Position numbers and translations under genes: made by a program. A DNA stretch of 64,000 bases from the NCBI GenBank assembly GCA_016180845.1, contig JACPAK010000006.1:1-64000 (forward strand). Direction: 5' to 3'. The first letter of the stretch is position 1; every line of letters starts with the position of its first letter. The notes beneath the pieces are model-generated. The model was not told the DNA's origin. It saw only the letters and a program-made list of their open reading frames with translations, and ran no database searches. This document shows positions 1 to 64,000 of the stretch, piece by piece. This DNA is from Deltaproteobacteria bacterium. Its GTDB lineage: Bacteria > UBA10199 > JACPAL01.

Positions 1-1849
1 CGCCTCGATCGCGATGCAGACGGTGGTGAACCCGATTGTCTTCGGAAAGCCGATCTCCTCATCTCTTCACGATCTCGTCACGAACATTGGAAACGAATCG
101 AAAGACCTCGCGCTGCTTCATATGGGAGGAAAGATGCTGCCTCATCAGATCTCGATCCTTCATAAGGAGATGCAACAGTGGGACACGGAGATCCAAAAAA
201 GTCTGGGAATTGTCTTTACCAAAATCCATGAGGCACGGATTGAAAATGAGACCCGGTGGTTGACCGACACCACCTACCAAAGCGGTCTCAGGATCACCGC
301 AGGGTGTGTCGCTGCCGGTCTGGCGGCGAGCGTCATCCCTCATGATTCAACCCTTTGCCTACCCCTTATCTTGGGAACGACGGAACCGACGACGCCCACG
401 AGAAGACCTTCGGTCAAATGGCCTGATGCAATTGATGTCACCAACGCCTGGAAGATTTTTAAGGCGATTTATGAATCGCCGGCGGGAGAGCCCTCTCCCA
501 CCAAGCAAGATTTTATCCAACGGATGCGAGAAGAGCCCCCCTTTCGTGCGTGGTTCTATGACTGTCTGGGCAGGGTCAGTACCCGGACCGTTCTGCTCGT
601 TATCTGGATGGGGGGCGATAAACTGGTTCATTACAAGCAACTCGCGCGTCTCCTCGCGAAGGAGCCAGCGCTCGAGGCGGCCTGTTGGGAGTCGATTCAT
701 GAAAGGGTCCCCCTCTGGAGGGAATTAGGCCTCGATCCCAAGGCGCACTTTGAGGAGATGACCCGGGCCGAATCCGAGCTTGCCATGATCAGAAAAGAGG
801 CGACCGAACGCTTAGGCCCCGAGGCCGGAGAGAGCAGTTGGACATCCGAACTTCTTACGCTGAATAACCTGATCGGCATGCGACGCATCGCGATGATTAT
901 TGCCAGTCGTGATGCGATGCGCGAACGCGTTCGGGAAATTTCGACCGATGCGGCAGATTTTGATCGACAAGCAAGAACCCTCGAGGGGATGATTTCGGAA
1001 AACCTCGCCTATCTCCTGCTCCGAAAGCTTGATTGCGAGACAGGGAAATACACCCACCCTCAAAGCTATCATGATGAGAGAAGCCAACCTGCATTTGAGC
1101 AGGCGTATGAGGTACTCCGCCAGGCGGTCATCCGGGTCTATGAGGCAAAATCAGAGGGGATGGAAGGACTCCTTTCCACAGCGATCACTCAACAGATGGA
1201 TAAGATCAAAGCGGGCGGATGGACAAGCTATGACGAGATCTCGAAGGCACGGCATGAGAACGATGTGATCCCTTCGCTCGTCGACGCGGGACCGTATCTG
1301 ATCTCCTGCCTCTACCTGCATCTCCTGAGAGATGTCCCGTTTGAAAGGCTCGCCCTGGAGAGGCTGACCTCCTCCACGGAAGGGGAATTGACTACCTATA
1401 GAGAGGCGCGTCGTGCAAAACAGGCTGCGGTACCCGAAGAGCTCTTTAATCTTCTCGTGACTACAGAATTTATGGTCAAATTTTTACAAAAGGCTCGTTA
1501 TCAACTCTCTGAGGGGAAGATCACGGAGCTCGATCAGATCCAGATCGCCGCACTCTCAACATCAGCAATCCAGATCATCGGTCATTTCAATACCGCCTTC
1601 GAGAGTGCTATTGCCAGACGGGCAGCACCTGCCTGGCAACGATACAGCGAAAAAAATGTCTCCGAAAATTACGTTCGAAACGAGATCCTCCACCCGCTCT
1701 CTGTCTTGAGGACAACGATCGGGAAGAAAATCGAGGCGGCGGCGCCAGACTCTCCTGATTTGGGGCCGCTCAACCTGATAGATCAGGCGCTCTTGAGTTG
1801 CTACGACAGGGTCACGGAAATCACCGGTATCTTTTCCGCCTTGAACTAA
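1..1849 (+). CDS. Hypothetical protein, 611+ residues, probably 5'-truncated by window edge
   Basis: I do not recognise this protein. The first ATG is at 14, but the frame is open to the window edge (codons for Ala-Ser-Ile-Ala precede it) and no Shine-Dalgarno is visible, so the true start may lie outside. The product is largely helical and charged. One short hydrophobic stretch near residues 90-107 (rich in Ala, Gly, Val) could be a membrane segment or buried helix. A proline/threonine-rich linker follows at about 123-132. There are no Cys clusters and no catalytic motif I can name. It ends 29 bases before the aminotransferase gene on the same strand. Codon use matches its neighbours, so it is a real gene. 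Confidence 0.75.
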   Translation, partial: ASIAMQTVVNPIVFGKPISSSLHDLVTNIGNESKDLALLHMGGKMLPHQISILHKEMQQWDTEIQKSLGIVFTKIHEARIENETRWLTDTTYQSGLRITAGCVAAGLAASVIPHDSTLCLPLILGTTEPTTPTRRPSVKWPDAIDVTNAWKIFKAIYESPAGEPSPTKQDFIQRMREEPPFRAWFYDCLGRVSTRTVLLVIWMGGDKLVHYKQLARLLAKEPALEAACWESIHERVPLWRELGLDPKAHFEEMTRAESELAMIRKEATERLGPEAGESSWTSELLTLNNLIGMRRIAMIIASRDAMRERVREISTDAADFDRQARTLEGMISENLAYLLLRKLDCETGKYTHPQSYHDERSQPAFEQAYEVLRQAVIRVYEAKSEGMEGLLSTAITQQMDKIKAGGWTSYDEISKARHENDVIPSLVDAGPYLISCLYLHLLRDVPFERLALERLTSSTEGELTTYREARRAKQAAVPEELFNLLVTTEFMVKFLQKARYQLSEGKITELDQIQIAALSTSAIQIIGHFNTAFESAIARRAAPAWQRYSEKNVSENYVRNEILHPLSVLRTTIGKKIEAAAPDSPDLGPLNLIDQALLSCYDRVTEITGIFSALN

Positions 1850-1878
1850 TCACTGAGGCACGTTAAACCGCATCCGCT

Positions 1879-3042
1879 ATGCCTTTCACCCTTGCTGACC
1901 GCGTTAAAAATCTTCCTCCATACCTTTTCGCCGAACTCGACCGCCTGAAGGCGGAGCAGGTGAAAAAGGGGGTCGATGTGATCGATCTGGGCGTCGCCGA
2001 TCCCGATCTCCCGACTCCTCCTCATATTATCAAGGCGCTCCAGAAGGCAGCCGAGGACCCGGAAAATCACCGCTATCCCGCCTATACCGGAATGAATCGC
2101 TTCCGCGAATCGGCAGCCGGCTGGATGAAGCGGCGTTTTGGCGTGACTTTGGAACCCCTCGCTGAGGTCTTGACACTCATCGGTTCCAAAGAAGGGATTT
2201 CCAATTTTCCCTTGGCCTTTGTAAACCCGGGAGATGTCGTCCTAATCCCCTCCCCCGGTTATCCTCCGTACACGAGCGGGACCCTCTTCGCCGGAGGCAA
2301 ACCGTACTTCCTCCCTTTGAAGAGGGAAAATAACTTTCTCCCCGATCTCAAATCGATCCCGCAGGAGGTCGTGAAAAAAGCGAGGATCATCCATATCAAT
2401 TATCCGAACAATCCGACCGCCGCCATCGCGAACCTCAATTTTTTTGAAGAGGTGGTCCAGTTTGCGAGAAAAAATAATATTATCGTCTGCCATGATGCCG
2501 CCTACTCGGAGCAGTACGATAAAGAACCGTCTCCCTCCTTTCTGCAGGTCGATGGGGCGCGAGAGGTCGGGATTGAATTCCACTCCCTCTCGAAGACCTT
2601 CAACATGACCGGTTGGCGAATCGGTTTCGCCTGCGGAAATCGGGACCTGATCGCGGGTCTCGGCAAGATCAAAACCAACGTCGACTCCGGCGCCTTCCAG
2701 GCGGTGCAATGGGCTGGAATCGCTGCGCTGGAAGAGAATACCGGTTGCATCGAAGAAATCCGAGGCGTTTACCGACAGCGTCGGAAGCTGACCTGTGAGG
2801 GTTTGAAGAGATTAGGTTGGGATATCGCCTCCTCGGCGGCAGCGATTACCCTCTGGGTCGCTGTCCCGAAGGGATATGACTCTGCAAGATTTTCCAAAAA
2901 AGTCCTGGAAGAGGTCGGCGTCGTCATCACACCCGGAAATGGTTTTGGAGAGGGGGGTGAGGGGTATGTACGGATTTCACTGACCTGTTCTGACACGCGG
3001 TTGCAAGAGGCGGTGGAGAGACTAGGTCGGTTGAAGATATGA
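1879..3042 (+). CDS. dapL: PLP-dependent aminotransferase, LL-diaminopimelate/aspartate aminotransferase type
   Basis: A fold-type I aminotransferase of 387 residues. The start region (VIDLGVADPDLPTPPHI), the NYPNNPT motif near residue 174 that contacts PLP, and SLSKTFNMTGWRIGF near 236 with the Schiff-base Lys are all present. The N-terminal LGVADPDLPTPPHI and the overall sequence resemble the LL-diaminopimelate aminotransferases that make LL-DAP from tetrahydrodipicolinate in lysine and peptidoglycan synthesis. Related enzymes act on aspartate, alanine or N-succinyl-DAP, so the exact substrate is inferred and the symbol is tentative. The gene is complete and followed closely by folK. Confidence 0.85.
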   Translation: MPFTLADRVKNLPPYLFAELDRLKAEQVKKGVDVIDLGVADPDLPTPPHIIKALQKAAEDPENHRYPAYTGMNRFRESAAGWMKRRFGVTLEPLAEVLTLIGSKEGISNFPLAFVNPGDVVLIPSPGYPPYTSGTLFAGGKPYFLPLKRENNFLPDLKSIPQEVVKKARIIHINYPNNPTAAIANLNFFEEVVQFARKNNIIVCHDAAYSEQYDKEPSPSFLQVDGAREVGIEFHSLSKTFNMTGWRIGFACGNRDLIAGLGKIKTNVDSGAFQAVQWAGIAALEENTGCIEEIRGVYRQRRKLTCEGLKRLGWDIASSAAAITLWVAVPKGYDSARFSKKVLEEVGVVITPGNGFGEGGEGYVRISLTCSDTRLQEAVERLGRLKI

Positions 3043-3082
3043 AAATCCCCCACTTTGAAAAAGGGGGGCCGGGGGGGATTTT
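3042..3082 (+). promoter_or_regulatory. Inverted repeat overlapping the folK ribosome binding site
   Basis: AAAATCCCCC (3042-3051) and GGGGGATTTT (3073-3082) are a perfect 10-bp inverted repeat between the aminotransferase stop and the folK ATG at 3083. The right arm contains the only plausible Shine-Dalgarno (G run, five bases, then ATG). In RNA the stem would therefore hide the folK start. Similar C/G-run palindromes are common intergenic repeats in bacteria, so it may simply be such a repeat. Confidence 0.5.
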
Positions 3083-3544
3083 ATGACAATCATCTACATC
3101 GGCGTCGGTTCTAATATCGGCGATCGGCATCAGAACATCGAACGGGCCCGCCAACTTCTGATCACCGGCGGTATCGCGGTGAAGCGAGTTTCTCCACTCT
3201 ATGAATCAAAGGCGATTTGTCGCCCAGGGGAAACAATGCCCGATTTTTTAAATGGCGTCTTCGAGATCGAAACCAATCTCTCCCCAGAAGATCTTCTAGA
3301 TAAACTCGAGGCGGTGGAAAGGGAACTCGGACGAAAGGAAAAGGGAAACTGGCAGCCACGAACGATCGATCTTGACCTGCTCCTTTATGGAAATGAAGTG
3401 ATTCAAACGAAACGCCTGAAGGTTCCGCATCCCGATATTGAAAAAAGGTGGTTTGTCGTAAAACCTTTGGTTGATTTAAATCCAAAATTGATGCATCCCA
3501 CCCTAAAGAAAAGAATGGAGGAGCTTTATGCAAATCTTCATTGA
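3083..3544 (+). CDS. folK: 2-amino-4-hydroxy-6-hydroxymethyldihydropteridine diphosphokinase
   Basis: This enzyme transfers pyrophosphate from ATP to 6-hydroxymethyl-7,8-dihydropterin, the step before dihydropteroate synthase in folate synthesis. At 153 residues it is the usual FolK length. It has the N-terminal [11 protein letters not shown], the central SPLYES, and the diagnostic [12 protein letters not shown] near residues 92-103, whose two Asp residues bind magnesium. The last 17 bases overlap the transaldolase gene, so the two are translationally linked. No other folate gene is nearby. Its start lies directly behind an inverted repeat. Confidence 0.93.
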
Positions 3545-4172
3545 TACCGCCGATGTGAAAGAAATCCGTGAGTGCTGGGAGATGGGGGTTATCGACGGGG
3601 TCACCACGAACCCAACCCTCGCGGCAAAAACTGGCCGCAACTACGATGAGACGATCAAAGAGATCGCCGCAATCGTCAATGGACCGATCAGTGCCGAGAC
3701 AATCTCACTCGATTACGACGGGATGATGAAAGAGGCGTATCACTTCGCGAAGATCCACAAAAATATCGTCGTAAAGATCCCGATGACCCCTGTGGGACTC
3801 AAGGCGGTCCGAACCTGCGCCAAGGACAGTATCCCGACCAATGTGACCGTCACTTTTTCTGCGAATCAGGCGCTTCTCATCGCAAAAGCGGGGGCAAGCT
3901 ACGTCAGCCCCTTTATCGGACGGCTCGACGATATATCGGAAGAAGGAATGGAGCTAATCCAGCATATCAAACAGATTTATACGAATTACGCCTTCAAAAC
4001 AAAGATCCTCGTCGCATCGATTCGAAACCCAATCCATGTCCGCGATGCGGCACTGATCGGTGCCGATGTCGCCACGATCCCATACAGCGTCATCATGCAA
4101 CTCGCCAAGCATCCATTGACCGATATCGGGATTGAAAAGTTTTTGAAGGATTGGGAGAAGATTCCGAAGTAG
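3528..4172 (+). CDS. Transaldolase / fructose-6-phosphate aldolase family, small TalC type
   Basis: A 214-residue (beta/alpha)8 class I aldolase. It begins [15 protein letters not shown], carries [11 protein letters not shown] near residue 25, the Schiff-base Lys in VVKIPMT near 84, and [32 protein letters not shown] near 105-135. These are signatures of the short transaldolase group that also includes fructose-6-phosphate aldolase. It would interconvert fructose 6-phosphate/erythrose 4-phosphate with sedoheptulose 7-phosphate in the pentose phosphate pathway. The partner transketolase is encoded at 55.7-57.5 kb. The choice between transaldolase and FSA activity cannot be made by eye. Confidence 0.9.
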
Positions 4173-4174
4173 CC

Positions 4175-5083
4175 CTATCTCCTCCCAACAGCTAACAATC
4201 CTGCCCTTGGAATCAGCGGATGGTCGGAGAGGTCATGCATCTCGACATCACGAAAGCCACCCCTCCGCAGCAGAGCTCTCAACTGATCCGCTGAGTAGAG
4301 TCGAAAATTCATATCACAGCGCCGCGTTCTCTCTCCCTCTCGCCATTCGTAGATCAGATGCACCCTTGAACCATCGGGAGTTAACCGTTGTTCTCCACGA
4401 TAAAGTCTCACCCCAATCCACTTCCCAAATCTTCCCTGATAAATCGGCTCCTTGAGATCCCTCCCCGCTGTTTCAATAGCCAATGAACCGCCCCGCCTCA
4501 GAGATCGCAGTGCATTTTCGACAACCTTAAGATCATCGGCAGGATCGGAAAAATATCCGAACGACGATCCAAGATTGACCACCCCGTCAAAGGTCCCAGG
4601 TCTCACAAATCGCCTCATATCCTCCCGAACAAACTCAGGCGAAACACCAAACCTTCTGGCCAACCATCTCGCTTGATGGAGCATTGAGGGATTTAAATCG
4701 ACTGCGGTTACGCGAAATTCTCGGCGCGCTAATTCAAGCGTATGGCGACCTACCCCACAGGGAAGGTCAAGCAGAGCAGCCCCTGGCGGAAGTCGCAGAT
4801 GAGAGAGGACAAGATCCACTTCCTGAGCCGCTATCCTCCACTGCTGCTCATCAAACATCGCCGGCCAAACCTGTCGCCAGTCCCTGTCTCTCTCAAACCA
4901 CTCCCTCGCCCCCCTCCTGGCAGATTGCACAAGCCTCCCTTTGCCACCGACCACAGCGGCGAGAAGAAGACCGGAAAGCGCCAACGTCCCCCAAGGAATG
5001 GTTGCGGATCGGGAAACAGTTGTCACCCCATAATCTTGAGAATTTCCCGACCGATTGCCAGAATTTATAGAACCAACAGACAT
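4175..5083 (-). CDS. Class I SAM-dependent methyltransferase with N-terminal hydrophobic segment
   Basis: A methyltransferase of unknown substrate. Motif I is LLDLPCGVGRHTLELA near residues 104-119, followed by an acidic residue in VTAVDLNPSML (motif II), then FDGVVNLGSSFGYF (post-motif II/IV). The first 30 residues are polar and precede a hydrophobic run (about 30-47, LALSGLLLAAVVGG) that could anchor it in the inner membrane. That extension is unusual for this family. A later start cannot be excluded, but the family core already begins near residue 65. It is the last gene of the dnaX-recR-mglA-like run, 42 bases after the GTPase stop, and ends 2 bases from the convergent transaldolase stop. 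Confidence 0.8.
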   Translation of the reverse strand: MSVGSINSGNRSGNSQDYGVTTVSRSATIPWGTLALSGLLLAAVVGGKGRLVQSARRGAREWFERDRDWRQVWPAMFDEQQWRIAAQEVDLVLSHLRLPPGAALLDLPCGVGRHTLELARREFRVTAVDLNPSMLHQARWLARRFGVSPEFVREDMRRFVRPGTFDGVVNLGSSFGYFSDPADDLKVVENALRSLRRGGSLAIETAGRDLKEPIYQGRFGKWIGVRLYRGEQRLTPDGSRVHLIYEWREGERTRRCDMNFRLYSADQLRALLRRGGFRDVEMHDLSDHPLIPRAGLLAVGRR

Positions 5084-5125
5084 GACAGGCTGATTATCGA
5101 AAGAAGAGAGGAAATGGTTTCGGAG

Positions 5126-5704
5126 CTATTTCAGATTTTTCAAGACCTGTTTCGCCACTGCCTGCAGCGTCTCCATGACCCCTTCACCGCGAGTGGCAAT
5201 AGACTCGACATGAAGACCATCGGCTGTCGGAAGGATTTTCTTCAATTCTGAAAGAGGAGCGATATTTTTTAAATCTCGCTTGTTCAACTGAATAACGATC
5301 GGGAACTTATTCAGATCAACACCAAGCTCTGCAAGATTCATCCGAAGATCCCGCCAACTCTCCAGCGTCGCTTCAAGCCTTTCCACTTGAGAATCAGCGA
5401 CGAAGACAACACCATCCACCCCCTTCAGGATCATCTTCCGACTCGCATCAAATTGAGACTGACCGGGGACCGTATAAAGGTGAAGACGAAGCTTCTTTCC
5501 CTTCGCCTCTCCTAAAGAAAGGGGGAGAAAATCGAAGAAGAGGGTGCGATGCTCCTTCTCCGCTAAAGAAACAAGTTTACTTTTCTGTGCCGGTGCAACC
5601 CGCTCATAGATCTGATGGAGGCTCGTGGTCTTGCCTGAAAAAGGAGGGCCGCAATAAACAATCTTGCAGTTGACCTCTTTGGTCTGGGGGTTGATGAAGG
5701 ACAT
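5126..5704 (-). CDS. mglA: MglA-family small Ras-like GTPase
   Basis: A 192-residue GTPase. The P-loop is GPPFSGKTTS near residue 19. The switch II region reads LYTVPGQSQFDASRKMILKGVDGVVFVADSQ (about 76-106) with the TVPGQ typical of MglA rather than Ras DTAGQ, and the base-recognition motif is NKRD near 141. In Myxococcus and relatives MglA sets cell polarity and drives gliding or twitching, with MglB as its activating partner. No MglB is visible here. It sits 13 bases downstream of recR, so it is probably co-transcribed with DNA replication/repair genes. The name is by family; motility has not been shown from this sequence. Confidence 0.85.
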   Translation of the reverse strand: MSFINPQTKEVNCKIVYCGPPFSGKTTSLHQIYERVAPAQKSKLVSLAEKEHRTLFFDFLPLSLGEAKGKKLRLHLYTVPGQSQFDASRKMILKGVDGVVFVADSQVERLEATLESWRDLRMNLAELGVDLNKFPIVIQLNKRDLKNIAPLSELKKILPTADGLHVESIATRGEGVMETLQAVAKQVLKNLK

Positions 5705-5717
5705 GGAGGCAGTCTAC

Positions 5718-6305
5718 CTAAAACTCCCTCCTCGTCAATAACGACCTCGCCAGCGTCTGGGGATCCGAGTATTCCAATGTCCCCCCGACCGGAACCCCGG
5801 AGGCGATCCGGGTCAGCTTCACCCCTAACGAAGAGAGAAGTTTTTTGAGATAAAGCGCCGTCGCCTCCCCTTCCGGGTTTGGATTGGTCGCGAGAATCAC
5901 CTCCGAAAACTTCCCCTCTCGGATCCTCTTGATGAGACGTTCAAACTTCATTTCATCAGGGCCAATCCCATCCAACGGAGAAATGACCCCATGGAGCAGG
6001 TAATAGAGTCCTCGATACTCCGAGGTCTTCTCGAGGGCGATCAAGTCTTGCGGCCCCTCCACGACACACAAGAGAGAGCTGTTTCGTCTCGGATCCCGGC
6101 AGAGGGAACAAAGATCCTCCTCGGTCAAATTTTGGCAGAGCTTGCAAAAATGGATCTTCTCCTTCATCACGATCAGGGCATTCGCAATTTCCTGGGAAAT
6201 CCCACGATCCTCTTTTGTGAGAAAGAGCGCGAGACGAGAGGCCGATTTCTCACCGATCCCGGGGAGTTTTGTCAGAGCTTTTACCAATCGTTCAAAGGGA
6301 TTCAT
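5718..6305 (-). CDS. recR: Recombination mediator protein RecR
   Basis: RecR is a ring-forming DNA clamp that acts with RecO (and RecF) to load RecA at gaps. The 195-residue protein has the N-terminal helix-hairpin-helix (LTKLPGIGEKSASRLALF), a CxxC-9-CxxC zinc site (CKLC and CSLC near residues 54-69), the Toprim segment (LLCVVEGPQDLIALE near 78-92), and a C-terminal Walker-B-like GVPVGGTLEYSD. Its ATG overlaps the dnaX stop by four bases (ATGA), so the two are translationally coupled. The ybaB/ebfC gene that often lies between dnaX and recR is absent. Confidence 0.95.
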   Translation of the reverse strand: MNPFERLVKALTKLPGIGEKSASRLALFLTKEDRGISQEIANALIVMKEKIHFCKLCQNLTEEDLCSLCRDPRRNSSLLCVVEGPQDLIALEKTSEYRGLYYLLHGVISPLDGIGPDEMKFERLIKRIREGKFSEVILATNPNPEGEATALYLKKLLSSLGVKLTRIASGVPVGGTLEYSDPQTLARSLLTRREF

Positions 6306-7894
6306 GAGGAACGGATTGTCGTCAAAGAACTGGGTTGAAAAATAGAGATCGCCTCTTCGATCACTCCCCCGGTGGTAATCACCTCGGAAGGAGCGGCTGC
6401 TTCAATGACCAACTTCAAGGGGCGACCAAAATACTGTTCGAGCTGTTCCAGAAGCTGCGCCTTGCGCGCTGCCTCATTCAACATCTCCATCGAGAGAGAT
6501 TTTTCTGGAAATTTGATCATCACCTGATCTTTGGAAAAATCAGACGATAACGCCTGCGCCAGGATAGAGGCGATCTGCGGTTTTTTCGACTGGAGTTCTC
6601 CAAGAAATCCTTGCCAGTCTTTGGGATCACTTGAGGAAGCCTTTTCATTCGAGATCGGCGGGTCCTGGCTCGGGTTCCGCCCACCCGTGCTCACCCGTTG
6701 CGCGCGGGCGGGCGCCCGACCCGAGCCACCCGCCGCATCACTATCAAAATCAGCAGCACCTTTTCCCTCTATCATCTGAATCAACTTCTCAATCGACTGC
6801 AAATCCTCATGATGACAGAGCCTCAAGAGGAGGACATCCAGAACGATTTGCGGCGTTGCCGATCGTAAAAGATCGGAGAGACCTTTTTGAAGCATTCGAA
6901 ACAATTGATCCAAGAGATTCTCAGAAACGGATTGGGAGAGCTCTTTTAACTTTTTGATCTCATCAGAGGGGAGATCAAAGAGGGCCGGATCCTCATGAAT
7001 CCGAACAATCAAGAGATGACGAAGATATTCCAAAAGTTCTCTCGCCAATCTCTTGGGATCGATACCAGCCTCTGAGGCTGCCTTGAGTCCTTGCAGGAGT
7101 TCGGCCGCCTCTCGATTCAAAATCGATCGGAGAATAGAGATCACAAACCGACGGGGGGAAGCACCTAAAATCTCCTCAATCCCCTGAACCTTCACCTGAT
7201 TTTTAAAATACGAGGCGACCTGATCGAGCAGCGTGATCGCATCGCGAAGACCCCCCGAGGCCTCTCGCGCGATTTCGAAGAGGGCTGCCTCCTCGACCTC
7301 GATCGACTCCTTTTCTGAAATCCTCTTCAGATGACCAACGATCAGATTCAGTGTCATCGGTCTCAAATCGAATCGAAGACAGCGTGAGATGATCGTGATC
7401 GGGACCTTCTGCGGCTCCGTCGTTGCAAAGATAAAGAGGGCATGCGGAGGGGGTTCTTCCAATGTCTTCAAGAGGGCATTGAAGGCAGCGGTCGAGAGCA
7501 TATGGACTTCGTCGATGATGTAAATCTTGTAGCGTCCACCCGGGGCAAGATAACGAATCTTTTCCCGGATCTCGCGAACATCCTCCACAGAGGTATTTGA
7601 GGCACCGTCAATCTCCATGACCGCCATCGAGCGTCCTTCCGTGATATCCACGCAGGAAGGGCACGAACCACATGGCTCAGTCGTCGGCTGGTCTGTCTTC
7701 TGACAATTCAACGCCTTCGCCAGGATCCTGGCCAATGACGTCTTCCCGATCCCACGAGGTCCCGTAAAAAGGTAGGCATGATGGATCCGCCCCTCCGTCA
7801 GGATATTCTTGAGGATTTTGACAGTGACTTCCTGACCGACGACATCCTCAAAGGTTTGAGGGCGGTATTTGAGGGCCAGGACACGAGAAGACAT
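6302..7894 (-). CDS. dnaX: DNA polymerase III subunit gamma/tau
   Basis: DnaX is the clamp-loader ATPase. It carries Walker A GPRGIGKTSLARILAK near residues 45-60, the zinc-binding CGSCPSC with upstream Cys, the Walker B IIDEVHML near 125, and the SRC sensor motif in ISRCLRFDL near 168. At 530 residues it is in the normal range. A flexible linker about residues 389-420 is encoded by a strongly palindromic GC-rich stretch (6667-6727). No A-rich frameshift site for a short gamma form was noticed. It starts divergently from the DUF2141 gene and heads an operon with recR. Confidence 0.96.
   Translation of the reverse strand: MSSRVLALKYRPQTFEDVVGQEVTVKILKNILTEGRIHHAYLFTGPRGIGKTSLARILAKALNCQKTDQPTTEPCGSCPSCVDITEGRSMAVMEIDGASNTSVEDVREIREKIRYLAPGGRYKIYIIDEVHMLSTAAFNALLKTLEEPPPHALFIFATTEPQKVPITIISRCLRFDLRPMTLNLIVGHLKRISEKESIEVEEAALFEIAREASGGLRDAITLLDQVASYFKNQVKVQGIEEILGASPRRFVISILRSILNREAAELLQGLKAASEAGIDPKRLARELLEYLRHLLIVRIHEDPALFDLPSDEIKKLKELSQSVSENLLDQLFRMLQKGLSDLLRSATPQIVLDVLLLRLCHHEDLQSIEKLIQMIEGKGAADFDSDAAGGSGRAPARAQRVSTGGRNPSQDPPISNEKASSSDPKDWQGFLGELQSKKPQIASILAQALSSDFSKDQVMIKFPEKSLSMEMLNEAARKAQLLEQLEQYFGRPLKLVIEAAAPSEVITTGGVIEEAISIFQPSSLTTIRSS
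6667..6727. repeat. GC-rich palindrome inside the dnaX linker
   Basis: GGCTCGGG (6667-6674) and CCCGAGCC (6720-6727) are perfect inverted arms. Inner segments are also largely complementary (CGCCCACCCG against CGGGCGGGCG). The 61-bp element is in frame and encodes a Gly/Arg/Ala-rich part of the tau linker. It is much more GC-rich than the surrounding gene and may be a palindromic repeat that inserted in a tolerant region. Confidence 0.55.
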
Positions 7895-8018
7895 GGGGGT
7901 TCATTGCCTCGGTTTGATCTGATCATCAAGTCAAAAAAGCAAAAGATCAGGATTGATCAACTCCCTTAAAATATTTATAGAAGTTGTGTTAGAGGTCAAA
8001 TAACGAAAGGAGGGATCG

Positions 8019-8480
8019 ATGAGACGCCTAAAATTGTTCTTGTTATTCATGGGGCTCACTCTATCTTTTGTTTCTGTCGCCTATGCCGATGAGTCGGCGA
8101 TCCTCGAGGTTCAGGTGGAGGGGATCAAAAACAAAAAAGGAGAGGTTGGTGTCGCCCTGTTTTCGAGTACCATGGGATATCCGACCCATCTCGAACATGC
8201 CTATGAGACGGAGTGGATCCCCTATGAAAAAGGAGAGGGCAGTTTAATATTTAACTTTGAGGGCCTTCCACCGGGCGACTACGCGGTCTCGGTCCTCCAT
8301 GACACAAACGGGAATCGAAAGGTGGATCGAACCGGTCTCGGATTTCCCAAAGAAGGAGTCGGTTTCTCAAACGATCAAAAGGTCACATTGAAAGCACCGA
8401 GTTTTAAGAAATCGAAATTCCCTCTAACTGCTGGAGAGAGTAAAAAGATCGTGATTCAGCTCGAGTATCGAAAGGATTGA
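8019..8480 (+). CDS. DUF2141 family exported protein
   Basis: A 153-residue protein with a clear signal peptide (hydrophobic residues 6-20, cleavage near AYA-DE). The mature part has AILEVQVEGIKNKKGEVGVALFSS and a C-terminal PPGDYAVSVLHDTNGNRKVDRTGLGFPKEGVGFSND, the diagnostic core of DUF2141. Such proteins are periplasmic or outer-membrane-associated beta-sandwiches of unknown function. A strong Shine-Dalgarno (AAAGGAGGG, 5 bases before ATG) fixes the start. tRNA-Ser(CGA) begins only four bases after its stop, so they are probably transcribed together. Confidence 0.88.
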   Translation: MRRLKLFLLFMGLTLSFVSVAYADESAILEVQVEGIKNKKGEVGVALFSSTMGYPTHLEHAYETEWIPYEKGEGSLIFNFEGLPPGDYAVSVLHDTNGNRKVDRTGLGFPKEGVGFSNDQKVTLKAPSFKKSKFPLTAGESKKIVIQLEYRKD

Positions 8481-8484
8481 ATTT

Positions 8485-8571
8485 GGAGAGGTGGCCGAGT
8501 GGTTGAAGGCGCTAGTCTCGAAAACTAGTATACCCGCAAGGGTATCGAGGGTTCGAATCCCTCCCTCTCCG
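8485..8571 (+). tRNA. tRNA-Ser(CGA)
   Basis: Acceptor arms GGAGAGG (8485-8491) and CCTCTCC (8564-8570) pair perfectly, with discriminator G. Anticodon stem CTAGT/ACTAG encloses loop CTCGAAA, giving anticodon CGA. A long variable arm with TACCC-GCAA-GGGTA marks a class II serine tRNA. The T-loop is TTCGAAT. CCA is not encoded. Confidence 0.96.
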
Positions 8572-8638
8572 TAAAAAAATTAATGATGGGATTCGAAACC
8601 AACATTTCACTGGAAAAAGGTTCCGGTCTTGTTTCATA

Positions 8639-10618
8639 GTGGCCAATATGACTGAAGGACTCGAGTCGCTGTCACAGGAAAAACGTCTCTTCCCCCCTCC
8701 GAAAGAGGTCTCAGACCGAGCTTGGGTGAAGAACCTCTCGGCCTATACGAAACTTTATGAAGCCTCGCTGAAAGACCCCGAAAAATTCTGGGCCGAAAGG
8801 GCCGAGAATTATTTCTGGTTCAAAAAATGGGATCGAGTCCTCCGCTTCGATTGGAAAGATTCGTACCGGGTCGAATGGTTTGGCGGGTCCAAGACGAATC
8901 TCTCTGTCAATGCCCTTGATCGTCATCTGGGAAAAAATGGCGATCGACTCGCCTATCTCTGGATCGGCAATGAGCCGGGAGAGGAGAAGAGAATCAGTTA
9001 TCGTGAGCTTTTTGAAGCAGTTTGTCGATTCGCGAATGTCCTCAAATCCCATGGGGTGAAAAGAGGTGACCGGATCGCGATCTATCTCCCGATGATCCCG
9101 GAGTTGCCAATCGCCATGCTCGCCTGCGCCCGGATCGGGGCGATCCATTCGGTCGTCTTCGGAGGATTTTCGGCCGAATCGCTCTCCGACCGGATCCTCG
9201 ACGCACAATGCCGTTACCTGATCACCTCGGATGGTGGATTTCGTGGGAATAAAAAAATCCCGCTCAAGGGAATCGCCGATGAGGCGCTCAAACTCTGCGA
9301 GTCGAAGAAGCTTTCACTGGAAAAATGTTTTGTTGTCCGCCGAACAGGGGAGCCAGTCCCGATGCAAACAGGTCGCGATCTCTGGTGGGATAAGGAAATC
9401 GCCTCTGCCTCAAACTCCTGCTCCGCCGAAAAAATGGATGCAGAAGACCCGCTCTTTATTCTCTACACCTCCGGTTCGACAGGAAAGCCCAAAGGGGCGG
9501 TTCACACCACGGCAGGATATATGGTCTACGCCGCAGAAAGTTTTCGTGACATCTTCGATTATCATCCTGAAGATCTTTACTGGTGCACCGCTGATATTGG
9601 CTGGATCACGGGACATACCTATACCCTCTATGGCCCGCTTTGTGCCGGTGCCAGTTCGGTTCTCTTCGAGGGGATCCCGACCTATCCCGATCCAGGACGG
9701 TTTTGGAAAATTGTCGAAAAACACCACGTCAATGTTCTTTATACCGCACCGACCGCGATCCGATCGCTCATGCGCGAAGGGGATCAATGGCCGGCAAAAC
9801 ATAACTTAAGTTCACTAAAAATCCTCGGCTCTGTCGGTGAACCGATCAATCCGGAGGCCTGGATCTGGTACCACAAAAAAATCGGTGGCGGACGTTGCCC
9901 GATCGTTGACACCTGGTGGCAGACCGAGACCGGGGGGATCCTGATCACCCCTCTTCCCGGAGCGATGCCAACAAAACCGGGCTCCGCCTCACTCCCCTTC
10001 TTCGGCATCGAACCGGCGATCCTGAAGGAAGACGGCAGTGAATGTAAAACGAACGAGGGGGGACTGCTCATCATCAAAAAGCCATGGCCCGGGATTATGC
10101 GAACGGTGTACGGGCAGCATGATCGTTTTATTGAGACCTATTTTACCCAATTCCCCGGACGTTATTTCACTGGCGACAGCGCGCGGCGTGATGAAGATGG
10201 TTATTTTTGGCTCATGGGGCGGATCGATGATGTAATCAAAGTCTCAGGGCACCGGATCGGTACCGCCGAGGTCGAGAGCGCCCTCGTCGCGCACCCCTCC
10301 GTCGCGGAAGCAGCGGTCGTCGGAATCCCCCATGAGATCAAGGGCCAAGGGATCTACGCCTTCGTCTCGCTCCGCGAAGGTTTTGAACCGTCAGAACCCC
10401 TCAATAAAGAGCTGTATCAGCATGTCCGCAAAGAGATTGGCGCGATCGCGACACCGGAAAAGATCCAGTTTGCCCCTGCCCTCCCAAAAACGCGTTCGGG
10501 CAAGATCATGCGCCGGATCTTGCGAAAGATCGCCGAAGAAAAACCTGACGAAATCGGCGATACAACAACGCTCGCTGATCCAACTGTAGTCGAACAACTG
10601 ATAAAAAATAAACAATAG
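8639..10618 (+). CDS. acs: Acetyl-coenzyme A synthetase (AMP-forming)
   Basis: Acs activates acetate to acetyl-CoA through acetyl-AMP. The 659-residue protein has the ATP-binding YTSGSTGKPKGAVHT near residue 278, the GYMVYAAESF and TWWQTETGGI regions, the hinge/adenylation GRYFTGDSARRDEDGYFWLMGRIDDVI near 510, and the acetylation-regulated Lys in PKTRSGKIMRRILRKI near 620. The frame starts at GTG 8639 or ATG 8648; neither has a well-placed Shine-Dalgarno. The gene follows tRNA-Ser(CGA) by 67 bases and precedes a YwiC-like gene by 6 bases. Confidence 0.96.
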   Translation: MANMTEGLESLSQEKRLFPPPKEVSDRAWVKNLSAYTKLYEASLKDPEKFWAERAENYFWFKKWDRVLRFDWKDSYRVEWFGGSKTNLSVNALDRHLGKNGDRLAYLWIGNEPGEEKRISYRELFEAVCRFANVLKSHGVKRGDRIAIYLPMIPELPIAMLACARIGAIHSVVFGGFSAESLSDRILDAQCRYLITSDGGFRGNKKIPLKGIADEALKLCESKKLSLEKCFVVRRTGEPVPMQTGRDLWWDKEIASASNSCSAEKMDAEDPLFILYTSGSTGKPKGAVHTTAGYMVYAAESFRDIFDYHPEDLYWCTADIGWITGHTYTLYGPLCAGASSVLFEGIPTYPDPGRFWKIVEKHHVNVLYTAPTAIRSLMREGDQWPAKHNLSSLKILGSVGEPINPEAWIWYHKKIGGGRCPIVDTWWQTETGGILITPLPGAMPTKPGSASLPFFGIEPAILKEDGSECKTNEGGLLIIKKPWPGIMRTVYGQHDRFIETYFTQFPGRYFTGDSARRDEDGYFWLMGRIDDVIKVSGHRIGTAEVESALVAHPSVAEAAVVGIPHEIKGQGIYAFVSLREGFEPSEPLNKELYQHVRKEIGAIATPEKIQFAPALPKTRSGKIMRRILRKIAEEKPDEIGDTTTLADPTVVEQLIKNKQ

Positions 10619-10624
10619 AAGGAT

Positions 10625-11272
10625 ATGGGATTCTTCCCTCGAGATATCCTTTTACCGAACGAACATGGTGCCTGGGGGATGCTGGTCACTGCATTTCTCT
10701 TGGGCTGGCTCGGGGCCCCCGAACTTTCCCGGGATCCCCTCCTCCTTTTACCCGCGGCGTTAGGGGGCTTTCTCACCCGTTATCCTGTCGGGATCTATTT
10801 TAAAAAGAGACGCGTGACCCGTCAGTTAGGTATTCCGTTGAAACGAGAAAAAAAGTGGTTTCTGATTTATTCGATTTTCACACTGCTTGTCGGACTTCCG
10901 CTTTTGCATCCACTGGGCTGGTGGTGGCTGCTCCCGTTCACTTTTCTTGCCACCCTCGCCCTGGCCCTTCATCTAACCGCTATTATCCAAAGAAAAGAGC
11001 GGACGCTTTTTGTGGAAATCACAGCGATGCTCGGGATCTCCCTGCTCGCCCCAGCCGCTGCCTATGCCGCCTCAAAACAGTTTGATTGGAAAATATTTAT
11101 CCTCTGGATACTCTTTGTACTCTTCTATACCCAACGGATCATCGCAATCAAAGAGAAGGTGGCGCGACGAAAAGAAACCGGACTGGATATTCGTAAGGTC
11201 GGTAAAAGAGAGCTTATCTACTCTTCTCTCTTCTTCCTCGCTGTTATTCTTTGGATGAGGATTTCTGGCTAA
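10625..11272 (+). CDS. YwiC-like integral membrane protein
   Basis: A 215-residue polytopic membrane protein. The N-terminal PNEHGAWGMLVTAFLLGWL is the hallmark of the YwiC-like family. A cytoplasmic loop (KKRRVTRQLGIPLKREKKW, about 61-78) follows two hydrophobic segments, and several more membrane helices follow up to residue 213. The family's function is unknown; an occasional link to respiratory loci is known from Bacillus. It starts 6 bases after acs and is probably in the same transcript. Confidence 0.82.
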   Translation: MGFFPRDILLPNEHGAWGMLVTAFLLGWLGAPELSRDPLLLLPAALGGFLTRYPVGIYFKKRRVTRQLGIPLKREKKWFLIYSIFTLLVGLPLLHPLGWWWLLPFTFLATLALALHLTAIIQRKERTLFVEITAMLGISLLAPAAAYAASKQFDWKIFILWILFVLFYTQRIIAIKEKVARRKETGLDIRKVGKRELIYSSLFFLAVILWMRISG

Positions 11273-11352
11273 TCTGTGTACCCCACAAGCGTACGAAAAA
11301 ATGCGCAACATCCCGCACCAGACACCGATAATACCCCCAGAGAGTACAGAGC

Positions 11353-12249
11353 ATGGTCAAGAAAAACAAAGAAAAATCACCTTCACCGAACCTTTTTGAA
11401 TACACCGATTATCGCCGCTATCTGGCTGATTACTACCAGTCCAAGAAAAATGAGAAGCCGGGGTTCTCTTATCGGCTCTTTTCGCGCAAGGCCGAGCTCT
11501 CCTCCCCCAGCTATCTGCTCGATGTGATCAAAGGGAAGAAAAATGTCGAAGGGAAATCGCTTAGTGGTTTTTGTAAGGCGCTCGAATTCAACTCTCGAGA
11601 ACGTTTGTATTTCGAGAACCTCGTCCGATTCAATCAGGCAACGAACCAGGAGACAAAACGGTATTACTATGAACAACTCTTGCCGATCCTCCAGAAGGAA
11701 AACGGAACCCGCCTCGCCACCGATCAATACGAATATTTCAATCATTGGTACGCCCCGATCATTCGGGAGATGGTCGGTCTTGAAAATTTCCGTGAGGATC
11801 CCGTCTGGATCAGCCACCGCTTGAGAAGAAAGATAACGCCGACCGAGGCGAAAAAGACCCTCCAACTGCTGCTCGATCTCAAAATGATCGAGAGAGACGC
11901 TCAGGGAAGGCTAAAACCGACTGTCGTGAATCTCACCACACCTGCCGAGGTGTCAGCGATTTCGGTAGTCAAGTTTCACGAGGAGATGTTGGAGCGCGCC
12001 AAGGAGTCTCTGGGGAAGGACGCTGGTTCGAAACGCGAGATCTCCAGCATTACAGCAGCCCTCACGCCAACACAATTCCGGCAATTCAAACAGGAGATCC
12101 AGGAATTTCAGAATAAGATGATGCAATACCTCGAAAATACCGACCCCAGCGCGCCCCATGTGTATCAGTTTAATTGCCAACTCTTTTCTCTAACCGATCT
12201 TCAAGAGGGAGAAACCGATGTTGCTCCGCAACAACTCAAAGTTGGCTAA
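11353..12249 (+). CDS. TIGR02147 / DUF4423 family protein
   Basis: A 298-residue soluble protein. The N-terminus reads NLFEYTDYRRYLADYYQSKK, followed by GFSYRLFSRKAELSSPSYLLDVIKGKKN near 40-65, the pattern typical of TIGR02147 proteins, which look like winged-helix DNA-binding or regulatory proteins. The C-terminal half (ERAKESLGKDAGSKREISSITAALTPTQFRQFKQEIQEF) fits DUF4423. The family is multi-copy in Fibrobacter and Bdellovibrio-like bacteria; its role is unproven. It overlaps the downstream lipoprotein gene by 32 bases, which suggests a functional pair. Confidence 0.85.
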   Translation: MVKKNKEKSPSPNLFEYTDYRRYLADYYQSKKNEKPGFSYRLFSRKAELSSPSYLLDVIKGKKNVEGKSLSGFCKALEFNSRERLYFENLVRFNQATNQETKRYYYEQLLPILQKENGTRLATDQYEYFNHWYAPIIREMVGLENFREDPVWISHRLRRKITPTEAKKTLQLLLDLKMIERDAQGRLKPTVVNLTTPAEVSAISVVKFHEEMLERAKESLGKDAGSKREISSITAALTPTQFRQFKQEIQEFQNKMMQYLENTDPSAPHVYQFNCQLFSLTDLQEGETDVAPQQLKVG

Positions 12250-12925
12250 AATATTATCCACACTCGTGGTGCTTTTCACGCTGGTTAGTTGCCGTATCGA
12301 CAACTCGGCCACACGAACCGGCAATCCCAACACGGAAGGAGAGGCGACGCGCACAGGCAATCCGAATAGTAATGGAGAATGGAGCGATGAGGGAAGCGAC
12401 GAGGCAGCGACCCCGGATCCATCATCCGATGAGGAATTGTCGGATTACATCGATAATAACCGGACTCTCACTGGAAGCCTTGAGGGCGATGACACGGCAT
12501 GTCTGAATTATCAGTTAGATTTCGATCCCGAAAAACAGGAGGTCACAGTCATCTTTTACGAAGATGAAGAGGGAAATATCGTCTGCTCGATCACCTCAAC
12601 TTCATATAAAATTGATAATGAAGGGAAACTGCGTAGCAACGATAAAGATCTCGACTTAGGAATATCCTTAGATGAGGGAAGACCGACAGTCATGATGAAA
12701 CCGCCTCGTCCTAGTCTTGATCAGGACCAAGAGACTGCTGTTATGAATCATCATGAGAGTGCCTCTTCTGTTGGCGCTCTAGAAACCGAAACTGAAGCGG
12801 TCGAACGACTCGACTACGACAATATGAGGGAAGGTCCTTTCGCTAATCCTCATACGCTCCAAATCCTTCGTCGGCAGGCGGCACCCACTAAGCTGCAAAA
12901 GAAAAAGAATTCCAAAAAGAAATAA
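12218..12925 (+). CDS. Lipoprotein with two ATRTGNPN motifs, partner of the TIGR02147 protein
   Basis: A 235-residue predicted lipoprotein. The signal peptide ends in lipobox LVSC near residues 22-25. The mature N-terminus has two tandem copies of ATRTGNPN (about 30-37 and 44-51) separated by TEGE and followed by SNGE. An acidic region follows, and the tail is lysine-rich (KLQKKKNSKKK). No enzyme motif is seen. A Shine-Dalgarno (GAGGGAGA) sits inside the upstream gene, so expression is coupled to the TIGR02147 protein. Function is unknown; surface exposure or cleavage at the repeats is speculation. Confidence 0.8.
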   Translation: MLLRNNSKLAKILSTLVVLFTLVSCRIDNSATRTGNPNTEGEATRTGNPNSNGEWSDEGSDEAATPDPSSDEELSDYIDNNRTLTGSLEGDDTACLNYQLDFDPEKQEVTVIFYEDEEGNIVCSITSTSYKIDNEGKLRSNDKDLDLGISLDEGRPTVMMKPPRPSLDQDQETAVMNHHESASSVGALETETEAVERLDYDNMREGPFANPHTLQILRRQAAPTKLQKKKNSKKK

Positions 12926-12941
12926 GGTGTTTTTTTCGGTG

Positions 12942-13028
12942 CGGAGGGGGTGAGATTCGAACTCACGGTACCCTTGCGGGTACTCCAGTTTTCAAGACTG
13001 GCGCCTTCAACCACTCGGCCACCCCTCC
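12942..13028 (-). tRNA. tRNA-Ser(UGA)
   Basis: Acceptor arms GGAGGGG and CCCCTCC pair, discriminator G. Anticodon stem CCAGT/ACTGG with loop CTTGAAA gives UGA. The variable arm is GTACCC-GCAA-GGGTAC. The T-loop is TTCGAAT. The 5' end abuts the stop codon of the LOG-family gene with no spacer. CCA is not encoded. Confidence 0.96.
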
Positions 13029-13622
13029 TCATACCTCATCCTCATTGATCCACTTCTCAACATGAGCCGGTTGAAACGATTCCATTTTTTCCAAGAGAGC
13101 CAAGGGGTCTCTCTCAATAAGAATCAAAGCCCGATGTTCGGGACGGATAAGGGCTTCTTGGGTCCCCTTTTCAATCTGTGTCAGGAACGCATCATAATAT
13201 CCGTCAATATTCAGAACCCCACACGGTTTTGAATGAAGCCCCAACTGCCCCCATGTGATAATCTCCAAAATTTCTTCGAAGGTTCCAAACCCACCCGGAA
13301 GCGCAATGAACCCGTCCGAGAGATCATACATCATCTTCTTTCTCTCATGCATCGAAGAGACGCGGTGGAGCTCCGTCAGCCCTGCATGTCCTACCTCTTT
13401 TTGAAAAAGCATCTCCGGGATCACACCGATAATTTTTCCCCCTCTTCCCAGAACAGAATCAGCAAAAACCTTCATGAGTCCCACGCCGCCACCGCCATAA
13501 ACACCGGTGATCCCTTTCTCCGCAACGCCTTTTCCTATCGCGCGAGCCGCTTCCCGGAAGCGTGGATTGCGACCCACATTCGATCCACAAAAGACACAGA
13601 TGCTTTTTAAATTCGGTTTCAT
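13029..13622 (-). CDS. LOG family protein (TIGR00730, lysine decarboxylase-like fold)
   Basis: A 197-residue Rossmann protein. It has SICVFCGSNVGRNPRFREAA at the N-terminus, GVYGGGGVGLMKVFADS near 39-55, and the signature PGGFGTFEEILEIITWGQLG near 109-128 (PGGxGTxxE). LOG proteins hydrolyse nucleotide 5'-monophosphates to the base and ribose 5-phosphate, in plants and some bacteria releasing cytokinins. Many bacterial members act as general nucleotide phosphoribohydrolases, so cytokinin activity is not implied. Its TGA is directly followed by tRNA-Ser(UGA). No clear Shine-Dalgarno precedes the ATG. Confidence 0.9.
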   Translation of the reverse strand: MKPNLKSICVFCGSNVGRNPRFREAARAIGKGVAEKGITGVYGGGGVGLMKVFADSVLGRGGKIIGVIPEMLFQKEVGHAGLTELHRVSSMHERKKMMYDLSDGFIALPGGFGTFEEILEIITWGQLGLHSKPCGVLNIDGYYDAFLTQIEKGTQEALIRPEHRALILIERDPLALLEKMESFQPAHVEKWINEDEV

Positions 13623-13825
13623 CGAGGCGGCAGGTTAGTTCAGATAATTTTTAAAGGCAAGCCTTCCTCAGCCTCTTGTAAGTTAAGGGGACAAAGGAAA
13701 GCAAAACGATGAGACATAATAAAAGGAGGCAGCTCGGTTTAAGATTCTTCATCGTGATGCCGGTCAAACGAAAAAGTCTCGCAATCTGGCTGATTCAAAT
13801 GAACAACGATAAAAGAATTCTCATC

Positions 13826-14320
13826 TCAATGACACGAATTTTCGCAATGGTCAGAGATCCTTCTCTTAACGAATCTCCCAAACAACCGATCGATCGAGAA
13901 GAACCCTGCTCCAAAGAACAGAACGGTCAGGACCGTAATCAGAAATGGAAACGGGGTCGCCTTCACAAAGGCATCGGTATCGGTAAAAAACGAGAAGAAC
14001 GCGGCGCGATCGGCGGTCAGATAGGCGACGAACATCGTGATCGCCAAAGGGATCGTGATGAGTCGGGATCCGAGTCCAAGGATCAAGAAGAGCCCACCCA
14101 AAAATTCCGTCAGACCGACCAGATAAACGTTGAAGATCGGAAACGGGATCCCGAGTCCCTGAAAGAATTCGATGACCGGACCGGGATTGGCCAACTTCCC
14201 CTTGCCGGTGACGACGAATTGCCACCCCCAGTTGATCCTTGTGAGTAGGAGAAAGAAACTCGCGAGCACACCAGTGCAGACCAGCCACTTCTCGTAGATT
14301 GCTTTAAGTTTGGTCAACAT
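13826..14320 (-). CDS. DoxX-family membrane protein
   Basis: A 164-residue protein with four predicted membrane helices (about 18-35, 63-85, 90-108, 128-148). RINWGWQFVVTGKGKL and YLVGLTEFLGGLFLILGLGSRLITIPLAITMFVAYLT match the DoxX family, small quinone-interacting or redox-linked membrane proteins. A strong Shine-Dalgarno (AAGGAGGGTTT-ATG) lies inside the 3' end of the SPASM gene, overlapping it by 7 bases. The context with Cys-rich proteins upstream suggests a metal or thiol-redox role, which is inferred. Confidence 0.83.
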   Translation of the reverse strand: MLTKLKAIYEKWLVCTGVLASFFLLLTRINWGWQFVVTGKGKLANPGPVIEFFQGLGIPFPIFNVYLVGLTEFLGGLFLILGLGSRLITIPLAITMFVAYLTADRAAFFSFFTDTDAFVKATPFPFLITVLTVLFFGAGFFSIDRLFGRFVKRRISDHCENSCH

Positions 14321-14817
14321 AAACCCTCCTTGAGGTCGCCCTCTTTGTGCAGTTTTTTGATAAATTCGAGTGAATCATCCCTCTCGTTGTCGGTGAGCTG
14401 AAGCTTTCTTTGGGCCTCTCCAATCGTCATCTGTCTGTTTTTCAATAATAGATCCAGGAATCTTGCAATCTTTATCGTCTTCGATGTTGATCTTTTCCGA
14501 ATCTTAAAGAAAAGTCCGGGATCGATCCCACCTTCCGTGAGGTGCGCATAAATCTCTTTCTTGATCCGGCAATCGACCGATTTTCCCTCCTCCCGTGTGA
14601 GCGGACAGCCGCTGTGGCAGATCGGTTGATACAGGCAGGTTTGACACTCCGGATCGACGGGCCGTGGTCCGTAAAGGCGATGCCTCTTGATCACTATCGT
14701 TTCAAAGAACTCTTCGAACCAGTTCGTAAACACCCCCGTCTCGAGGTAGTTTTTGTTGCAGGAGTAACAGTTGCCGTCGCCTGATCTCCTCGTGAAGATT
14801 GTTCGGGAGAAATTCAT
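14314..14817 (-). CDS. SPASM-domain protein lacking the radical SAM core, probable remnant
   Basis: A 167-residue protein whose first half has the Cys pattern of a SPASM iron-sulfur domain: GDGNCYSC, then about 37 residues, CQTCLYQPICHSGCP, then a later Cys in DCRIKK. SPASM domains normally sit at the C-terminus of radical SAM peptide-modifying enzymes, but no CxxxCxxC core is encoded upstream; an in-frame stop lies two codons before the ATG. The second half resembles a winged-helix segment (FLDLLLKNRQMTIGEAQRKLQLTDNERDDSLEFIKKLHKEGDL). It may be a decayed enzyme or a stand-alone electron carrier. It couples to DoxX. Confidence 0.55.
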   Translation of the reverse strand: MNFSRTIFTRRSGDGNCYSCNKNYLETGVFTNWFEEFFETIVIKRHRLYGPRPVDPECQTCLYQPICHSGCPLTREEGKSVDCRIKKEIYAHLTEGGIDPGLFFKIRKRSTSKTIKIARFLDLLLKNRQMTIGEAQRKLQLTDNERDDSLEFIKKLHKEGDLKEGLC

Positions 14818-14984
14818 TGATCAGCACCATCGCCCTTCTCGATGTCCCGGAGTCAGAGGTCCGCGAAATGCTCAAGGATCAACCCGAATTTCTCTCCCAT
14901 TTCCTCGATTGCCGAATCCATGCGAGAGCAGTCCTTGAAGGGAAACTCCCGGACCTGAAAAAGCACCTCAGGGTTAGCCTTTAA
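14799..14984 (+). CDS. Possible small protein opposite the SPASM upstream region
   Basis: A TTG-initiated 61-codon frame with neighbour-like codon choice (ESEVREMLKDQPEFLSHFLD and following). It fills a 156-base gap between two minus-strand genes and overlaps the ends of both. There is no Shine-Dalgarno and I recognise no family. It may be a real short helical protein or the end of a degraded gene. Treat as weak. Confidence 0.25.
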   Translation: MFGRNSLISTIALLDVPESEVREMLKDQPEFLSHFLDCRIHARAVLEGKLPDLKKHLRVSL

Positions 14985-15261
14985 TCTCTTTGACTGCCTT
15001 TGAAATATCTCCCAGACAACAGGTCTTCTTTGGGTTGACAGCCTCACAACGGCAGTTGCCGGACTTGATTTGCGCCCTTAGGAAATCAGGGATGGTTGTC
15101 TTCCCGGTTTTTCTGATCTCCTGCTCAATATCCTGTCGAAAGATATGAAAGCAATAACAGATCGGTGATGAATCATACCTCTCTTTTACAGGAGATGCCG
15201 GGGCATGGCCCGTCTCCTTGTCAGTAACCTCGCAAATTCCATTGCAACAGGTATCATTCAT
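14974..15261 (-). CDS. CopZ-like / BFD-like [2Fe-2S] cysteine protein
   Basis: A 95-residue protein rich in Cys. It begins MNDTCCNGICEV, then after a linker has PICYCFHIFRQDIEQEI near 32-48 and GNCRCEAVNPKKTCCLGDI near 67-85. The CYC(F)...C.CE..NP..CCLGD pattern matches the [2Fe-2S] domain in the CopZ-type copper chaperones and bacterioferritin-associated ferredoxins. I placed the start at 15261 because AGGAAAG precedes that ATG by 3 bases; an upstream in-frame ATG at 15324 lies in repeat DNA. It likely handles copper or another thiophilic metal, which is inferred from the family. Confidence 0.72.
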   Translation of the reverse strand: MNDTCCNGICEVTDKETGHAPASPVKERYDSSPICYCFHIFRQDIEQEIRKTGKTTIPDFLRAQIKSGNCRCEAVNPKKTCCLGDISKAVKEIKG

Positions 15262-15282
15262 ACTTTCCTCCCGATGAGGGGC

Positions 15283-15346
15283 GTTGGGGGGAGAGAGGAT
15301 TCTTCCCCCAACTTTAGCGAGCATCCGGCTTTGCCGGTGCTAGCGA
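15283..15346. repeat. Palindromic repeat fragment (family R, opposite orientation)
   Basis: GTTGGGGG (15283-15290) pairs with CCCCCAAC (15305-15312) around an AGGAT core. This is followed by a TAGCGAGCATCCGGC segment that resembles the interior of the repeats at 15522 and 35616 read in the opposite orientation. It sits just upstream of the CopZ-like gene. Confidence 0.5.
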
Positions 15347-15428
15347 ATCAACCAATCAAATGTGGACCAATCAAGAAGATCACCGCCAATGCCGTCGAGA
15401 GCCACAAGGGTTCGAGCCGACTTTTTTG

Positions 15429-15515
15429 CGGAGAGGGCGGGATTCGAACCCGCGATACCCTTGCGGGTATACTACCTTTCCAGGGTAGCGCCTTCAACCA
15501 CTCGGCCACCTCTCC
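15429..15515 (-). tRNA. tRNA-Ser(GGA)
   Basis: Acceptor arms GGAGAGG/CCTCTCC pair, discriminator G. Anticodon stem CTACC/GGTAG with loop CTGGAAA gives GGA. The long variable arm is GTATACCC-GCAA-GGGTAT. The T-loop is TTCGAAT. It lies between repeat copies at 15283 and 15522. CCA is not encoded. Confidence 0.96.
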
Positions 15516-15521
15516 ATTATA

Positions 15522-15675
15522 TTTTGGGGAGAGATCCTGCTCTCTCCCCAAAACCCCTCATCGAGTTATCCAGTATGTCACCGCTCACTCCGTTTTGTCG
15601 GACGGAGTAAATCCGATCCTCCAAAGCCTCGTTCGCTATTATTATCTTTAGGGAGAAATCCTGCTCTCTCTCCCC
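15522..15675. repeat. Palindrome-ended repeat, family R copy 1, beside tRNA-Ser(GGA)
   Basis: The left end is a perfect 13-bp inverted repeat, TTTTGGGGAGAGA (15522-15534) and TCTCTCCCCAAAA (15541-15553). The right end repeats the theme with GGGAGA (15651-15656) and TCTCCC (15669-15674) around an ATCCTGCTC core. The interior CACCGCTC, GGAGT, AATCCGAT and TCGCTATT is shared with the copy at 35616. It starts 6 bases from the tRNA 5' end. No ORF of note. Confidence 0.7.
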
Positions 15676-15688
15676 TACCCTTCTTCTC

Positions 15689-16360
15689 TTACACAAGCAA
15701 GCTGATCACATAAAAATGACTCGCGGAGCCGGCCAAGAAGAAGCAGTGCCAAATCTCATGGAAGCCGAACTTGCCGGGGAAAGGGTTTGGTTTTTCCAAA
15801 ACGTAGATCAACCCTCCCACGGTAAAAAAGAGCCCTCCCAGGATGAAAGAAAAAATCCCCTCCCAGTGGAGCGCCAAATAAATCGGTTTGACAATCAAAA
15901 GACCCAGCCATCCCATGCCGATATAAAAAGAGACCATGAACCAACGCGGCGCATTGGGACGGATCGCCTTGAAGAGTATTCCAATCACTGCGAGTGCCCA
16001 AACAAGACCAATCATGACCCATCCAAAGGTATTCTTCAAAAGGATCAGACAAAGCGGTGTCGCCGTCCCAGCGATCGCGAAGAAAATGGCAAAGTAGTCA
16101 AGTTGGCGAAGGAGATGATTTGTTTTCGGAGAGCCATCGATCCCATGGTGGAGGGCGCTTGAAAGAAACATCGTCACAAGACAAAATCCATAAATAGAAA
16201 AGGCAACGATCTTTTCGGTTTGACCTGTCTTCCAGGCGAGAGAGATCAAAAAACAAACACCGGCAGCAGAGAGTACTGCACCAAGAGAGGAAATCAGCGT
16301 GTTGTAGACCTCATCAGTCACATGGGTGCTGCCATCTTTACTCAAAAGCGGCGTTGTCAA
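15689..16360 (-). CDS. Hemolysin III / YqfA family (PAQR-like) membrane protein
   Basis: A 223-residue seven-helix membrane protein. VTDEVYNTLISSLGAVLS, SSALHHGIDG, LDYFAIFFAIAGTATPL, and the C-terminal FGFHEIWHCFFLAGSASHFYVI include the conserved His residues of this family, which shares its fold with adiponectin/progestin receptors. The function in bacteria is unclear. Start: TTG at 16360 preceded by AGGAGGTAC, an optimal Shine-Dalgarno that overlaps the dedA stop. Longer frames upstream lie inside dedA and are rejected. It is the last gene of tadA-dedA-hlyIII. Confidence 0.85.
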   Translation of the reverse strand: MTTPLLSKDGSTHVTDEVYNTLISSLGAVLSAAGVCFLISLAWKTGQTEKIVAFSIYGFCLVTMFLSSALHHGIDGSPKTNHLLRQLDYFAIFFAIAGTATPLCLILLKNTFGWVMIGLVWALAVIGILFKAIRPNAPRWFMVSFYIGMGWLGLLIVKPIYLALHWEGIFSFILGGLFFTVGGLIYVLEKPNPFPGKFGFHEIWHCFFLAGSASHFYVISLLV

Positions 16361-16368
16361 AGTACCTC

Positions 16369-17040
16369 CTAAGCAAATCGCGCCTTCAAAATCCGGTACC
16401 CAAGGGGAAGAAAAGAAACAAAAATAATGCCAACAATCACAAACTCGAAGTTTTTCTTCACACCTGGAATATTGCCGAAATAATAACCTCCCAGCAGAAA
16501 AACAAGGACCCACAAGAGGGCACCGGTAACATTAAAAATTGCAAAACGCCTATACCGCATAATACCAATCCCGGCAACAAAAGGGGCAAAGGTCCGGATG
16601 ATCGGCATGAAGCGGGCAATCACGATCGTCTTCCCTCCATGCTTCTCGTAGAACGCCTCCGTCGCCAAGAGATGCTTTTTATTGAGCCACCAACTTTCTT
16701 TGCGATTAAAAATCCTGGGCCCAACACGACGACCGATCGAGTAATTTGCCGCATCCCCGATGACAGCCGCTAAAAAAAGGAGAGGAACAAGCCAACTGAT
16801 TTTCAATACAGACTGCTCTGTCGCCGCCATCGCACCGAGGGCAAATAGAAGAGAATCACCCGGCAAAAAAGGGGTCACCACCAGACCGGTTTCGCAAAAA
16901 ATTATCAGGAAGATCAGAAGATAGATCCAGGGGCCAAAAATCCCTAACCATTCATTTAAATGAACGTCGAGATGGAGGAAGATCTCAAGGAGGGTCTTAA
17001 ACAAACTGATGCAGAAATCAATGAAGGCATCGAAACTCAT
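16369..17040 (-). CDS. DedA family membrane protein
   Basis: A 223-residue SNARE-associated/DedA protein. It has ETGLVVTPFLPGDSLLFALGAMA near residues 51-73, the re-entrant-loop motif GDAANYSIGRRVGPRIF near 97-113, and RFMPIIRTFAPFVAGIGIMRYRRFA near 143-167 with the essential Arg residues. DedA proteins are lipid scramblase/flippase-like membrane proteins, including carriers for undecaprenyl phosphate. Its ATG overlaps the tadA stop (ATGA). Confidence 0.92.
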   Translation of the reverse strand: MSFDAFIDFCISLFKTLLEIFLHLDVHLNEWLGIFGPWIYLLIFLIIFCETGLVVTPFLPGDSLLFALGAMAATEQSVLKISWLVPLLFLAAVIGDAANYSIGRRVGPRIFNRKESWWLNKKHLLATEAFYEKHGGKTIVIARFMPIIRTFAPFVAGIGIMRYRRFAIFNVTGALLWVLVFLLGGYYFGNIPGVKKNFEFVIVGIIFVSFLPLGYRILKARFA

Positions 17041-17462
17041 TTTGGTTTTCTAAGGATTTGGAAAAAATGTTTCAACAATTTCTTTGAATCCGCCGCCAAA
17101 ACATCTGTCGATACTTCGATCTGATGATCCCCCACCCCTGAATTCGGAGCCGTTGCTCCAAAAACCAGTCGATCGATTCTCACCTGAAGCAGCGCCCCCA
17201 TGCACATGAGACATGGCTCGAGTGTTACGTAAATCGTGACCCCATTCAGCCTCCAGCTCTTGAGTTTCTTGGAGACCTTTTTGAGAAGCAGGATCTCGGC
17301 ATGGCCTAGTGGGTCCTGTGTCGTCTCACGAATATTGTGGGCTCGCCCGATAATTTTCCCCTCATAAACGGCAACGGCACCAATTGGCACTTCATCCTTA
17401 TTAAAGGCCTTTTCCGCCTCACGGAGCGCATGTTTCATAAAAAATTCATCAGAGGATTTCAT
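17037..17462 (-). CDS. tadA: tRNA-specific adenosine deaminase
   Basis: TadA converts A34 to inosine in the tRNA-Arg(ACG) anticodon. The 141-residue protein has the zinc/catalytic motif HAEILLL near residue 53 and PCLMCMGALLQVRIDRLVFGA near 83-103, with the usual N-terminal MKHALREAEKAFNKDEVPIGAVAV segment. Related cytidine/guanine deaminases are possible, but the pattern is that of TadA. It starts divergently from the MerT-like gene. Confidence 0.9.
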   Translation of the reverse strand: MKSSDEFFMKHALREAEKAFNKDEVPIGAVAVYEGKIIGRAHNIRETTQDPLGHAEILLLKKVSKKLKSWRLNGVTIYVTLEPCLMCMGALLQVRIDRLVFGATAPNSGVGDHQIEVSTDVLAADSKKLLKHFFQILRKPK

Positions 17463-17506
17463 ATTTTATCTTATAAAGAATTAGTTTAAGATAGGGCAAC
17501 GATTTT

Positions 17507-17839
17507 ATGCAACTCTCTCGACTCACCGCTATCGGCGCCGGCGTGACCGCCTTTCTCGGTTCGTGTTGCGCCCTGCCCCTTATGCTCCTCGGACTCACCG
17601 GAACCATCGGTTTCGCCTCGGCCTTTGTCCCGTATCAGAAATATTTTACCGTCGCGACATTCGCCCTCCTGGGAACCGCATTTTACCTTGTTTACGGACG
17701 AAAGCCGACAACCTGCGAAAATCCAAATCTTTGCAACCCGAAGACCCAAGGGATCACAAAATGGATCCTCTGGATTTCGACCCTCCTCGCGATAATCTTC
17801 TTGATCGGACCTTATTTAATTGCGAAATTCATGAGATAA
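17507..17839 (+). CDS. MerT-like mercuric transport protein
   Basis: A 110-residue membrane protein. The first helix contains GSCCALPLMLLGL near residues 18-30, the vicinal Cys pair that takes Hg(II) in MerT. A second helix precedes PTTCENPNLCNPK near 67-79 (second Cys pair), and a third helix ends the protein. This is the MerT layout. No merA, merP or merR is near, so it may transport another thiophilic metal, or be an orphan resistance gene. The CopZ-like protein 2 kb away is a possible functional neighbour. Confidence 0.8.
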   Translation: MQLSRLTAIGAGVTAFLGSCCALPLMLLGLTGTIGFASAFVPYQKYFTVATFALLGTAFYLVYGRKPTTCENPNLCNPKTQGITKWILWISTLLAIIFLIGPYLIAKFMR

Positions 17840-17937
17840 AAGGGAGCCATCTAATAATCAGAAAAAATTTATTCATTGGGCTGAGACTTACGCAGACATT
17901 ATTTAAGAAGGCATAGCAAAGAATCTATGCAAGAGGT

Positions 17938-17966
17938 TTGACCACTCGATCTTTTATACATATGAA
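17938..17966 (+). promoter_or_regulatory. Sigma-70 type promoter for the intron-bearing tRNA-Arg
   Basis: TTGACC (17938-17943), a 17-bp spacer and TATGAA (17961-17966) lie 15 bases before the tRNA 5' end, the expected distance for a stable-RNA promoter. Confidence 0.6.
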
Positions 17967-17981
17967 TTAGGCAATACAAAT

Positions 17982-18291
17982 GGGCCCGTAGCTCAGGGGA
18001 TAGAGCACCTGCCTTCAATAGAGGAGCCTTGGTCTGGGAAACAAACCAACCAAGTGGATGGCGCTATATGCGGGGAAGCCCTGATAGCCTTCTAGTACCC
18101 AATCGATGGGTAAAAACCTGGGAGGATTGGGTGATCCGCAGGGAAGTCCTTTTGGACCCCTCAGAGACCACACGCGTCACACCTGTAATGGTGAAGATAT
18201 GGTCCAGCCTACAATCCGCAAAAGCGGTGCTTGGGAAACCAAGTGTGGGATGCTAAGCAGGGGGTCGCAGGTCCGAATCCTGCCGGGCCCA
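17982..18291 (+). tRNA. tRNA-Arg(UCU) interrupted by a group I intron
   Basis: The 5' exon (17982-18015) has acceptor GGGCCCG, D-arm GCTC/GAGC and anticodon stem CCTGC up to T34. The 3' exon (18253-18291) starts with C35-T36, has the matching stem GCAGG, T-stem GCAGG/CCTGC, and acceptor CGGGCCC with discriminator A. Joined, the anticodon loop is CTTCTAA, anticodon UCU. The T-loop reads TCCGAAT, with C where position 55 is almost always U. CCA is not encoded. The next gene's ATG lies two bases after the discriminator. Confidence 0.92.
18016..18252 (+). ncRNA. Group I self-splicing intron (IC3-like) in tRNA-Arg(UCU), 237 nt, no ORF
   Basis: The intron follows T34 and ends in G, as group I introns require. 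P1 is visible: exon CCTT pairs with intron GAGG (18021-18024), placing a U.G wobble at the 5' splice site. The conserved R element TCAGAGACCACACG (18161-18174) and S element GAAGATATGGTCC (18192-18204) are near the consensus, and GACCA/TGGTC forms P7. A Q-like GATCCGCAGGGAAG is at 18132-18145. The small size, lack of an endonuclease gene and position after the wobble base resemble subgroup IC3 introns of cyanobacterial tRNA-Leu and proteobacterial tRNA-Arg/tRNA-Ile. Confidence 0.9.
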
Positions 18292-18293
18292 CA

Positions 18294-19661
18294 ATGAAGC
18301 GAATAACGGTCGTAGGCATTATTATTCTTTGTGCCACCTCCCTTCTTGCCGGCGAGGGTGTCCCCCCTGTTATCCATCTCGAAGAACAGATAGAACAGGC
18401 CTCTCGGGATCTCGAACCGATTTTGAGTGAATTGGAAGTCATCGATCTCTACCCTGATCAGGAACAAGAGGGACGTCTCCAGACAATCAAAACGGAGATC
18501 GGATCGTTTCAGAGTCGCTATTCTCCTCTCCTCTCCCGATTCCAAAAGGGGGCTCAGGAGAAACTTCTCCAGGATCTGAAAGAAGGGGCACGCAAGGAAC
18601 GCCTCGCCTCAGCCAAACCGATCACGGAATCAGCTCTTCTCGAAATGAAATTAAAAGTTGCCGAAGCACGCCTTCGCGAAAAAAGGATCGGGGAAGAGCC
18701 GATCGATCGAATGAGAAAACAGGTCTGGGGATGGGAAAAAGTCTTAAGCCAAGTCGATCGGACGATCCAGGAAGGTTATCTCCTCGCCTTTCTCTCCGAA
18801 TTGGCGAAAACGAGGGCTCGAGAGGCGTTGCAAAAACTGGAGCAGGAGACCCCTCAAATCCTGGAGGAAAAGAGACAAAAAGAAGAGGCGCTTCAATTCC
18901 TCCTTCGCGAGGCGATCGATCCGGATCTCAAATCCTTGAAAACCGCCCTCTTCAAGGAGCAACTCTTCCAGCTCGAAAATCGGCCTAAGGCTTTAAGACG
19001 TGAGGCCCAGATGGCGAAGCTGACGGAAGAACTTTCCTCCCCCTCTCAAAAAAGAAAAAAGCTCTACGAAGTTGCCCAGAGGGAAAAAAATCTCCTGGAG
19101 ATCCTCACAAAAGAAAAGGAGCTGCTTTCCACAAGAAAAAGGAATTACGAAACACTGCAGACAAAGGTCAAGTCGGAGGCAGAATTAACACCACAGAACC
19201 CCTCCAATGGATTAAAGATCGGGATGAGTCTCGAATTCCCCCCTGAGATGCAGGAAAAAATAACCGCTGCTGAAACTCTGCTCGCGCTCGTGACAGGGGA
19301 GGAGCAGCGACTCGATCAGGGCCTTCAGAAACAGAGGGAATTAGTGGAGCTCGTTGAAGAGAGACTTCAGGAAAAGAGACTCTCCCCTGTCGGAGAGGTT
19401 GTCAATCAAGCGATACAAAAGTTGAAAGAAGTTTATCGAAAAATCATTCAGGCAATCCAAACGGTCTTTAGATTGGTAAACTCCTGGATCCCGAAAGATG
19501 ATAATTCGCGACCAAGACCGGAGCGTTTGGTCCCGCCGAAGGGGAGTCTTGGATCTGATTTCGTCATCCCATTGATAAAAACAGACCCCGCATCGATCTT
19601 CGCCGCGAGTCGTTCTGCCTTTTCGAGATCCCTCGTCCAGAGACTCGCACCGAGACCATAG
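18294..19661 (+). CDS. Exported coiled-coil protein of unknown function
   Basis: A 455-residue protein. The signal peptide is residues 1-18 (MKRITVVGIIILCATSLLAG). The mature region is almost entirely charged heptad-like helix (Glu, Lys, Gln, Leu) to about residue 385, reminiscent of the periplasmic coiled coils of mechanosensitive-channel-like proteins, but no channel domain is present. I chose ATG 18294; the frame upstream lies in the tRNA. The last 71 codons run antisense into the 3' end of the aldehyde dehydrogenase and lose coiled-coil character, so the natural stop may have been lost near 19490. Confidence 0.72.
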   Translation: MKRITVVGIIILCATSLLAGEGVPPVIHLEEQIEQASRDLEPILSELEVIDLYPDQEQEGRLQTIKTEIGSFQSRYSPLLSRFQKGAQEKLLQDLKEGARKERLASAKPITESALLEMKLKVAEARLREKRIGEEPIDRMRKQVWGWEKVLSQVDRTIQEGYLLAFLSELAKTRAREALQKLEQETPQILEEKRQKEEALQFLLREAIDPDLKSLKTALFKEQLFQLENRPKALRREAQMAKLTEELSSPSQKRKKLYEVAQREKNLLEILTKEKELLSTRKRNYETLQTKVKSEAELTPQNPSNGLKIGMSLEFPPEMQEKITAAETLLALVTGEEQRLDQGLQKQRELVELVEERLQEKRLSPVGEVVNQAIQKLKEVYRKIIQAIQTVFRLVNSWIPKDDNSRPRPERLVPPKGSLGSDFVIPLIKTDPASIFAASRSAFSRSLVQRLAPRP

Positions 19662-20812
19662 GGGGTGCGGTTGGCCAGTTCAATCGCCTCCTCTTCATCC
19701 TTCGCGACAATAAGTGAGGCAACAGGACCAAAGGTTTCTTCTTCAAACGCCGCCATTCCGGGCTGGACCTCTCTCAAGACCGTCGGGAGATAAAAATACC
19801 CCTTTCGGGAAAGTCGCTCCCCCCCATACAAACAAACAGCGCCACGCCTTTTGGATTCGTCGACCTGACGACTCAAGTTCTGCAAAAGATCCTCACGGGC
19901 CATCGGACCGATATTCGTTTCACGCGACATCGGATCGCCAACACGTTGTCCCTCTACCGCTTTTAAAAATCTTTCCTCAAACCCTTTCGCGATCGATTTG
20001 GTCAGAATAAACCTCTTCGCCGCGATACAGCTCTGACCGCAATTGAGCATGCGCGAACGCAAGGCCCAGGGGATACATTTTTCAAGATCAGCATCGGGAA
20101 GGACCACAAAGGGATCCGAACCACCGAGTTCCAACACAACCTTCTTGATCGCACGACCGGCGGTTGCCGCTACGGCGCTGCCGGCCCTGTCACTTCCAGT
20201 CAGAGAAACCCCACGAATCTGGGGAGATTCGATCAACTGGGCGACATTTTCATTGCTGCAAAAAACTGATTGGAAAACCCCTTTTGGAAATCCCACTTCA
20301 TGGAAGAGGCGTGAGATCGTGGTCGCACATCCTGGGACATTCGGCGCATGTTTCAGGATCATGGTATTCCCTGCCATCAGCGCCGGAATCGAACAACGAA
20401 AGACCTGCCAGAACGGAAAATTCCACGGCATGATGATCAGGATCACACCGAGCGGATCAAACCGGACATAGCTCTGGCTCGCATCCGACTCGATCCTCTG
20501 CGGTTTCAGAAAATTCTCCGAATGCTCGGCATAGTAGGTACAACCCAAGGCGCACTTCTCGATCTCCTTCTCCGACTCGACGATCGTCTTCCCCATCTCC
20601 TGCGTCATGAGAGAGGCAAACTCCGCCTTCTGGGCGGTTAACTTTTCCGCCATCTTCAGGAAAAGCTGGCGGCGTTTCTCAAAAGAGGTCTCTCTCCAGC
20701 TGAGAAAGGCCTGATGGGCCTCCTCAGCAGCCGCCTTGACCTCGATCCAATCGAGCTCCGGATAGCTCTGGATCAGTTCCTCAGTCGCAGGATTTAGGGT
20801 TCTGTAGGTCAT
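19448..20812 (-). CDS. NAD(P)-dependent aldehyde dehydrogenase, succinate-semialdehyde dehydrogenase type
   Basis: A 454-residue ALDH superfamily enzyme. It shows MPWNFPFWQVFR near 125-136, the catalytic Glu in VLELGGSDPFVVL near 220-232, and the nucleophile Cys in NCGQSCIAAKRF near 252-263. The C-terminal LPFGGTKRSGLGREL is complete. Overall it resembles GabD/Sad succinate-semialdehyde dehydrogenases, which oxidise succinic semialdehyde to succinate; the true aldehyde is uncertain. Start MTYRTLNPATEE at 20812 fits the family; an in-frame extension to 20899 is rejected. Its 3' end overlaps the convergent coiled-coil gene by 214 bases. Confidence 0.9.
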   Translation of the reverse strand: MTYRTLNPATEELIQSYPELDWIEVKAAAEEAHQAFLSWRETSFEKRRQLFLKMAEKLTAQKAEFASLMTQEMGKTIVESEKEIEKCALGCTYYAEHSENFLKPQRIESDASQSYVRFDPLGVILIIMPWNFPFWQVFRCSIPALMAGNTMILKHAPNVPGCATTISRLFHEVGFPKGVFQSVFCSNENVAQLIESPQIRGVSLTGSDRAGSAVAATAGRAIKKVVLELGGSDPFVVLPDADLEKCIPWALRSRMLNCGQSCIAAKRFILTKSIAKGFEERFLKAVEGQRVGDPMSRETNIGPMAREDLLQNLSRQVDESKRRGAVCLYGGERLSRKGYFYLPTVLREVQPGMAAFEEETFGPVASLIVAKDEEEAIELANRTPYGLGASLWTRDLEKAERLAAKIDAGSVFINGMTKSDPRLPFGGTKRSGLGRELSSFGIQEFTNLKTVWIA

Positions 20813-20843
20813 GATGGGCCGTACGATAATCTTGGAGGAGATA

Positions 20844-20885
20844 ATGTCAATAGCGGTAGCAACCAACTCCCTCTTTTGCCGATAA
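20844..20885 (+). other. Possible 13-codon upstream leader ORF
   Basis: ATG 20844 follows a strong Shine-Dalgarno (GGAGGAG, 3-base spacing) and opens a 13-codon frame (MSIAVATNSLFCR) ending at TAA 20883-20885, 8 bases before a GTG (20894) that could start the next gene. The next gene has no Shine-Dalgarno of its own. Translational coupling is inferred. A frameshift in the downstream gene is the alternative. Confidence 0.35.
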
Positions 20886-21622
20886 ATCAGAATGTGCAAG
20901 TCTCTGAAAATCCAGTCTTATTGTTTATAGACACCCTGGCTACCGGGATTGGAACAGTCGGCGGTGGGCTCATGGCACTCCGACAGTTTGGGAGCACCTC
21001 TTCGCTTTCCGTATCTCACCCCTCTCACAAGAGTCCTCTGATCCATCTCGCCATAGCCAGCACACTCTGGCACGGCCTGAGATCGGTCGGACATCTCTCC
21101 TCTGCTGAATCGAACGGGGAAAAAGCAGTTCAGGAATGGTCCAGGGTCCTCGGTGGTGTGAGGAAAGTGGTTATCGTCCCGAAGGGTGAAACGCTTGTTA
21201 TAAAAGACGGTAATTGTTCAGGGGTATTTGACTATGCAGAGAGAACCGTCCTGCTTCAGGAGGGGTATCACGATCCGATCACCGTGATCTTCCACGAGGC
21301 GATGGGGCATGGGATCGAACTCGGAAACCAGGAGATCGAAAGTCTGATTGTCCTCACCATGAAACTCGATGGCCATCTCTTGGGCGATTATGCCGTAAAA
21401 TCGACGAGGGAATTTCTCTCGATGGGGGTCGAGCGTTACGTACGCCATCCCGAAGATCGTCAGTTTTATCCGCATCTCTATGAACTGATCGATCACCTCC
21501 TGCTGCTAGAACCGGCCCGGATGCCGGCGCACGCCTCTCGACTCGATATTGTCATCCCGTCATTGATTTTGGCTATTTTCTATGGAACTTCCCCCTCCCA
21601 TTCAGAGAAGGAAGGAGAATAA
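20876..21622 (+). CDS. Putative membrane-anchored peptidase-like protein with HEAMGHG motif
   Basis: A 248-residue protein of unknown family. Residues about 18-65 (FIDTLATGIGTVGGGLMALRQ ... TLWHGLRS) align by eye with the N-terminus of the next gene's product and look like two hydrophobic helices. The C-terminal domain has a VIFHEAMGHGIELGNQEIE segment near 140-158; HExxxH with a downstream Glu suggests a zinc peptidase-like site but is not the standard HExxH spacing. The start is uncertain (TTG 20876 or GTG 20894). It ends 3 bases before the kinase gene, so the two form an operon. Confidence 0.6.
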   Translation: MPINQNVQVSENPVLLFIDTLATGIGTVGGGLMALRQFGSTSSLSVSHPSHKSPLIHLAIASTLWHGLRSVGHLSSAESNGEKAVQEWSRVLGGVRKVVIVPKGETLVIKDGNCSGVFDYAERTVLLQEGYHDPITVIFHEAMGHGIELGNQEIESLIVLTMKLDGHLLGDYAVKSTREFLSMGVERYVRHPEDRQFYPHLYELIDHLLLLEPARMPAHASRLDIVIPSLILAIFYGTSPSHSEKEGE

Positions 21623-21625
21623 CAG

Positions 21626-23062
21626 ATGGTATCTGTAGAAAACAGGCCGATTCTCCATAAGGCTCAGCTCATCGATTCTCTTTCCGAGGGGATCGGCATG
21701 GCAGCAACAGTCGTCGGCCTCGCAGGTCACTTCACCTCTTTGACCGCCTTCTACCCCCTCCGGTTTATTTTTAAATTAGGGACAGCCGCTGCAACAGCAA
21801 CACTCTTGTGGAACGGATTTCGATCGGGCGATCGATTCTTCACACAAAAAATAGAGCAAAGTCGGGATCGGGTCACTGATGGACTCTTCTTCGGTGGTGC
21901 CATCACAGGACTGGGCGGTCTCCTTTGTGCCAGTTTCCGCTCCAAGAAAGCCTTTTACTTTAATGTAATCGGATCGATGATTGATCTGATCAACTGGGAT
22001 CAACTCAGAAAAAAACATGAAGAGAATCCCGAACAGGTGACCACCGGACAGGTCTCGATCCAGCTCGGGCTCACCTTTTTATTTTCGATACCGATCGGTC
22101 AAAGGCCTCCTCCTGGCGTCAGAGAGGTACGGGTCCCTTATCAACGAACCCCACCTCTCGATACTGAAAAACCACTAGGTAGCGGATGTTTTTCTGATGT
22201 TTATTCAATAAAAAACGATGGCGGTACCTCTCAGGGCGCTGTCAAAGTGGCTTGTCCACGAGTCAGAAATCCTCTTACAAACCTGGCTATAAGACAGACT
22301 ATCGAACATGAGATCGAGATCATCGCCCCTCGAATTATGCCACTCAACTCACCCTATCTCGTGAGGATCGAGGGATGCGTTCAATACTCCTTTGGTCGAC
22401 GCGGGATGATCATGGAACGACTTCAGGGAAATACGCTGCAGGTCCATCTGGGTGAGAGAGGAAGACTCCCTGTTCATGCATCCGTCGATCTGTTTCTCGA
22501 TTATGCACGAGGTGTTCGTGACCTTCATCGTGTCGGCGTTATTCACAGGGACCTCAAGCCTTCCAGCCTTTGGGCTCCGGAAACAGGTCCTGGCAAGATT
22601 CTGGATTTTGGTTTGTCCGCCATCGTCAATCCCCGAACCGCTCGCATCGCACCACGAGCCGATGATGGGACTATCCGCTACATGCCTCCTGAGGCCTTTC
22701 CGGTGTTAAGAAGAGAGGATGCCCAACTTCAACATTACAGTTACCCCTCCGATATATTTTCTCTCGGGGCCAGCTTTTACGAATCATTGACCGGTACGAT
22801 GCTCTACCCCAATGGTGTCTTTGATCCGCGGCATGCTGTTCTTGTCCATTTGGCAAAAACAACCCCCCCTCCGCCACTTTCCTGTCGTTTTGGTATACGA
22901 ATTGAAAATGAGATGCAGAGAGTTGCATTTTCCGAACTGAATCAGATCATCCGAAAATCGGTCGCCTATTATCCGAGGGACCGTTACCAAACCGCTAATG
23001 AATTCATCGAAGCGTTGCTGGGCTGGAAATCACGACACGGAACTGTTGAGTTTGTTCCGTAA
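21626..23062 (+). CDS. Membrane-anchored Ser/Thr protein kinase with altered catalytic loop
   Basis: A 478-residue protein. The N-terminal 60 residues share the hydrophobic domain of the preceding protein; two further hydrophobic segments lie near 90-115 and 145-160. The kinase domain spans about 183-470: Gly loop LGSGCFSDVYSI, Lys in GAVKVACP, HRDLKPSSLW, DFGLSAIV and GTIRYMPPEAF. The Asn expected eight residues into HRDLKPxN is Ser, which normally weakens magnesium binding, so activity may be reduced. The Shine-Dalgarno GAAGGAGAA is well placed. Confidence 0.82.
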   Translation: MVSVENRPILHKAQLIDSLSEGIGMAATVVGLAGHFTSLTAFYPLRFIFKLGTAAATATLLWNGFRSGDRFFTQKIEQSRDRVTDGLFFGGAITGLGGLLCASFRSKKAFYFNVIGSMIDLINWDQLRKKHEENPEQVTTGQVSIQLGLTFLFSIPIGQRPPPGVREVRVPYQRTPPLDTEKPLGSGCFSDVYSIKNDGGTSQGAVKVACPRVRNPLTNLAIRQTIEHEIEIIAPRIMPLNSPYLVRIEGCVQYSFGRRGMIMERLQGNTLQVHLGERGRLPVHASVDLFLDYARGVRDLHRVGVIHRDLKPSSLWAPETGPGKILDFGLSAIVNPRTARIAPRADDGTIRYMPPEAFPVLRREDAQLQHYSYPSDIFSLGASFYESLTGTMLYPNGVFDPRHAVLVHLAKTTPPPPLSCRFGIRIENEMQRVAFSELNQIIRKSVAYYPRDRYQTANEFIEALLGWKSRHGTVEFVP

Positions 23063-23073
23063 GAGCAGATCGC

Positions 23074-23109
23074 TCCGCATGCCGTTGAAAGCGCCCCATG
23101 GCGCATTGA
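23074..23109. repeat. Partial duplication of the ion channel 3' end (direct repeat copy A)
   Basis: TCCGCATGCCGTTGAAAGCG and the following bases nearly match 23392-23428, the 3' terminus of the ion channel gene, with about four substitutions and one indel. The two copies flank the 92-codon gene at 23110. Confidence 0.6.
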
Positions 23110-23334
23110 TCAAGATTTCTTGGAACGAATCGTTTTTAGGGCTAGCTCAAGGACTGGAAGTGCCGCTTTATTTTGCGCACGAGTCAGGGCCATTTTTAGT
23201 CGTTCTAAAGGAGGTTTCTCCAACAATATTAAGGTGTGGTAAACATCAGAGCGTTCAAGGTTTGGGTATTTTTTACAAATTTTGTCCACTTCTTTCTGGA
23301 GTTTACGAACATGTAAAATAGCGCGGTTTTGCAT
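23110..23334 (-). CDS. Small protein of unknown function
   Basis: From ATG 23334 it encodes 74 residues (MQNRAILHVRKLQKEVDKIC and following), ending KTIRSKKS. It is basic and helical, with the composition of a small soluble or antitoxin-like protein. The in-frame ATG at 23388 adds 18 residues but overlaps the channel gene end. It lies immediately downstream of the channel gene and between two copies of that gene's 3' end. I recognise no family. Confidence 0.5.
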   Translation of the reverse strand: MQNRAILHVRKLQKEVDKICKKYPNLERSDVYHTLILLEKPPLERLKMALTRAQNKAALPVLELALKTIRSKKS

Positions 23335-23387
23335 TGAGAGAAATAATAAGATGGATCTCTGACATGTGTCAACCTGATGGAAGCCCA

Positions 23388-24014
23388 CTATTCCGCATGC
23401 CGCTGAAATCGTCCCATGGCGGCATTGACGAGAAAGACAAAGAGGAAGACACCGACAAAAACCTCACTCATCGCCAAAAATTTACCCAAGGCGGTCACCG
23501 GAACAATATCGCCATAACCGACTGTCATCAACGTCAGCATGGAGTAGTAAAAGTGGTCGAAAAAGCTGTCGGATCTCAGATTCAGGACTTCATAGCGCGT
23601 GTTCAAAAAGTAATAAGAAAAGGCATAAATCAGCAAGACATCGACGAGTGAAAAGAGGATCGCGACAAAATGCCAACGGGTCCGTTCACGATCCGGAACC
23701 TGAGCGGATAAAAGTCGAAGTCCAAAGAGGAGCGACATCGCATTCAGGGCGATAATCTGCAGGATCCTGACCACCCCCAAAAAAAGCAAAAACCAACCGA
23801 CGAAACTCAAGATCTTGCTTAAAAAGATCATCAGAATAATCAGGGATGTCGTTGAAACGAGATAGATCTCCAGATGCCTGGGGCGTAGATTATCCCGATC
23901 CAGCCCAAAGAGCCTCAGGAGCCGAAGCATGGTCCCCTGGATCAGGGCATCGAAGAGGACAAAAAGAAAACCAAGGATCAAGGAATGAAATTCTTCCGCG
24001 CGCTTCCGAATCAT
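23388..24014 (-). CDS. Two-pore-type potassium channel (Ion_trans_2)
   Basis: A 208-residue membrane protein. Four hydrophobic segments precede a pore loop near residues 160-172 with TLMTVGYGDIVPVT; TVGYGD is the potassium selectivity filter. A final helix (FLAMSEVFVGVFLFVFLVNAAM) completes the pore module. The short C-terminus lacks a regulatory RCK domain. It would conduct potassium across the inner membrane. Confidence 0.88.
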   Translation of the reverse strand: MIRKRAEEFHSLILGFLFVLFDALIQGTMLRLLRLFGLDRDNLRPRHLEIYLVSTTSLIILMIFLSKILSFVGWFLLFLGVVRILQIIALNAMSLLFGLRLLSAQVPDRERTRWHFVAILFSLVDVLLIYAFSYYFLNTRYEVLNLRSDSFFDHFYYSMLTLMTVGYGDIVPVTALGKFLAMSEVFVGVFLFVFLVNAAMGRFQRHAE

Positions 24015-24178
24015 GGGGCCAAAATATAGGGCATCGGGAGAATGTCAATGAGAGCGAATAACGGGCAAGGAAAACTGCTTCTCATAGAAGAAAAATGATT
24101 CCGAATATCGTTTCTCGCTTGCATTGCTTTTCAAAGGGGCATAAATTATCCACAAGTATTATATTTTTGATAAATATT

Positions 24179-24589
24179 ATGGAAAATATTGAAAAAGACG
24201 AGTTATTAGAATGTGATAATAGCAATTATAATGATGAAATCTTGGGCAATCTGACCTCGATTTATAACCTGCTTGTAAGAGAGCGGATCTATTTAAAATT
24301 TAAAGAGGTTCAGGACAAAATCGCTTCACGCGACTTTTCGGATCGAGCCTTGGCAGCGCTGAATATCGGTTTTCGCGAGGCCCAAAAGCTCTGTAAAGAT
24401 CATCATGACCTCACACAACAGGCCAAGATTCTTGAAAAAATCCAAATAGCCGCTGCGGAGGCAGAGCGGTTTGCCGCCTTTACAAAGGCAGACCGTCAGG
24501 CGTTCTATTACAGCCATTTAGCCCAGAAAATCGCGGACATATCCCGCTCCTACTTCCATAAAAACAAGGAAGTCTCTGATGCTGCTTAA
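24179..24589 (+). CDS. Hypothetical helical protein
   Basis: A 136-residue soluble, helical protein starting MENIEKDELLECDNSN. It is rich in Ala, Glu, Lys and Gln. No domain is recognised. The frame extends upstream to ATG 24095, but that part is AT-rich and hydrophobic and looks non-coding; no Shine-Dalgarno supports either start. It is followed by a hairpin terminator. Confidence 0.5.
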   Translation: MENIEKDELLECDNSNYNDEILGNLTSIYNLLVRERIYLKFKEVQDKIASRDFSDRALAALNIGFREAQKLCKDHHDLTQQAKILEKIQIAAAEAERFAAFTKADRQAFYYSHLAQKIADISRSYFHKNKEVSDAA

Positions 24590-24600
24590 ATAAGTCGCAC

Positions 24601-24636
24601 TGGGGGGTGAAAAATCCCCCAATTTGTTCCTTTTTT
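24601..24636 (+). terminator. Hairpin with following T tract after the 24179 gene
   Basis: TGGGGG (24601-24606) pairs with CCCCCA (24616-24621) around a 9-base loop, followed by TTTG and a T6 run at 24631-24636. Confidence 0.55.
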
Positions 24637-24745
24637 GAACGATCTTCCAACAGCCATCGGGTGGTCCAAAAATAAAAATTTATTATAATCAATAACTTAT
24701 AAAAATAACCCGCCGCGGTCCCGATCTTGCTTCCTTACCTCTGGC

Positions 24746-25321
24746 ATGAGACGGAGCTTTTTATTAATATTGATTATATTGAGTTTAATCCCTTTCCTGA
24801 ACCAAACTGGTTTCAGGGAGGTCATGGCGCCGGTCGACGTTGTCCTCTCGGTTGATGGGGGTCGTCTCTCGGATCAGCTCAAACTGGAGGTGGCTCGAAC
24901 GGTCCATCAAGTCGCCGAAGAATATCAGATAGACCCCCTGCTTATCCTGGCGATTATGAAGGTCGAAAGCTCCTTCCGCCCCAATGCCGCCTCCCACCGT
25001 GGGGCGGTCGGACTGATGCAGATCAAGACGATCGCCGCCCGTGAGGTCGCCAAAGAGCTTTCCTTAAAACCCAATATCACCGCGAACGCCCTCTCTCAGC
25101 ATGAACTCAACATCCGGATCGGTGTTCATTATTTCGCCTCTCTGCTGAAACGCTTTGGGGGAAATGTCTGGAAGGCGCTTTCCGCCTATAATCGTGGCCC
25201 AACCGCTGTTGCAAAAAACTTTGGGAACCAACATATCACGAAGGGAAGTTATCCAGGAAAAGTCCTGAAGGTGTATCTCGCCTATTCTAAGCTTCGAAAA
25301 GAACCGATTCTAAAGAGCTAG
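24746..25321 (+). CDS. Lytic murein transglycosylase, SLT (GH23) domain
   Basis: A 191-residue exported enzyme that cleaves peptidoglycan between MurNAc and GlcNAc. Residues 5-21 form a signal anchor. The catalytic Glu is in ILAIMKVESSFRPNAASHRGAVGLMQIK near 67-94 (ES followed by GLMQ), and SAYNRGPTAV near 150 is the C-terminal GH23 motif. There is no lipobox. It is a compact, single-domain enzyme. The start is ATG 24746, without a clear Shine-Dalgarno. Confidence 0.9.
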   Translation: MRRSFLLILIILSLIPFLNQTGFREVMAPVDVVLSVDGGRLSDQLKLEVARTVHQVAEEYQIDPLLILAIMKVESSFRPNAASHRGAVGLMQIKTIAAREVAKELSLKPNITANALSQHELNIRIGVHYFASLLKRFGGNVWKALSAYNRGPTAVAKNFGNQHITKGSYPGKVLKVYLAYSKLRKEPILKS

Positions 25322-25425
25322 TCTGTCATTATCCGAGACAGTTTGGTGATGATTTATGACAGGTCCTTGGCACAGCCACTCAATCAAGTTGAATAATTCC
25401 CGACAGATAAGAAATCGAATCCCTT

Positions 25426-25442
25426 TGGCATAGCCTTTGCTA
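25426..25442 (+). promoter_or_regulatory. Sigma-54 (RpoN) promoter
   Basis: TTGGCATAGCCTTTGCT matches the -24/-12 consensus TTGGCACNNNNNTTGCW. The invariant GG and GC are separated by exactly 10 bases. Transcription would begin near 25453, about 44 bases before the 25497 start codon. The enhancer-binding activator encoded three genes downstream is the obvious candidate regulator. Upstream activator sites were not identified. Confidence 0.8.
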
Positions 25443-25496
25443 GTTCTAGGGCAGAAAGCGTGGGGTATTTTTATTCCTTTAAGAAAGGGGGGCTTT

Positions 25497-26432
25497 ATGA
25501 AAAGAAATTTTTTCTTTTTTATTTATTCCCTTGTTGGGTTTTGTCTCCTCTCTGGAGTCTCAGCAGCTCAGGAACCATCACAGGAAAAGGAGACCTTTAA
25601 GATCCTCTGCGGGGGAACGAATCTTGAGAAGGCGACCACGATTGAATTCAATAGAGACTATAAACTCTGCCACCACCTGAAAATGGGTCAGGCAGAGTAT
25701 TTTCGAATCCATGTAGGCCCTGATGTTGCTGTGACCCTGGAGGCGAGAACCTTCGATAAAGGGATTGCCTGGAATAAAAATCAACGGGTCACGACCTCCG
25801 AACCGTTTGCAGGCCTCCAACTCCTAGATGAAGAAAAAGAGGTCCTGCAGTCTCTCGAAATCGCGGGCATCCCTCAAATGACCCAAAAGGTCTCCTTCCG
25901 AAATCGAGGAGCCAAAGGACGGGACTATTATGTCCGGGTTGGTAGCGAAAAGGGATCGATCCATAAAAAGCATATGGCCTTCAAGGTCACAACAGTCCCC
26001 TTCGCCCTCGGAGACCTGGGAACAAATCAGGACTCAGGGACCTCTGCGTTGAGTGCCTTGTCCGTCATGCCGGCTCAGCGTTACTCACACAATTTAATTG
26101 GTGGAGGGGATAATAAGGATCTCTTCTCTTTTGCCGGTGGAGAGGACGAATGGTACACCGTCGCGATCCGGAGTAAAGAAGAGATAACATCTCCGATCAA
26201 GGTCCAGGTCTGGACCCTCGACAAAGACAAGAAGAAATCAATTATCTCCTATGTTTCTGGGGGAGCTCAGGTGATCACGGAAAGCTTCGAGATCCCGGAA
26301 GATGGAGTCTACTTCATCGAAGTCACTCCAACAATGCCCTTGGAAGAAAACGGTCTCTACACCTTGGAACTCATGCCTGCCTTGGGACGAGGCAAGGAGC
26401 ATTTCGTCGGAACGACCTATATCGAAGAATAA
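25497..26432 (+). CDS. Exported protein with PPC-like beta-sandwich domains
   Basis: A 311-residue secreted or periplasmic protein. The start at 25497 has a G-rich Shine-Dalgarno (AAAGGGGGG) and a signal peptide (residues 4-24, cleavage near VSAAQ). The mature part looks like two beta-rich repeats. The second (GDLGTNQDSGTSALSALSV, then DLFSFAGGEDEWYTVAI and GVYFIEVTP) resembles bacterial pre-peptidase C-terminal (PPC) domains. It is the first gene after the sigma-54 promoter, so it is likely the main regulated product. Binding partner or enzyme activity is unknown. Confidence 0.75.
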   Translation: MKRNFFFFIYSLVGFCLLSGVSAAQEPSQEKETFKILCGGTNLEKATTIEFNRDYKLCHHLKMGQAEYFRIHVGPDVAVTLEARTFDKGIAWNKNQRVTTSEPFAGLQLLDEEKEVLQSLEIAGIPQMTQKVSFRNRGAKGRDYYVRVGSEKGSIHKKHMAFKVTTVPFALGDLGTNQDSGTSALSALSVMPAQRYSHNLIGGGDNKDLFSFAGGEDEWYTVAIRSKEEITSPIKVQVWTLDKDKKKSIISYVSGGAQVITESFEIPEDGVYFIEVTPTMPLEENGLYTLELMPALGRGKEHFVGTTYIEE

Positions 26433-26462
26433 AATTTTAACTCGAGAAAGGAGGGTCTCTCT

Positions 26463-26732
26463 ATGAAGTCTCTGAAAACCTGTCTTGGTCAGATTGGAGT
26501 TGGTATTGTGGTTCTATTTCTCTTGGCATCCATTGGGTGCGAGAAACAGATAAAGCCGGCTCGTGTCATTTCACCTGGGGATGACAACACGAAACTCTGC
26601 AAACAAAGCTATCTGGACTGTCGAAGCAAGTGCTACCCGGTAGAGGATGATGAGGACAGATACCACTGTGCCGACTTGTGTGAAAAAGACGTCGATTCAT
26701 GTCTGTTGCAGGCGAGAAATATGGAGAAATAA
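26463..26732 (+). CDS. Small Cys-rich lipoprotein
   Basis: An 89-residue lipoprotein with lipobox ASIGC near residues 22-26. The mature part has six further Cys in C-x6-C-x3-C then C-x3-C-x6-C order (KLCKQSYLDCRSKCY and HCADLCEKDVDSCL), a twin CX3C-like array that suggests two helices joined by disulfides. The Shine-Dalgarno AAAGGAGGG is strong. It is in the sigma-54 operon. Function is unknown. Confidence 0.75.
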   Translation: MKSLKTCLGQIGVGIVVLFLLASIGCEKQIKPARVISPGDDNTKLCKQSYLDCRSKCYPVEDDEDRYHCADLCEKDVDSCLLQARNMEK

Positions 26733-26780
26733 GCAAGCAGTCTTTTCGGAGGAAAGGAATGACCAACGGCGCGAAACGAG

Positions 26781-28169
26781 GTGGAAATGACAAGACGCAC
26801 TGTGTCTATAAAGCCACGTGTCTATCAGGCCTACCAGCGGAAGGATCTCGATATCCTTCCGGAGCTCCGTGGTCTTCCTCCCTCCGAAATTCTTGCAATG
26901 AAAGCGGTTTCGGCGGTCCTTCCCTTTCGAACCAATAATTATGTCGTGGAGGAGTTAATTCGGTGGGATGAAATCCCTGAAGATCCGATCTATCAACTCA
27001 CCTTTCCCCAAAAGGGAATGCTCACAAGGAAAGATTTCAAAAAAATGATACCGCTGATTCAAAATGACTCTCCCCCCGAGATGGTTGCCCAGGCGGCCCT
27101 TGAGATCCAAAAGCGTCTGAATCCCCATCCTGCCGGTCAAAGGGAACTCAATGTTCCTACCCTCCGTGGGAAACCACTGCAGGGGGTACAACACAAATAT
27201 CGTGAAACGGTTCTCTTCTTTCCGGAACATGGGCAGACCTGCCATGCCTATTGTACTTATTGCTTCCGATGGGCCCAGTTTGTCGGAAACGAAGATCTAA
27301 AGTTTTCCAACAATCAAATAGATCTTCTCGTCGACTATCTTCTTCACCACGAAGAGGTGAGAAATGTCCTTTTCACAGGGGGCGATCCCCTCATCATGAA
27401 GACATCCGTATTGCGTCGGTATATCGAACCGCTGCTCATCCCGGAGCTTGAAAATCTTACGGCGATCCGAATCGGGACAAAGGCAACCGCCTACTGGCCC
27501 TACCGATTCCTCACCGACTCGGATGCCGATGACCTTCTTCGTCTCTTCGAGGAAGTCGTCGCCTCAGGAAAGCATCTCGCACTGATGGCGCATTACAGTC
27601 ACCCACGGGAACTGGAGACACGAGAGGCGAAAGAGGCGATTCGAAGGATTCATGGCACGGGTGCCGTCATTCGATGTCAGTCGCCCATTGTTCGACATGT
27701 TAATGATACCGCCGGGACATGGGCACAGCTCTGGAGAGATCAAGAAAGCTTGGGCGCTATTCCATATTATATGTTTGTGGAAAGAGATACCGGTCCCCGC
27801 AATTATTTTGAGATTCCGTTGCTGAAGGCCTACGAGGTTTTTCAAGGGGCGTACCACCAGATCTCTGGACTCGGAAGAACCGTGCGAGGTCCTGTCATGA
27901 GTGCCACTCCAGGGAAGGTGGTCATCGATGCGATTTGTGAATTAGCTGGCGAAAAAGTCTTTTCGCTGAAATTTATTCAAGGAAGAAATCCTGACTGGGT
28001 TGGGAAACCTTTTTTTGCGCGATTCGATCCCAAGGCAACCTGGTTTGATCAGTTACGCCCTGCCTTTGGCGCCAAGAAGTTCTTTTTTGATACTGATTTC
28101 AGCCACTTCGAAAAGGAGGTTGTCGATAGCTCTCTCAATTTGTTACACTCCCCCCGCGATCGAGGATAG
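26781..28169 (+). CDS. KamA-family radical SAM aminomutase (lysine 2,3-aminomutase-like)
   Basis: A 462-residue radical SAM enzyme. [16 protein letters not shown] near residues 153-168 has the CxxxCxxC cluster motif in the KamA form. FTGGDPLIM near 198 binds SAM, and a Lys in [12 protein letters not shown] near 374 is a candidate PLP Lys as in lysine 2,3-aminomutase. The usual product is beta-lysine, an osmolyte or a modifier of elongation factor P. No epmA or beta-lysine acetyltransferase is near, so the substrate is open. Start GTG 26781 or ATG 26787. Confidence 0.85.
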
Positions 28170-28183
28170 GAGGCCTCCAGTTT

Positions 28184-31100
28184 ATGGATACTGTCCTTGG
28201 AGAACGTTTCCAAATTATTAGACAGTTAGGAAAAGGGACAAGGGGAGTGGTCTATCTTGCCTCGGACCGACAAAAAGGGAGACACGTCGCCCTCAAGCTT
28301 TTCTCCTCACCGGAGTCAGGCTCTTTTGAAGAATTTCAAAATGAATTCTCAGTCCTTTCGCACCTAAAAAATCCCTCTCTCGCGGAGATTTACGACTTCG
28401 GTTTTGATCCGAATTCCAAGGGGTATTTCTTGGCGGAGGAATATTTTGAAGGAGAACCGATCTCCAGTCTCTCCGGAAAACTCGACTTTCAAAGACTCGC
28501 CGAAATCACCGCTCATCTCTGCCTCGTCCTTCAATTTCTTCACAATCAAGGGATCTTCCATGGAGATCTTAAACCAACCAATATTTTGATGAAGGGAAAC
28601 GAAATCAAACTGGTCGATTTTGGTCTTTCAGGTCACATGGCGCAACACTCAGAAAAAGAAAGGACGGAAACTGTTTCGGGCACCCTTCCCTACATGGCCC
28701 CTGAACTCTTTATGGGGGGATCGGTCGATGGACGCTCCGATCTTTATTCCCTCGGCGTGACCCTCTATGAAATGATTCAGCGGGTTCCTCCTTTTGTTGC
28801 CCCAACCATTCCAGCGATCGTCGAAAAACAGCTCTTCGAAACACCGATTAATCCGATTCGTGAAGGGTCAAAGATTCCGAAGGAATTTGGTTTTCTTATT
28901 CTCAAACTCCTCTCGAAAGACCCGAGCGACCGTTTTGAAGAGGCGAATGACCTGATCCGGGCGTTAAATCTGCAGTTTGGGTTTAATTTTCCTCTCGGTC
29001 CCGAAAAGCCGGCCCTTCCACCGGAACGACTTCAGGAGCTGAAGAAAAAACATGTCGATCGGCTCTACGAACAAGCGCTCCGCTATTACAAAGGAGGAGA
29101 TGACCCCACCTCCCGTAAACTCTTGGCCCAAATTTATTATCGACAGGGAAATTGGGATGAGGCGTTAGCCCTCTTGGAAGGACTTACAGGGGCCTCTGTG
29201 GAACTTCTGAAACTCCAAATAGGACTCCAAAAAGGGGAGTTTGAAAAAGTCCGTCGAAAGGCAGAGACCATTCGTCTGGAAGAGTTGAGCTCAAAAGAAA
29301 AGGGGCTCCTTTATAATACCCTCGGGACGGCGCTCCACTACCTCGGTTATGACGCCGATTCCGAAGAGGCGTTTCAAAAAGAATTCGCAAACTACGAAGA
29401 AACAAGAGATCGAGCGGCACGCGCCGCCTTGTTGAATAATCTAGGAAATTTACGGATTCGTGAGAAAAAATGGGATCAGGCCTTTCCCCTCTACCGTGAG
29501 GCGGTAACCATCTGTCGGGAACTGGGAGATGCCGCTCACGAGGGGCTTTTTCTCACAAATCTGGGACACGCCTATCAGCTCCATCACAGTTACGATGAAG
29601 CAATCAAGGTCTGCCGCGAGGCAGAGGCACTTTTGGATGCGATCGGTCATCGGTCCAGTGCCGCGAAGGTCAAAGGCCACCTTGCCAATATTTTTATTGC
29701 CACCGGCTCTCTGGAAAAGGGGGAAGAAAAAATCAAGGAGGTTCGGCAGATCGCTGATGAAAAAGGAGATCGGTTTCTTTTCGCCCTTTCTTGCCTCCTC
29801 GAAGGGGATCTCCAGAAGAAGAAAGGTCAGCGTGACAAGGCCTTGGCCGCTTATCGCCAGGGGAAGAAGTTTTTTCATGAACTCAAAAATCGCCTCGAAG
29901 AGGAGGAAATCGAAAAAAATATCAAAGAGCTTCTTCATGAAGAGAAGGAAATCAAAAAAAGCGAGGTCTCTGAAATTGTCAGCATCCCCCTCTTAAGGCG
30001 CGTCTTGGCCATCAACCGTCGTTTGAGCCTTATTCATAACGTCCAGGAGATTTTAGAAACGATTATCGACTCCATGATCGAATTTACCGCAGCGGAACGA
30101 GGCCATCTGATCCTGAAAGAAGGGGAAAAATATCAGATCAAAGTCACACGAAATATCAACCAGATCGAGACGGAAGACGAGGGCTTCTCAATCTCCCTGG
30201 TAGAAAGAGTCCTCAAAACAGGCGAACCGATCATGACTTTTGATGCGATGACCGATGAGCGCTTTTCCCTCTCACGATCGATCCATAAGTTGAAACTCCG
30301 CTCCGTGATCTGCTTCCCGCTTCGAGTCCGGGAAATGGTTATTGGAGCGATCTATCTCGACAATCGAATCCAACGCGGCGCCTTCTCAGAATCTACGAAG
30401 GAGTTGTTACAAGCCTTCGTGGATCAGGCCGCCATTGCGATCTCCAATGCCACCAGCTTTGAAGAGTTAAAAAAAGGTTCTTCGGAACTGATGAAGGCAC
30501 ACGAAAAAATTCAGCAGTCAAAAGAGGAGATTGAGAGACTGAATCAACAGCTCCAGGAATCCCTTTCAAAAAAGGAAATCGAATTGCGTGAAGCTCGGCA
30601 GTCCCTCGCCTCAAAACAGGCGGCCCTTGAGTTGAAATATCGATATGACGAGATCATCGGCCGTTCTCCGCGAATGTTGGAAGTCTTGAAGATCCTGGAT
30701 CGTGTCACCGACAGTGATGTTGCTGTCCTGATTTTGGGAGAAAGCGGGACAGGAAAAGAGCTGATTGCCCGCGCGATTCACTTTAACGGACCTCGTTCCC
30801 AGGCCCCTTTTATACCGGTCAACTGTAGTGCGATTCCGGAGACACTCCTGGAAGCGGAGCTTTTTGGTTATATGCGAGGCGCTTTTACCGGTGCTGTTCG
30901 TGATTATGGAGGGTACTTTGAAATGGCGGATGGAGGAACCCTCTTTTTGGATGAGATCGGAGATATGAAACCAACCATGCAGGTCAAGCTCCTCAGGGTT
31001 CTGGAGGATGGTGTTGTCCGAAGGATCGGTTCTGAAAATTCTGTCAAATTCAATGTCCGCTTGATCTGCGCCTCAAACCGCGATCTTAAGGCAATGGTTG

Positions 31101-31588
31101 CTGAACAAAAATTTCGCGAAGACCTGTTCTATCGGATTCAGGGAATCTGCCTCAGTCTTCCCCCTCTTCGTGAAAGGATAGAGGACCTCCCATTTTTGGT
31201 CGATCATATCTTGGAAAAAATTGCGAAGGAACGAAAAGCCAAGAAAAAAGTCATGAGCCACTCCGCCTTTAACCTTCTCGCTTCTCATCCCTGGCCAGGG
31301 AATATCCGTGAACTGGAAAATGCGCTTGGAAGCGCCTGCCTTTTAGCATCCGGGAATCGTATCGAGGCCTCTGATCTCAACCATAAACAGGAACTCTTCC
31401 AAAAGCGCGAGGCGGCGGTGATTACCCCCACTGAGAACTCATTCAGGGGATCGATTAAAATATTTGAAAAAGAGATGATTCAGAAAGCGCTCGAGGAATT
31501 TCAGGGAAATGTCAGTCGTGCCGCAAAAAAACTCCAGGTTGCCCGCCCCCAACTCTCCCGCATGATCAAGAAGTATGGATTAAAATAA
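28184..31588 (+). CDS. Ser/Thr kinase-TPR-GAF-sigma54 activator-Fis fusion regulator
   Basis: A 1134-residue regulator. Domains in order: protein kinase (about 8-270; [12 protein letters not shown], Lys in [31 protein letters not shown]); TPR-like helices (about 285-600); GAF (about 620-770); coiled coil (about 770-815); AAA+ sigma-54 interaction domain (about 825-1055) with Walker [15 protein letters not shown], and Walker [11 protein letters not shown]; and a Fis-type helix-turn-helix at the end ([19 protein letters not shown]). It has no receiver domain. GAFTGA shows it contacts RNA polymerase-sigma-54. Regulation by small molecules (GAF) or protein partners (TPR) is inferred. It follows KamA by 14 bases. 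Confidence 0.93.
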
Positions 31589-31593
31589 AATTT

Positions 31594-33585
31594 CTACGCC
31601 GCCTTTTTGAGTTTCTCATCCAACATCGGAAGGATCATTAAGGTCAAACCTGCCAACCGGATCCTTCTTTGAATCGCATACGGCGTGTAGTTATGAAGAA
31701 GACGATGGTACCACTTCGGTTGGTGAAAGACGATTTCTCCGGCAAAAAAGATCGGGCGTTCATATTTTTTTGACAATTCAATGCAAAGCTCCGAGGCATC
31801 GTCGACGACATCCGTCCCGATGCGATACGCCGTCTCCGCAGGGATCCCAAGATCATTCGCAAGATGGACATAATGTTCGAGGGCCTGCTTGGTCTCATTT
31901 TCCAGCTCCTCGACATAATGCCCGCCTGCCTTGAACATCGATGAATCAATCACCCCCACCGACATGAAAACGACATTCTTGAAGATCTCCCGAAACTGGC
32001 GCAAGACTGTCAGAAAAATATGGACACCGAGGCCGGTGTAACCATTCACAAGGATGACCGCTGTCGGCTGCTTCGGATCGAAGGGGATCACCTTCTTCGG
32101 CAGAAGCTCCTCCGGGGGGATATCCTCAAAAATCTTGTCGACCTCACGGATGAGAGAAACAACCCCTCGGTAATGCCTCCGGATCGCAAAACAGATCGCG
32201 ATACAGAGGCAGGTGATCAGTGCGGTAATCCAGGCCCCTTGCCCGAACTTTTCAACGATCATGACAATCAGGATCGAAAGACAGAGAATCAAACCGATGC
32301 CATGAATGATGATATCCCTCTTCCAGGCCGGCTGGGTATGTCGGGAGCGAAGCCAGAACCGGACCATCCCCATCTGGGAGAGAGAAAAAGTCAGAAAGAC
32401 ATTCACGCTATACATGACGACAAGGGTCTGGATGGAGCCTTGGGTGTAGCCCAGCAACAGAATCGACGCGACCCCCATCAACAAGACCCCATTCTGCATC
32501 GAAAGCCGATCGGAGAGGGTCGCAAAACGCCTGGGGAGCCAGGAGTCAATCGCCATATTGGACATCACGCGCGGCCCATCAATAAAACCGGTCTGTGCCG
32601 CTACAAGCAGCAAGAGCGCCTCGGAGAACATCGTTATCATCACAAACCACGAACCGACCGGGGCGCCGTAAAGCGTGATGTTGCCAGCGAGGTTGTAGGC
32701 CAAAGCGGCGTTCAATGTCTGCCCCGCAACCGGCACAATGTCGACCAGCATGAAGCAGAGCAGGAGCCCTGCCGCCGTCACGGCGAGAGAGATCGCCATA
32801 TAAAGCATTGTTCTTTTACCGGTCTCCACCTTTGGTTCGCGAAAAATCCCGATCCCGTTCGAGACCGCCTCGATCCCGGTATAGGTTCCACCCCCAAGCG
32901 AGTAGGCCCGCAAGAAAATCAGAAACAGTCCCCACCCCCCGACTTGAGCCATGCCTGTTGAAAAACCTGACTGAACCTCCCCAACCACTTGGGGGAGATC
33001 CAGGAGATGAGAGACAACCCCACCACCGATGAGGAAGAGGTGACTGAAAACAAAGATCAGAAAAAGCGGGACGAGGAAGGTGACCGATTCCTTGACCCCC
33101 CTCAAATTCAGCAGAATCAGCAGGAGGATCGCAAAATATTCGGTCGGTAATTTATATTGGTGGAGAGAGAGTGGCAGCAGACTGAAGAGGGCATCCCCTC
33201 CACCGGCAATTGAAACGGTAATCGTGAGTATGTAATCGACAAGCAGGGCAGACCCTGAGACGACCCCCGCCGATTTTCCCAAGAGCTGGGTCGCCACGAC
33301 GTAACCACCCCCCCCAACAGGAAAATGCTCGATGATCCGGCTATAGGCATACGAAATAATAAAAACCGTCGTCGCCATCGCCAGAAAGAGGGGAAGGGCG
33401 AGGTAGGTATGGTTCCCAAGTTGCCGATACGCCTCCTCAGGACCATAGGCAGAGGAGGAAAGACCATCGGCACCGAGGCCAACCCAGGCGAGAAACGCGA
33501 TCAGCGATAACTTGTGTGTGATATGGGGATCATGAAGATCCTTCGCCGGACCGATGATCCAGTGACGTAATCGATTCCAGATCAT
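31594..33585 (-). CDS. APC-superfamily permease with C-terminal cytoplasmic domain
   Basis: A 663-residue transporter. About 12 membrane helices fill residues 25-470, with LAWVGLGADGLSSSAYGPEEAYR near 33-55 and SLGGGTYTGIEAVSNGI near 232-248 typical of APC amino-acid/polyamine and KUP-like permeases. The C-terminal 190 residues (PTAVILVNGYTGLGVHIFLTVL and ERPIFFAGEIVFHQPKWYHRLLHNYTPYAIQRR) form a soluble domain. The substrate is not predictable; amino acid or potassium are options. It ends 5 bases from the convergent regulator stop. Confidence 0.83.
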   Translation of the reverse strand: MIWNRLRHWIIGPAKDLHDPHITHKLSLIAFLAWVGLGADGLSSSAYGPEEAYRQLGNHTYLALPLFLAMATTVFIISYAYSRIIEHFPVGGGGYVVATQLLGKSAGVVSGSALLVDYILTITVSIAGGGDALFSLLPLSLHQYKLPTEYFAILLLILLNLRGVKESVTFLVPLFLIFVFSHLFLIGGGVVSHLLDLPQVVGEVQSGFSTGMAQVGGWGLFLIFLRAYSLGGGTYTGIEAVSNGIGIFREPKVETGKRTMLYMAISLAVTAAGLLLCFMLVDIVPVAGQTLNAALAYNLAGNITLYGAPVGSWFVMITMFSEALLLLVAAQTGFIDGPRVMSNMAIDSWLPRRFATLSDRLSMQNGVLLMGVASILLLGYTQGSIQTLVVMYSVNVFLTFSLSQMGMVRFWLRSRHTQPAWKRDIIIHGIGLILCLSILIVMIVEKFGQGAWITALITCLCIAICFAIRRHYRGVVSLIREVDKIFEDIPPEELLPKKVIPFDPKQPTAVILVNGYTGLGVHIFLTVLRQFREIFKNVVFMSVGVIDSSMFKAGGHYVEELENETKQALEHYVHLANDLGIPAETAYRIGTDVVDDASELCIELSKKYERPIFFAGEIVFHQPKWYHRLLHNYTPYAIQRRIRLAGLTLMILPMLDEKLKKAA

Positions 33586-33603
33586 AAATTTTCTAACCCC
33601 GTG

Positions 33604-33652
33604 CGCGCCCGGAGAGATTCGAACTCCCGACCCTCTGGTTCGAAGCCAGATG
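33604..33652 (-). pseudogene. Partial tRNA-Arg(UCG) copy (49-bp 3' portion)
   Basis: These 49 bases are identical to 33765-33813 and contain the anticodon arm, variable loop, T-arm and 3' acceptor strand of tRNA-Arg(UCG). The 5' half is missing and replaced by hairpin-rich DNA, so it cannot fold as a tRNA. Confidence 0.85.
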
Positions 33653-33764
33653 ACTCATCATAGGGGCTAGCGTCGCCCCCTCCACCCCGCCTTGGTAACG
33701 GCGGGGAGGAGCCTCCCCCTCAACGGCGCTTTGCGCCTGTTAGAGCATCTGGCTTCTCTCACTA
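33653..33764. repeat. Hairpin cluster between tRNA-Arg and its partial copy
   Basis: This segment contains CCCCGCC-TTGGTAAC-GGCGGGG, GGGGAGG-AG-CCTCCCC and GGCGC-TTT-GCGCC hairpins. It also has TTAGAGCATCTGGCTTC on the plus strand, an inverted copy of the tRNA's own D-arm to anticodon segment. No integrase or ORF of note. Confidence 0.6.
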
Positions 33765-33838
33765 CGCGCCCGGAGAGATTCGAACTCCCGACCCTCTGGT
33801 TCGAAGCCAGATGCTCTAATCCACTGAGCTACGGGCGC
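33765..33838 (-). tRNA. tRNA-Arg(UCG)
   Basis: Acceptor GCGCCCG/CGGGCGC pair, discriminator G. Anticodon stem TCTGG/CCAGA with loop CTTCGAA gives UCG. The T-loop is TTCGAAT. CCA is not encoded. Its 3' 49 bases are duplicated at 33604-33652. Confidence 0.96.
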
Positions 33839-33929
33839 AAAGAGCCTTTCAGTTCTTCCGCTAACGTTATTTATTGAATTTGTAAATGGGATCAAAGGTA
33901 GCTCAGCGTCCAGAAGTTCGATGACCTCT

Positions 33930-34349
33930 TTAGGGTCTTTGGCGTGCTGCTCTCCGTCGTCGAATCAGCGCGTCAAGGCTCCACTCCCCGGCACCGTACG
34001 CCGCGAAAAAGAGGAAGATAAAGCAAAGCAGCACGGCCGGCTCGCCGTGATTCTGGATCGGCCAAAAGCCCTGGGGCTGGTGGAATTGAAAATAGGCGAC
34101 CGCCATTTCGCCCGAAAGAATAAAGGCGATGGGCCGGGTGAATAGCCCCAGCAAGATCGCGACGCCGCCATAGAACTCAAGCATGCCTCCGATCCATATC
34201 TGGGACAGGAACTTTGGGTGCCCGCCGAACTCCGCGGGGACGCCACCAAACCAGTCGAACATCTTCATTCCTCCGGCTTGAAGAAACAGCAGACCCGCGA
34301 CGACCCGCAGCAGAAAGAACGTGATTTGTTTTGCGCGATCCATGGTCAT
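33930..34349 (-). CDS. DoxX-family membrane protein
   Basis: A 139-residue protein with four predicted helices. FFLLRVVAGLLFLQAGGMKMFDWFGGVP near residues 10-37 and GGMLEFYGGVAILLGLFTRPIAFILSGEMAVAYFQFH near 53-90 are the DoxX signature. The second DoxX gene in this window (the other is at 13826), with modest similarity between them. The Shine-Dalgarno AAAGGGAGG is well placed. The partner is unknown. Confidence 0.88.
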   Translation of the reverse strand: MTMDRAKQITFFLLRVVAGLLFLQAGGMKMFDWFGGVPAEFGGHPKFLSQIWIGGMLEFYGGVAILLGLFTRPIAFILSGEMAVAYFQFHQPQGFWPIQNHGEPAVLLCFIFLFFAAYGAGEWSLDALIRRRRAARQRP

Positions 34350-34407
34350 AGTAGCCTCCCTTTCAACATCGAAAAAAGAATTCTGGAATAGAATTTTCTA
34401 AGCAACT

Positions 34408-35025
34408 TCAGAGGGCCTCTTTAAGCTCCCGAGCATTCGGAATCTGCTCCAGTGTCTTCTGAAAAAGTGTATTCAACGACTCTTCGATCTGTTTCAGTTT
34501 CTTCTGGCGCATCCCTTCCATCTCAAGATCATAACCGATCTGAATTGTTCGATCTTGGCGGGACATAGTCGCCGGGTCAAAGCTTTCGATAAAGATTTCC
34601 AGCTTGCTGGATCCCTTCCCCTTTCCTTTAATGAGCTTCTTCTCAAAGTCGGCATGAAACTCCTTGATCTTCATAGTCAAAGAGACCGATCGACCCGATG
34701 GAGGTCTCGAAACGAAACGCAATCCACATGTCGTCAAAAGATTTTTTAATGACTCTTCGAAAATTTGATCCAATGAAGGTTCGGCGAGCAAACGAATCGT
34801 CTCTTTCCCCTTTTTCTGGAGCTGTTGGCCGATCGCTGGCTCCTCTCGTTCATCTTTGACACCGTTCCAAACGACCTGTTTTTCCTTCCAAATCGGCGTT
34901 GGGCAAAGTTTTGAAATAAAGTCGGAAGGAAGGCTGAGAGTCACTGCCTTCGTCTCCTGACACCAAAGGGAGACTGGACCCACAGATAAAACTAAAATGA
35001 GGAGTGCGCTCTTGAGCATTTTCAT
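34408..35025 (-). CDS. Exported protein of unknown function
   Basis: A 205-residue protein. I chose ATG 35025 because a signal peptide starts there (MKMLKSALLILVLSVGPVSLW); the longer frame to 35199 has no export or Shine-Dalgarno support. The mature region has a lysine-rich loop (KKLIKGKGKGSSK) and looks alpha/beta, ending LEQIPNARELKEAL. It resembles periplasmic proteins of the YajG kind only loosely. No partner gene is adjacent. Confidence 0.6.
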   Translation of the reverse strand: MKMLKSALLILVLSVGPVSLWCQETKAVTLSLPSDFISKLCPTPIWKEKQVVWNGVKDEREEPAIGQQLQKKGKETIRLLAEPSLDQIFEESLKNLLTTCGLRFVSRPPSGRSVSLTMKIKEFHADFEKKLIKGKGKGSSKLEIFIESFDPATMSRQDRTIQIGYDLEMEGMRQKKLKQIEESLNTLFQKTLEQIPNARELKEAL

Positions 35026-35136
35026 ACTATTAATGCGTGAATGAATAGACGATTTTCGGACCGCTTGCCAGCAGTTTTCGATGGCGGCATGATCCGTGCT
35101 TGAAGAAGTGCACCAATTGTGATTATGGGTTTGAGC

Positions 35137-35483
35137 ATGGCCGCATCCGAAAATAAGCTCGTCGTCTTCAAGGGAAAGAACATCCGCCGCACGCTTCATA
35201 AAAACGAATGGTGGTTCGTTGTGGCCGATGTCGTCGAGGCCCTTACCGATACCCCAAATGCTTCGGACTATATCAAGAAAATGCGTGGTAGAGACGATGA
35301 GTTAGCCAAAGGGTGGGGACAAATTGTCACCCCCCTTGAGGTGGAGACGGCGCCGCTCAAAGGGGCGGAAAGATCGCCGGTGATGCACGAAGGAAACTGG
35401 AGATCGAAAGCGGCCGCCGGGTGGTTTCAAAGGGAAACTATCTCCCCGAAAAACCACAGAGGGAAAAACTTGGGAAGCGGTGA
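35137..35483 (+). pseudogene. BRO-N (phage antirepressor) family pseudogene with internal deletion
   Basis: The first frame from ATG 35137 gives ENKLVVFKGKNIRRTLHKNEWWFVVADVVEALTDTPNASDYIKKMR, the N-terminal BRO domain, ending near LEVETA (about 35350). A different frame from about 35351 continues GGKIAGDARRKLEIESGRRVVSKGNYLPE to TGA 35481-35483, the family's C-terminal end. The central part, normally well over 100 residues, is missing and the frame shifts at the join. BRO-N proteins are phage or mobile-element antirepressors, so this is a relic of a lost element. Confidence 0.75.
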
Positions 35484-35534
35484 AATAACTTAAGGGAATG
35501 TAATCCACTCTTGGTTCTACCAATTGTCGTAATG

Positions 35535-35609
35535 GGTGGGCTATCGGATTCGAACCGATGACCTCCAGGGCCACAACCTGGCGTTCTAACCAGCTGAACT
35601 AAGCCCACC
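35535..35609 (-). tRNA. tRNA-His(GUG)
   Basis: Acceptor GTGGGCT/AGCCCAC pair, with an encoded G at position -1 opposite C73, the histidine identity pair. Anticodon stem CCAGG/CCTGG with loop TTGTGGC gives GUG. The T-loop is TTCGAAT. Confidence 0.95.
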
Positions 35610-35615
35610 ATTGTA

Positions 35616-35757
35616 TTAGGGAGAGATACAGCTCTCTCCCTAAACCCTCATCTGATTTTCTCTACCTCACCGCTCGCTTCGGGGACTCGCACGGAGTGAA
35701 TCCGATGCTCGTCTCCTCACTCGCTATTGGAAGTTCATGGGGAGATCCTGCTTCCCC
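35616..35757. repeat. Palindrome-ended repeat, family R copy 2, beside tRNA-His
   Basis: The left palindrome is TTAGGGAGAGA (35616-35626) and TCTCTCCCTAA (35633-35643); the right is GGGGA (35739-35743) and TCCCC (35753-35757) around an ATCCTGC core. The interior CACCGCTC, CGGAGT, AATCCGAT and TCGCTATT is shared with 15522-15675. Stem bases differ between copies with compensating changes. It begins 7 bases from the tRNA 5' end. The rest of 35758-35935 shows nothing further. Confidence 0.7.
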
Positions 35758-35935
35758 TTAAAAAACCATCGGACAAGAACGATGTCACCGCCGCCTTCTC
35801 CAAAACAGTTCGCTTTCTTACAGATAAGGTGAGGAGGACGCAAGAATTCTAATGTAACTATATGAATTTAAAACAATAATTATCACTCCTCCAGGCGCAA
35901 CTCACACCGTCTCATGGGCCGATAATTAAGGGGTT

Positions 35936-37012
35936 ATGGCAGCTCCAGGTCCCATTGCGGCAACCAGCGCACGAGTCACTCCAGATATTCAATTAGGAGG
36001 AGGTGAGGAACCACAAGCGATAGGGAGGTCGGAGACTCACGATCTCCAAGGAGAAGCTGCCCAGCTTCGAGGTCTCACTCAAAAATCCGGGATAACAGAA
36101 GCGGATCAAAAAAAATATATCCGAGACCTTTCGCAAAAACTTGAAGAGGCAGCCCTCTCCGGTGAAGAGAGTGCCTTCCAAAAAGTAAAAACCCTCTTGA
36201 GAGGAAAGGATCCGAAAGTAATCGCCCAGGCACTCCATCAAATCCCGACCGATGCGGTCGTCGCACAGATCCTCGTCGCGCTCCAAAATAATCCTTCGCT
36301 CTATGCTTCAACACTTGTTTTCTTAGATTTCTTTTCAAATCCCACTGATAAAAATTTATTGAGAGATCGAGCCCTCTCACTGATCGCCGCTATCCAGGTC
36401 CCTCAATGCTCTTACGACGCGGAGGCGCAGGTGAGGTTCTCTGTCCTCTCACTGGTTGCGCGAAATGGCTGGAACAATAATTATCAAAATCTCCCGCTCA
36501 CGACAGGTCCCTATGAAGAAGAGGGAGTTGATATCGTCGCGATCATGACAGGAAAAGAGTTTGATTCCGGTTTTATGATCGTTGCCAAACCAGGTGAGCG
36601 TATCACGAGTGAGCACGTCGATCATCCCGGTCGACAACATGAGGCCTACGGCGCTTCTGTGAATACGTCAGAATTGTTTTCCAATTTAAGAAGAGTCGAG
36701 CACACAGATAGCCGAGGTCAATTGATCGTTCGAAATTACTATACCGAAGATGATGGTAGTCTTGGGGAGAGTTACGAATTCAGAATTTTCGATTCAAAAG
36801 GACAACTCGTCGAGGAGGGGGAATCGATCCGTGATCCCTCGGACCCCTTGCATAAATCTCATTCCACAAGATATCTCTACGATCATGAAGGACACCTTCG
36901 TCGCAAGGAAGAATATATTAAAGGAAAACTGTCGCTTTTTCTCGAATACAATGAAGCGGGTGAGGCTGTTAACGCTCAGATTGTCAATAGTCGCTCACCC
37001 TCTCATCGCTAA
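35936..37012 (+). CDS. Hypothetical protein with C-terminal RHS/MORN-like strand repeats
   Basis: A 358-residue protein without a signal peptide. Residues 45-150 are helical. Residues 250-350 look like short beta-repeats (DSRGQLIVRNYYTEDDGS, FDSKGQLVEEGESI, YDHEGHLRRKEEYI, YNEAGEAVNAQI) similar to RHS/MORN_2-type antiparallel repeats. The function is unknown. The ATG is preceded by AAGGGG at unusually short spacing. It is followed 21 bases later by an EamA transporter gene. Confidence 0.65.
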   Translation: MAAPGPIAATSARVTPDIQLGGGEEPQAIGRSETHDLQGEAAQLRGLTQKSGITEADQKKYIRDLSQKLEEAALSGEESAFQKVKTLLRGKDPKVIAQALHQIPTDAVVAQILVALQNNPSLYASTLVFLDFFSNPTDKNLLRDRALSLIAAIQVPQCSYDAEAQVRFSVLSLVARNGWNNNYQNLPLTTGPYEEEGVDIVAIMTGKEFDSGFMIVAKPGERITSEHVDHPGRQHEAYGASVNTSELFSNLRRVEHTDSRGQLIVRNYYTEDDGSLGESYEFRIFDSKGQLVEEGESIRDPSDPLHKSHSTRYLYDHEGHLRRKEEYIKGKLSLFLEYNEAGEAVNAQIVNSRSPSHR

Positions 37013-37033
37013 AAATCACTTCCAGAAAAATTT

Positions 37034-37966
37034 ATGCCCCTTTTAATCCTGCTCCTCCTTCTCCAAATCATCTGGTCCAGTTCCTTTGTTGCAATGAAAT
37101 TTGCGTTGGGCGACATGCCGGTGGGACTCGTCATGATCCTTCGTTACGGCATCGCCTCCCTCTGCTTCTTCCTCTTCGGGGCTTACCGAGGGTTTCATTC
37201 ATTTTCAAAAAAAACCTGGTTGCTAGTCCTCATGGTTGGTGTCATCACTTTCTCCCTCTCCCCTTTTTGTCAGCTCAAAAGTCTCATGCTGACCCAGGTT
37301 ATTGATGTCTCCGTCCTCGTTTCGATGGAGCCGTTGATCACAGCACTCATGGCTTCTCTGATCTTGAAAGAGAGGATCGGTTGGGATCTCTTGTTTGTCT
37401 TTCTGGTCTCCGCCACAGGAGTCCTCATCCTCTCCGGCATCACGTGGGAAGGTCTTTCAGGCCCGATGACACTGGCCCGTCTCTTCGGAAATCTGCTGTT
37501 TCTTGCAGCCCTCGGGTGTGAGGCTATCTACTCCACCACGGGACGTTACCTGTCGCAGAGAGAGGATCCGCTCAAGGTCGCCGCCTGGATGCATCTGGCC
37601 GGTTTTCTGGTCAATCTGCTGATCTATTCTCCGACGTTAAGAGAGATCCCCTCCTTCACTGAGGCCAAGTCAAGCTGGACCGCCCTTCTCTTTCTAGCAA
37701 TTTTCTGCTCCTTCATTGGATATGCCGGTTGGTACCTTTTGCTGAAGAAAATCCCTGCCTCCCGTCTCGCACTCTCCCTCTTCCTCCAACCGGTCATCGG
37801 AAGTCTCACCGGATATCTGCTTCTGAATGAAAGATTCACAAAACAGACCGCCATCGGGGCGAGCCTCATCGTATTTACCTTGTTGAGCTGGATCCTCATG
37901 AATTATAAATTCCGAAAAGAGGAAAAAGTCGCAACCGATTCCCTAACAACCCGATGTAACAACTAA
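37034..37966 (+). CDS. EamA family (DMT superfamily) transporter
   Basis: A 310-residue transporter with ten predicted helices in two EamA repeats. IIWSSSFVAMKFALGDMPVGLVMILRYGIASL near residues 10-41 starts the first and LFLQPVIGSLTGYLLLNERFTKQTAIGASLIV near 252-283 ends the second. DMT members export amino acids, purines or other small metabolites. The substrate is unknown. Confidence 0.9.
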   Translation: MPLLILLLLLQIIWSSSFVAMKFALGDMPVGLVMILRYGIASLCFFLFGAYRGFHSFSKKTWLLVLMVGVITFSLSPFCQLKSLMLTQVIDVSVLVSMEPLITALMASLILKERIGWDLLFVFLVSATGVLILSGITWEGLSGPMTLARLFGNLLFLAALGCEAIYSTTGRYLSQREDPLKVAAWMHLAGFLVNLLIYSPTLREIPSFTEAKSSWTALLFLAIFCSFIGYAGWYLLLKKIPASRLALSLFLQPVIGSLTGYLLLNERFTKQTAIGASLIVFTLLSWILMNYKFRKEEKVATDSLTTRCNN

Positions 37967-37968
37967 GA

Positions 37969-38478
37969 ATGCTAACCTTCGCCCCTGCACGTCCCATCAC
38001 CCTTCAAGAATACAAAAAGGTCATTGGTGCCGATGGGGGAGCACCACTGCCTGGAAAGATACTATCAACAGGGATGCTGGAGTCAGGAATTGATCTTTTT
38101 GGCGATGGGGCTGTCGAGGACCATGCGACCTTTCATATTGTTGAGGATCTCGATCGGGATGGAAGGGCTGAAGACTTTTATTTTCGTGTGAATATAGAAA
38201 GTCCTGCCCCCTTTCGAGCTACCTTTAGCTTTCATGCGACAACCCGTTGTCGTGGCGATGACTGCCACAGAAATTGGGAACTCTGGGAACGAGAACCCTT
38301 TTCCGTTTCAACACGAGAAGGAACCTCTCTCGCGATCTTAAAAGGTGTCTTTCTGGCCGATGTCACCGGGGATGGGATTCGAGATATCGTTGTTTTGACT
38401 GACGACACAGGTTCAACGAGGACACTCCAATCTCTTTTTCAAGGGGCAACGATTCTGGAAGGGAAAAAGACAGACTAA
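37969..38478 (+). CDS. Hypothetical protein with DxDxDG calcium-binding-like motifs
   Basis: A 169-residue protein starting 2 bases after the transporter stop. It contains DLDRDGRAEDFYFRV near 60-74 and DVTGDGIRDIVVL near 134-146, the DxDxDG type repeats of FG-GAP/VCBS or dockerin-like calcium sites. There is a CRGDDCH pair near 98. No signal peptide is apparent from this start, so the true N-terminus is uncertain. Operon membership with the transporter is likely. Confidence 0.55.
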   Translation: MLTFAPARPITLQEYKKVIGADGGAPLPGKILSTGMLESGIDLFGDGAVEDHATFHIVEDLDRDGRAEDFYFRVNIESPAPFRATFSFHATTRCRGDDCHRNWELWEREPFSVSTREGTSLAILKGVFLADVTGDGIRDIVVLTDDTGSTRTLQSLFQGATILEGKKTD

Positions 38479-38540
38479 CCCTTCTTTTTTTAACTAGATC
38501 TTCCTGTCAGTTAACAGATATAAACAGATATCGAATCCCT

Positions 38541-38623
38541 GCCGAGGTGGCGGAATTGGCAGACGCGCTGGACTTAGAATCCAGTGGGCAACCGTGGGGG
38601 TTCGAGTCCCCCCCTCGGCACCA
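38541..38623 (+). tRNA. tRNA-Leu(UAG), CCA encoded
   Basis: Acceptor GCCGAGG/CCTCGGC pair, discriminator A, followed by an encoded CCA (38621-38623). Anticodon stem CTGGA/TCCAG with loop CTTAGAA gives UAG. A class II variable arm is present. The final A of CCA is also the first base of the next gene's ATG. Confidence 0.96.
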
Positions 38624-39570
38624 TGAAGGCAATCATCATTCGACAATTCGGCGAGAGAGACGTTTTGGAATTGGCCGATATCCCAAAACCGAAGATCCAA
38701 CCGGGAGAGGTTTTGGTAAAAATCGTCGCGGCGGGTGTCAACCCGGTCGACTGGAAGATCCGGAAAGGGCTTCTGAAGGGACGGATGCCGTATGAACTCC
38801 CGATCACCCTTGGCTGGGAAGCGTCAGGTGTGATTGACGAGGTTGGTTCCGAGGTAAAAAACTTCGAAAAAGGGGATGCGGTCTTCGCCTACACCAGAAA
38901 AGAAAAGATCCACGACGGCAGCTACGCGGAGTTTATCGCGCTAGAACCTCGACACCTCGTTCTCAAGCCAAAGAATCTCAGTTTTGAAGAGTCCGCAGCG
39001 ATCCCGCTGGCGGGACTCACCGCCTATCAATCACTCTTTGAAAGTCTCCAACTTCAAAACGGAGAAAAGATCCTGATTCATGCCGGCGCTGGCGGTGTCG
39101 GAAGTTTCGCAATTCAATTAGCAAAAACAATAGGGGCTTATACCATCACCACGGCCAGTGAGAAGAACCATGACTATGTCCGAAAACTTGGGACAGATGA
39201 GGTCATCGACTACACGAAGGAAGATTTTGTCAAAGCGGTTCTAAACAAACATCCCGAAGGGATCGATGCCGTTTTTGATACTGTCGGTGATGAAACCCAG
39301 AAAAAAAGTGCTGATGTCCTTAAAAAGGGGGGGAGATTGACCTCACTTCTTGCCCTGGATGAAGAGTTTTTTAAGAAGAAGGGTTTGAAGCCTGGCTACG
39401 TCTTTGTTCGGCCAGAGCCGAGCCATCTCGACCGTTTGCGAAAACTCATCGAAGAAGACAGGCTCAAGGTGAGCCTTTTTCAGATCTTCCCCATTTCTGA
39501 AGTGAAAAGGGCCCATGAAGCGATTGAAACGGGCCATGTCCGTGGAAAGATTGTGCTGCGAATCGGATGA
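38623..39570 (+). CDS. Zinc-type alcohol dehydrogenase-like / NADP-dependent quinone oxidoreductase
   Basis: A 315-residue MDR-superfamily reductase. It has a GroES-like N-terminus (MKAIIIRQFGERDVLEL, GVNPVDWKIRKG), LTAYQSLFESLQLQNGEKILIHAGAGGVGSFAIQLAK near 130-165 (Rossmann GxGxxG), and DAVFDTVGDET. The zinc-binding Cys/His residues are absent, as in quinone oxidoreductases. It would reduce quinones or enones with NADPH. The start is set by the ATG that overlaps the tRNA-Leu CCA; no Shine-Dalgarno precedes it. Confidence 0.9.
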   Translation: MKAIIIRQFGERDVLELADIPKPKIQPGEVLVKIVAAGVNPVDWKIRKGLLKGRMPYELPITLGWEASGVIDEVGSEVKNFEKGDAVFAYTRKEKIHDGSYAEFIALEPRHLVLKPKNLSFEESAAIPLAGLTAYQSLFESLQLQNGEKILIHAGAGGVGSFAIQLAKTIGAYTITTASEKNHDYVRKLGTDEVIDYTKEDFVKAVLNKHPEGIDAVFDTVGDETQKKSADVLKKGGRLTSLLALDEEFFKKKGLKPGYVFVRPEPSHLDRLRKLIEEDRLKVSLFQIFPISEVKRAHEAIETGHVRGKIVLRIG

Positions 39571-39579
39571 AAAAGAATG

Positions 39580-39652
39580 TGGGCGCTACAGGGCTCGAAC
39601 CTGTGACCCGCTGGTTAAGAGCCAGCTGCTCTGCCAACTGAGCTAAGCGCCC
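39580..39652 (-). tRNA. tRNA-Lys(CUU)
   Basis: Acceptor GGGCGCT/AGCGCCC pair, discriminator A. Anticodon stem GCTGG/CCAGC with loop CTCTTAA gives CUU. The T-loop is TTCGAGC. It sits 10 bases from the convergent reductase stop. CCA is not encoded. Confidence 0.95.
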
Positions 39653-39772
39653 AATGAAACCGTAATAAAAATCCATCAATTCGACTCATTACGGCCGGCA
39701 ACCTACTGAATTCCCGCTGAGAGTGTCAAATGCTTTGACTCCTTTTTAACCTTTCGATAGCTTCTGAGGACT

Positions 39773-41062
39773 ATGAAGGTACAAGTCCACGACGTTACCG
39801 AGATCACCCGCAAGCTCGACATTACCGTACCTGCCGAAGAGGTACGGGTCGCCCTGGAACAGGCCTACTATACGGTCGGCACCAAGGCCTCGCTAAAGGG
39901 ATTTCGTCCGGGCAAGGTCCCGAAAGAGGTCCTCCAGCTTCACTACCGTCAAGACGCCGAGGAACAGGCGATTCAGAATCTCGTTAATTCAAGTTATCCA
40001 AAGGCATTGGAATCAGTTTCCATTTCACCGGTCTCCTACCCCCAGATCGCGGTCCGCCACTTTCGCGAAGGGGAAGATTTCACCTACGAAGCGACGATTG
40101 AAATCCGTCCGACGATCGAACCAAAGGGGTACACAGGACTTCCTCTCACGAAAAACAGTATTGAGGTCTCAGAGAAGGAGCTCGAAGAAACGCTCAAACA
40201 CCTCCAGGAAAGGGCCGCTCAATTAATCCCGGTAGAGGAAAAGCGGGGGGCTCAAGAAAAGGACGTGGTCATTTTCGACTACGAGGCGTTTCATGATGGC
40301 AAGCCACTCCAAGGCACCAAGACGGAGGGGTATATTGCAGAGATCGGACAGAAGGCACTCATTGCCGATTTCGAGAAGGGACTGATTGGAATTATGGCCG
40401 GGGAAAAAAGACCGATCGACGTGACCTACCCCGGTGACTGGACCGATAAAAATACGGCGGGAAAGACAGTCCGATACGAGGTGACATTGAAGGAATTAAA
40501 ATCAAAGAAACTCCCTGATCTTAACGATGATTTTGCAAAAGATCTGGGCAGTTTCAACAACCTTCAAGAGCTGAAAGACAAAGTCAAGGCACAGATGGGA
40601 GAAGAAAAAGAGATCCGAGAAAAAAACCATTTGGCCCGCCAGGTTGTCGAAAAGCTCCAGGAGAAAAACCAGATCACCGTCCCTCAGGGGATGATCGAAA
40701 TGGAGTTGGATCTGATGTTTCGCCAGTGGCTCGCATCGATTCGTGCGGAAAACCAATTTACGCAGGAGCAAATTCATGCCGCCCAAGAAGAGTTTTTTAA
40801 AAAAAATGAAGAAGAGGCGAAACTCCGCGTGATCGGCGGACTCCTCTTCGACGGGATCTCAAAAAAAGAGGGGATTGCCGTCACGCTCGAAGAGGTCGAA
40901 AAAAGGATCGAGGAACTTGCGACTCGATCGGGACAACCTTTTGAAACCTTGAAGAAGCAGTATCAGGAGAAAAACCTCTACCCCGGTATCGAGGCAAGCC
41001 TTCGTGAGGAAAAAACCCTTGATTTTGTGCTGTCGAAGGCTAAAATCAAAATGAGCAAATGA
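39773..41062 (+). CDS. tig: Trigger factor
   Basis: The ribosome-bound chaperone. The 429-residue protein has the ribosome-binding loop [15 protein letters not shown] near 44-58, a PPIase domain ([37 protein letters not shown] near 182-218), and the long helical C-terminal arms. The first gene of tig-clpP-clpX-lon. A weak TTGACT/TAGCTT promoter may precede it. Its stop overlaps the clpP ATG by four bases. Confidence 0.95.
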
Positions 41063-41739
41063 TGTGGAATTCTAAAGGATTTCAAGCCCTAAGCCCACTC
41101 GTCGAAGCACCAACTGCCCAACTCATTCCCATGGTTATTGAGCAAAGTCACCGTGGAGAACGTGCCTACGATATTTATTCACGCCTGCTCAAAGACCGTA
41201 TTATTTTTATCGGGACACCGATCGCCGATGAAATAGCGAACGTCGTCATCGCCCAACTCCTCTTTCTGGAGTCAGAAGACCCTGAAAAAGAGATATTTCT
41301 CTATATTAACTCTCCAGGGGGTTCTGTGACCGCCGGGATGGCGATCTATGACACAATGCAATATGTCAAATGCAATATCTCGACCATGTGCATGGGACAG
41401 GCCGCCTCCATGGCGGCGGTTCTTTTGGCGGGAGGCACGGCGGGAAGGAGATGCGCCCTCCCCCACTCACGTATCCTGATCCATCAGCCGATGGGGGGAA
41501 TCCAGGGGCAGGCGACTGACATCGATATCCAGGCACGTGAAATCCTGAGACTTCGCGAGGAGTTAAATTCGATTCTTTCCAAACACACAAAACAAACCCT
41601 AAAGAAAATCCAGCAGGATACCGAAAGAGATTATTACATGACGGGACAAGAGGCTAAAGAGTATGGTATCATTGATGACGTGGTGACATATCGCGAGGAT
41701 CGACAGAAGAAACCGGAGGCGGTGGATAAAAAAACATGA
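41059..41739 (+). CDS. clpP: ATP-dependent Clp protease proteolytic subunit
   Basis: The barrel-shaped serine protease. The 226-residue protein has the catalytic Ser in [11 protein letters not shown] near 116, His in [14 protein letters not shown] near 141, and Asp in the following ERDYYM segment region. The [24 protein letters not shown]-terminus is standard; about 25 residues precede it, as in E. coli. Overlaps tig and clpX by ATGA. Confidence 0.97.
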
Positions 41740-42989
41740 CGCGCAATTTCATTGATGATCCGATGAATCTCTGCTGTTCCTTTTGTGGGAAATCCCAAAA
41801 AGAGGTGCGGAAACTTATCGCAGGACCGACGGTCTACATCTGCGATGAATGCATCGACCTCTGTAACGACATCATAGCGGAAGAAAATGCGCGTGCGACC
41901 CAGCTCGTTTCAAGGGCGACTGTTCCAAAACCGGCTGATATCAAAAAAATACTCGACGAATATGTGATCGGACAGGAACGTGCGAAGAAGATCCTGTCTG
42001 TCGCTGTTCATAACCATTATAAAAGGATAGAAAACCGTTCGACTACCTCTGATGTCGAGCTCCAAAAATCAAACATCCTTTTGATTGGACCAACAGGTTC
42101 CGGAAAAACACTTTTGGCACAAACACTCGCCAAGATCCTGAATGTCCCTTTCACGATTGCGGATGCCACCACCTTAACTGAGGCAGGATACGTTGGAGAG
42201 GATGTTGAAAACATCATCCTTAATCTTCTGCAGTCAGCTGATTACGACAAAGCCCGCTGTGAGCGGGGAATTGTCTATATTGATGAGATCGACAAAATTT
42301 CCCGAAAGTCAGACAGCCCCTCGATTACCCGTGATGTCTCGGGAGAAGGGGTCCAACAGGCTCTTTTAAAGATTATTGAAGGAACAGTGGCGAATGTCCC
42401 TCCAAAGGGGGGACGCAAACATCCCCAACAGGAATTTATCCAGATCGATACCACAAATATCCTTTTTATCTGCGGTGGAGCCTTCGTCGGCCTGGAAGAT
42501 ATCATCTCACGACGAAGCGGCTCGCAAAGCATGGGATTTGGGGCCCAGATCAAATCCGCTCAGGAAAAAAACCTGTCCGAGCTTTTGCAAAACGTGCAAA
42601 CACAAGACCTCTTGAGATTTGGTCTGATTCCTGAGTTTGTGGGTCGGCTTCCGGTCATCGCAACACTCTCTGAGCTCTCCGAGTCTGCCTTGATCGATAT
42701 CCTGACAAAGCCAAAGAATGCCTTGGTAAAACAATATCAGAGACTTTTTGAGTTCGAACGGGTCAAGCTTAAATTCACCCAAGGGGCCCTGGAGATGATA
42801 TCCAAAGAGGCCCTGAAGCGAAAATCCGGCGCGAGAGGACTCCGTGCCATCCTGGAAAGCATCATGCTCGATATTATGTACGAAATCCCTTCCCGTAATA
42901 ATATCAAGGAAGTCGTTATCAACGAAGAGGTTATCCTCAGAAATCGTGAACCGGTTATCGTCTACGAAAAGAAGGCAGAGTCCGCCTGA
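41736..42989 (+). CDS. clpX: ATP-dependent Clp protease ATP-binding subunit ClpX
   Basis: The unfoldase partner of ClpP. The 417-residue protein has the zinc-finger CCSFCGKSQ...CDECIDLC near 10-39, Walker [12 protein letters not shown] near 115, pore loop region GYVGEDVE near 148, Walker [11 protein letters not shown] near 180, and [14 protein letters not shown] near 305 (sensor II Arg region). Complete. The start codon overlaps the clpP stop. Confidence 0.98.
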
Positions 42990-43040
42990 ATATAAGCATT
43001 GCCCTTGCTTTTAGGGACAGGCATCATTAGATTATAAACT

Positions 43041-45503
43041 ATGTTTCGAGACAAACCCGACCAACCGGAAGGATCCGACAGTCAAACAGGGCTGATCGTC
43101 CCACTTCTTCCTTTAAGAGATATTATCGTTTTCCCACACATGGTGGTGCCACTCTTTGTGGGACGCGAGAAGTCTATTGCCGCCCTTGAGGAGGCGATGA
43201 GCAAGGAGAAGGATATCCTGCTCGCCGCCCAGGTAAACGCCAAGACAAACGATCCCAAGGACGAGGATATTTATAAAATCGGCACCTTGGGGACTATCAT
43301 CCAGCTTCTCCGACTCCCTGATGGGACCGTCAAGGTCCTGATCGAAGGAAAGCGCCGCGCCCGAATCAAGCAATTTCTTCCAAACACAGCCTTTTTCGTC
43401 GTTGAGGTAGAAGAGATTATCGAAAATCGGGAAGTCTCCGTGGAGGTTGAGGCGCTCATGCGAGGGATCAAGACCTCATTTGAAACCTATGTGAAGCTGA
43501 ATAAGAAGATCCCGCCGGAGATGTTGGCCTCGGTGGCCACGATTGATGACCCTTCGCGATTGGCCGATACGATCGTCGCCCATCTCTCGCTGAAGCTTCC
43601 AGACAAACAAAAAATCCTTGAGATTGATAATCCGGCGGAGCGTCTCGAACGCCTCTACAGTCAGATCCAATCGGAAATTGAAATCCTCCAGGTGGAAAGA
43701 AAGATTCGCACCCGTGTCAAAAAGCAGATGGAGAAGACCCAGAAGGAATATTACCTCAACGAGCAGATGCAGGCAATTCAAAGAGAGCTCGGAGAGCGCG
43801 ACGAGTTCAAGAGCGAGCTCCAGGAGCTGGAAGAAAAAATTAAGAGCAAGAAGATGAGCGCTGAGGCGACGAAGAAGGTCAAAAAGGAATTTAAGAAGCT
43901 CAAACTGATGAGCCCGATGTCGGCCGAGGCGACTGTTGTCAGAAACTATATTGATTGGATCATGTCGCTCCCATGGTACGACATGACAGAAGACAAGCTG
44001 GATCTGAAGGAAGCGGAACGAATCCTCGAGGAGGATCACTACGGTCTCAAAAAACCGAAGGAAAGAATCATAGAATATCTTGCGGTTCGGAGCCTCGTCG
44101 ACAAGATGAAAGGCCCGATCCTCTGTTTCGTCGGTCCTCCGGGTGTTGGAAAGACTTCTCTCGGAAAATCAATCGCCCGCGCCATGGGACGTAAATTCGT
44201 CCGCTGTTCGTTGGGCGGTGTGCGTGATGAAGCGGAGATCCGGGGACATCGAAGGACCTATATCGGGGCCCTGCCAGGCAAGGTTATTCAAAGTCTCAAA
44301 AAGGCCAACTCCAGCAACCCGGTCTTTTTGCTCGATGAGGTCGACAAGATGAGTATGGATTTTCGAGGTGACCCCTCTGCGGCACTCCTCGAGGTCCTCG
44401 ATCCCGAACAAAACAGCGCCTTCCAGGATCATTATCTCGATCTTGATTATGACCTCTCGAATGTCATGTTTATTACCACGGCAAATACCCTGCATTCGAT
44501 CCCTCTTCCCCTTCAAGACCGAATGGAGATTATTCGTCTCGCTGGTTACACAGAGATCGAGAAGCTTCATATCGCCCGAAAATACCTCTTGAAGAAAGAG
44601 CTCGAGGCACACGGCTTAACTCCAGAAAACATGGAGATGTCGGATACCATTCTCAAACTGATCATTCGCCGCTATACAAAGGAGGCCGGCGTCCGAAATC
44701 TGGAGAGAGAAATTGCCACGGTCTGCCGCAAGATCGCCAAAGAGATCGCCATGAAGGGACGAGACAAAAAAATCAGGGTGACTCAGCATCTCATCAAGGA
44801 ATATCTGGGTGTTCCGAAGTTCCGCTTCGGGATCATGGAAGAAAAAGACCAGATCGGCATGGCAAATGGCTTGGCCTGGACCGAGGTTGGTGGAGAGCTG
44901 CTCACCACGGAAGTGACTGTCATGCCGGGAAAAGGTCAGCTGATTGTGACCGGGAAACTTGGTGATGTCATGAAGGAATCTGCCCAGGCAGCGATGAGCT
45001 ATGTGCGGTCGCGCGCCGAGAGCATGGGTATCCCCAGGAACTTCTACCAACGAGTCGATATCCATATCCATGTTCCTGAGGGAGCGGTTCCGAAGGACGG
45101 TCCTTCAGCCGGTATTACCTTGACCACAGCGATCACCTCCGCCCTCCTCAAGATTCCTGTCAAAAAAGATGTCTCGATGACGGGAGAGATCACACTTCGA
45201 GGTAACGTCTTGCCGATCGGGGGACTCAAAGAAAAAACCCTCGCTGCCCATCGTGCCGGAATTAAAACTGTCATCATTCCAAAAGAGAATGAAAAAGATC
45301 TAGAGGAGATCCCGAAAAAAATTCTCAATGAACTTCAGATTATCATGGTCGAACATATGGACGAGGTTCTGAAGAACGCCCTTGTCCTTAAAGATCCCAA
45401 TAAATTGTTTAAAAAAGTCGAAAGCCCCCTTCTCCCTCCTCCCACTGAAGAGACTGCATATCCTAGGGAGCGCGCTCGCGTTGAACCTCCCGTCACGCAT
45501 TAA
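43041..45503 (+). CDS. lon: Endopeptidase La (Lon protease)
   Basis: The ATP-dependent Lon protease, 820 residues. It has the N-terminal LON domain ([26 protein letters not shown]), a coiled region (about 205-290), Walker [13 protein letters not shown] near 367, Walker [11 protein letters not shown] near 430, and catalytic Ser in [14 protein letters not shown] near 690 with Lys near 733. A short AGTPRE-like tail follows. It starts 51 bases after clpX and may have its own promoter. Confidence 0.98.
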
Positions 45504-45532
45504 AAGTAAATAGAGGATTTGAATGGATCCCG

Positions 45533-45606
45533 CGGGGACGACGGGGCTCGAACCCGCAACCTCCGCCGTGACAGGGCGGCGATCTAACCAATTGATCTAC
45601 GTCCCC
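45533..45606 (-). tRNA. tRNA-Asp(GUC)
   Basis: Acceptor GGGGACG/CGTCCCC pair, discriminator G. Anticodon stem CCGCC/GGCGG with loop CTGTCAC gives GUC. The T-loop is TTCGAGC. Downstream of tRNA-Val on the same strand, 19 bases apart, so one transcript is likely. Confidence 0.96.
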
Positions 45607-45625
45607 ACGCGACCCACACTTTGAA

Positions 45626-45697
45626 TGGGCGCGGTAGGTATCGAACCCACGACCCCCTCGGTGTAAACGAGGTGCTCTACCACTGAGCTACGCGCCC
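45626..45697 (-). tRNA. tRNA-Val(UAC)
   Basis: Acceptor GGGCGCG/CGCGCCC pair, discriminator A. Anticodon stem CCTCG/CGAGG with loop TTTACAC gives UAC. The T-loop is TTCGATA. CCA is not encoded. It leads the tRNA-Val/tRNA-Asp pair. Confidence 0.95.
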
Positions 45698-45832
45698 GAC
45701 AAGGAGATCACTTATCTAATACTCAAGGTACAAATTCAAACAATAATTTACTTGCCCTGTCTTTTCCACGCAACGAATAACCTTAAAGATGCGATGAATA
45801 GCCCTACTTAACTTATTAACTTAGGAGGATTT

Positions 45833-46564
45833 ATGGCAGCAACAGGACCGAGAAGACGTACCGCAACATTCACAGGACTCCCCGCTGTGGGCAACCTTCC
45901 TCTTATGCAGGCAAGGCTTGGTGAAACCATTACGATACTCGGGGCATCCCCGCAGGGACCCTTTCGAAGGAGGCCTATTGATTTTGTCCCTGATGGTTCG
46001 CCAGGACATTATCGTCCTGATTTACGACCTCATCCTATATCAATATTTGAACAAAGGGTCTGGAGGGTAATGCGAAGTAGGACCCCAGAACCAGCACTAA
46101 GGATGCAGGGTGAAATTGCCACCTGGCTGAGAAATGTAACCCTCCTGAGAACCCACCTGATGTCCAAACTTCGTGATTGGAGAGGACTGGAAGGAGAAGC
46201 AGCAGCTCAGCTTGAAGCGTCGATTGCTCAGATTGGTTTCGATATTGATAGCGCCACGACAGCCAACAGAACCTGGGGAACCCTTTTACGAAAGGTAAAA
46301 CCTGATTCTTCTCCTCGAATTGTTATCGCGGAATCTGTTCCAAGGGCTGTCATTGAATCGGTAGGAAAAGTGGCCAAAAATGCCGCCGTACTTCGAATGG
46401 GTGGAGAATTTGCTGAATTCTTTTCCGGACCTGTGGGGCTTGCAGAGAGACCCGCCCATATGGTTCGTCTTTTTGGAGGTTTCTGCACAATGGCAAAGGC
46501 AGCCGGCTTACTTTCGATTGCAGGAATTGTCGTTCTGGGTGCAATAACAGCGTTTAATTCTTAA
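45833..46564 (+). CDS. Hypothetical tail-anchored protein
   Basis: A 243-residue protein with an excellent Shine-Dalgarno (TTAGGAGGATTT-ATG). The N-terminus is basic (MAATGPRRRTATF) with no signal peptide. Residues 95-150 are helical. The last 30 residues (TMAKAAGLLSIAGIVVLGAITAF) form one hydrophobic helix, suggesting a C-terminal membrane anchor. No family recognised. Ends 4 bases short of the convergent pyrD. Confidence 0.65.
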   Translation: MAATGPRRRTATFTGLPAVGNLPLMQARLGETITILGASPQGPFRRRPIDFVPDGSPGHYRPDLRPHPISIFEQRVWRVMRSRTPEPALRMQGEIATWLRNVTLLRTHLMSKLRDWRGLEGEAAAQLEASIAQIGFDIDSATTANRTWGTLLRKVKPDSSPRIVIAESVPRAVIESVGKVAKNAAVLRMGGEFAEFFSGPVGLAERPAHMVRLFGGFCTMAKAAGLLSIAGIVVLGAITAFNS

Positions 46565-47580
46565 ACTATCAATTGTTTTAGAATCCACCTGGGAAAAGAA
46601 GGCCCTCCATACACAAAGCCGGTATACGTCTGGAGAAGATCGGCGCCCGCCTCCCGTTTCTTTTTTGCCCCATTCCCATCCATAACCCCACCGACACCGA
46701 TCAAAACCAATTTGTCACCAAAATGTTTCTTTAGAACCTCAAGCATCTCCGTGCTCCGTTTAAAGAGGGGTTGGCCGGAGATCCCCCCATCCCCGTTGAC
46801 CTTTCCTTTCAAGCCTTCACGCGAAATTGTCGTATTGGTCACAATCAATCCCACCAATCCCCTCTCAAGGGAAACCTTTCCGCATTGAATCGCACCCTCA
46901 TCGGAGAGGTCTGGTGAAAGCTTGAGCAAAAGGGGACGTGGGATTTTTCGTTTCTGATTGGCGGAGCTCAAGGTATCGAGAAGATTCGAAAGCCGGCCCT
47001 CCTCCTGGAGGTCTCTAAGACCGGGCGTATTCGGGCTCGAGACGTTGATCACCAGATAATCGGCAACATCGGCCACAGCAGAAAAAGATTCGAGATAATC
47101 TTGGGACGCCTGTTCCAAGGGAACAACTTTCGACTTGCCGATATTTACCCCGACCGGGACCTTCACCCTCCCCTTCTTCCGAACCTTTTCAATCCTCTCC
47201 GCGACACAACGCGCCCCTTCATTATTGAAACCGAGACGATTCAGGAGCGCCTGATCCTCTGGGAGTCGGAAAAGACGCGGTTTTGGATTTCCTGTTTGAG
47301 GTTTTGCGGTCACCGTTCCAACCTCAACAAAACCAAACCCCAGTGCCTGCCAGGCTGGTAGCGCAACTCCATTTTTGTCAAAGCCAGCCGCAAGCCCTAA
47401 CGGATTTGGGAACTCAACTCCAAAGAGTTGCCGGCGTAACGTCGGATTCCTTGCAATATCTGTTTTAGGAAGATCAATTCGGCAAAAGCAAGACCAGGAA
47501 GCGAGCGCTTTTAAGACAAGATCATGTGCCTTTTCGGCATCCAGCGTAAAAAAGGCTTTTCGTAAAAATTTCCAGATCAC
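46561..47580 (-). CDS. pyrD: Dihydroorotate dehydrogenase (quinone), class 2
   Basis: PyrD oxidises dihydroorotate to orotate in pyrimidine synthesis, passing electrons to quinone. The 339-residue protein has an N-terminal membrane-associating helix, NPLGLAAGFDKNGVALPA near 58-75, NRLGFNNEGA near 112, VNIGKSK near 143, and NVSSPNTPGLRDLQ near 178 (catalytic Ser in class 2). GTG start overlapping the ald stop (GTGA). Confidence 0.94.
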   Translation of the reverse strand: MIWKFLRKAFFTLDAEKAHDLVLKALASWSCFCRIDLPKTDIARNPTLRRQLFGVEFPNPLGLAAGFDKNGVALPAWQALGFGFVEVGTVTAKPQTGNPKPRLFRLPEDQALLNRLGFNNEGARCVAERIEKVRKKGRVKVPVGVNIGKSKVVPLEQASQDYLESFSAVADVADYLVINVSSPNTPGLRDLQEEGRLSNLLDTLSSANQKRKIPRPLLLKLSPDLSDEGAIQCGKVSLERGLVGLIVTNTTISREGLKGKVNGDGGISGQPLFKRSTEMLEVLKKHFGDKLVLIGVGGVMDGNGAKKKREAGADLLQTYTGFVYGGPSFPRWILKQLIV

Positions 47581-48644
47581 TGAAGTCCTGGCAAGACGAC
47601 TTCCCCACGAACCAGATTCACACCTTTTTTCAAGGCAGGATCTTCCCGGGTCGCCCGTTCAAAACCGAGGTCGGCAATCTTCTTCACATAGGGAAATGTG
47701 GCGCGGGAGAGCGCCTCCGAGGCGCTTCGTGGAACCAAAGAAGGCATATTGGCGACCGCGTTATGGATAATCCCATGACGGAGGTAGATCGGCTTATCAT
47801 GGGTTGTGACATGAATCCCCTCCACACACCCACCTTGGTCAATCGCGACATCCACAATCACAGATCCTGCCACCATCCTCTGGATCATCTCCTTCGTTAC
47901 AACCCTCGGGGCACGACGCCCCGCAATCAAGACAGCCCCAATAACGAGATCGGTCCGGGGCATCACCTCCATAATCGCCGGCAAAGAGGAAACAACCGTC
48001 TCCAATCGATCCGAAATTTTTTGACGGATCATTTCTAATTTAACCTTATCCAGATCGAAAACGGTCACGTTCGCCCCCAGACCATGGGCGGTTATGGCAG
48101 CATGAGTCCCGACATTTCCGGCCCCAATGACCGTCACATGCCCCCGGTCTTTTCCCAAGACCCCTGAGAGAAGCTTTCCCTTGCCACCAAAATCTTTTCG
48201 GAGATAGTTCGCCCCCATCAGAGAAGCGAGCTTTCCGGCGATCTCGCTCATCGGCGCCAGAAGCGGCAACCGACCATCTTCTGTCTGAACCGTTTCATAG
48301 CCGATTCCGATGATTTTACGTCGCAGGAGTATCTTGATCAAAGAAGGATAACCGGCGAGATGCAGATACGTAAAAAGGATCTGCCCCTCACGAAAGAGAT
48401 TGAATTCTGAGGACTGAGGTTCCTTCACCTTCACAACCATCTCACTGGTCCGGAAGAGCTCGTCGCGAGCCATGATCTTTGCCCCCGCATCACGATATTC
48501 AGCATCACCCCATCCCGCCCCAAGACCAGCATGCCTCTCGACCAAAACGGTATGCCCTGCACGAATGATGTCCCGAACCCCGATCGGGGTCATTGAGACG
48601 CGGTATTCGTACTCTTTAACTTCCTTTGGAATTCCTAAAATCAT
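47577..48644 (-). CDS. ald: Alanine dehydrogenase
   Basis: Converts L-alanine and NAD to pyruvate, ammonia and NADH. The 355-residue protein begins MILGIPKEVKEYEYRVSMTPIGV, and has KVKEPQSSEFNLFREGQILFTYLHLAG near 73-99, the NAD-binding VTVIGAGNVGTHAAITAHGLGANVTVFD near 169-196, and SVIVDVAIDQGGCVEG near 260. Start ATG 48644 after GGGGGTG; a longer frame to 48719 is rejected. Downstream of larE and upstream of pyrD. Confidence 0.94.
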   Translation of the reverse strand: MILGIPKEVKEYEYRVSMTPIGVRDIIRAGHTVLVERHAGLGAGWGDAEYRDAGAKIMARDELFRTSEMVVKVKEPQSSEFNLFREGQILFTYLHLAGYPSLIKILLRRKIIGIGYETVQTEDGRLPLLAPMSEIAGKLASLMGANYLRKDFGGKGKLLSGVLGKDRGHVTVIGAGNVGTHAAITAHGLGANVTVFDLDKVKLEMIRQKISDRLETVVSSLPAIMEVMPRTDLVIGAVLIAGRRAPRVVTKEMIQRMVAGSVIVDVAIDQGGCVEGIHVTTHDKPIYLRHGIIHNAVANMPSLVPRSASEALSRATFPYVKKIADLGFERATREDPALKKGVNLVRGEVVLPGLQ

Positions 48645-48655
48645 ATCACCCCCAT

Positions 48656-48676
48656 CCCCTCTTATCTTAAGAGGGG
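48656..48676 (-). promoter_or_regulatory. Perfect 9-bp hairpin at the larE-ald junction
   Basis: CCCCTCTTA and TAAGAGGGG (arms 48656-48664 and 48668-48676) enclose a 3-base loop. The stem contains the larE stop codon and ends 11 bases before the ald ATG. It has no T tract, so attenuation, mRNA processing or coupling control are options rather than simple termination. Confidence 0.4.
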
Positions 48677-49435
48677 GGCAAGATCTATTGTTGCATGAGC
48701 AAAACCACTTTCGCGACAAAGTTGATCTACCTTCTCACGCACCTCAGAAACCAACAATCTAGCGAGCTCATCCTGTCCCAATTCAATCCTCACAATCGGT
48801 TCATGAAACCTCGCCCGAAAAACCTTAAAGCCGAGCTCAGACAAGCCTGATTCAATGTTATCAATTCTCCTGAGCCGCTCCGGTGTCACCTCAGTCCCAA
48901 CCGGAAAACGGGAGGAGAGGCAAGCGAGCGCCGGTTTCTCAGCAGTCGACAAACCAAGCTCACGTGACAACGCCCGAATCTCCACTTTCGTAAGACCCGC
49001 CTCAACGAGTGGTGATCGAATCTGGTAATCTTGAGCCGCCTTGAGACCCGGTCGGATATCCGAGAGATCATCGACATTCGTCCCATTCACAATCACCTGG
49101 ATCCCCAGCTCCTTCGCCTTCGGGATCAGATATTGATAAAGCTCCGACTTACAGAAATAGCATCGATCCCCCCGATTGGCGCGATAGTCCGGATTTTCAA
49201 GCTCCTTGGTCTCGACCGTTAAATGTTTGATCCCGATCCCTTTGGCAACATGATGGAGATCAGCCACTTCATAACTGGGAAAAGAGGGAGAAAGGGCCGT
49301 CACCGCCACGGCACGATCTCCAAGGAGATCAAAAGCAACTTTCGCCACAAAGGCTGAATCGACTCCACCTGAATAGGCGACAAGGACCGACCCCATTCCA
49401 TTCAAAATTTCCTGAAGTTTTTCCAGTTTTTGCAT
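48662..49435 (-). CDS. larE: LarE-family ATP-dependent sacrificial sulfur transferase
   Basis: LarE donates Cys sulfur to build the nickel-pincer cofactor of lactate racemase. The 257-residue protein (from ATG 49435) has PP-loop SGGVDSAFVAKVAFD near 25-39, the conserved RCYFCKSELY near 93-102, and ALACLSSRFPVGTEVTPERL near 167-186 with the family's Cys. No larA, larB or larC lies nearby, so it may serve a distant locus or a different sulfur transfer. The frame reaches 49474, but MQKLEKLQEIL at 49435 fits the family start. Confidence 0.88.
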   Translation of the reverse strand: MQKLEKLQEILNGMGSVLVAYSGGVDSAFVAKVAFDLLGDRAVAVTALSPSFPSYEVADLHHVAKGIGIKHLTVETKELENPDYRANRGDRCYFCKSELYQYLIPKAKELGIQVIVNGTNVDDLSDIRPGLKAAQDYQIRSPLVEAGLTKVEIRALSRELGLSTAEKPALACLSSRFPVGTEVTPERLRRIDNIESGLSELGFKVFRARFHEPIVRIELGQDELARLLVSEVREKVDQLCRESGFAHATIDLAPLLR

Positions 49436-49524
49436 GGACGTTTGAAAATTAGGACACGAACACCGGCCGGTCAAGGAGAGAAAGATATTGACTCGATGAG
49501 GCGTGGGGCGTAGTTCTCGGCGTC

Positions 49525-49866
49525 ATGTTACGAGAAGTGATCGAGGATGCCCTTCAGCGGGGAGAGAGACTCAAAAAAGACATCGTGGGGCAGGTCCTCA
49601 GTTCCGCGGCCTTGAGTGAACTCATTAATAACAAAAAATTTACCGATACCGTTGCCAAGATTATTGAGACAAAAGATGAAATTGCGAAAACTCTTCGACG
49701 GCGGGTTGAAGATGTCCTCAAAATGATGCGCATCCCCTCCTGTCAGGACATCACCTCCTATCACAGGCGCGTTGAAAAACTGGAGAACCAGATCGAGCAG
49801 ATTGGCCATCATCTCAAGAAAATTTCTCGCAAGACTCCCGCAAAGAAAAAATCCAAGAGAAAATAA
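49525..49866 (+). CDS. Phasin-like / coiled-coil protein with lysine-rich tail
   Basis: A 113-residue helical protein. Residues 1-100 are amphipathic, with a central break (MRIPSCQDITSYH) and heptads (RRVEKLENQIEQIGHHLKKI). The tail (SRKTPAKKKSKRK) is strongly basic, like histone H1 or phasin-type proteins. It may bind polyhydroxyalkanoate granules or DNA; neither is proven. Immediately followed by a homocysteine methyltransferase gene. Confidence 0.65.
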   Translation: MLREVIEDALQRGERLKKDIVGQVLSSAALSELINNKKFTDTVAKIIETKDEIAKTLRRRVEDVLKMMRIPSCQDITSYHRRVEKLENQIEQIGHHLKKISRKTPAKKKSKRK

Positions 49867-49867
49867 A

Positions 49868-50662
49868 ATGATTTTAATGGATGGGGCAATGGGAACTATG
49901 CTCCTGATGCATGGAATCCCTGGAAATTCCTGTCTCGAAGAATTGAACGAAAAACGTCCCGGTTTAATCCGTGAAATCCACCGCAGCTACGCCGAGGCGG
50001 GAGCCAAGGTCATCATCACAAACAGTTTCGGAGCCAACAGACTTCGTCTGAACTCCTCAAAAAAAGTGGAGCGATTGAATCGAAAGGCGGTAAAAATCGC
50101 CCGTCAGGCAGCGCGAAAGGTGAAGGTCTTCGCCTCAATAGGTCCTCTCGGAAGAGAGGCGCGAAAGTTAAAGCAGACTGCAATGATCAAGGCTTTTAGC
50201 GAGCAGGTGAAGGCACTCGAAAAGGAGAAGCCTGATGGTTATCTGATCGAAACGATGACCTCTCTCACAGAGGCCGAGGCGGCAATCTTGGCGGTCCGTG
50301 AGGTTTCGGATCGGTATCTGATCGTTTCAATGACATTCCCAAGGGGTCTCCCCAAAAAGAACCAAAGGATGATGGATCTCATGAGCATGACACTGCGTGA
50401 GGCGGGGGCTGATTGTATTGGCGCCAACTGTGGCCTTCATCCGGAGGAGGTCTTCAACTTCCTCAATATTTTTCGAATGCATGATCCAGGTCCCTGGTTT
50501 GCGAAACCAGCCAGCGGCCTGCCAACGCGACCGATTTTCCCGGAGGAGTTTGCGAAATGGGGACTTCGGATAGCCAATCTTGGCGTTACCTATATCGGTG
50601 GGTGTTGTGGGACAACACCGGTGCACATTCGGTTGTTGGGAGAGAAGTTAAAGAAAATTTGA
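49868..50662 (+). CDS. Homocysteine S-methyltransferase family protein
   Basis: A 264-residue (beta/alpha)8 enzyme. It begins MILMDGAMGTMLLMHGIPGN; zinc ligands are the Cys in GANCGLHPEEV near residue 185 and the Cys pair in IGGCCGTTPVHIR near 247. This Cys...CC zinc site is shared by betaine-, S-methylmethionine- and MetH-type homocysteine methyltransferases. The product would be methionine. A longer frame to 49772 lies inside the preceding gene and is rejected. It overlaps the convergent cyclase gene by 15 bases. Confidence 0.85.
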   Translation: MILMDGAMGTMLLMHGIPGNSCLEELNEKRPGLIREIHRSYAEAGAKVIITNSFGANRLRLNSSKKVERLNRKAVKIARQAARKVKVFASIGPLGREARKLKQTAMIKAFSEQVKALEKEKPDGYLIETMTSLTEAEAAILAVREVSDRYLIVSMTFPRGLPKKNQRMMDLMSMTLREAGADCIGANCGLHPEEVFNFLNIFRMHDPGPWFAKPASGLPTRPIFPEEFAKWGLRIANLGVTYIGGCCGTTPVHIRLLGEKLKKI

Positions 50663-52552
50663 AGGGGAGATACCCAATATCTCATGAACCCGAATCGCTT
50701 CCTCTTTGCCTTTCACCCGAATCTCCCCTTTGAAACGAGACTCAACCGCCTCGGAAGCAGCCTTATACGTTGATTCACTCATCAGAAGCGTTGTCCCGAG
50801 ATCCTTGTTGGCCCCTTGGAGCCGCGCCGCGAGATTCACCGCATCTCCCATAACCGTATAGTTGAGTCGTTCCCTTGTCCCGACATTCCCGAGCACAACA
50901 GGCCCTGTATGAAGCCCGATCCCGATCCTGAATTCAGCGATCCCATACTTTTGATGAAAAAGAGATTCGATCTCTTGAGTTGCCTTTTGCACCCTCAGGG
51001 CAGCGCGACAGGCCCTCAAAGGATGATCCGGCGTGACCGCAGGGGCCCCGAAGATCGCCATGATCCCGTCTCCCAAAAATTTGTCGATATATCCCCCTTC
51101 TTCAATAATTATTTTGGAAATCGGATCGAAAAATTCATTCATGAGTTGAACCAGTTTTTCAGGATCCATCTTTTCGGAGTGGGAGGTAAAATTCCTCACG
51201 TCAGAAAAGAAGATGGTGCACTCAACTCTCTGCCCTCCGAGCTTCAGCTTCTGAGGTTCACGAATCAACTCCTCCACGATATCGGGATGCAAGTAAGAAT
51301 GGAATATTTTCCGAATCTCCCGCTTCTGTCTCTCCTCGACAATCCCCCGATGAATCGTCATCGATAGAGCCACAACCGACCATTGTAAAATCGGAGTCGA
51401 GAGTGAAAAAATTGTCCCTTGCTGAAAGAGCCATTGGACAAAAAAAGCATAGACAACCAAAATGACACCGAACAGAAGAACCCCTGTCAGAATCTTAAGA
51501 CGAGGCATCCAAAAAACGAGGAGAAAAGTCACGAGGGCCATGACTCCCAAGGCACCGAGGCGCGTCCCATCGTTTTGAATCAGGAAATCTCCCTGATAGA
51601 GATTATCCAGGAAATTCGCCTGGACAAAGACACCGGGCAACGCCGAGGAAACAGGTGTGACCCTCAGATCATAGATCCCGATCGCCGTCGCACCGACAAG
51701 AACCGTTTTGCCACTCAATGTTTCCTTCGACACACCTCCTTGCAGCAGGTCAGTAGCCGAATAAACGGGAAAGAGCTCCTCGCCTCCCCGATAATTGATC
51801 AGAATCTCCCCATGGCGATTTGTCGGAATCAATCGGGAACCGACGCTCATGCCAACCAGAGCCCCTGAGCCATCCTTGACCGGCACGGGATCATACCCTT
51901 TTGAATAATAGGAAAAGGTCTCGAGCCCTAACGAAGGAAAAAACTTGTCTCGATAGGTCACCATCAGGGGAAACCGGCGCAGTGTCCCATCCGGATCTGG
52001 GAAAATATTGAAAAAACCCTGCCGGTTTGTCACCTGAGCGATGGTGCCTGTGTTCGCGACCACCCCCACCATTTTCCTCAAGTCATCCTGAAGACCCGAA
52101 ATCTCCGGGAAGGCGGTCGGAAGGATTTCACGGAAGGCCTCATCCATTTTATGAGAGGAAATCTCCGCCGCCTTTAATTCCTTTTCACTCTGGTAAAAAT
52201 AGTAACCGAGGATCAGATGACTTCGGCTCGCAAGCGCCTCGGCCAAAAGCCGATCGTCCTCTGAGGCCTCGGCAAACATAATATCCATTTCGATCAACCG
52301 GGGATCACCCTGATTGATTTTCTGGATCAGCGAGGCGATTTTGGAACGCGGCCAAGGCCAGCGCCCCTCCTGACTCAGGCTCTTTTCATCAATAGCAACA
52401 ACGATAATTTCCCCCGTCGTTTTTTTGGCCCCTCTCCACTGGAAGAGCCAATCAAGTGATTTCATCTCAGACGATGAAACGGGGGGAAGATCCAAAAGAT
52501 TTAAAAGAGAAAAAATGAGAAGGGAGGCTAATGCTAAAAGATAACGTTTCAC
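50648..52552 (-). CDS. CHASE2-domain class III adenylate cyclase
   Basis: A 634-residue membrane receptor cyclase. A first helix (4-20) is followed by a CHASE2 extracellular sensor (about 25-325; TGEIIVVAIDEKSLSQEGRWPWPRSKIASLI), three helices (about 335-410), and a class III cyclase (about 435-610). The metal Asp residues are in TIFFSDVRNFT and DKFLGDGIMAIFGAP; the Lys in DKFLGD and the TVMGDAVNLAARL segment favour ATP, so cAMP. GTG start overlapping the lipoprotein stop. CHASE2 cyclases paired with FecR proteins are recurrent in several phyla. Confidence 0.92.
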   Translation of the reverse strand: MKRYLLALASLLIFSLLNLLDLPPVSSSEMKSLDWLFQWRGAKKTTGEIIVVAIDEKSLSQEGRWPWPRSKIASLIQKINQGDPRLIEMDIMFAEASEDDRLLAEALASRSHLILGYYFYQSEKELKAAEISSHKMDEAFREILPTAFPEISGLQDDLRKMVGVVANTGTIAQVTNRQGFFNIFPDPDGTLRRFPLMVTYRDKFFPSLGLETFSYYSKGYDPVPVKDGSGALVGMSVGSRLIPTNRHGEILINYRGGEELFPVYSATDLLQGGVSKETLSGKTVLVGATAIGIYDLRVTPVSSALPGVFVQANFLDNLYQGDFLIQNDGTRLGALGVMALVTFLLVFWMPRLKILTGVLLFGVILVVYAFFVQWLFQQGTIFSLSTPILQWSVVALSMTIHRGIVEERQKREIRKIFHSYLHPDIVEELIREPQKLKLGGQRVECTIFFSDVRNFTSHSEKMDPEKLVQLMNEFFDPISKIIIEEGGYIDKFLGDGIMAIFGAPAVTPDHPLRACRAALRVQKATQEIESLFHQKYGIAEFRIGIGLHTGPVVLGNVGTRERLNYTVMGDAVNLAARLQGANKDLGTTLLMSESTYKAASEAVESRFKGEIRVKGKEEAIRVHEILGISPSNFL

Positions 52553-53529
52553 AACGATGAGGTACTAAAATAGGCGTCATACTCCGCCGCCCCGATCGCC
52601 TCTTCCTCGAGGGCAATGTCACTGGCGGTGAATGAGGAGAAGCTCGGCGCCTGGAGAGGATCGAGACTCGATTTTTCACCAACCAAAAGGTTGAACCCCC
52701 CCTCGCCGTTTGAATCAACCAGCACAGAAAAGGCGGCAGTGGTCAAGGTGACAACCAGCCGTGTCGGATTCTCAAGAGAGGCGGTCAGTTTCGCGCTCTC
52801 CGGGACATCCACCTTAGCATCGTTCGAGTCGTAAAGAGATGCCGTGTAGCCCGAAGAGGTCTTCTCGGCGAGGATATAGCGATCAGAGCCACTCTTGAAA
52901 CTCGTCGCGATAGAACCTCGCAGGAGATGGATAATCGTCTCGGAACGCCCCGTAGAAGAGTCATTGTCTTTGTCAAACTCAATAAAAACGGCCAGATGGG
53001 AGGATTCAACAGACTGGGCAAAATCGATCTTCATCGAAACAATGTCATCGGTCAGTTCCGATGTCCCCTGCGTATCAACCCCAAAACTGACCAAGGAAAT
53101 ATCCGGGCCACTCCGCTCCGCCGTAAAATCGGAGATGAAGTTCACAAACTGGAGATTGATCGGAATCGTCGCCCCCTCTGCCGTAACATCGGCAACTGTC
53201 TTTCCCTTATAGCCGGTGCGAAGACTTCCTGTTCTGGAAACGGTAAGCTTGAATTCGCGATCCTCTCCAATCGGAACATCAACATTGAACTCGATCCCTT
53301 CCGTAAAAGGCTTCGAAACGCTTTGGGTAATGGTCGGGAAACCTTCTCCATTGATCTCGAGAACAACCTTTTCCAGATTCTCAGGGAGGGAGGTCTCTGA
53401 TTTTATCGGTAATGTTATCGTGATCGGTGCAGAGACCGATGTCTCCTCCGTCACCTGTCCGCATCCAGCCTGCATTCCAAAAAAAATCAGAAAAAGCATG
53501 GTACTGATGAGCTTTTGCAGAGGATTCAT
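52549..53529 (-). CDS. Lipoprotein in the FecR/CHASE2 cluster
   Basis: A 326-residue protein with lipobox MQAGC near residues 19-23. The mature part is beta-rich with Asp/Ser/Thr loops (FIEFDKDNDSSTGRSETIIHLL near 192), like an extracellular sandwich. No enzyme motif. The ATG follows the FecR stop by one base and has AGGGAGATGAT as Shine-Dalgarno. It overlaps the cyclase gene downstream. Probably an outer-membrane or periplasmic ligand or reporter for the cyclase, by context only. Confidence 0.75.
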   Translation of the reverse strand: MNPLQKLISTMLFLIFFGMQAGCGQVTEETSVSAPITITLPIKSETSLPENLEKVVLEINGEGFPTITQSVSKPFTEGIEFNVDVPIGEDREFKLTVSRTGSLRTGYKGKTVADVTAEGATIPINLQFVNFISDFTAERSGPDISLVSFGVDTQGTSELTDDIVSMKIDFAQSVESSHLAVFIEFDKDNDSSTGRSETIIHLLRGSIATSFKSGSDRYILAEKTSSGYTASLYDSNDAKVDVPESAKLTASLENPTRLVVTLTTAAFSVLVDSNGEGGFNLLVGEKSSLDPLQAPSFSSFTASDIALEEEAIGAAEYDAYFSTSSL

Positions 53530-53530
53530 A

Positions 53531-54367
53531 TCATCTCCCTGGGAACTTGAGCGGCACCTTCATCTTCCCCTCCGTCGCAGCCGGTTTTACCGACTCCGGC
53601 GTTGAGGTCTCCCCTCCTGGAATCAGTGACGGCACAACAGGCGCCGGTGGGGGCTGATCAACAACCCTCGCAACTTCTTTTTCCGGTTCGAGGACCTCGG
53701 GGCCCCCGACCCCTCCCGGCTGATCCAGGACCTCCCGTAAATCAGAGGCCTCTGAAACCGACTGAAACTCTCTCCCCAACCCAGACGGAATCGGCGCCGC
53801 AGGAGTGGGAGGGGCGTTCTTGATTTCTGTATACTGGCCTGAATGGAGCATCACCTTGGCTTCAGGCTCTTCGCGAAAATAGGTCTCCAGAAGACCATCG
53901 AAACAAAAAAACTGGCTGGAACGGTTTAAGAGACGAATCCCAAGATCGGTCCCTCTGACCGTCGCCACCGCTGTGGGGGTCTGGAAACGGACATCGTTGA
54001 CCCGAAAGGAGGTTGCCTCATCGACCAGCACGCGAACTGACCCCTTCAAGATATCAAAAAGGGAACGACGTCCCCCCTGCTGAGGCCGAAACAGATGTTC
54101 GGTTACGAGGACCTTCGAATTAGGACCAAGACTTAGCAGGGTTTTATCCGTAAAGAGGACCCTGAGCTCTCCCGCGCCGGTCTGCAAGGTATCCATCTGA
54201 TAGATCTTGTCTCCGAAGGCGGCGATCCTCTGCCCTGATTCTGAAATAGAAAACAAGGAGACCTCACCCCGAACAAAGACTACTTCACCAACCGAATCGG
54301 CCGCTACCAGAGGTAATGAAACAAACCCCAGGATAAAAACAAACACGAGTCTAGAAACTAAATGCAA
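53531..54367 (-). CDS. FecR domain protein
   Basis: About 278 residues from TTG 54367 (GGTGGGGGG upstream as Shine-Dalgarno; the frame extends to 54466 inside the previous gene). A hydrophobic segment (LVFVFILGFVSLPLVAA) is a signal peptide. The FecR domain follows: VGEVVFVRGEVSLFS, DTLQTGAGELRVLFTDKTLLSLGPNSKVLV, and FDILKGSVRVLVDEATSFRVNDVRFQTPTAVATVRGT. The C-terminal 90 residues are Pro/Glu-rich. Such periplasmic FecR proteins accompany CHASE2 cyclases. The gene is tightly coupled both ways. Confidence 0.85.
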   Translation of the reverse strand: MHLVSRLVFVFILGFVSLPLVAADSVGEVVFVRGEVSLFSISESGQRIAAFGDKIYQMDTLQTGAGELRVLFTDKTLLSLGPNSKVLVTEHLFRPQQGGRRSLFDILKGSVRVLVDEATSFRVNDVRFQTPTAVATVRGTDLGIRLLNRSSQFFCFDGLLETYFREEPEAKVMLHSGQYTEIKNAPPTPAAPIPSGLGREFQSVSEASDLREVLDQPGGVGGPEVLEPEKEVARVVDQPPPAPVVPSLIPGGETSTPESVKPAATEGKMKVPLKFPGR

Positions 54368-55661
54368 AAGAACCCCCCACCATCTGTCGACTGTAAGCAA
54401 AAAATGACTGGTTCGAACTGTTTCGATAAAAATCATAGGAGCCAACGAAGTCAACCGATCGAACAATCTTTCGAGTCAACTTGATCCCGTAGACTTGCGA
54501 AAAGTCATCGCGTCTTGTTCCAAGGATAGAGTCAATATTATGAAACTTCTTGTCAAAGAAGACCTCCCCATAAAAATAAAAGGTCATCTCCAGAAAAAGA
54601 GGGCTCTTCATTGAAAAACCGACCCCATGGGCCCTGTAATCCCAATCGGCCCCGTCGGCCCAATTCTCCTCAAAAATATAGGAGAGTTTCAAAAAATGTT
54701 TTTGGTCATCCCCCAAAAGATACTCAGCCACCTCAACCTCAAGATTTTTCGCATCGCGATTCTGTGCCACATTGGTCACCGCCTGGAAAAACGAATCAAG
54801 CCTCCCCCGCAGTGTGAGCCTGGAGAGGAATCGATTTTCGAAGAGATACTGGACAGAAGGTTTTAACAAGGGACGACTCAGATATTTTTCACCGCCCAGA
54901 AAAGAGAACTGATAGGCAACCGGAATCTCAGCTCCAAACCTTCCCTCACGAAAAGAAGGCTCCAATTCAACATCGGCGACACCATAATCGAATTCGCTGA
55001 GCTCGAGATGAAAGGAATGTGTGTAAGAGGTCTTCGCGCTTAATCGATATTTCTCCCCGGAGAGAAAACGATACCCCCCTCCTCCCTCGGCAGAAAATTG
55101 AAGATCACTTTGATCCGAAGGGAGTGTCGCGAGCGTCACCCCTTCCGGATTTAGAGAAACATTGCTGTCTGAGAGGGAACCGAAATTCCCAAAAAGAAAC
55201 CAGCGCCTCTCCTGACTGACTTCCGAAATAAAACCGGTCTCCTGAAGCCGTCTCAAATAACTCACCGACAGATCATACATCGGACCCGCGGAGGCCAATT
55301 CGGTTACCTTTTTAAAGTCCTCGATAGCCTCATCTTTCTTTTCCAGTCGATAATGGGAAAGCCCACGATAGAAAAAAGACTCCGGCTCCCGTGGATTTTT
55401 TTGAATCGCATCGTTCAAAAGCGCGACCGCTTCATCGTATTTCGCCAAGTGATAGCGTGTCACACCCAAAAAATAGGTCGCCGAGACATTTCCTCGGTCT
55501 TTTTCGAGGGCGGTCGAAAAATGCCTCTCTGCCTCCTCATAATCCCTCCCCTTAAAGGCAAGCAGACCTTGGGAAAAATCGACCTCGGCCTTCCGCGCTG
55601 GAGAGGCCGCCTCGACAATTAAAGGCAAGAAAAAAAGAAGGGCCAAGAGACGCCACTTCAT
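54351..55661 (-). CDS. Exported TPR protein with C-terminal outer-membrane beta-barrel
   Basis: About 436 residues from ATG 55661 (signal peptide MKWRLLALLFFLPLIVEA). Residues 20-135 hold three TPR repeats (DYEEAERHFSTALEKDRGN, AKYDEAVALLNDAIQKNPR, EKKDEAIEDFKKVTEL). From about 145 on, alternating aromatic strands (RWFLFGNFGSLSDSNVSLNP and following) end in GGSFAFSF, the C-terminal Phe of outer-membrane barrels. The frame opens at 55688. First of the TPR-barrel/FecR/lipoprotein/cyclase set and 47 bases downstream of transketolase. Confidence 0.8.
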   Translation of the reverse strand: MKWRLLALLFFLPLIVEAASPARKAEVDFSQGLLAFKGRDYEEAERHFSTALEKDRGNVSATYFLGVTRYHLAKYDEAVALLNDAIQKNPREPESFFYRGLSHYRLEKKDEAIEDFKKVTELASAGPMYDLSVSYLRRLQETGFISEVSQERRWFLFGNFGSLSDSNVSLNPEGVTLATLPSDQSDLQFSAEGGGGYRFLSGEKYRLSAKTSYTHSFHLELSEFDYGVADVELEPSFREGRFGAEIPVAYQFSFLGGEKYLSRPLLKPSVQYLFENRFLSRLTLRGRLDSFFQAVTNVAQNRDAKNLEVEVAEYLLGDDQKHFLKLSYIFEENWADGADWDYRAHGVGFSMKSPLFLEMTFYFYGEVFFDKKFHNIDSILGTRRDDFSQVYGIKLTRKIVRSVDFVGSYDFYRNSSNQSFFAYSRQMVGGSFAFSF

Positions 55662-55708
55662 AAAAGTAGGGGCATCATATCGCTTCACGACAAGTTGACA
55701 AATGATTT

Positions 55709-57544
55709 TTAAACGAGTTCTTTGACTTTTCGCACAATATGCGCGGCGGAGATGCCATGGGCATCCATGAGCTCGGCTGGTTTCCCAGAGCGGGAGAGTT
55801 GGCAGATCGCCATTTTAATAACCGGAACCAAGGGCCTTTCAGCGAAAACATTCAAGACGGCATCGCCCAATCCGCCTTCAAACCAGTGATCCTCGACAAC
55901 AACAATCGCCTTGGTCTCTTTGGCCGCCTTTTTCAGAGTGGCCTCATCGATCGGTTTCACAGAATAACAATCGATCACACGGATCGAGATCCCTTCTTTC
56001 GCCAAGAGATCAGACGCCTTAAGCGCCTCGTTCAGTGTGACACCGGCGCCAACGACCGTGACTTTATCAGCTGGGGAGGATTTTAAAACTTTCGAACCAC
56101 CGATCGGAAATTTTTCGTTCAGATCGTACAAGATCGGGGTCGCCGGACGATTCGTCCGCATGTAGACGATCCCCGGCCTCTTGATCATCTCTTCCACGAG
56201 ATACTCCGTAGCGACCGCATCGGAGGGATAGAGAACAGCGCTCCCAGACACGGCACGAAACATTGAGAGATCCTCAAGCCCCATCTGCGAAGGGCCATCT
56301 TCTCCGATCGAAACACCGGCATGCGAACCGACGCAACGAAGATTCGCCTGACTGACCGCCGCCATCCGAATCTGGTCATAGGCGCGTGTCAGAAAACAGG
56401 CAAATGAGGAGGCGAAGGCGGCCTTGCCACGCTTTGAGAGTCCAATCGCCACACCGATCATATTTTGTTCCGCAATAAACATCTCAAAAAAATGTTTTGG
56501 ATCCTTTTTCTTCACAAGCTCGGAGAAGGTCGAGTTTTTGCAATCGGCATCGACCGCCACGACCTCTGGATATTCGTCAATCAGCCGCGCCAATGCCTGG
56601 CCGTACGCCTGACGTGTCGCCACCAACGCACCTTTTGCATACTGCGGCCTCGCCGCTTTTTTAGAATCAACGCGAACTGGTGACTTCTGTTCCGGCTTCT
56701 GAACTTGCCCGACCAGAGAAAAATCAACGGTGCCAAGCTCCTTCAGCGCCTTCTCTAAATCCGGTTTGGAGAGCGCCTTCCCATGCCAACCATGACCATC
56801 CTCAACAAAAGAGACCCCCTTCCCCTTCAGGGTCCGGGCAACGATCGCCTTCGGTTGGCCGTTATGAGAGTCCAGAAGCTTTTCATAGGCCTTCAGAATT
56901 TCAGGAATCGAATGACCATCAACGACGACAACCTCCCAGTCAAACGCGCGAAGCCTTTTGGCATACGCCTCAACATCATGTTCATACATTGTCTCTTGAC
57001 TCTGACCGAGCCGATTCACATCAACGACGCCAATCAGGTTATCAAGCTTGTAGTAGGCAGCCAACTGAACCGCCTCCCAGACCGACCCCTCCGCCATCTC
57101 TCCATCTCCCATCAAGACAAAAGTCCGGTAAGGGAGTTGGTCGAGATATTTGGCATTCATTGCCATGCCAACGCCGATCGAGAGCCCCTGTCCTAGGCTC
57201 CCGGTCGCTACCTCGACTTGTGGAAAGCGCGGTGTCGGGTGCCCTTCCAAGAGGCTATCAAAACATCTGAGTTTGAGGATCTCCTCCCGTTTTAGAACCC
57301 CCGCGGCACCATAAAGGGCATAGAGCAGGGGGGCCGCATGCCCTTTTGAAAAAAGGACGCGATCATTATTCGGATATTGAGGCTTCTCGAGATCGTAACG
57401 AAGGTACTGGAAAAAAAGGACGGCCATCAGATCGGTCGCTGAAAGAGAGGTTGTCGGATGTCCGGACCCTGCCTCGGTCGTCGAGGTCAGGATCCAGTAG
57501 CGAACCTGACGGGCGAGTTCAGCAAGTTGGGTCTCGGAATACAT
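55709..57544 (-). CDS. tkt: Transketolase
   Basis: Thiamine-diphosphate enzyme of the pentose phosphate pathway, 611 residues. The TPP site is GDGEMAEGSVWEAVQLAAYYKLDNLIGVVDVNR near 145-177; HPTTSLS near 29 holds the substrate His; the pyrimidine domain starts GALVATRQAYGQALARL near 317. It is of the shorter (animal/archaeal-like) length. GGAAGAGG precedes ATG 57544; the frame to 57583 is rejected. Works with the transaldolase at 3528. Confidence 0.95.
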   Translation of the reverse strand: MYSETQLAELARQVRYWILTSTTEAGSGHPTTSLSATDLMAVLFFQYLRYDLEKPQYPNNDRVLFSKGHAAPLLYALYGAAGVLKREEILKLRCFDSLLEGHPTPRFPQVEVATGSLGQGLSIGVGMAMNAKYLDQLPYRTFVLMGDGEMAEGSVWEAVQLAAYYKLDNLIGVVDVNRLGQSQETMYEHDVEAYAKRLRAFDWEVVVVDGHSIPEILKAYEKLLDSHNGQPKAIVARTLKGKGVSFVEDGHGWHGKALSKPDLEKALKELGTVDFSLVGQVQKPEQKSPVRVDSKKAARPQYAKGALVATRQAYGQALARLIDEYPEVVAVDADCKNSTFSELVKKKDPKHFFEMFIAEQNMIGVAIGLSKRGKAAFASSFACFLTRAYDQIRMAAVSQANLRCVGSHAGVSIGEDGPSQMGLEDLSMFRAVSGSAVLYPSDAVATEYLVEEMIKRPGIVYMRTNRPATPILYDLNEKFPIGGSKVLKSSPADKVTVVGAGVTLNEALKASDLLAKEGISIRVIDCYSVKPIDEATLKKAAKETKAIVVVEDHWFEGGLGDAVLNVFAERPLVPVIKMAICQLSRSGKPAELMDAHGISAAHIVRKVKELV

Positions 57545-57645
57545 AGAAGGCCTCTTCCTACTTTTCCGTCCGCGAAAAGGCAAGGGAATGATTAGGGCTA
57601 ATAAAAAACTACTCTTCCTGAATAAGAGATGGCATAATACATACT

Positions 57646-58242
57646 ATGACAATCTCGATAGAAACCTTGATCCAGCAAGCCCGGCTTGGGTCATCCGATG
57701 CCCAGGTTGTGCGTCAGTCTTTTGCTGTTATTGAAAAACCTGACTGCCTTCCTGACAAGAGAGTTTCTGCCTGTGCAACCACCGGAGAACATCATGCCGC
57801 CTGGAGGAGATTGACGGAAACGTCCCCTGTTATCGGGCTCAAACTCCTTTCAGACAGCTCCTTCTATGACAAATCTGATCTGCCCTGTGGTAGTGCTAAC
57901 GACACGTTCCCCACGGGTGTGCCGGGACTCACCAAAGAGCTTTGGAACCGATCGCTGGCCTATCGCTGGGTTATTGGCAAATTGAGTGGGGCGACGAGAA
58001 TACAATTTCTTGAAACAACTTTATCTCAGTCAGGAGCGGATGGCCTTATCTTTGTCCGGATTGCCAGAGAAAACATGGAAGGTATCACCGAGTCTGAAAG
58101 GAGCTTTTTAGATACCCGGGAAGGGGAATTCGCAAGATTAGACAGATCAGGTATTCAACGAACGCTTGCCGCTAAGATTTCAGAACATCTTTACTATGGC
58201 GTAGAACTCAGAAGAGAGACACTCAGTTCACCCACGAGATAA
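57646..58242 (+). CDS. Hypothetical protein
   Basis: A 198-residue soluble protein of unknown family starting MTISIETLIQQARLGSSD. Contains three Cys, two His and a helical C-terminal third. No Shine-Dalgarno is present before the ATG, and a CATAAT element lies about 10 bases upstream, so a leaderless transcript is possible. It stands alone between transketolase and the secreted-protein cluster. Confidence 0.6.
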   Translation: MTISIETLIQQARLGSSDAQVVRQSFAVIEKPDCLPDKRVSACATTGEHHAAWRRLTETSPVIGLKLLSDSSFYDKSDLPCGSANDTFPTGVPGLTKELWNRSLAYRWVIGKLSGATRIQFLETTLSQSGADGLIFVRIARENMEGITESERSFLDTREGEFARLDRSGIQRTLAAKISEHLYYGVELRRETLSSPTR

Positions 58243-58249
58243 TCTTTGG

Positions 58250-58702
58250 CTATTTTCCCAACCTTTTTTTTTGAATTCTTGGAACAGGTTGTCTTGTAAA
58301 AACAATCGTGGTTTCCTCCACCTTTTTCCGGGTTCCGGGATTAGTATAGGTTGAGGGGGCATAAAGCATAATCGACCATACTCCATAACTTCCCACCATC
58401 ACCGGTTTTGATTTTTGAAGAATCTTTTCTCGATTGAGAGGGGTCAGGGCGACATTGTGGGATTGAAAAAAGGCCTTGGTTTTTTCAAAGGATCTCTTTG
58501 TCGTATAAATCTTGCGAATGGAAACCATGGGGCCGCCCTGCAAAGATGCATACATTCTATTAATCATATCGGTAGCCTTTTCAGACAAATCCTGGCGGTA
58601 AACGGCATCAGCGGGAAGGAGTGACTGTATTTGTGCCGATGCAGACAGCGGCAAGCAAAGTGACAAAAGCAAGATGAGCTTTGAAAAATGTTTAGTAGTC
58701 AT
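58250..58702 (-). CDS. Small exported protein
   Basis: A 150-residue protein from ATG 58702 with a signal peptide (MTTKHFSKLILLLSLCLPLSASA). It has SLQGGPMVSIRKIYTTKRSFEKTKAFFQSHN and a basic tail (RQPVPRIQKKRLGK). No family recognised. The gene overlaps the 3' end of the upstream secreted-protein gene by about 11 bases. A longer in-frame start (58870) would run inside that gene and is rejected. Confidence 0.65.
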   Translation of the reverse strand: MTTKHFSKLILLLSLCLPLSASAQIQSLLPADAVYRQDLSEKATDMINRMYASLQGGPMVSIRKIYTTKRSFEKTKAFFQSHNVALTPLNREKILQKSKPVMVGSYGVWSIMLYAPSTYTNPGTRKKVEETTIVFTRQPVPRIQKKRLGK

Positions 58703-61571
58703 AACACTCCAAACAATTGCCCACATACATCCCCAATCCAAAGCTGCATAGGTTAGCTTCCATATACGCAATAGTGGCCGCGCTTTCGAATGAGGAATAC
58801 GGGGGACATGGGACACCTGCCGGGCAAGAGATATAGCCGCAGGTATCCGCTTCATAGCATCCCGGGTCATCGGGGAGGATGTTCAGGACAACATAACAAA
58901 GCGTCGGGTCAGGAGGTGGCGGTTCCGGGGCACCACAATCGGGGCAAGTCAGAGGTTCGGAAATTCGGGTGCAATTGCCGCAGACGTCACAGTTGGCAAT
59001 GGCGCAATAATCCGGAATCGCGAAATAGTGACATTCGGTAGTCTCACCGCCGCAACTATCGCCTCCGCCGTCACTTCCGGTCCCGTCGCCGGAGCCATCA
59101 CTGGAACCGCCCGATCCTGAACCGCTTTCTTCATCCGTGTCGGCGATGCCGTCATTGTCATCGTCGGGATCGGAAATATCCGTTATTCCATCTCCGTCAT
59201 CATCGAGATCTTCAAAGTTAGGGGTTCCGTCTCCGTCCGTATCGCCGTCGCTAAATCCGTCTCCTCCGCCGGATCCGCCGCCACCTCCGCTCCCACCACT
59301 TCCTCCGGAGCCTCCCGACGAGCCGCTACCACAACTTGCGGCGCCCGTGCAGACCATGCAACTCCCGCGGGCACATTCCGGACAAGCCGAGGACCATCCT
59401 GTTGCCAACCCTCCGGTCGGTATCTCATAGCGGTTCGTCGCGACATTCCATTCACAGTATCCGCAACGGGAGGTTGAATCTAAAGGACCAACCCACTGAC
59501 ACTGCCGGTCGGGATGGGCCGCCCGTTCTGCATCATCAGCCTCTTCTCGCGCGGCTTCTTCTCTCTCTCTGGCTTCTCTTGCATCCCTCTCTGCCCGTTC
59601 CCGTGCCTCTTCATCCATCCGTTCCCGTTCGGTGTCACATTCATCCTCATGGGTCCGGGAAAGTTCGCAACCGGCCTGGTCCCGATCATAATCTCTCATC
59701 TGCCGGCAAACGCCATGCCACAAACCGCGATGTTCCCAACAGTAGTCATAGCAATCTCCGTTGGTTGAAATTCCACCTTCAACGGTGGCGCACCCGGCAG
59801 GCATCACGTTAGGATCGGGGGTGGGACAAGCAGAGGCATTGCAGTTTCTAAGAGGAGCCGGCGGAGAATAATCGGAGGACAAGGGAGGAGGAGAATCAAG
59901 AGTGAGATCGTCGGGGGTTCCCGGCCCGCGATGATTCACTGAGGGACTAACCATATGATCGTGGTGGATAGAGGGGTGAATCGAGAGGGAGGTAGCAACA
60001 GTATGTGGAATCCCTCTCTCGATCGCTAGCAGACCTCCCCTCGCCTCAATATCCGCAATCATCTTGCTCGCTTCGGGAATCCATTCATCAGGATACTCGT
60101 ATAAATTCCTCTTAAAGGCCCGTGTGAACGTCCGTCTTTCAGCACGTGTCCATTCGTTAGGATAATCCGGATCCGGACAGCCTGGGATCAGATTCAGATA
60201 ACGGGGATTTCCAAGATAGGCGGAATGTCGAAAACAGTCAGGGAATATCCAATCGTAGACACGCGGGTTCTGACATCTTCTCGAATCGATAGAGCAGAAA
60301 TCAACCTCGCTTGAGACCTCCAACCCTACCTCTACGGCCTCCTCTGGTTCGAGGTTTAGACGAGAAAATTGTGCTGCCCGCTGGTCCAAATAATGCTGAG
60401 GGAGATGGCTAACCGTAACATCGGGACGGTCCAATGCCTCCTGAAGAAGCGACTGATAAGGATCATTCACAAAGTTGTCGTAATTGTTTTCTACCTCCAG
60501 TCCTGAAGAAGGGTCCAAAGGATAGCCGCTGTGACGCGAATAAACCATCTCATTGGACAGATCAGCTAGAAATTCGTCGACAATTTCTCCCTGAAAGTCT
60601 TGGTCACCCCTATTCGTATAACCAGACTGGCTATTCGTCGCATGGACAAGTTCATGCAAGAGGGTTGCATAGACCACCTCCAGATCGCTCCGAAAAGTCT
60701 CATTGATGTAGATAATTGATCCTCTTCTAAGGCGACGAAAGAGGCCCAGGTAAGCATCCTCCGTAAAATGGCCCCAGTGAATCTCTGGGATAGGGGTCTG
60801 CAAGAGGCTCTGATCCAGATCAGGAGGGTAATTATAGGCAATATCCAGCGCAGAGGTCGCCCATCGGGTCGAGGCGAGCAACCTTTCGGCAAGGGCACGG
60901 GGCAATGTGCCTGCTTCCCCATATTGACCGGCATCAATTGCGGCCTGAAAATTCTCAGCGACGATAAAAAAGAGGGCGGCTGCCTCAGATTGTTCTGGGC
61001 CAGACCATCGTCCTGTGGACTCCACACGAACCCGGCTCTCAAGACCAGAACCCTGGGCAAAGGCCGAAGAAAAAAGATAATCATCCAAGTCATCCCAATT
61101 CCAGGAGGTCTCTCCTTCTCCTGTTTCATCCCAAAGAAAGTGCTCCCAGGCCTCAAGTGTCATCGCATGGGTGCCACATTTGGGGAAGGCATCGATGGCC
61201 GGAACAGGTTCTAAATGAATCTCTCGAAACTCAGAGTTGTCGTGCCCTCGCCTTGGAAAGCGGATCAGAATCGTTCTCTCTTCGGTCTCTGAGGGGCAGA
61301 AATCAACCGTCGTCTCCCCATGAAAATTTGGTCCACAAATATAACGATGACAGTTGGTCAATTGAACCATAATCCCCGTAGAATGAACCTCCTCCTCACG
61401 ACATCCTTCCGGGAGAGGGATCTCTACTGTGATGGTTTCGGTTGCGATGGTATCCGTGATCTCGCTTCGAATTCTATCGGCCGCCTCCCGAATCCGATCG
61501 GAAAAACCTTGGGCCTGAAGGCTTAAAGGGAACCAAAGAAGCATGACGAGGAGTAAGAGGGGTCGTCTCAT
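58692..61571 (-). CDS. Secreted HExxH metallopeptidase-like protein with TSP3-type repeats
   Basis: A 959-residue exported protein (signal peptide residues 1-21, SLQAQ). A zinc-binding HELVHATN sits at residues 306-313, with Glu downstream in EIVDEFLADLSNEMV. A Cys-rich and charged helical part follows (about 600-720, ending CQWVGPLDSTSRCGYC). Then a Gly/Ser linker, thrombospondin type 3-like calcium repeats (DTDGDGTPNFEDLDDDGDG, DISDPDDDNDGIADTDEES, about 775-820), and a Cys-rich C-terminus. It is therefore a large surface or secreted protein; protease activity is inferred from HExxH alone. Its ATG overlaps the preceding stop. Confidence 0.8.
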   Translation of the reverse strand: MRRPLLLLVMLLWFPLSLQAQGFSDRIREAADRIRSEITDTIATETITVEIPLPEGCREEEVHSTGIMVQLTNCHRYICGPNFHGETTVDFCPSETEERTILIRFPRRGHDNSEFREIHLEPVPAIDAFPKCGTHAMTLEAWEHFLWDETGEGETSWNWDDLDDYLFSSAFAQGSGLESRVRVESTGRWSGPEQSEAAALFFIVAENFQAAIDAGQYGEAGTLPRALAERLLASTRWATSALDIAYNYPPDLDQSLLQTPIPEIHWGHFTEDAYLGLFRRLRRGSIIYINETFRSDLEVVYATLLHELVHATNSQSGYTNRGDQDFQGEIVDEFLADLSNEMVYSRHSGYPLDPSSGLEVENNYDNFVNDPYQSLLQEALDRPDVTVSHLPQHYLDQRAAQFSRLNLEPEEAVEVGLEVSSEVDFCSIDSRRCQNPRVYDWIFPDCFRHSAYLGNPRYLNLIPGCPDPDYPNEWTRAERRTFTRAFKRNLYEYPDEWIPEASKMIADIEARGGLLAIERGIPHTVATSLSIHPSIHHDHMVSPSVNHRGPGTPDDLTLDSPPPLSSDYSPPAPLRNCNASACPTPDPNVMPAGCATVEGGISTNGDCYDYCWEHRGLWHGVCRQMRDYDRDQAGCELSRTHEDECDTERERMDEEARERAERDAREAREREEAAREEADDAERAAHPDRQCQWVGPLDSTSRCGYCEWNVATNRYEIPTGGLATGWSSACPECARGSCMVCTGAASCGSGSSGGSGGSGGSGGGGGSGGGDGFSDGDTDGDGTPNFEDLDDDGDGITDISDPDDDNDGIADTDEESGSGSGGSSDGSGDGTGSDGGGDSCGGETTECHYFAIPDYCAIANCDVCGNCTRISEPLTCPDCGAPEPPPPDPTLCYVVLNILPDDPGCYEADTCGYISCPAGVPCPPYSSFESAATIAYMEANLCSFGLGMYVGNCLECYDY

Positions 61572-64000
61572 CTCTTCCCCCCCTGGTTTCTCAGCCGATT
61601 GATTTGTTGATCCCTTCCGATCTGATCGGCAGGGGGATTACGCTCGTTAATCGGGTGATCGGTCCATGAACGTGAGTCAGCCGGCTCGGGAAGAGAAAAG
61701 GGGACGACACTCAAACCATTATTATTCATTAAAGACGGGGGATCGAGAATCGGACAGATCGCATGGTGGAGGGCCAGGTTTCTGGCCGATTCGGGGTCGT
61801 GGCTATAAAGCGCATAGGCGATGTTGCTCATGTTGGTGTAGAAGGGGCCTAGAAAAATCCCGTCGTAGCCGACCGGGGGAGAGGGATAATAAAATCTTTT
61901 TCCCCGGTTGCCTCCCCCAACTCCGGTAGCGGTTCCATATCGCGTGGTCCAGGTCGAACGAACGAAATCTTCTTTTTGAAAGGTGTTGGTCAATGGCCCC
62001 GGGCAATAATTGAGAGCGGTCAAGGCATCAATGACCAACGCCTCGGTCATGTTGGCCTGCTCTTCCTCCCAAAGGGCCTCCGGAGAGGGATAGCTCTCCA
62101 TTCGATTGTGCCCCAGGGTTCTTAGGAAATAGGCATGGATCATCTGGTGGGCCAATTTTCCCGCGACGAGACAGGCGTAGCCGGGTGCCGATTTGACGGC
62201 GGGGGCCGGTCGGGAGGCCAAGAAATGGGGGCCTGATTCCGCCGGTGCCGGGTCGTAGATTTCCACTCCCGGGTCGTCGGGAAAATAGTCTTCAACAATG
62301 CCGCCATCCTCTCGGCGGCCATACGACGGGATGCAATCGCTGACATTGAACCGCGCATCGGAATTGAGTGCCCGCTTCGCCTGGCAATCCCCTGCGATGT
62401 CGCTCCGGATGATGAACTGGTTGTCATGTTCGGTGTCGTCATATTTTACAATTGCCCCCCTCACGACCGGTCCCTGTTTCAATCGGATCTTGTTTCCAGT
62501 ATAGATACCTGCAGTCTCAGCAAGACAACTCACAAAGCCGGAACAGTTCGCGCCGACGAGCCGTGGAGTCATGTCATCCAAGATGTTATAGGCGTTAATC
62601 ACAATCTCGGCCATCTCCCGCTCCAAGTTGGTTAAGCCGCCACCTCCCCAAGTCTGATAGGTGTCGGTAAAGGTTGTCCGATCGGCAATCTGCGCGCCGA
62701 TCCGATCCTTCGCTTGGGTCAACAAGGTTTTGAAGAAGATCCGCGCCTCCTGGTTGATCTCCCCATCGCGTCCAGAATTGGTCCCCCAGGAAATCCGGGG
62801 GTTATTTTTCTTGTACCAGTCAATTTTTGCGAGTTCAGCGCAGGTGAAGCTATGAACCAGGTGCTCTTTGCTATAGGGGCACTCAAAGTAGTTGAACCCG
62901 GACGGCAGGAGCTCTGTTTCGTCATCAAGGAGTGTCAGAGAGCTGGTGACCTCGTCAACCGGGAGTTTTTTCAGGAGATAACGGCCGAAGAGAAAGTTGG
63001 AATTGTCCCACCAGTTGTTTCTGGATGAATCATCGAGTGCATCATGCCGGGCTTCAAGATCTTCGTAACTGATGTCCCCATAAAATTCCTGCTTGCCGAT
63101 CGGGTAACAGCTCATCGCAACCTGGGGGATCCCCAAGAGAAAAGTTTGTTGATCCGGCACAATGACCCCGGCCCCGCATCCCTCGATGCGGCAGTGGTCG
63201 GTCAGGCGATAGAGGCGATAACTCCCAGCATTCGCCCTGAAGCCGGTGGAATGATGATCGGGGTGGGTAACCCTCTCTCCCATCGCGTCTTGATAGGCAT
63301 TGAATTCATCGGTCAGGGGATACGTCGAACTTCGGTACGGGGAGCAGAAATAGCCGCTTCCATCCCCGATGAGGCCATTGGCCACAACCCAGTGCTCAGC
63401 ACCATCAGCCGGATCGATCTCCTCGATCTGAAACTGGGGAGAGGGAATTTGGTTATAAAAGGCACCGGACGGTTCAAAAACCGTGGCAACGATACCGGCG
63501 GAGCCCGAGCCTCCTCCCGAACCTCCTATGGATCGTGACCCTCCTGTTACGGTCGATGAAGAACCTGACCCGGAAGAGGTTGGAGGTTCTACCAGACAGT
63601 AAGAATCACACCGATCGCCGGAGACGCTGTTTCCATCATCGCAGGTTTCTCCCCATTCCACAGTCCTGTTTCCGCAGACCGCTTCCCGCTGGCAGGAGGC
63701 GCTGCAGCCATCTTCACTGACCGCATTCCCGTCGTCACACGACTCACCGATCTCGACAGTCGCATTGCCGCACCGGGGACCGCTCTCCGATTCCTGCTCG
63801 CAAGCAGCACTGCAACTATCTCCATTATTTGTGTTGCCGTCGTCACAACCCTCCGGTAGCTCCAAGACCTGGTTCCCGCAGATCCCCGCGTTAGTGGCAT
63901 ATTTTAAATCTTTATTGGTCGCATCATAGTAACTGATGTGGGCCAGCCCCTGGGAATCGATCTCGAGAGAGTTATATTTTCCAACGTCGATTCCTGACGG
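61568..64000 (-). CDS. Secreted Cys-rich CDDGN-repeat protein with NlpC-like motif, 5'-truncated by window edge
   Basis: At least 810 residues; the frame is open to the window edge. The visible N-terminus (SLEIDSQGLAHISYYDATNK, DLKYATNAG) is a HISYYD-type beta-propeller-like repeat. Three CGN...CDDGN (DUF4215-like) Cys repeats follow (about 40-140), then a Ser/Gly/Thr linker, then a domain with NCSGFVSCLAET near 485 and a His about 39 residues later (TEHDNQFII), which suggests an NlpC/P60-like Cys peptidase. The C-terminal part is long and non-repetitive. Peptidase assignment is tentative. Stop overlaps the next ATG by four bases. Confidence 0.75.
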   Translation of the reverse strand, partial: PSGIDVGKYNSLEIDSQGLAHISYYDATNKDLKYATNAGICGNQVLELPEGCDDGNTNNGDSCSAACEQESESGPRCGNATVEIGESCDDGNAVSEDGCSASCQREAVCGNRTVEWGETCDDGNSVSGDRCDSYCLVEPPTSSGSGSSSTVTGGSRSIGGSGGGSGSAGIVATVFEPSGAFYNQIPSPQFQIEEIDPADGAEHWVVANGLIGDGSGYFCSPYRSSTYPLTDEFNAYQDAMGERVTHPDHHSTGFRANAGSYRLYRLTDHCRIEGCGAGVIVPDQQTFLLGIPQVAMSCYPIGKQEFYGDISYEDLEARHDALDDSSRNNWWDNSNFLFGRYLLKKLPVDEVTSSLTLLDDETELLPSGFNYFECPYSKEHLVHSFTCAELAKIDWYKKNNPRISWGTNSGRDGEINQEARIFFKTLLTQAKDRIGAQIADRTTFTDTYQTWGGGGLTNLEREMAEIVINAYNILDDMTPRLVGANCSGFVSCLAETAGIYTGNKIRLKQGPVVRGAIVKYDDTEHDNQFIIRSDIAGDCQAKRALNSDARFNVSDCIPSYGRREDGGIVEDYFPDDPGVEIYDPAPAESGPHFLASRPAPAVKSAPGYACLVAGKLAHQMIHAYFLRTLGHNRMESYPSPEALWEEEQANMTEALVIDALTALNYCPGPLTNTFQKEDFVRSTWTTRYGTATGVGGGNRGKRFYYPSPPVGYDGIFLGPFYTNMSNIAYALYSHDPESARNLALHHAICPILDPPSLMNNNGLSVVPFSLPEPADSRSWTDHPINERNPPADQIGRDQQINRLRNQGGKR

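Follow-up and report, generated by a model that had tools for sequence, protein, structure and literature searches.

A predicted group I intron splits tRNA-Arg(UCU) after the wobble base in a UBA10199 bacterium, with related introns in other bacteria and in viral contigs

The window analysed here, the whole stretch of 64,000 nucleotides taken from contig JACPAK010000006.1 (assembly GCA_016180845.1) of a Deltaproteobacteria bacterium of the phylum UBA10199, carries at 17982-18291 a tRNA-Arg(UCU) gene that is confirmed, as far as sequence can tell, to be cut after U34 by a predicted group I intron, and the parts of this gene are collected in Table 1. By direct reading, full pairing between the two tRNA halves is reached only once 18016-18252 are taken out, and the exons joined at U34|C35 give a complete tRNA with the UCU anticodon, a class I variable loop and all stems paired (ARAGORN score 121), the predicted spliced junction being CCUUCUAAG. 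Exact junctions were obtained by trying each U^...G pair with ARAGORN, a search that itself demanded a U before the intron and a G at its end, so that the test of the U.G pair and of the terminal G rests on the perfect tRNA and on the conserved GAG; the terminal G and the U34.G pair in P1 are common to all ten UCU introns compared. The original prediction had placed an insertion of 237 bases after the wobble base of tRNA-Arg(UCU), ending in G and with U.G at the 5' splice site, and each of these points is borne out, now with exact coordinates and a perfect joined tRNA. The split gene was undetected by default ARAGORN, and the intron-permitting mode shifts the junction by one base and reports Ser(GCU), an identity rejected as a sliding artefact since the long variable arm is absent, and opposed also by a separate tRNA-Ser(GCU) in the genome.

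Table 1. Parts of the split tRNA-Arg(UCU) gene and predicted helices of its intron (window coordinates).
Feature	Position	Strand	Basis or remark
tRNA-Arg(UCU) 5' exon, nt 1-34	17982..18015	+	acceptor 5' strand, D arm, anticodon stem 5' strand, C32 U33 U34
Group I intron (predicted), 237 nt, without endonuclease ORF, terminal G at 18252	18016..18252	+	RF00028 match, structure, homologues
P1: exon CUU 18013-18015 with internal guide GAG 18024-18026	18013..18026	+	GAG invariant in ten UCU introns
P1 alternative: CCUU/GAGG	18012-18015/18021-18024	+	possible in window copy only
P2: CUUGGU/ACCAAG	18028..18054	+	sequence; compensatory in G016
P3, pseudoknot helix: UGGCGC 18059-18064 with GCGUCA 18174-18179	18059..18179	+	60/60 cells paired
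P4: UGCGG 18069-18073 with CCGCA 18136-18140	18069..18140	+	50/50 cells paired
P7, guanosine-binding helix: ACCA 18167-18170 with UGGU 18200-18203	18167..18203	+	U-A to C-G double change
P8, within P7: CACC 18180-18183 with GGUG 18190-18193		+	A-U to G-C change
P9: CCUACA 18208-18213 with UGUGGG 18244-18249	18208..18249	+	sequence, conserved in G016
tRNA-Arg(UCU) 3' exon	18253..18291	+	C35 U36 A37 A38 ... discriminator A; CCA not encoded

The only Rfam match within 17900-18400 was Intron_gpI (RF00028), which covered the full model length at 38.9 bits (E = 1.6e-8); this lies below the gathering score of 50 bits, so that a default Rfam scan overlooks the intron, and the covariance search that had been proposed to check the prediction thus returned the expected family at a sub-gathering score. 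The intron folds with a z of -3.3, and an independent assembly, from a different family of the class, has an orthologue inserted at exactly this site, with 84% identity over 228 nt. The group I assignment with its P7 held up across the ten UCU introns, in which the core helices P3, P4, P7 and P8 are paired, with shuffle statistics that ignore kinship among the introns. The strands of P3, set by position from conserved neighbours, pair in every cell, with at most four different pair types at a position, and none of 5000 shuffles was as good; those of P4 were found by motif, which favours pairing there, and 2 of 5000 shuffles equalled them. Compensatory change across the ten homologues is accordingly strong in P3 and P4, as judged from the aligned sequences, whereas P7 (40/40 cells, 120 of 5000 shuffles as good) and P8 (40/40, 476 of 5000) vary little, show one double change each and add little evidence because both are too conserved. 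A GAG stands 5' of P2 in all ten introns, which indicates a conserved P1 of 3 bp, C32-U33-U34/G-A-G; the U.G pair proposed originally stands, and the proposed CCUU/GAGG register, which is specific to this copy, is to be corrected slightly. P9 encloses a GAAA-capped hairpin (18230-18243), and P10, between exon CUA and the 3 nt preceding GAG, forms all its pairs in six of the ten introns and two of three in the window copy, without shuffle support because the exon is invariant.

The 43 tRNA matches of the genome, which is 98.3% complete in 12 contigs, include Arg ACG, UCG, CCG and CCU (intact) and no intact UCU tRNA, and a pattern search that tolerated 2 mismatches found no intact UCU loop in the genome; a second intact UCU tRNA, the finding that the original prediction had named as speaking against it, was thus not encountered at this completeness. 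The AGA codon was used 40 times among 5270 codons of ten window genes, and since AGA is used and no intact UCU tRNA was found, splicing appears necessary, within the 98.3% completeness of the assembly. The genome matches also yielded no tRNA-Ile(GAU) or tRNA-Ala(UGC), which were presumably lost together with an rRNA operon, and an intact UCU copy could possibly sit in an assembly gap. An intact tRNA-Asn(GUU) was likewise not found among the 43 matches, and the only tRNA-Asn(GUU) detected (L001, C1:498738-499037, minus strand) carries a 295-nt group I intron (Intron_gpI, 73 bits) after U35. The 5' part of this intron resembles the start and end of an ORF, HNH-type as assigned by eye, in the counterpart from G003 of the same order, and from these remnants the tRNA-Asn(GUU) intron appears to have shed its endonuclease through internal deletion.

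Matches to RF00028 were observed in 24 of the 46 phylum genomes. Among 388 sampled genomes, almost all of them 90% complete or more, 18 of the 31 that belong to the phylum have a match, versus 41 of the 357 others (Fisher p = 7e-9). The tRNA insertion sites recovered within the phylum are tRNA-Asn(GUU) after U35, tRNA-Lys(CUU) after U33, tRNA-Leu(UAA) after U33 and tRNA-Arg(UCU) after U34, and flanking sequence places many further matches in rRNA and some in tmRNA. As a control, the same junction method applied outside the phylum recovers the known Leu(UAA) 34/35 (L176, L192) and Arg(CCU) 36/37 sites, together with Asn(GUU), Tyr(GUA) and three Arg(UCU) cases. A Thr identity for several relatives' introns was rejected, as it came from equal-scoring alternative junctions of tRNA-Asn(GUU), which were read as Asn because of the G discriminator and the loop. 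Among the separate observations, a tRNA-Tyr(GUA) of a genome outside the phylum (L169) bears a group I intron after U35; group I introns of phylum relatives lie near the 3' end of 16S rRNA (L156, L161 and L162, about E. coli 1495 by eye), and others in 23S rRNA and in tmRNA (L066, L159).

With a sequence model built from the window and G016 introns, UCU introns were detected in 8 of the 46 phylum genomes, so that the search among relatives that had been suggested with the prediction added seven genomes with an intron at the same site, namely G016, G019, G029, G011, G015, G021 and G018, the last lying across two contigs and counted without an exact junction. Outside the phylum they occur in at least six of about 357 genomes (G162, G249 and G377, with G365, G255 and G271 from a wider sequence model), and the UCU introns range in size from 216 to 674 nt. 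Most other phylum genomes have intact tRNA-Arg(UCU) loops, including five of the same order (G001-G005), of which G001 belongs to the same family as the window genome; for the other intron-bearing phylum genomes, the pattern search listed no exact intact UCU copy. The extra length of the introns in G011, G015 and G021 is accounted for by PDDEXK_5 ORFs (E 1e-37 to 5e-27), which match PF11645 and have as best solved relative 2OST (E = 1.5e-5, 28 bits), the structure of I-Ssp6803I from the Synechocystis tRNA-fMet intron. In G029 (337 nt) only a decayed endonuclease C-terminus, RVKTPKNNQKK, is left; the window and G016 introns have no endonuclease ORF, and no PDDEXK_5 homologue was found elsewhere in the genome of the window. 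Endonuclease-bearing, decayed, endonuclease-free and empty sites together suggest the pattern of a homing cycle.

A pattern taken from the conserved 3' core revealed six IMG/VR contigs with introns: L307, L308 and L309 have theirs in tRNA-Arg(UCU), L306, L310 and L311 have group I introns in tRNA-Ile(UAU), and in all six the gene is interrupted after U34. The L307 and L309 introns are apparently identical and L308 is distinct, and all three encode HNH_3 endonucleases, not PDDEXK. The L308 record holds terminase, portal and tape-measure genes (PHROGs), that of L307 holds a phage-type DNA polymerase, UvsX and helicases, and a PF03237 terminase search of the viral records gave no match. A protein scan for PDDEXK_5 exposed 18 viral loci, of which 13 lie within 80 bp of an intact tRNA-Arg(UCU); in one locus (L339) the gene lies inside a 633-nt tRNA-Arg(UCU) intron. 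In two isolated phages, Acinetobacter phage Herod and Synechococcus phage Sf-FR1, the gene stands just downstream of an intact tRNA-Arg(UCU). This location suggests that tRNA-Arg(UCU) is the cleavage target of the PDDEXK_5 endonuclease.

In the intron tree, whose alignments were trimmed around the endonucleases, the UCU introns form one group (support 100/94), within which the introns of two phage tRNA-Ile(UAU) genes (L310 and L311) are nested; since the alignments are trimmed and the introns short, the deep branches are tentative. The closest partner of the window intron is the G016 copy, and the two are joined next by copies from outside the phylum; the other phylum UCU copies cluster with viral ones at lower support, and G016 and G021, members of one family, carry intron copies from different subclades. 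The G016/G021 split and the outside-phylum grouping of the window copy favour horizontal movement of the UCU introns, and the reading we prefer, at a probability of roughly 0.9, is that the window intron is an endonuclease-free member of a lineage of group I introns that is specific for this site in tRNA-Arg(UCU) and moves horizontally, with splicing and homing predicted from sequence. Vertical descent from an ancestral tRNA-Arg(UCU) intron followed by many losses would also explain the shared position and the single intron clade in the phylum, and is considered improbable in view of the empty sites in family and order relatives, the different subclades of G016 and G021, a window copy nearer to outside-phylum copies than to most of its own phylum, the intron-borne endonucleases and the viral copies.

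An intron that has degenerated and no longer splices, left in a dead tRNA gene while another tRNA decodes AGA, is very improbable: the core helices are all intact and the exons give a perfect tRNA, no other UCU tRNA was found although AGA codons are used, and the other intron-bearing phylum genomes likewise list no exact intact copy, against which stand the sub-gathering Rfam score, the imperfect P10 of the window copy and the lack of an endonuclease homologue in the search of the genome. The idea that no intron exists and that a chance or chimeric insert separates the tRNA halves has nothing in its favour beyond the origin of the contig in an assembled genome of 12 contigs and can be dismissed, since the orthologue at the same site in an independent assembly refutes it and the covariance match and covariation oppose it.

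Under the preferred reading of a mobile UCU intron lineage, the transcript would fold into a group I ribozyme, with catalysis presumed from the fold; a guanosine bound in P7 would attack the 5' splice site, where U34 is kept in place by the U.G pair of P1, U34 once released would in turn attack behind the terminal G, and the joined exons would yield a normal tRNA reading AGA. The lineage may enter empty tRNA-Arg(UCU) genes through homing driven by the endonuclease and through horizontal transfer, for which phages are one plausible vehicle, and the window copy, having no endonuclease, is probably immobile now and would be kept because an essential tRNA depends on its splicing. A wider proposition, on which belief and doubt are about evenly balanced, is that bacterial phyla and phages share a circulating, undescribed lineage of introns specific to the tRNA-Arg(UCU) anticodon loop, in which phage tRNA-Arg(UCU) genes would carry the intron or a free-standing neighbouring intron endonuclease, phages would exchange the intron with bacterial tRNA genes, and the intron would sometimes jump to look-alike loops, such as that of phage tRNA-Ile(UAU).

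Several known systems resemble the split gene in part. The cyanobacterial and plastid tRNA-Leu(UAA) intron (U34|A35) is likewise a small group I intron after a wobble U, but has another host tRNA and falls on the Asn/Lys side of the tree, not in the UCU clade. The tRNA-Arg(CCU) intron likewise has an arginine tRNA of the AGR box as host, and one copy of it, L202, is the branch closest to the base of the group with the UCU clade, whereas it is inserted after U36 instead of U34, in another isoacceptor that is intact in the genome of the window; the window insertion at Arg(UCU) 34/35 thus matches neither known site. The Synechocystis tRNA-fMet intron with I-Ssp6803I is also a tRNA group I intron with a PD-(D/E)XK homing endonuclease, as in the relatives' copies, but differs in its tRNA, in its weak similarity (28 bits to 2OST) and in the window copy having no ORF. 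The free-standing phage endonucleases beside tRNA-Arg(UCU) in Herod, Sf-FR1 and viral contigs differ in that the tRNA is uninterrupted, whereas the window has an intron without endonuclease.

The hosts of group I introns named in the literature searched are tRNA-Leu(UAA), fMet and Ile2(CAU), with Arg(CCU) mentioned, and tRNA group I introns with unspecified hosts are described from CPR genomes (PMC8172020). The cyanobacterial Arg, Gly and Lys 'group I introns' reported in PMC5733544 were considered as precedent and rejected, as they apparently have lengths of tens of nt (49 nt in one case), which leaves no room for a group I core. The literature searched, which included few of the subscription journals, yielded no description of a group I intron in tRNA-Arg(UCU). 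The original prediction had called this host not standard, which holds for the searchable literature and not for the biology, where UCU is a recurrent host in 8 of 46 phylum genomes, at least six outside and viruses. The group I tRNA intron is a known kind; what sets this case apart is the host, the site, the phylum-wide load and the phage connection, a wider pattern for which no description was found, and the few host tRNAs and sites listed so far for bacterial tRNA introns gain one more of each. Genes of this sort escape tRNA searches at default settings and fall below Rfam thresholds, which makes genomes seem to lack essential tRNAs. The phage link is testable, as viral contigs hold tRNA-Arg(UCU) and tRNA-Ile(UAU) introns, in contrast with a 2014 review according to which every phage intron seen by then lay in a protein-coding gene although phages have many tRNA genes (PMC3984707), and a single site with intact, decayed and absent endonuclease offers a bacterial tRNA in which to follow the homing life cycle.

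Two minor features were observed elsewhere in the window. The 3' part of tRNA-Arg(UCG) (33765-33838, minus strand) recurs as an exact copy of 49 nt at 33604-33652, 161 bp away, and this copy looks like an attachment site or a partial tandem duplication. An in-frame GC-rich palindrome stands in dnaX at about 6650-6739 on the minus strand (codons about 386-415); this stretch alone gave tblastn matches to roughly twelve further loci of the genome and to several of G003, and it resembles a repetitive palindromic element inside genes.
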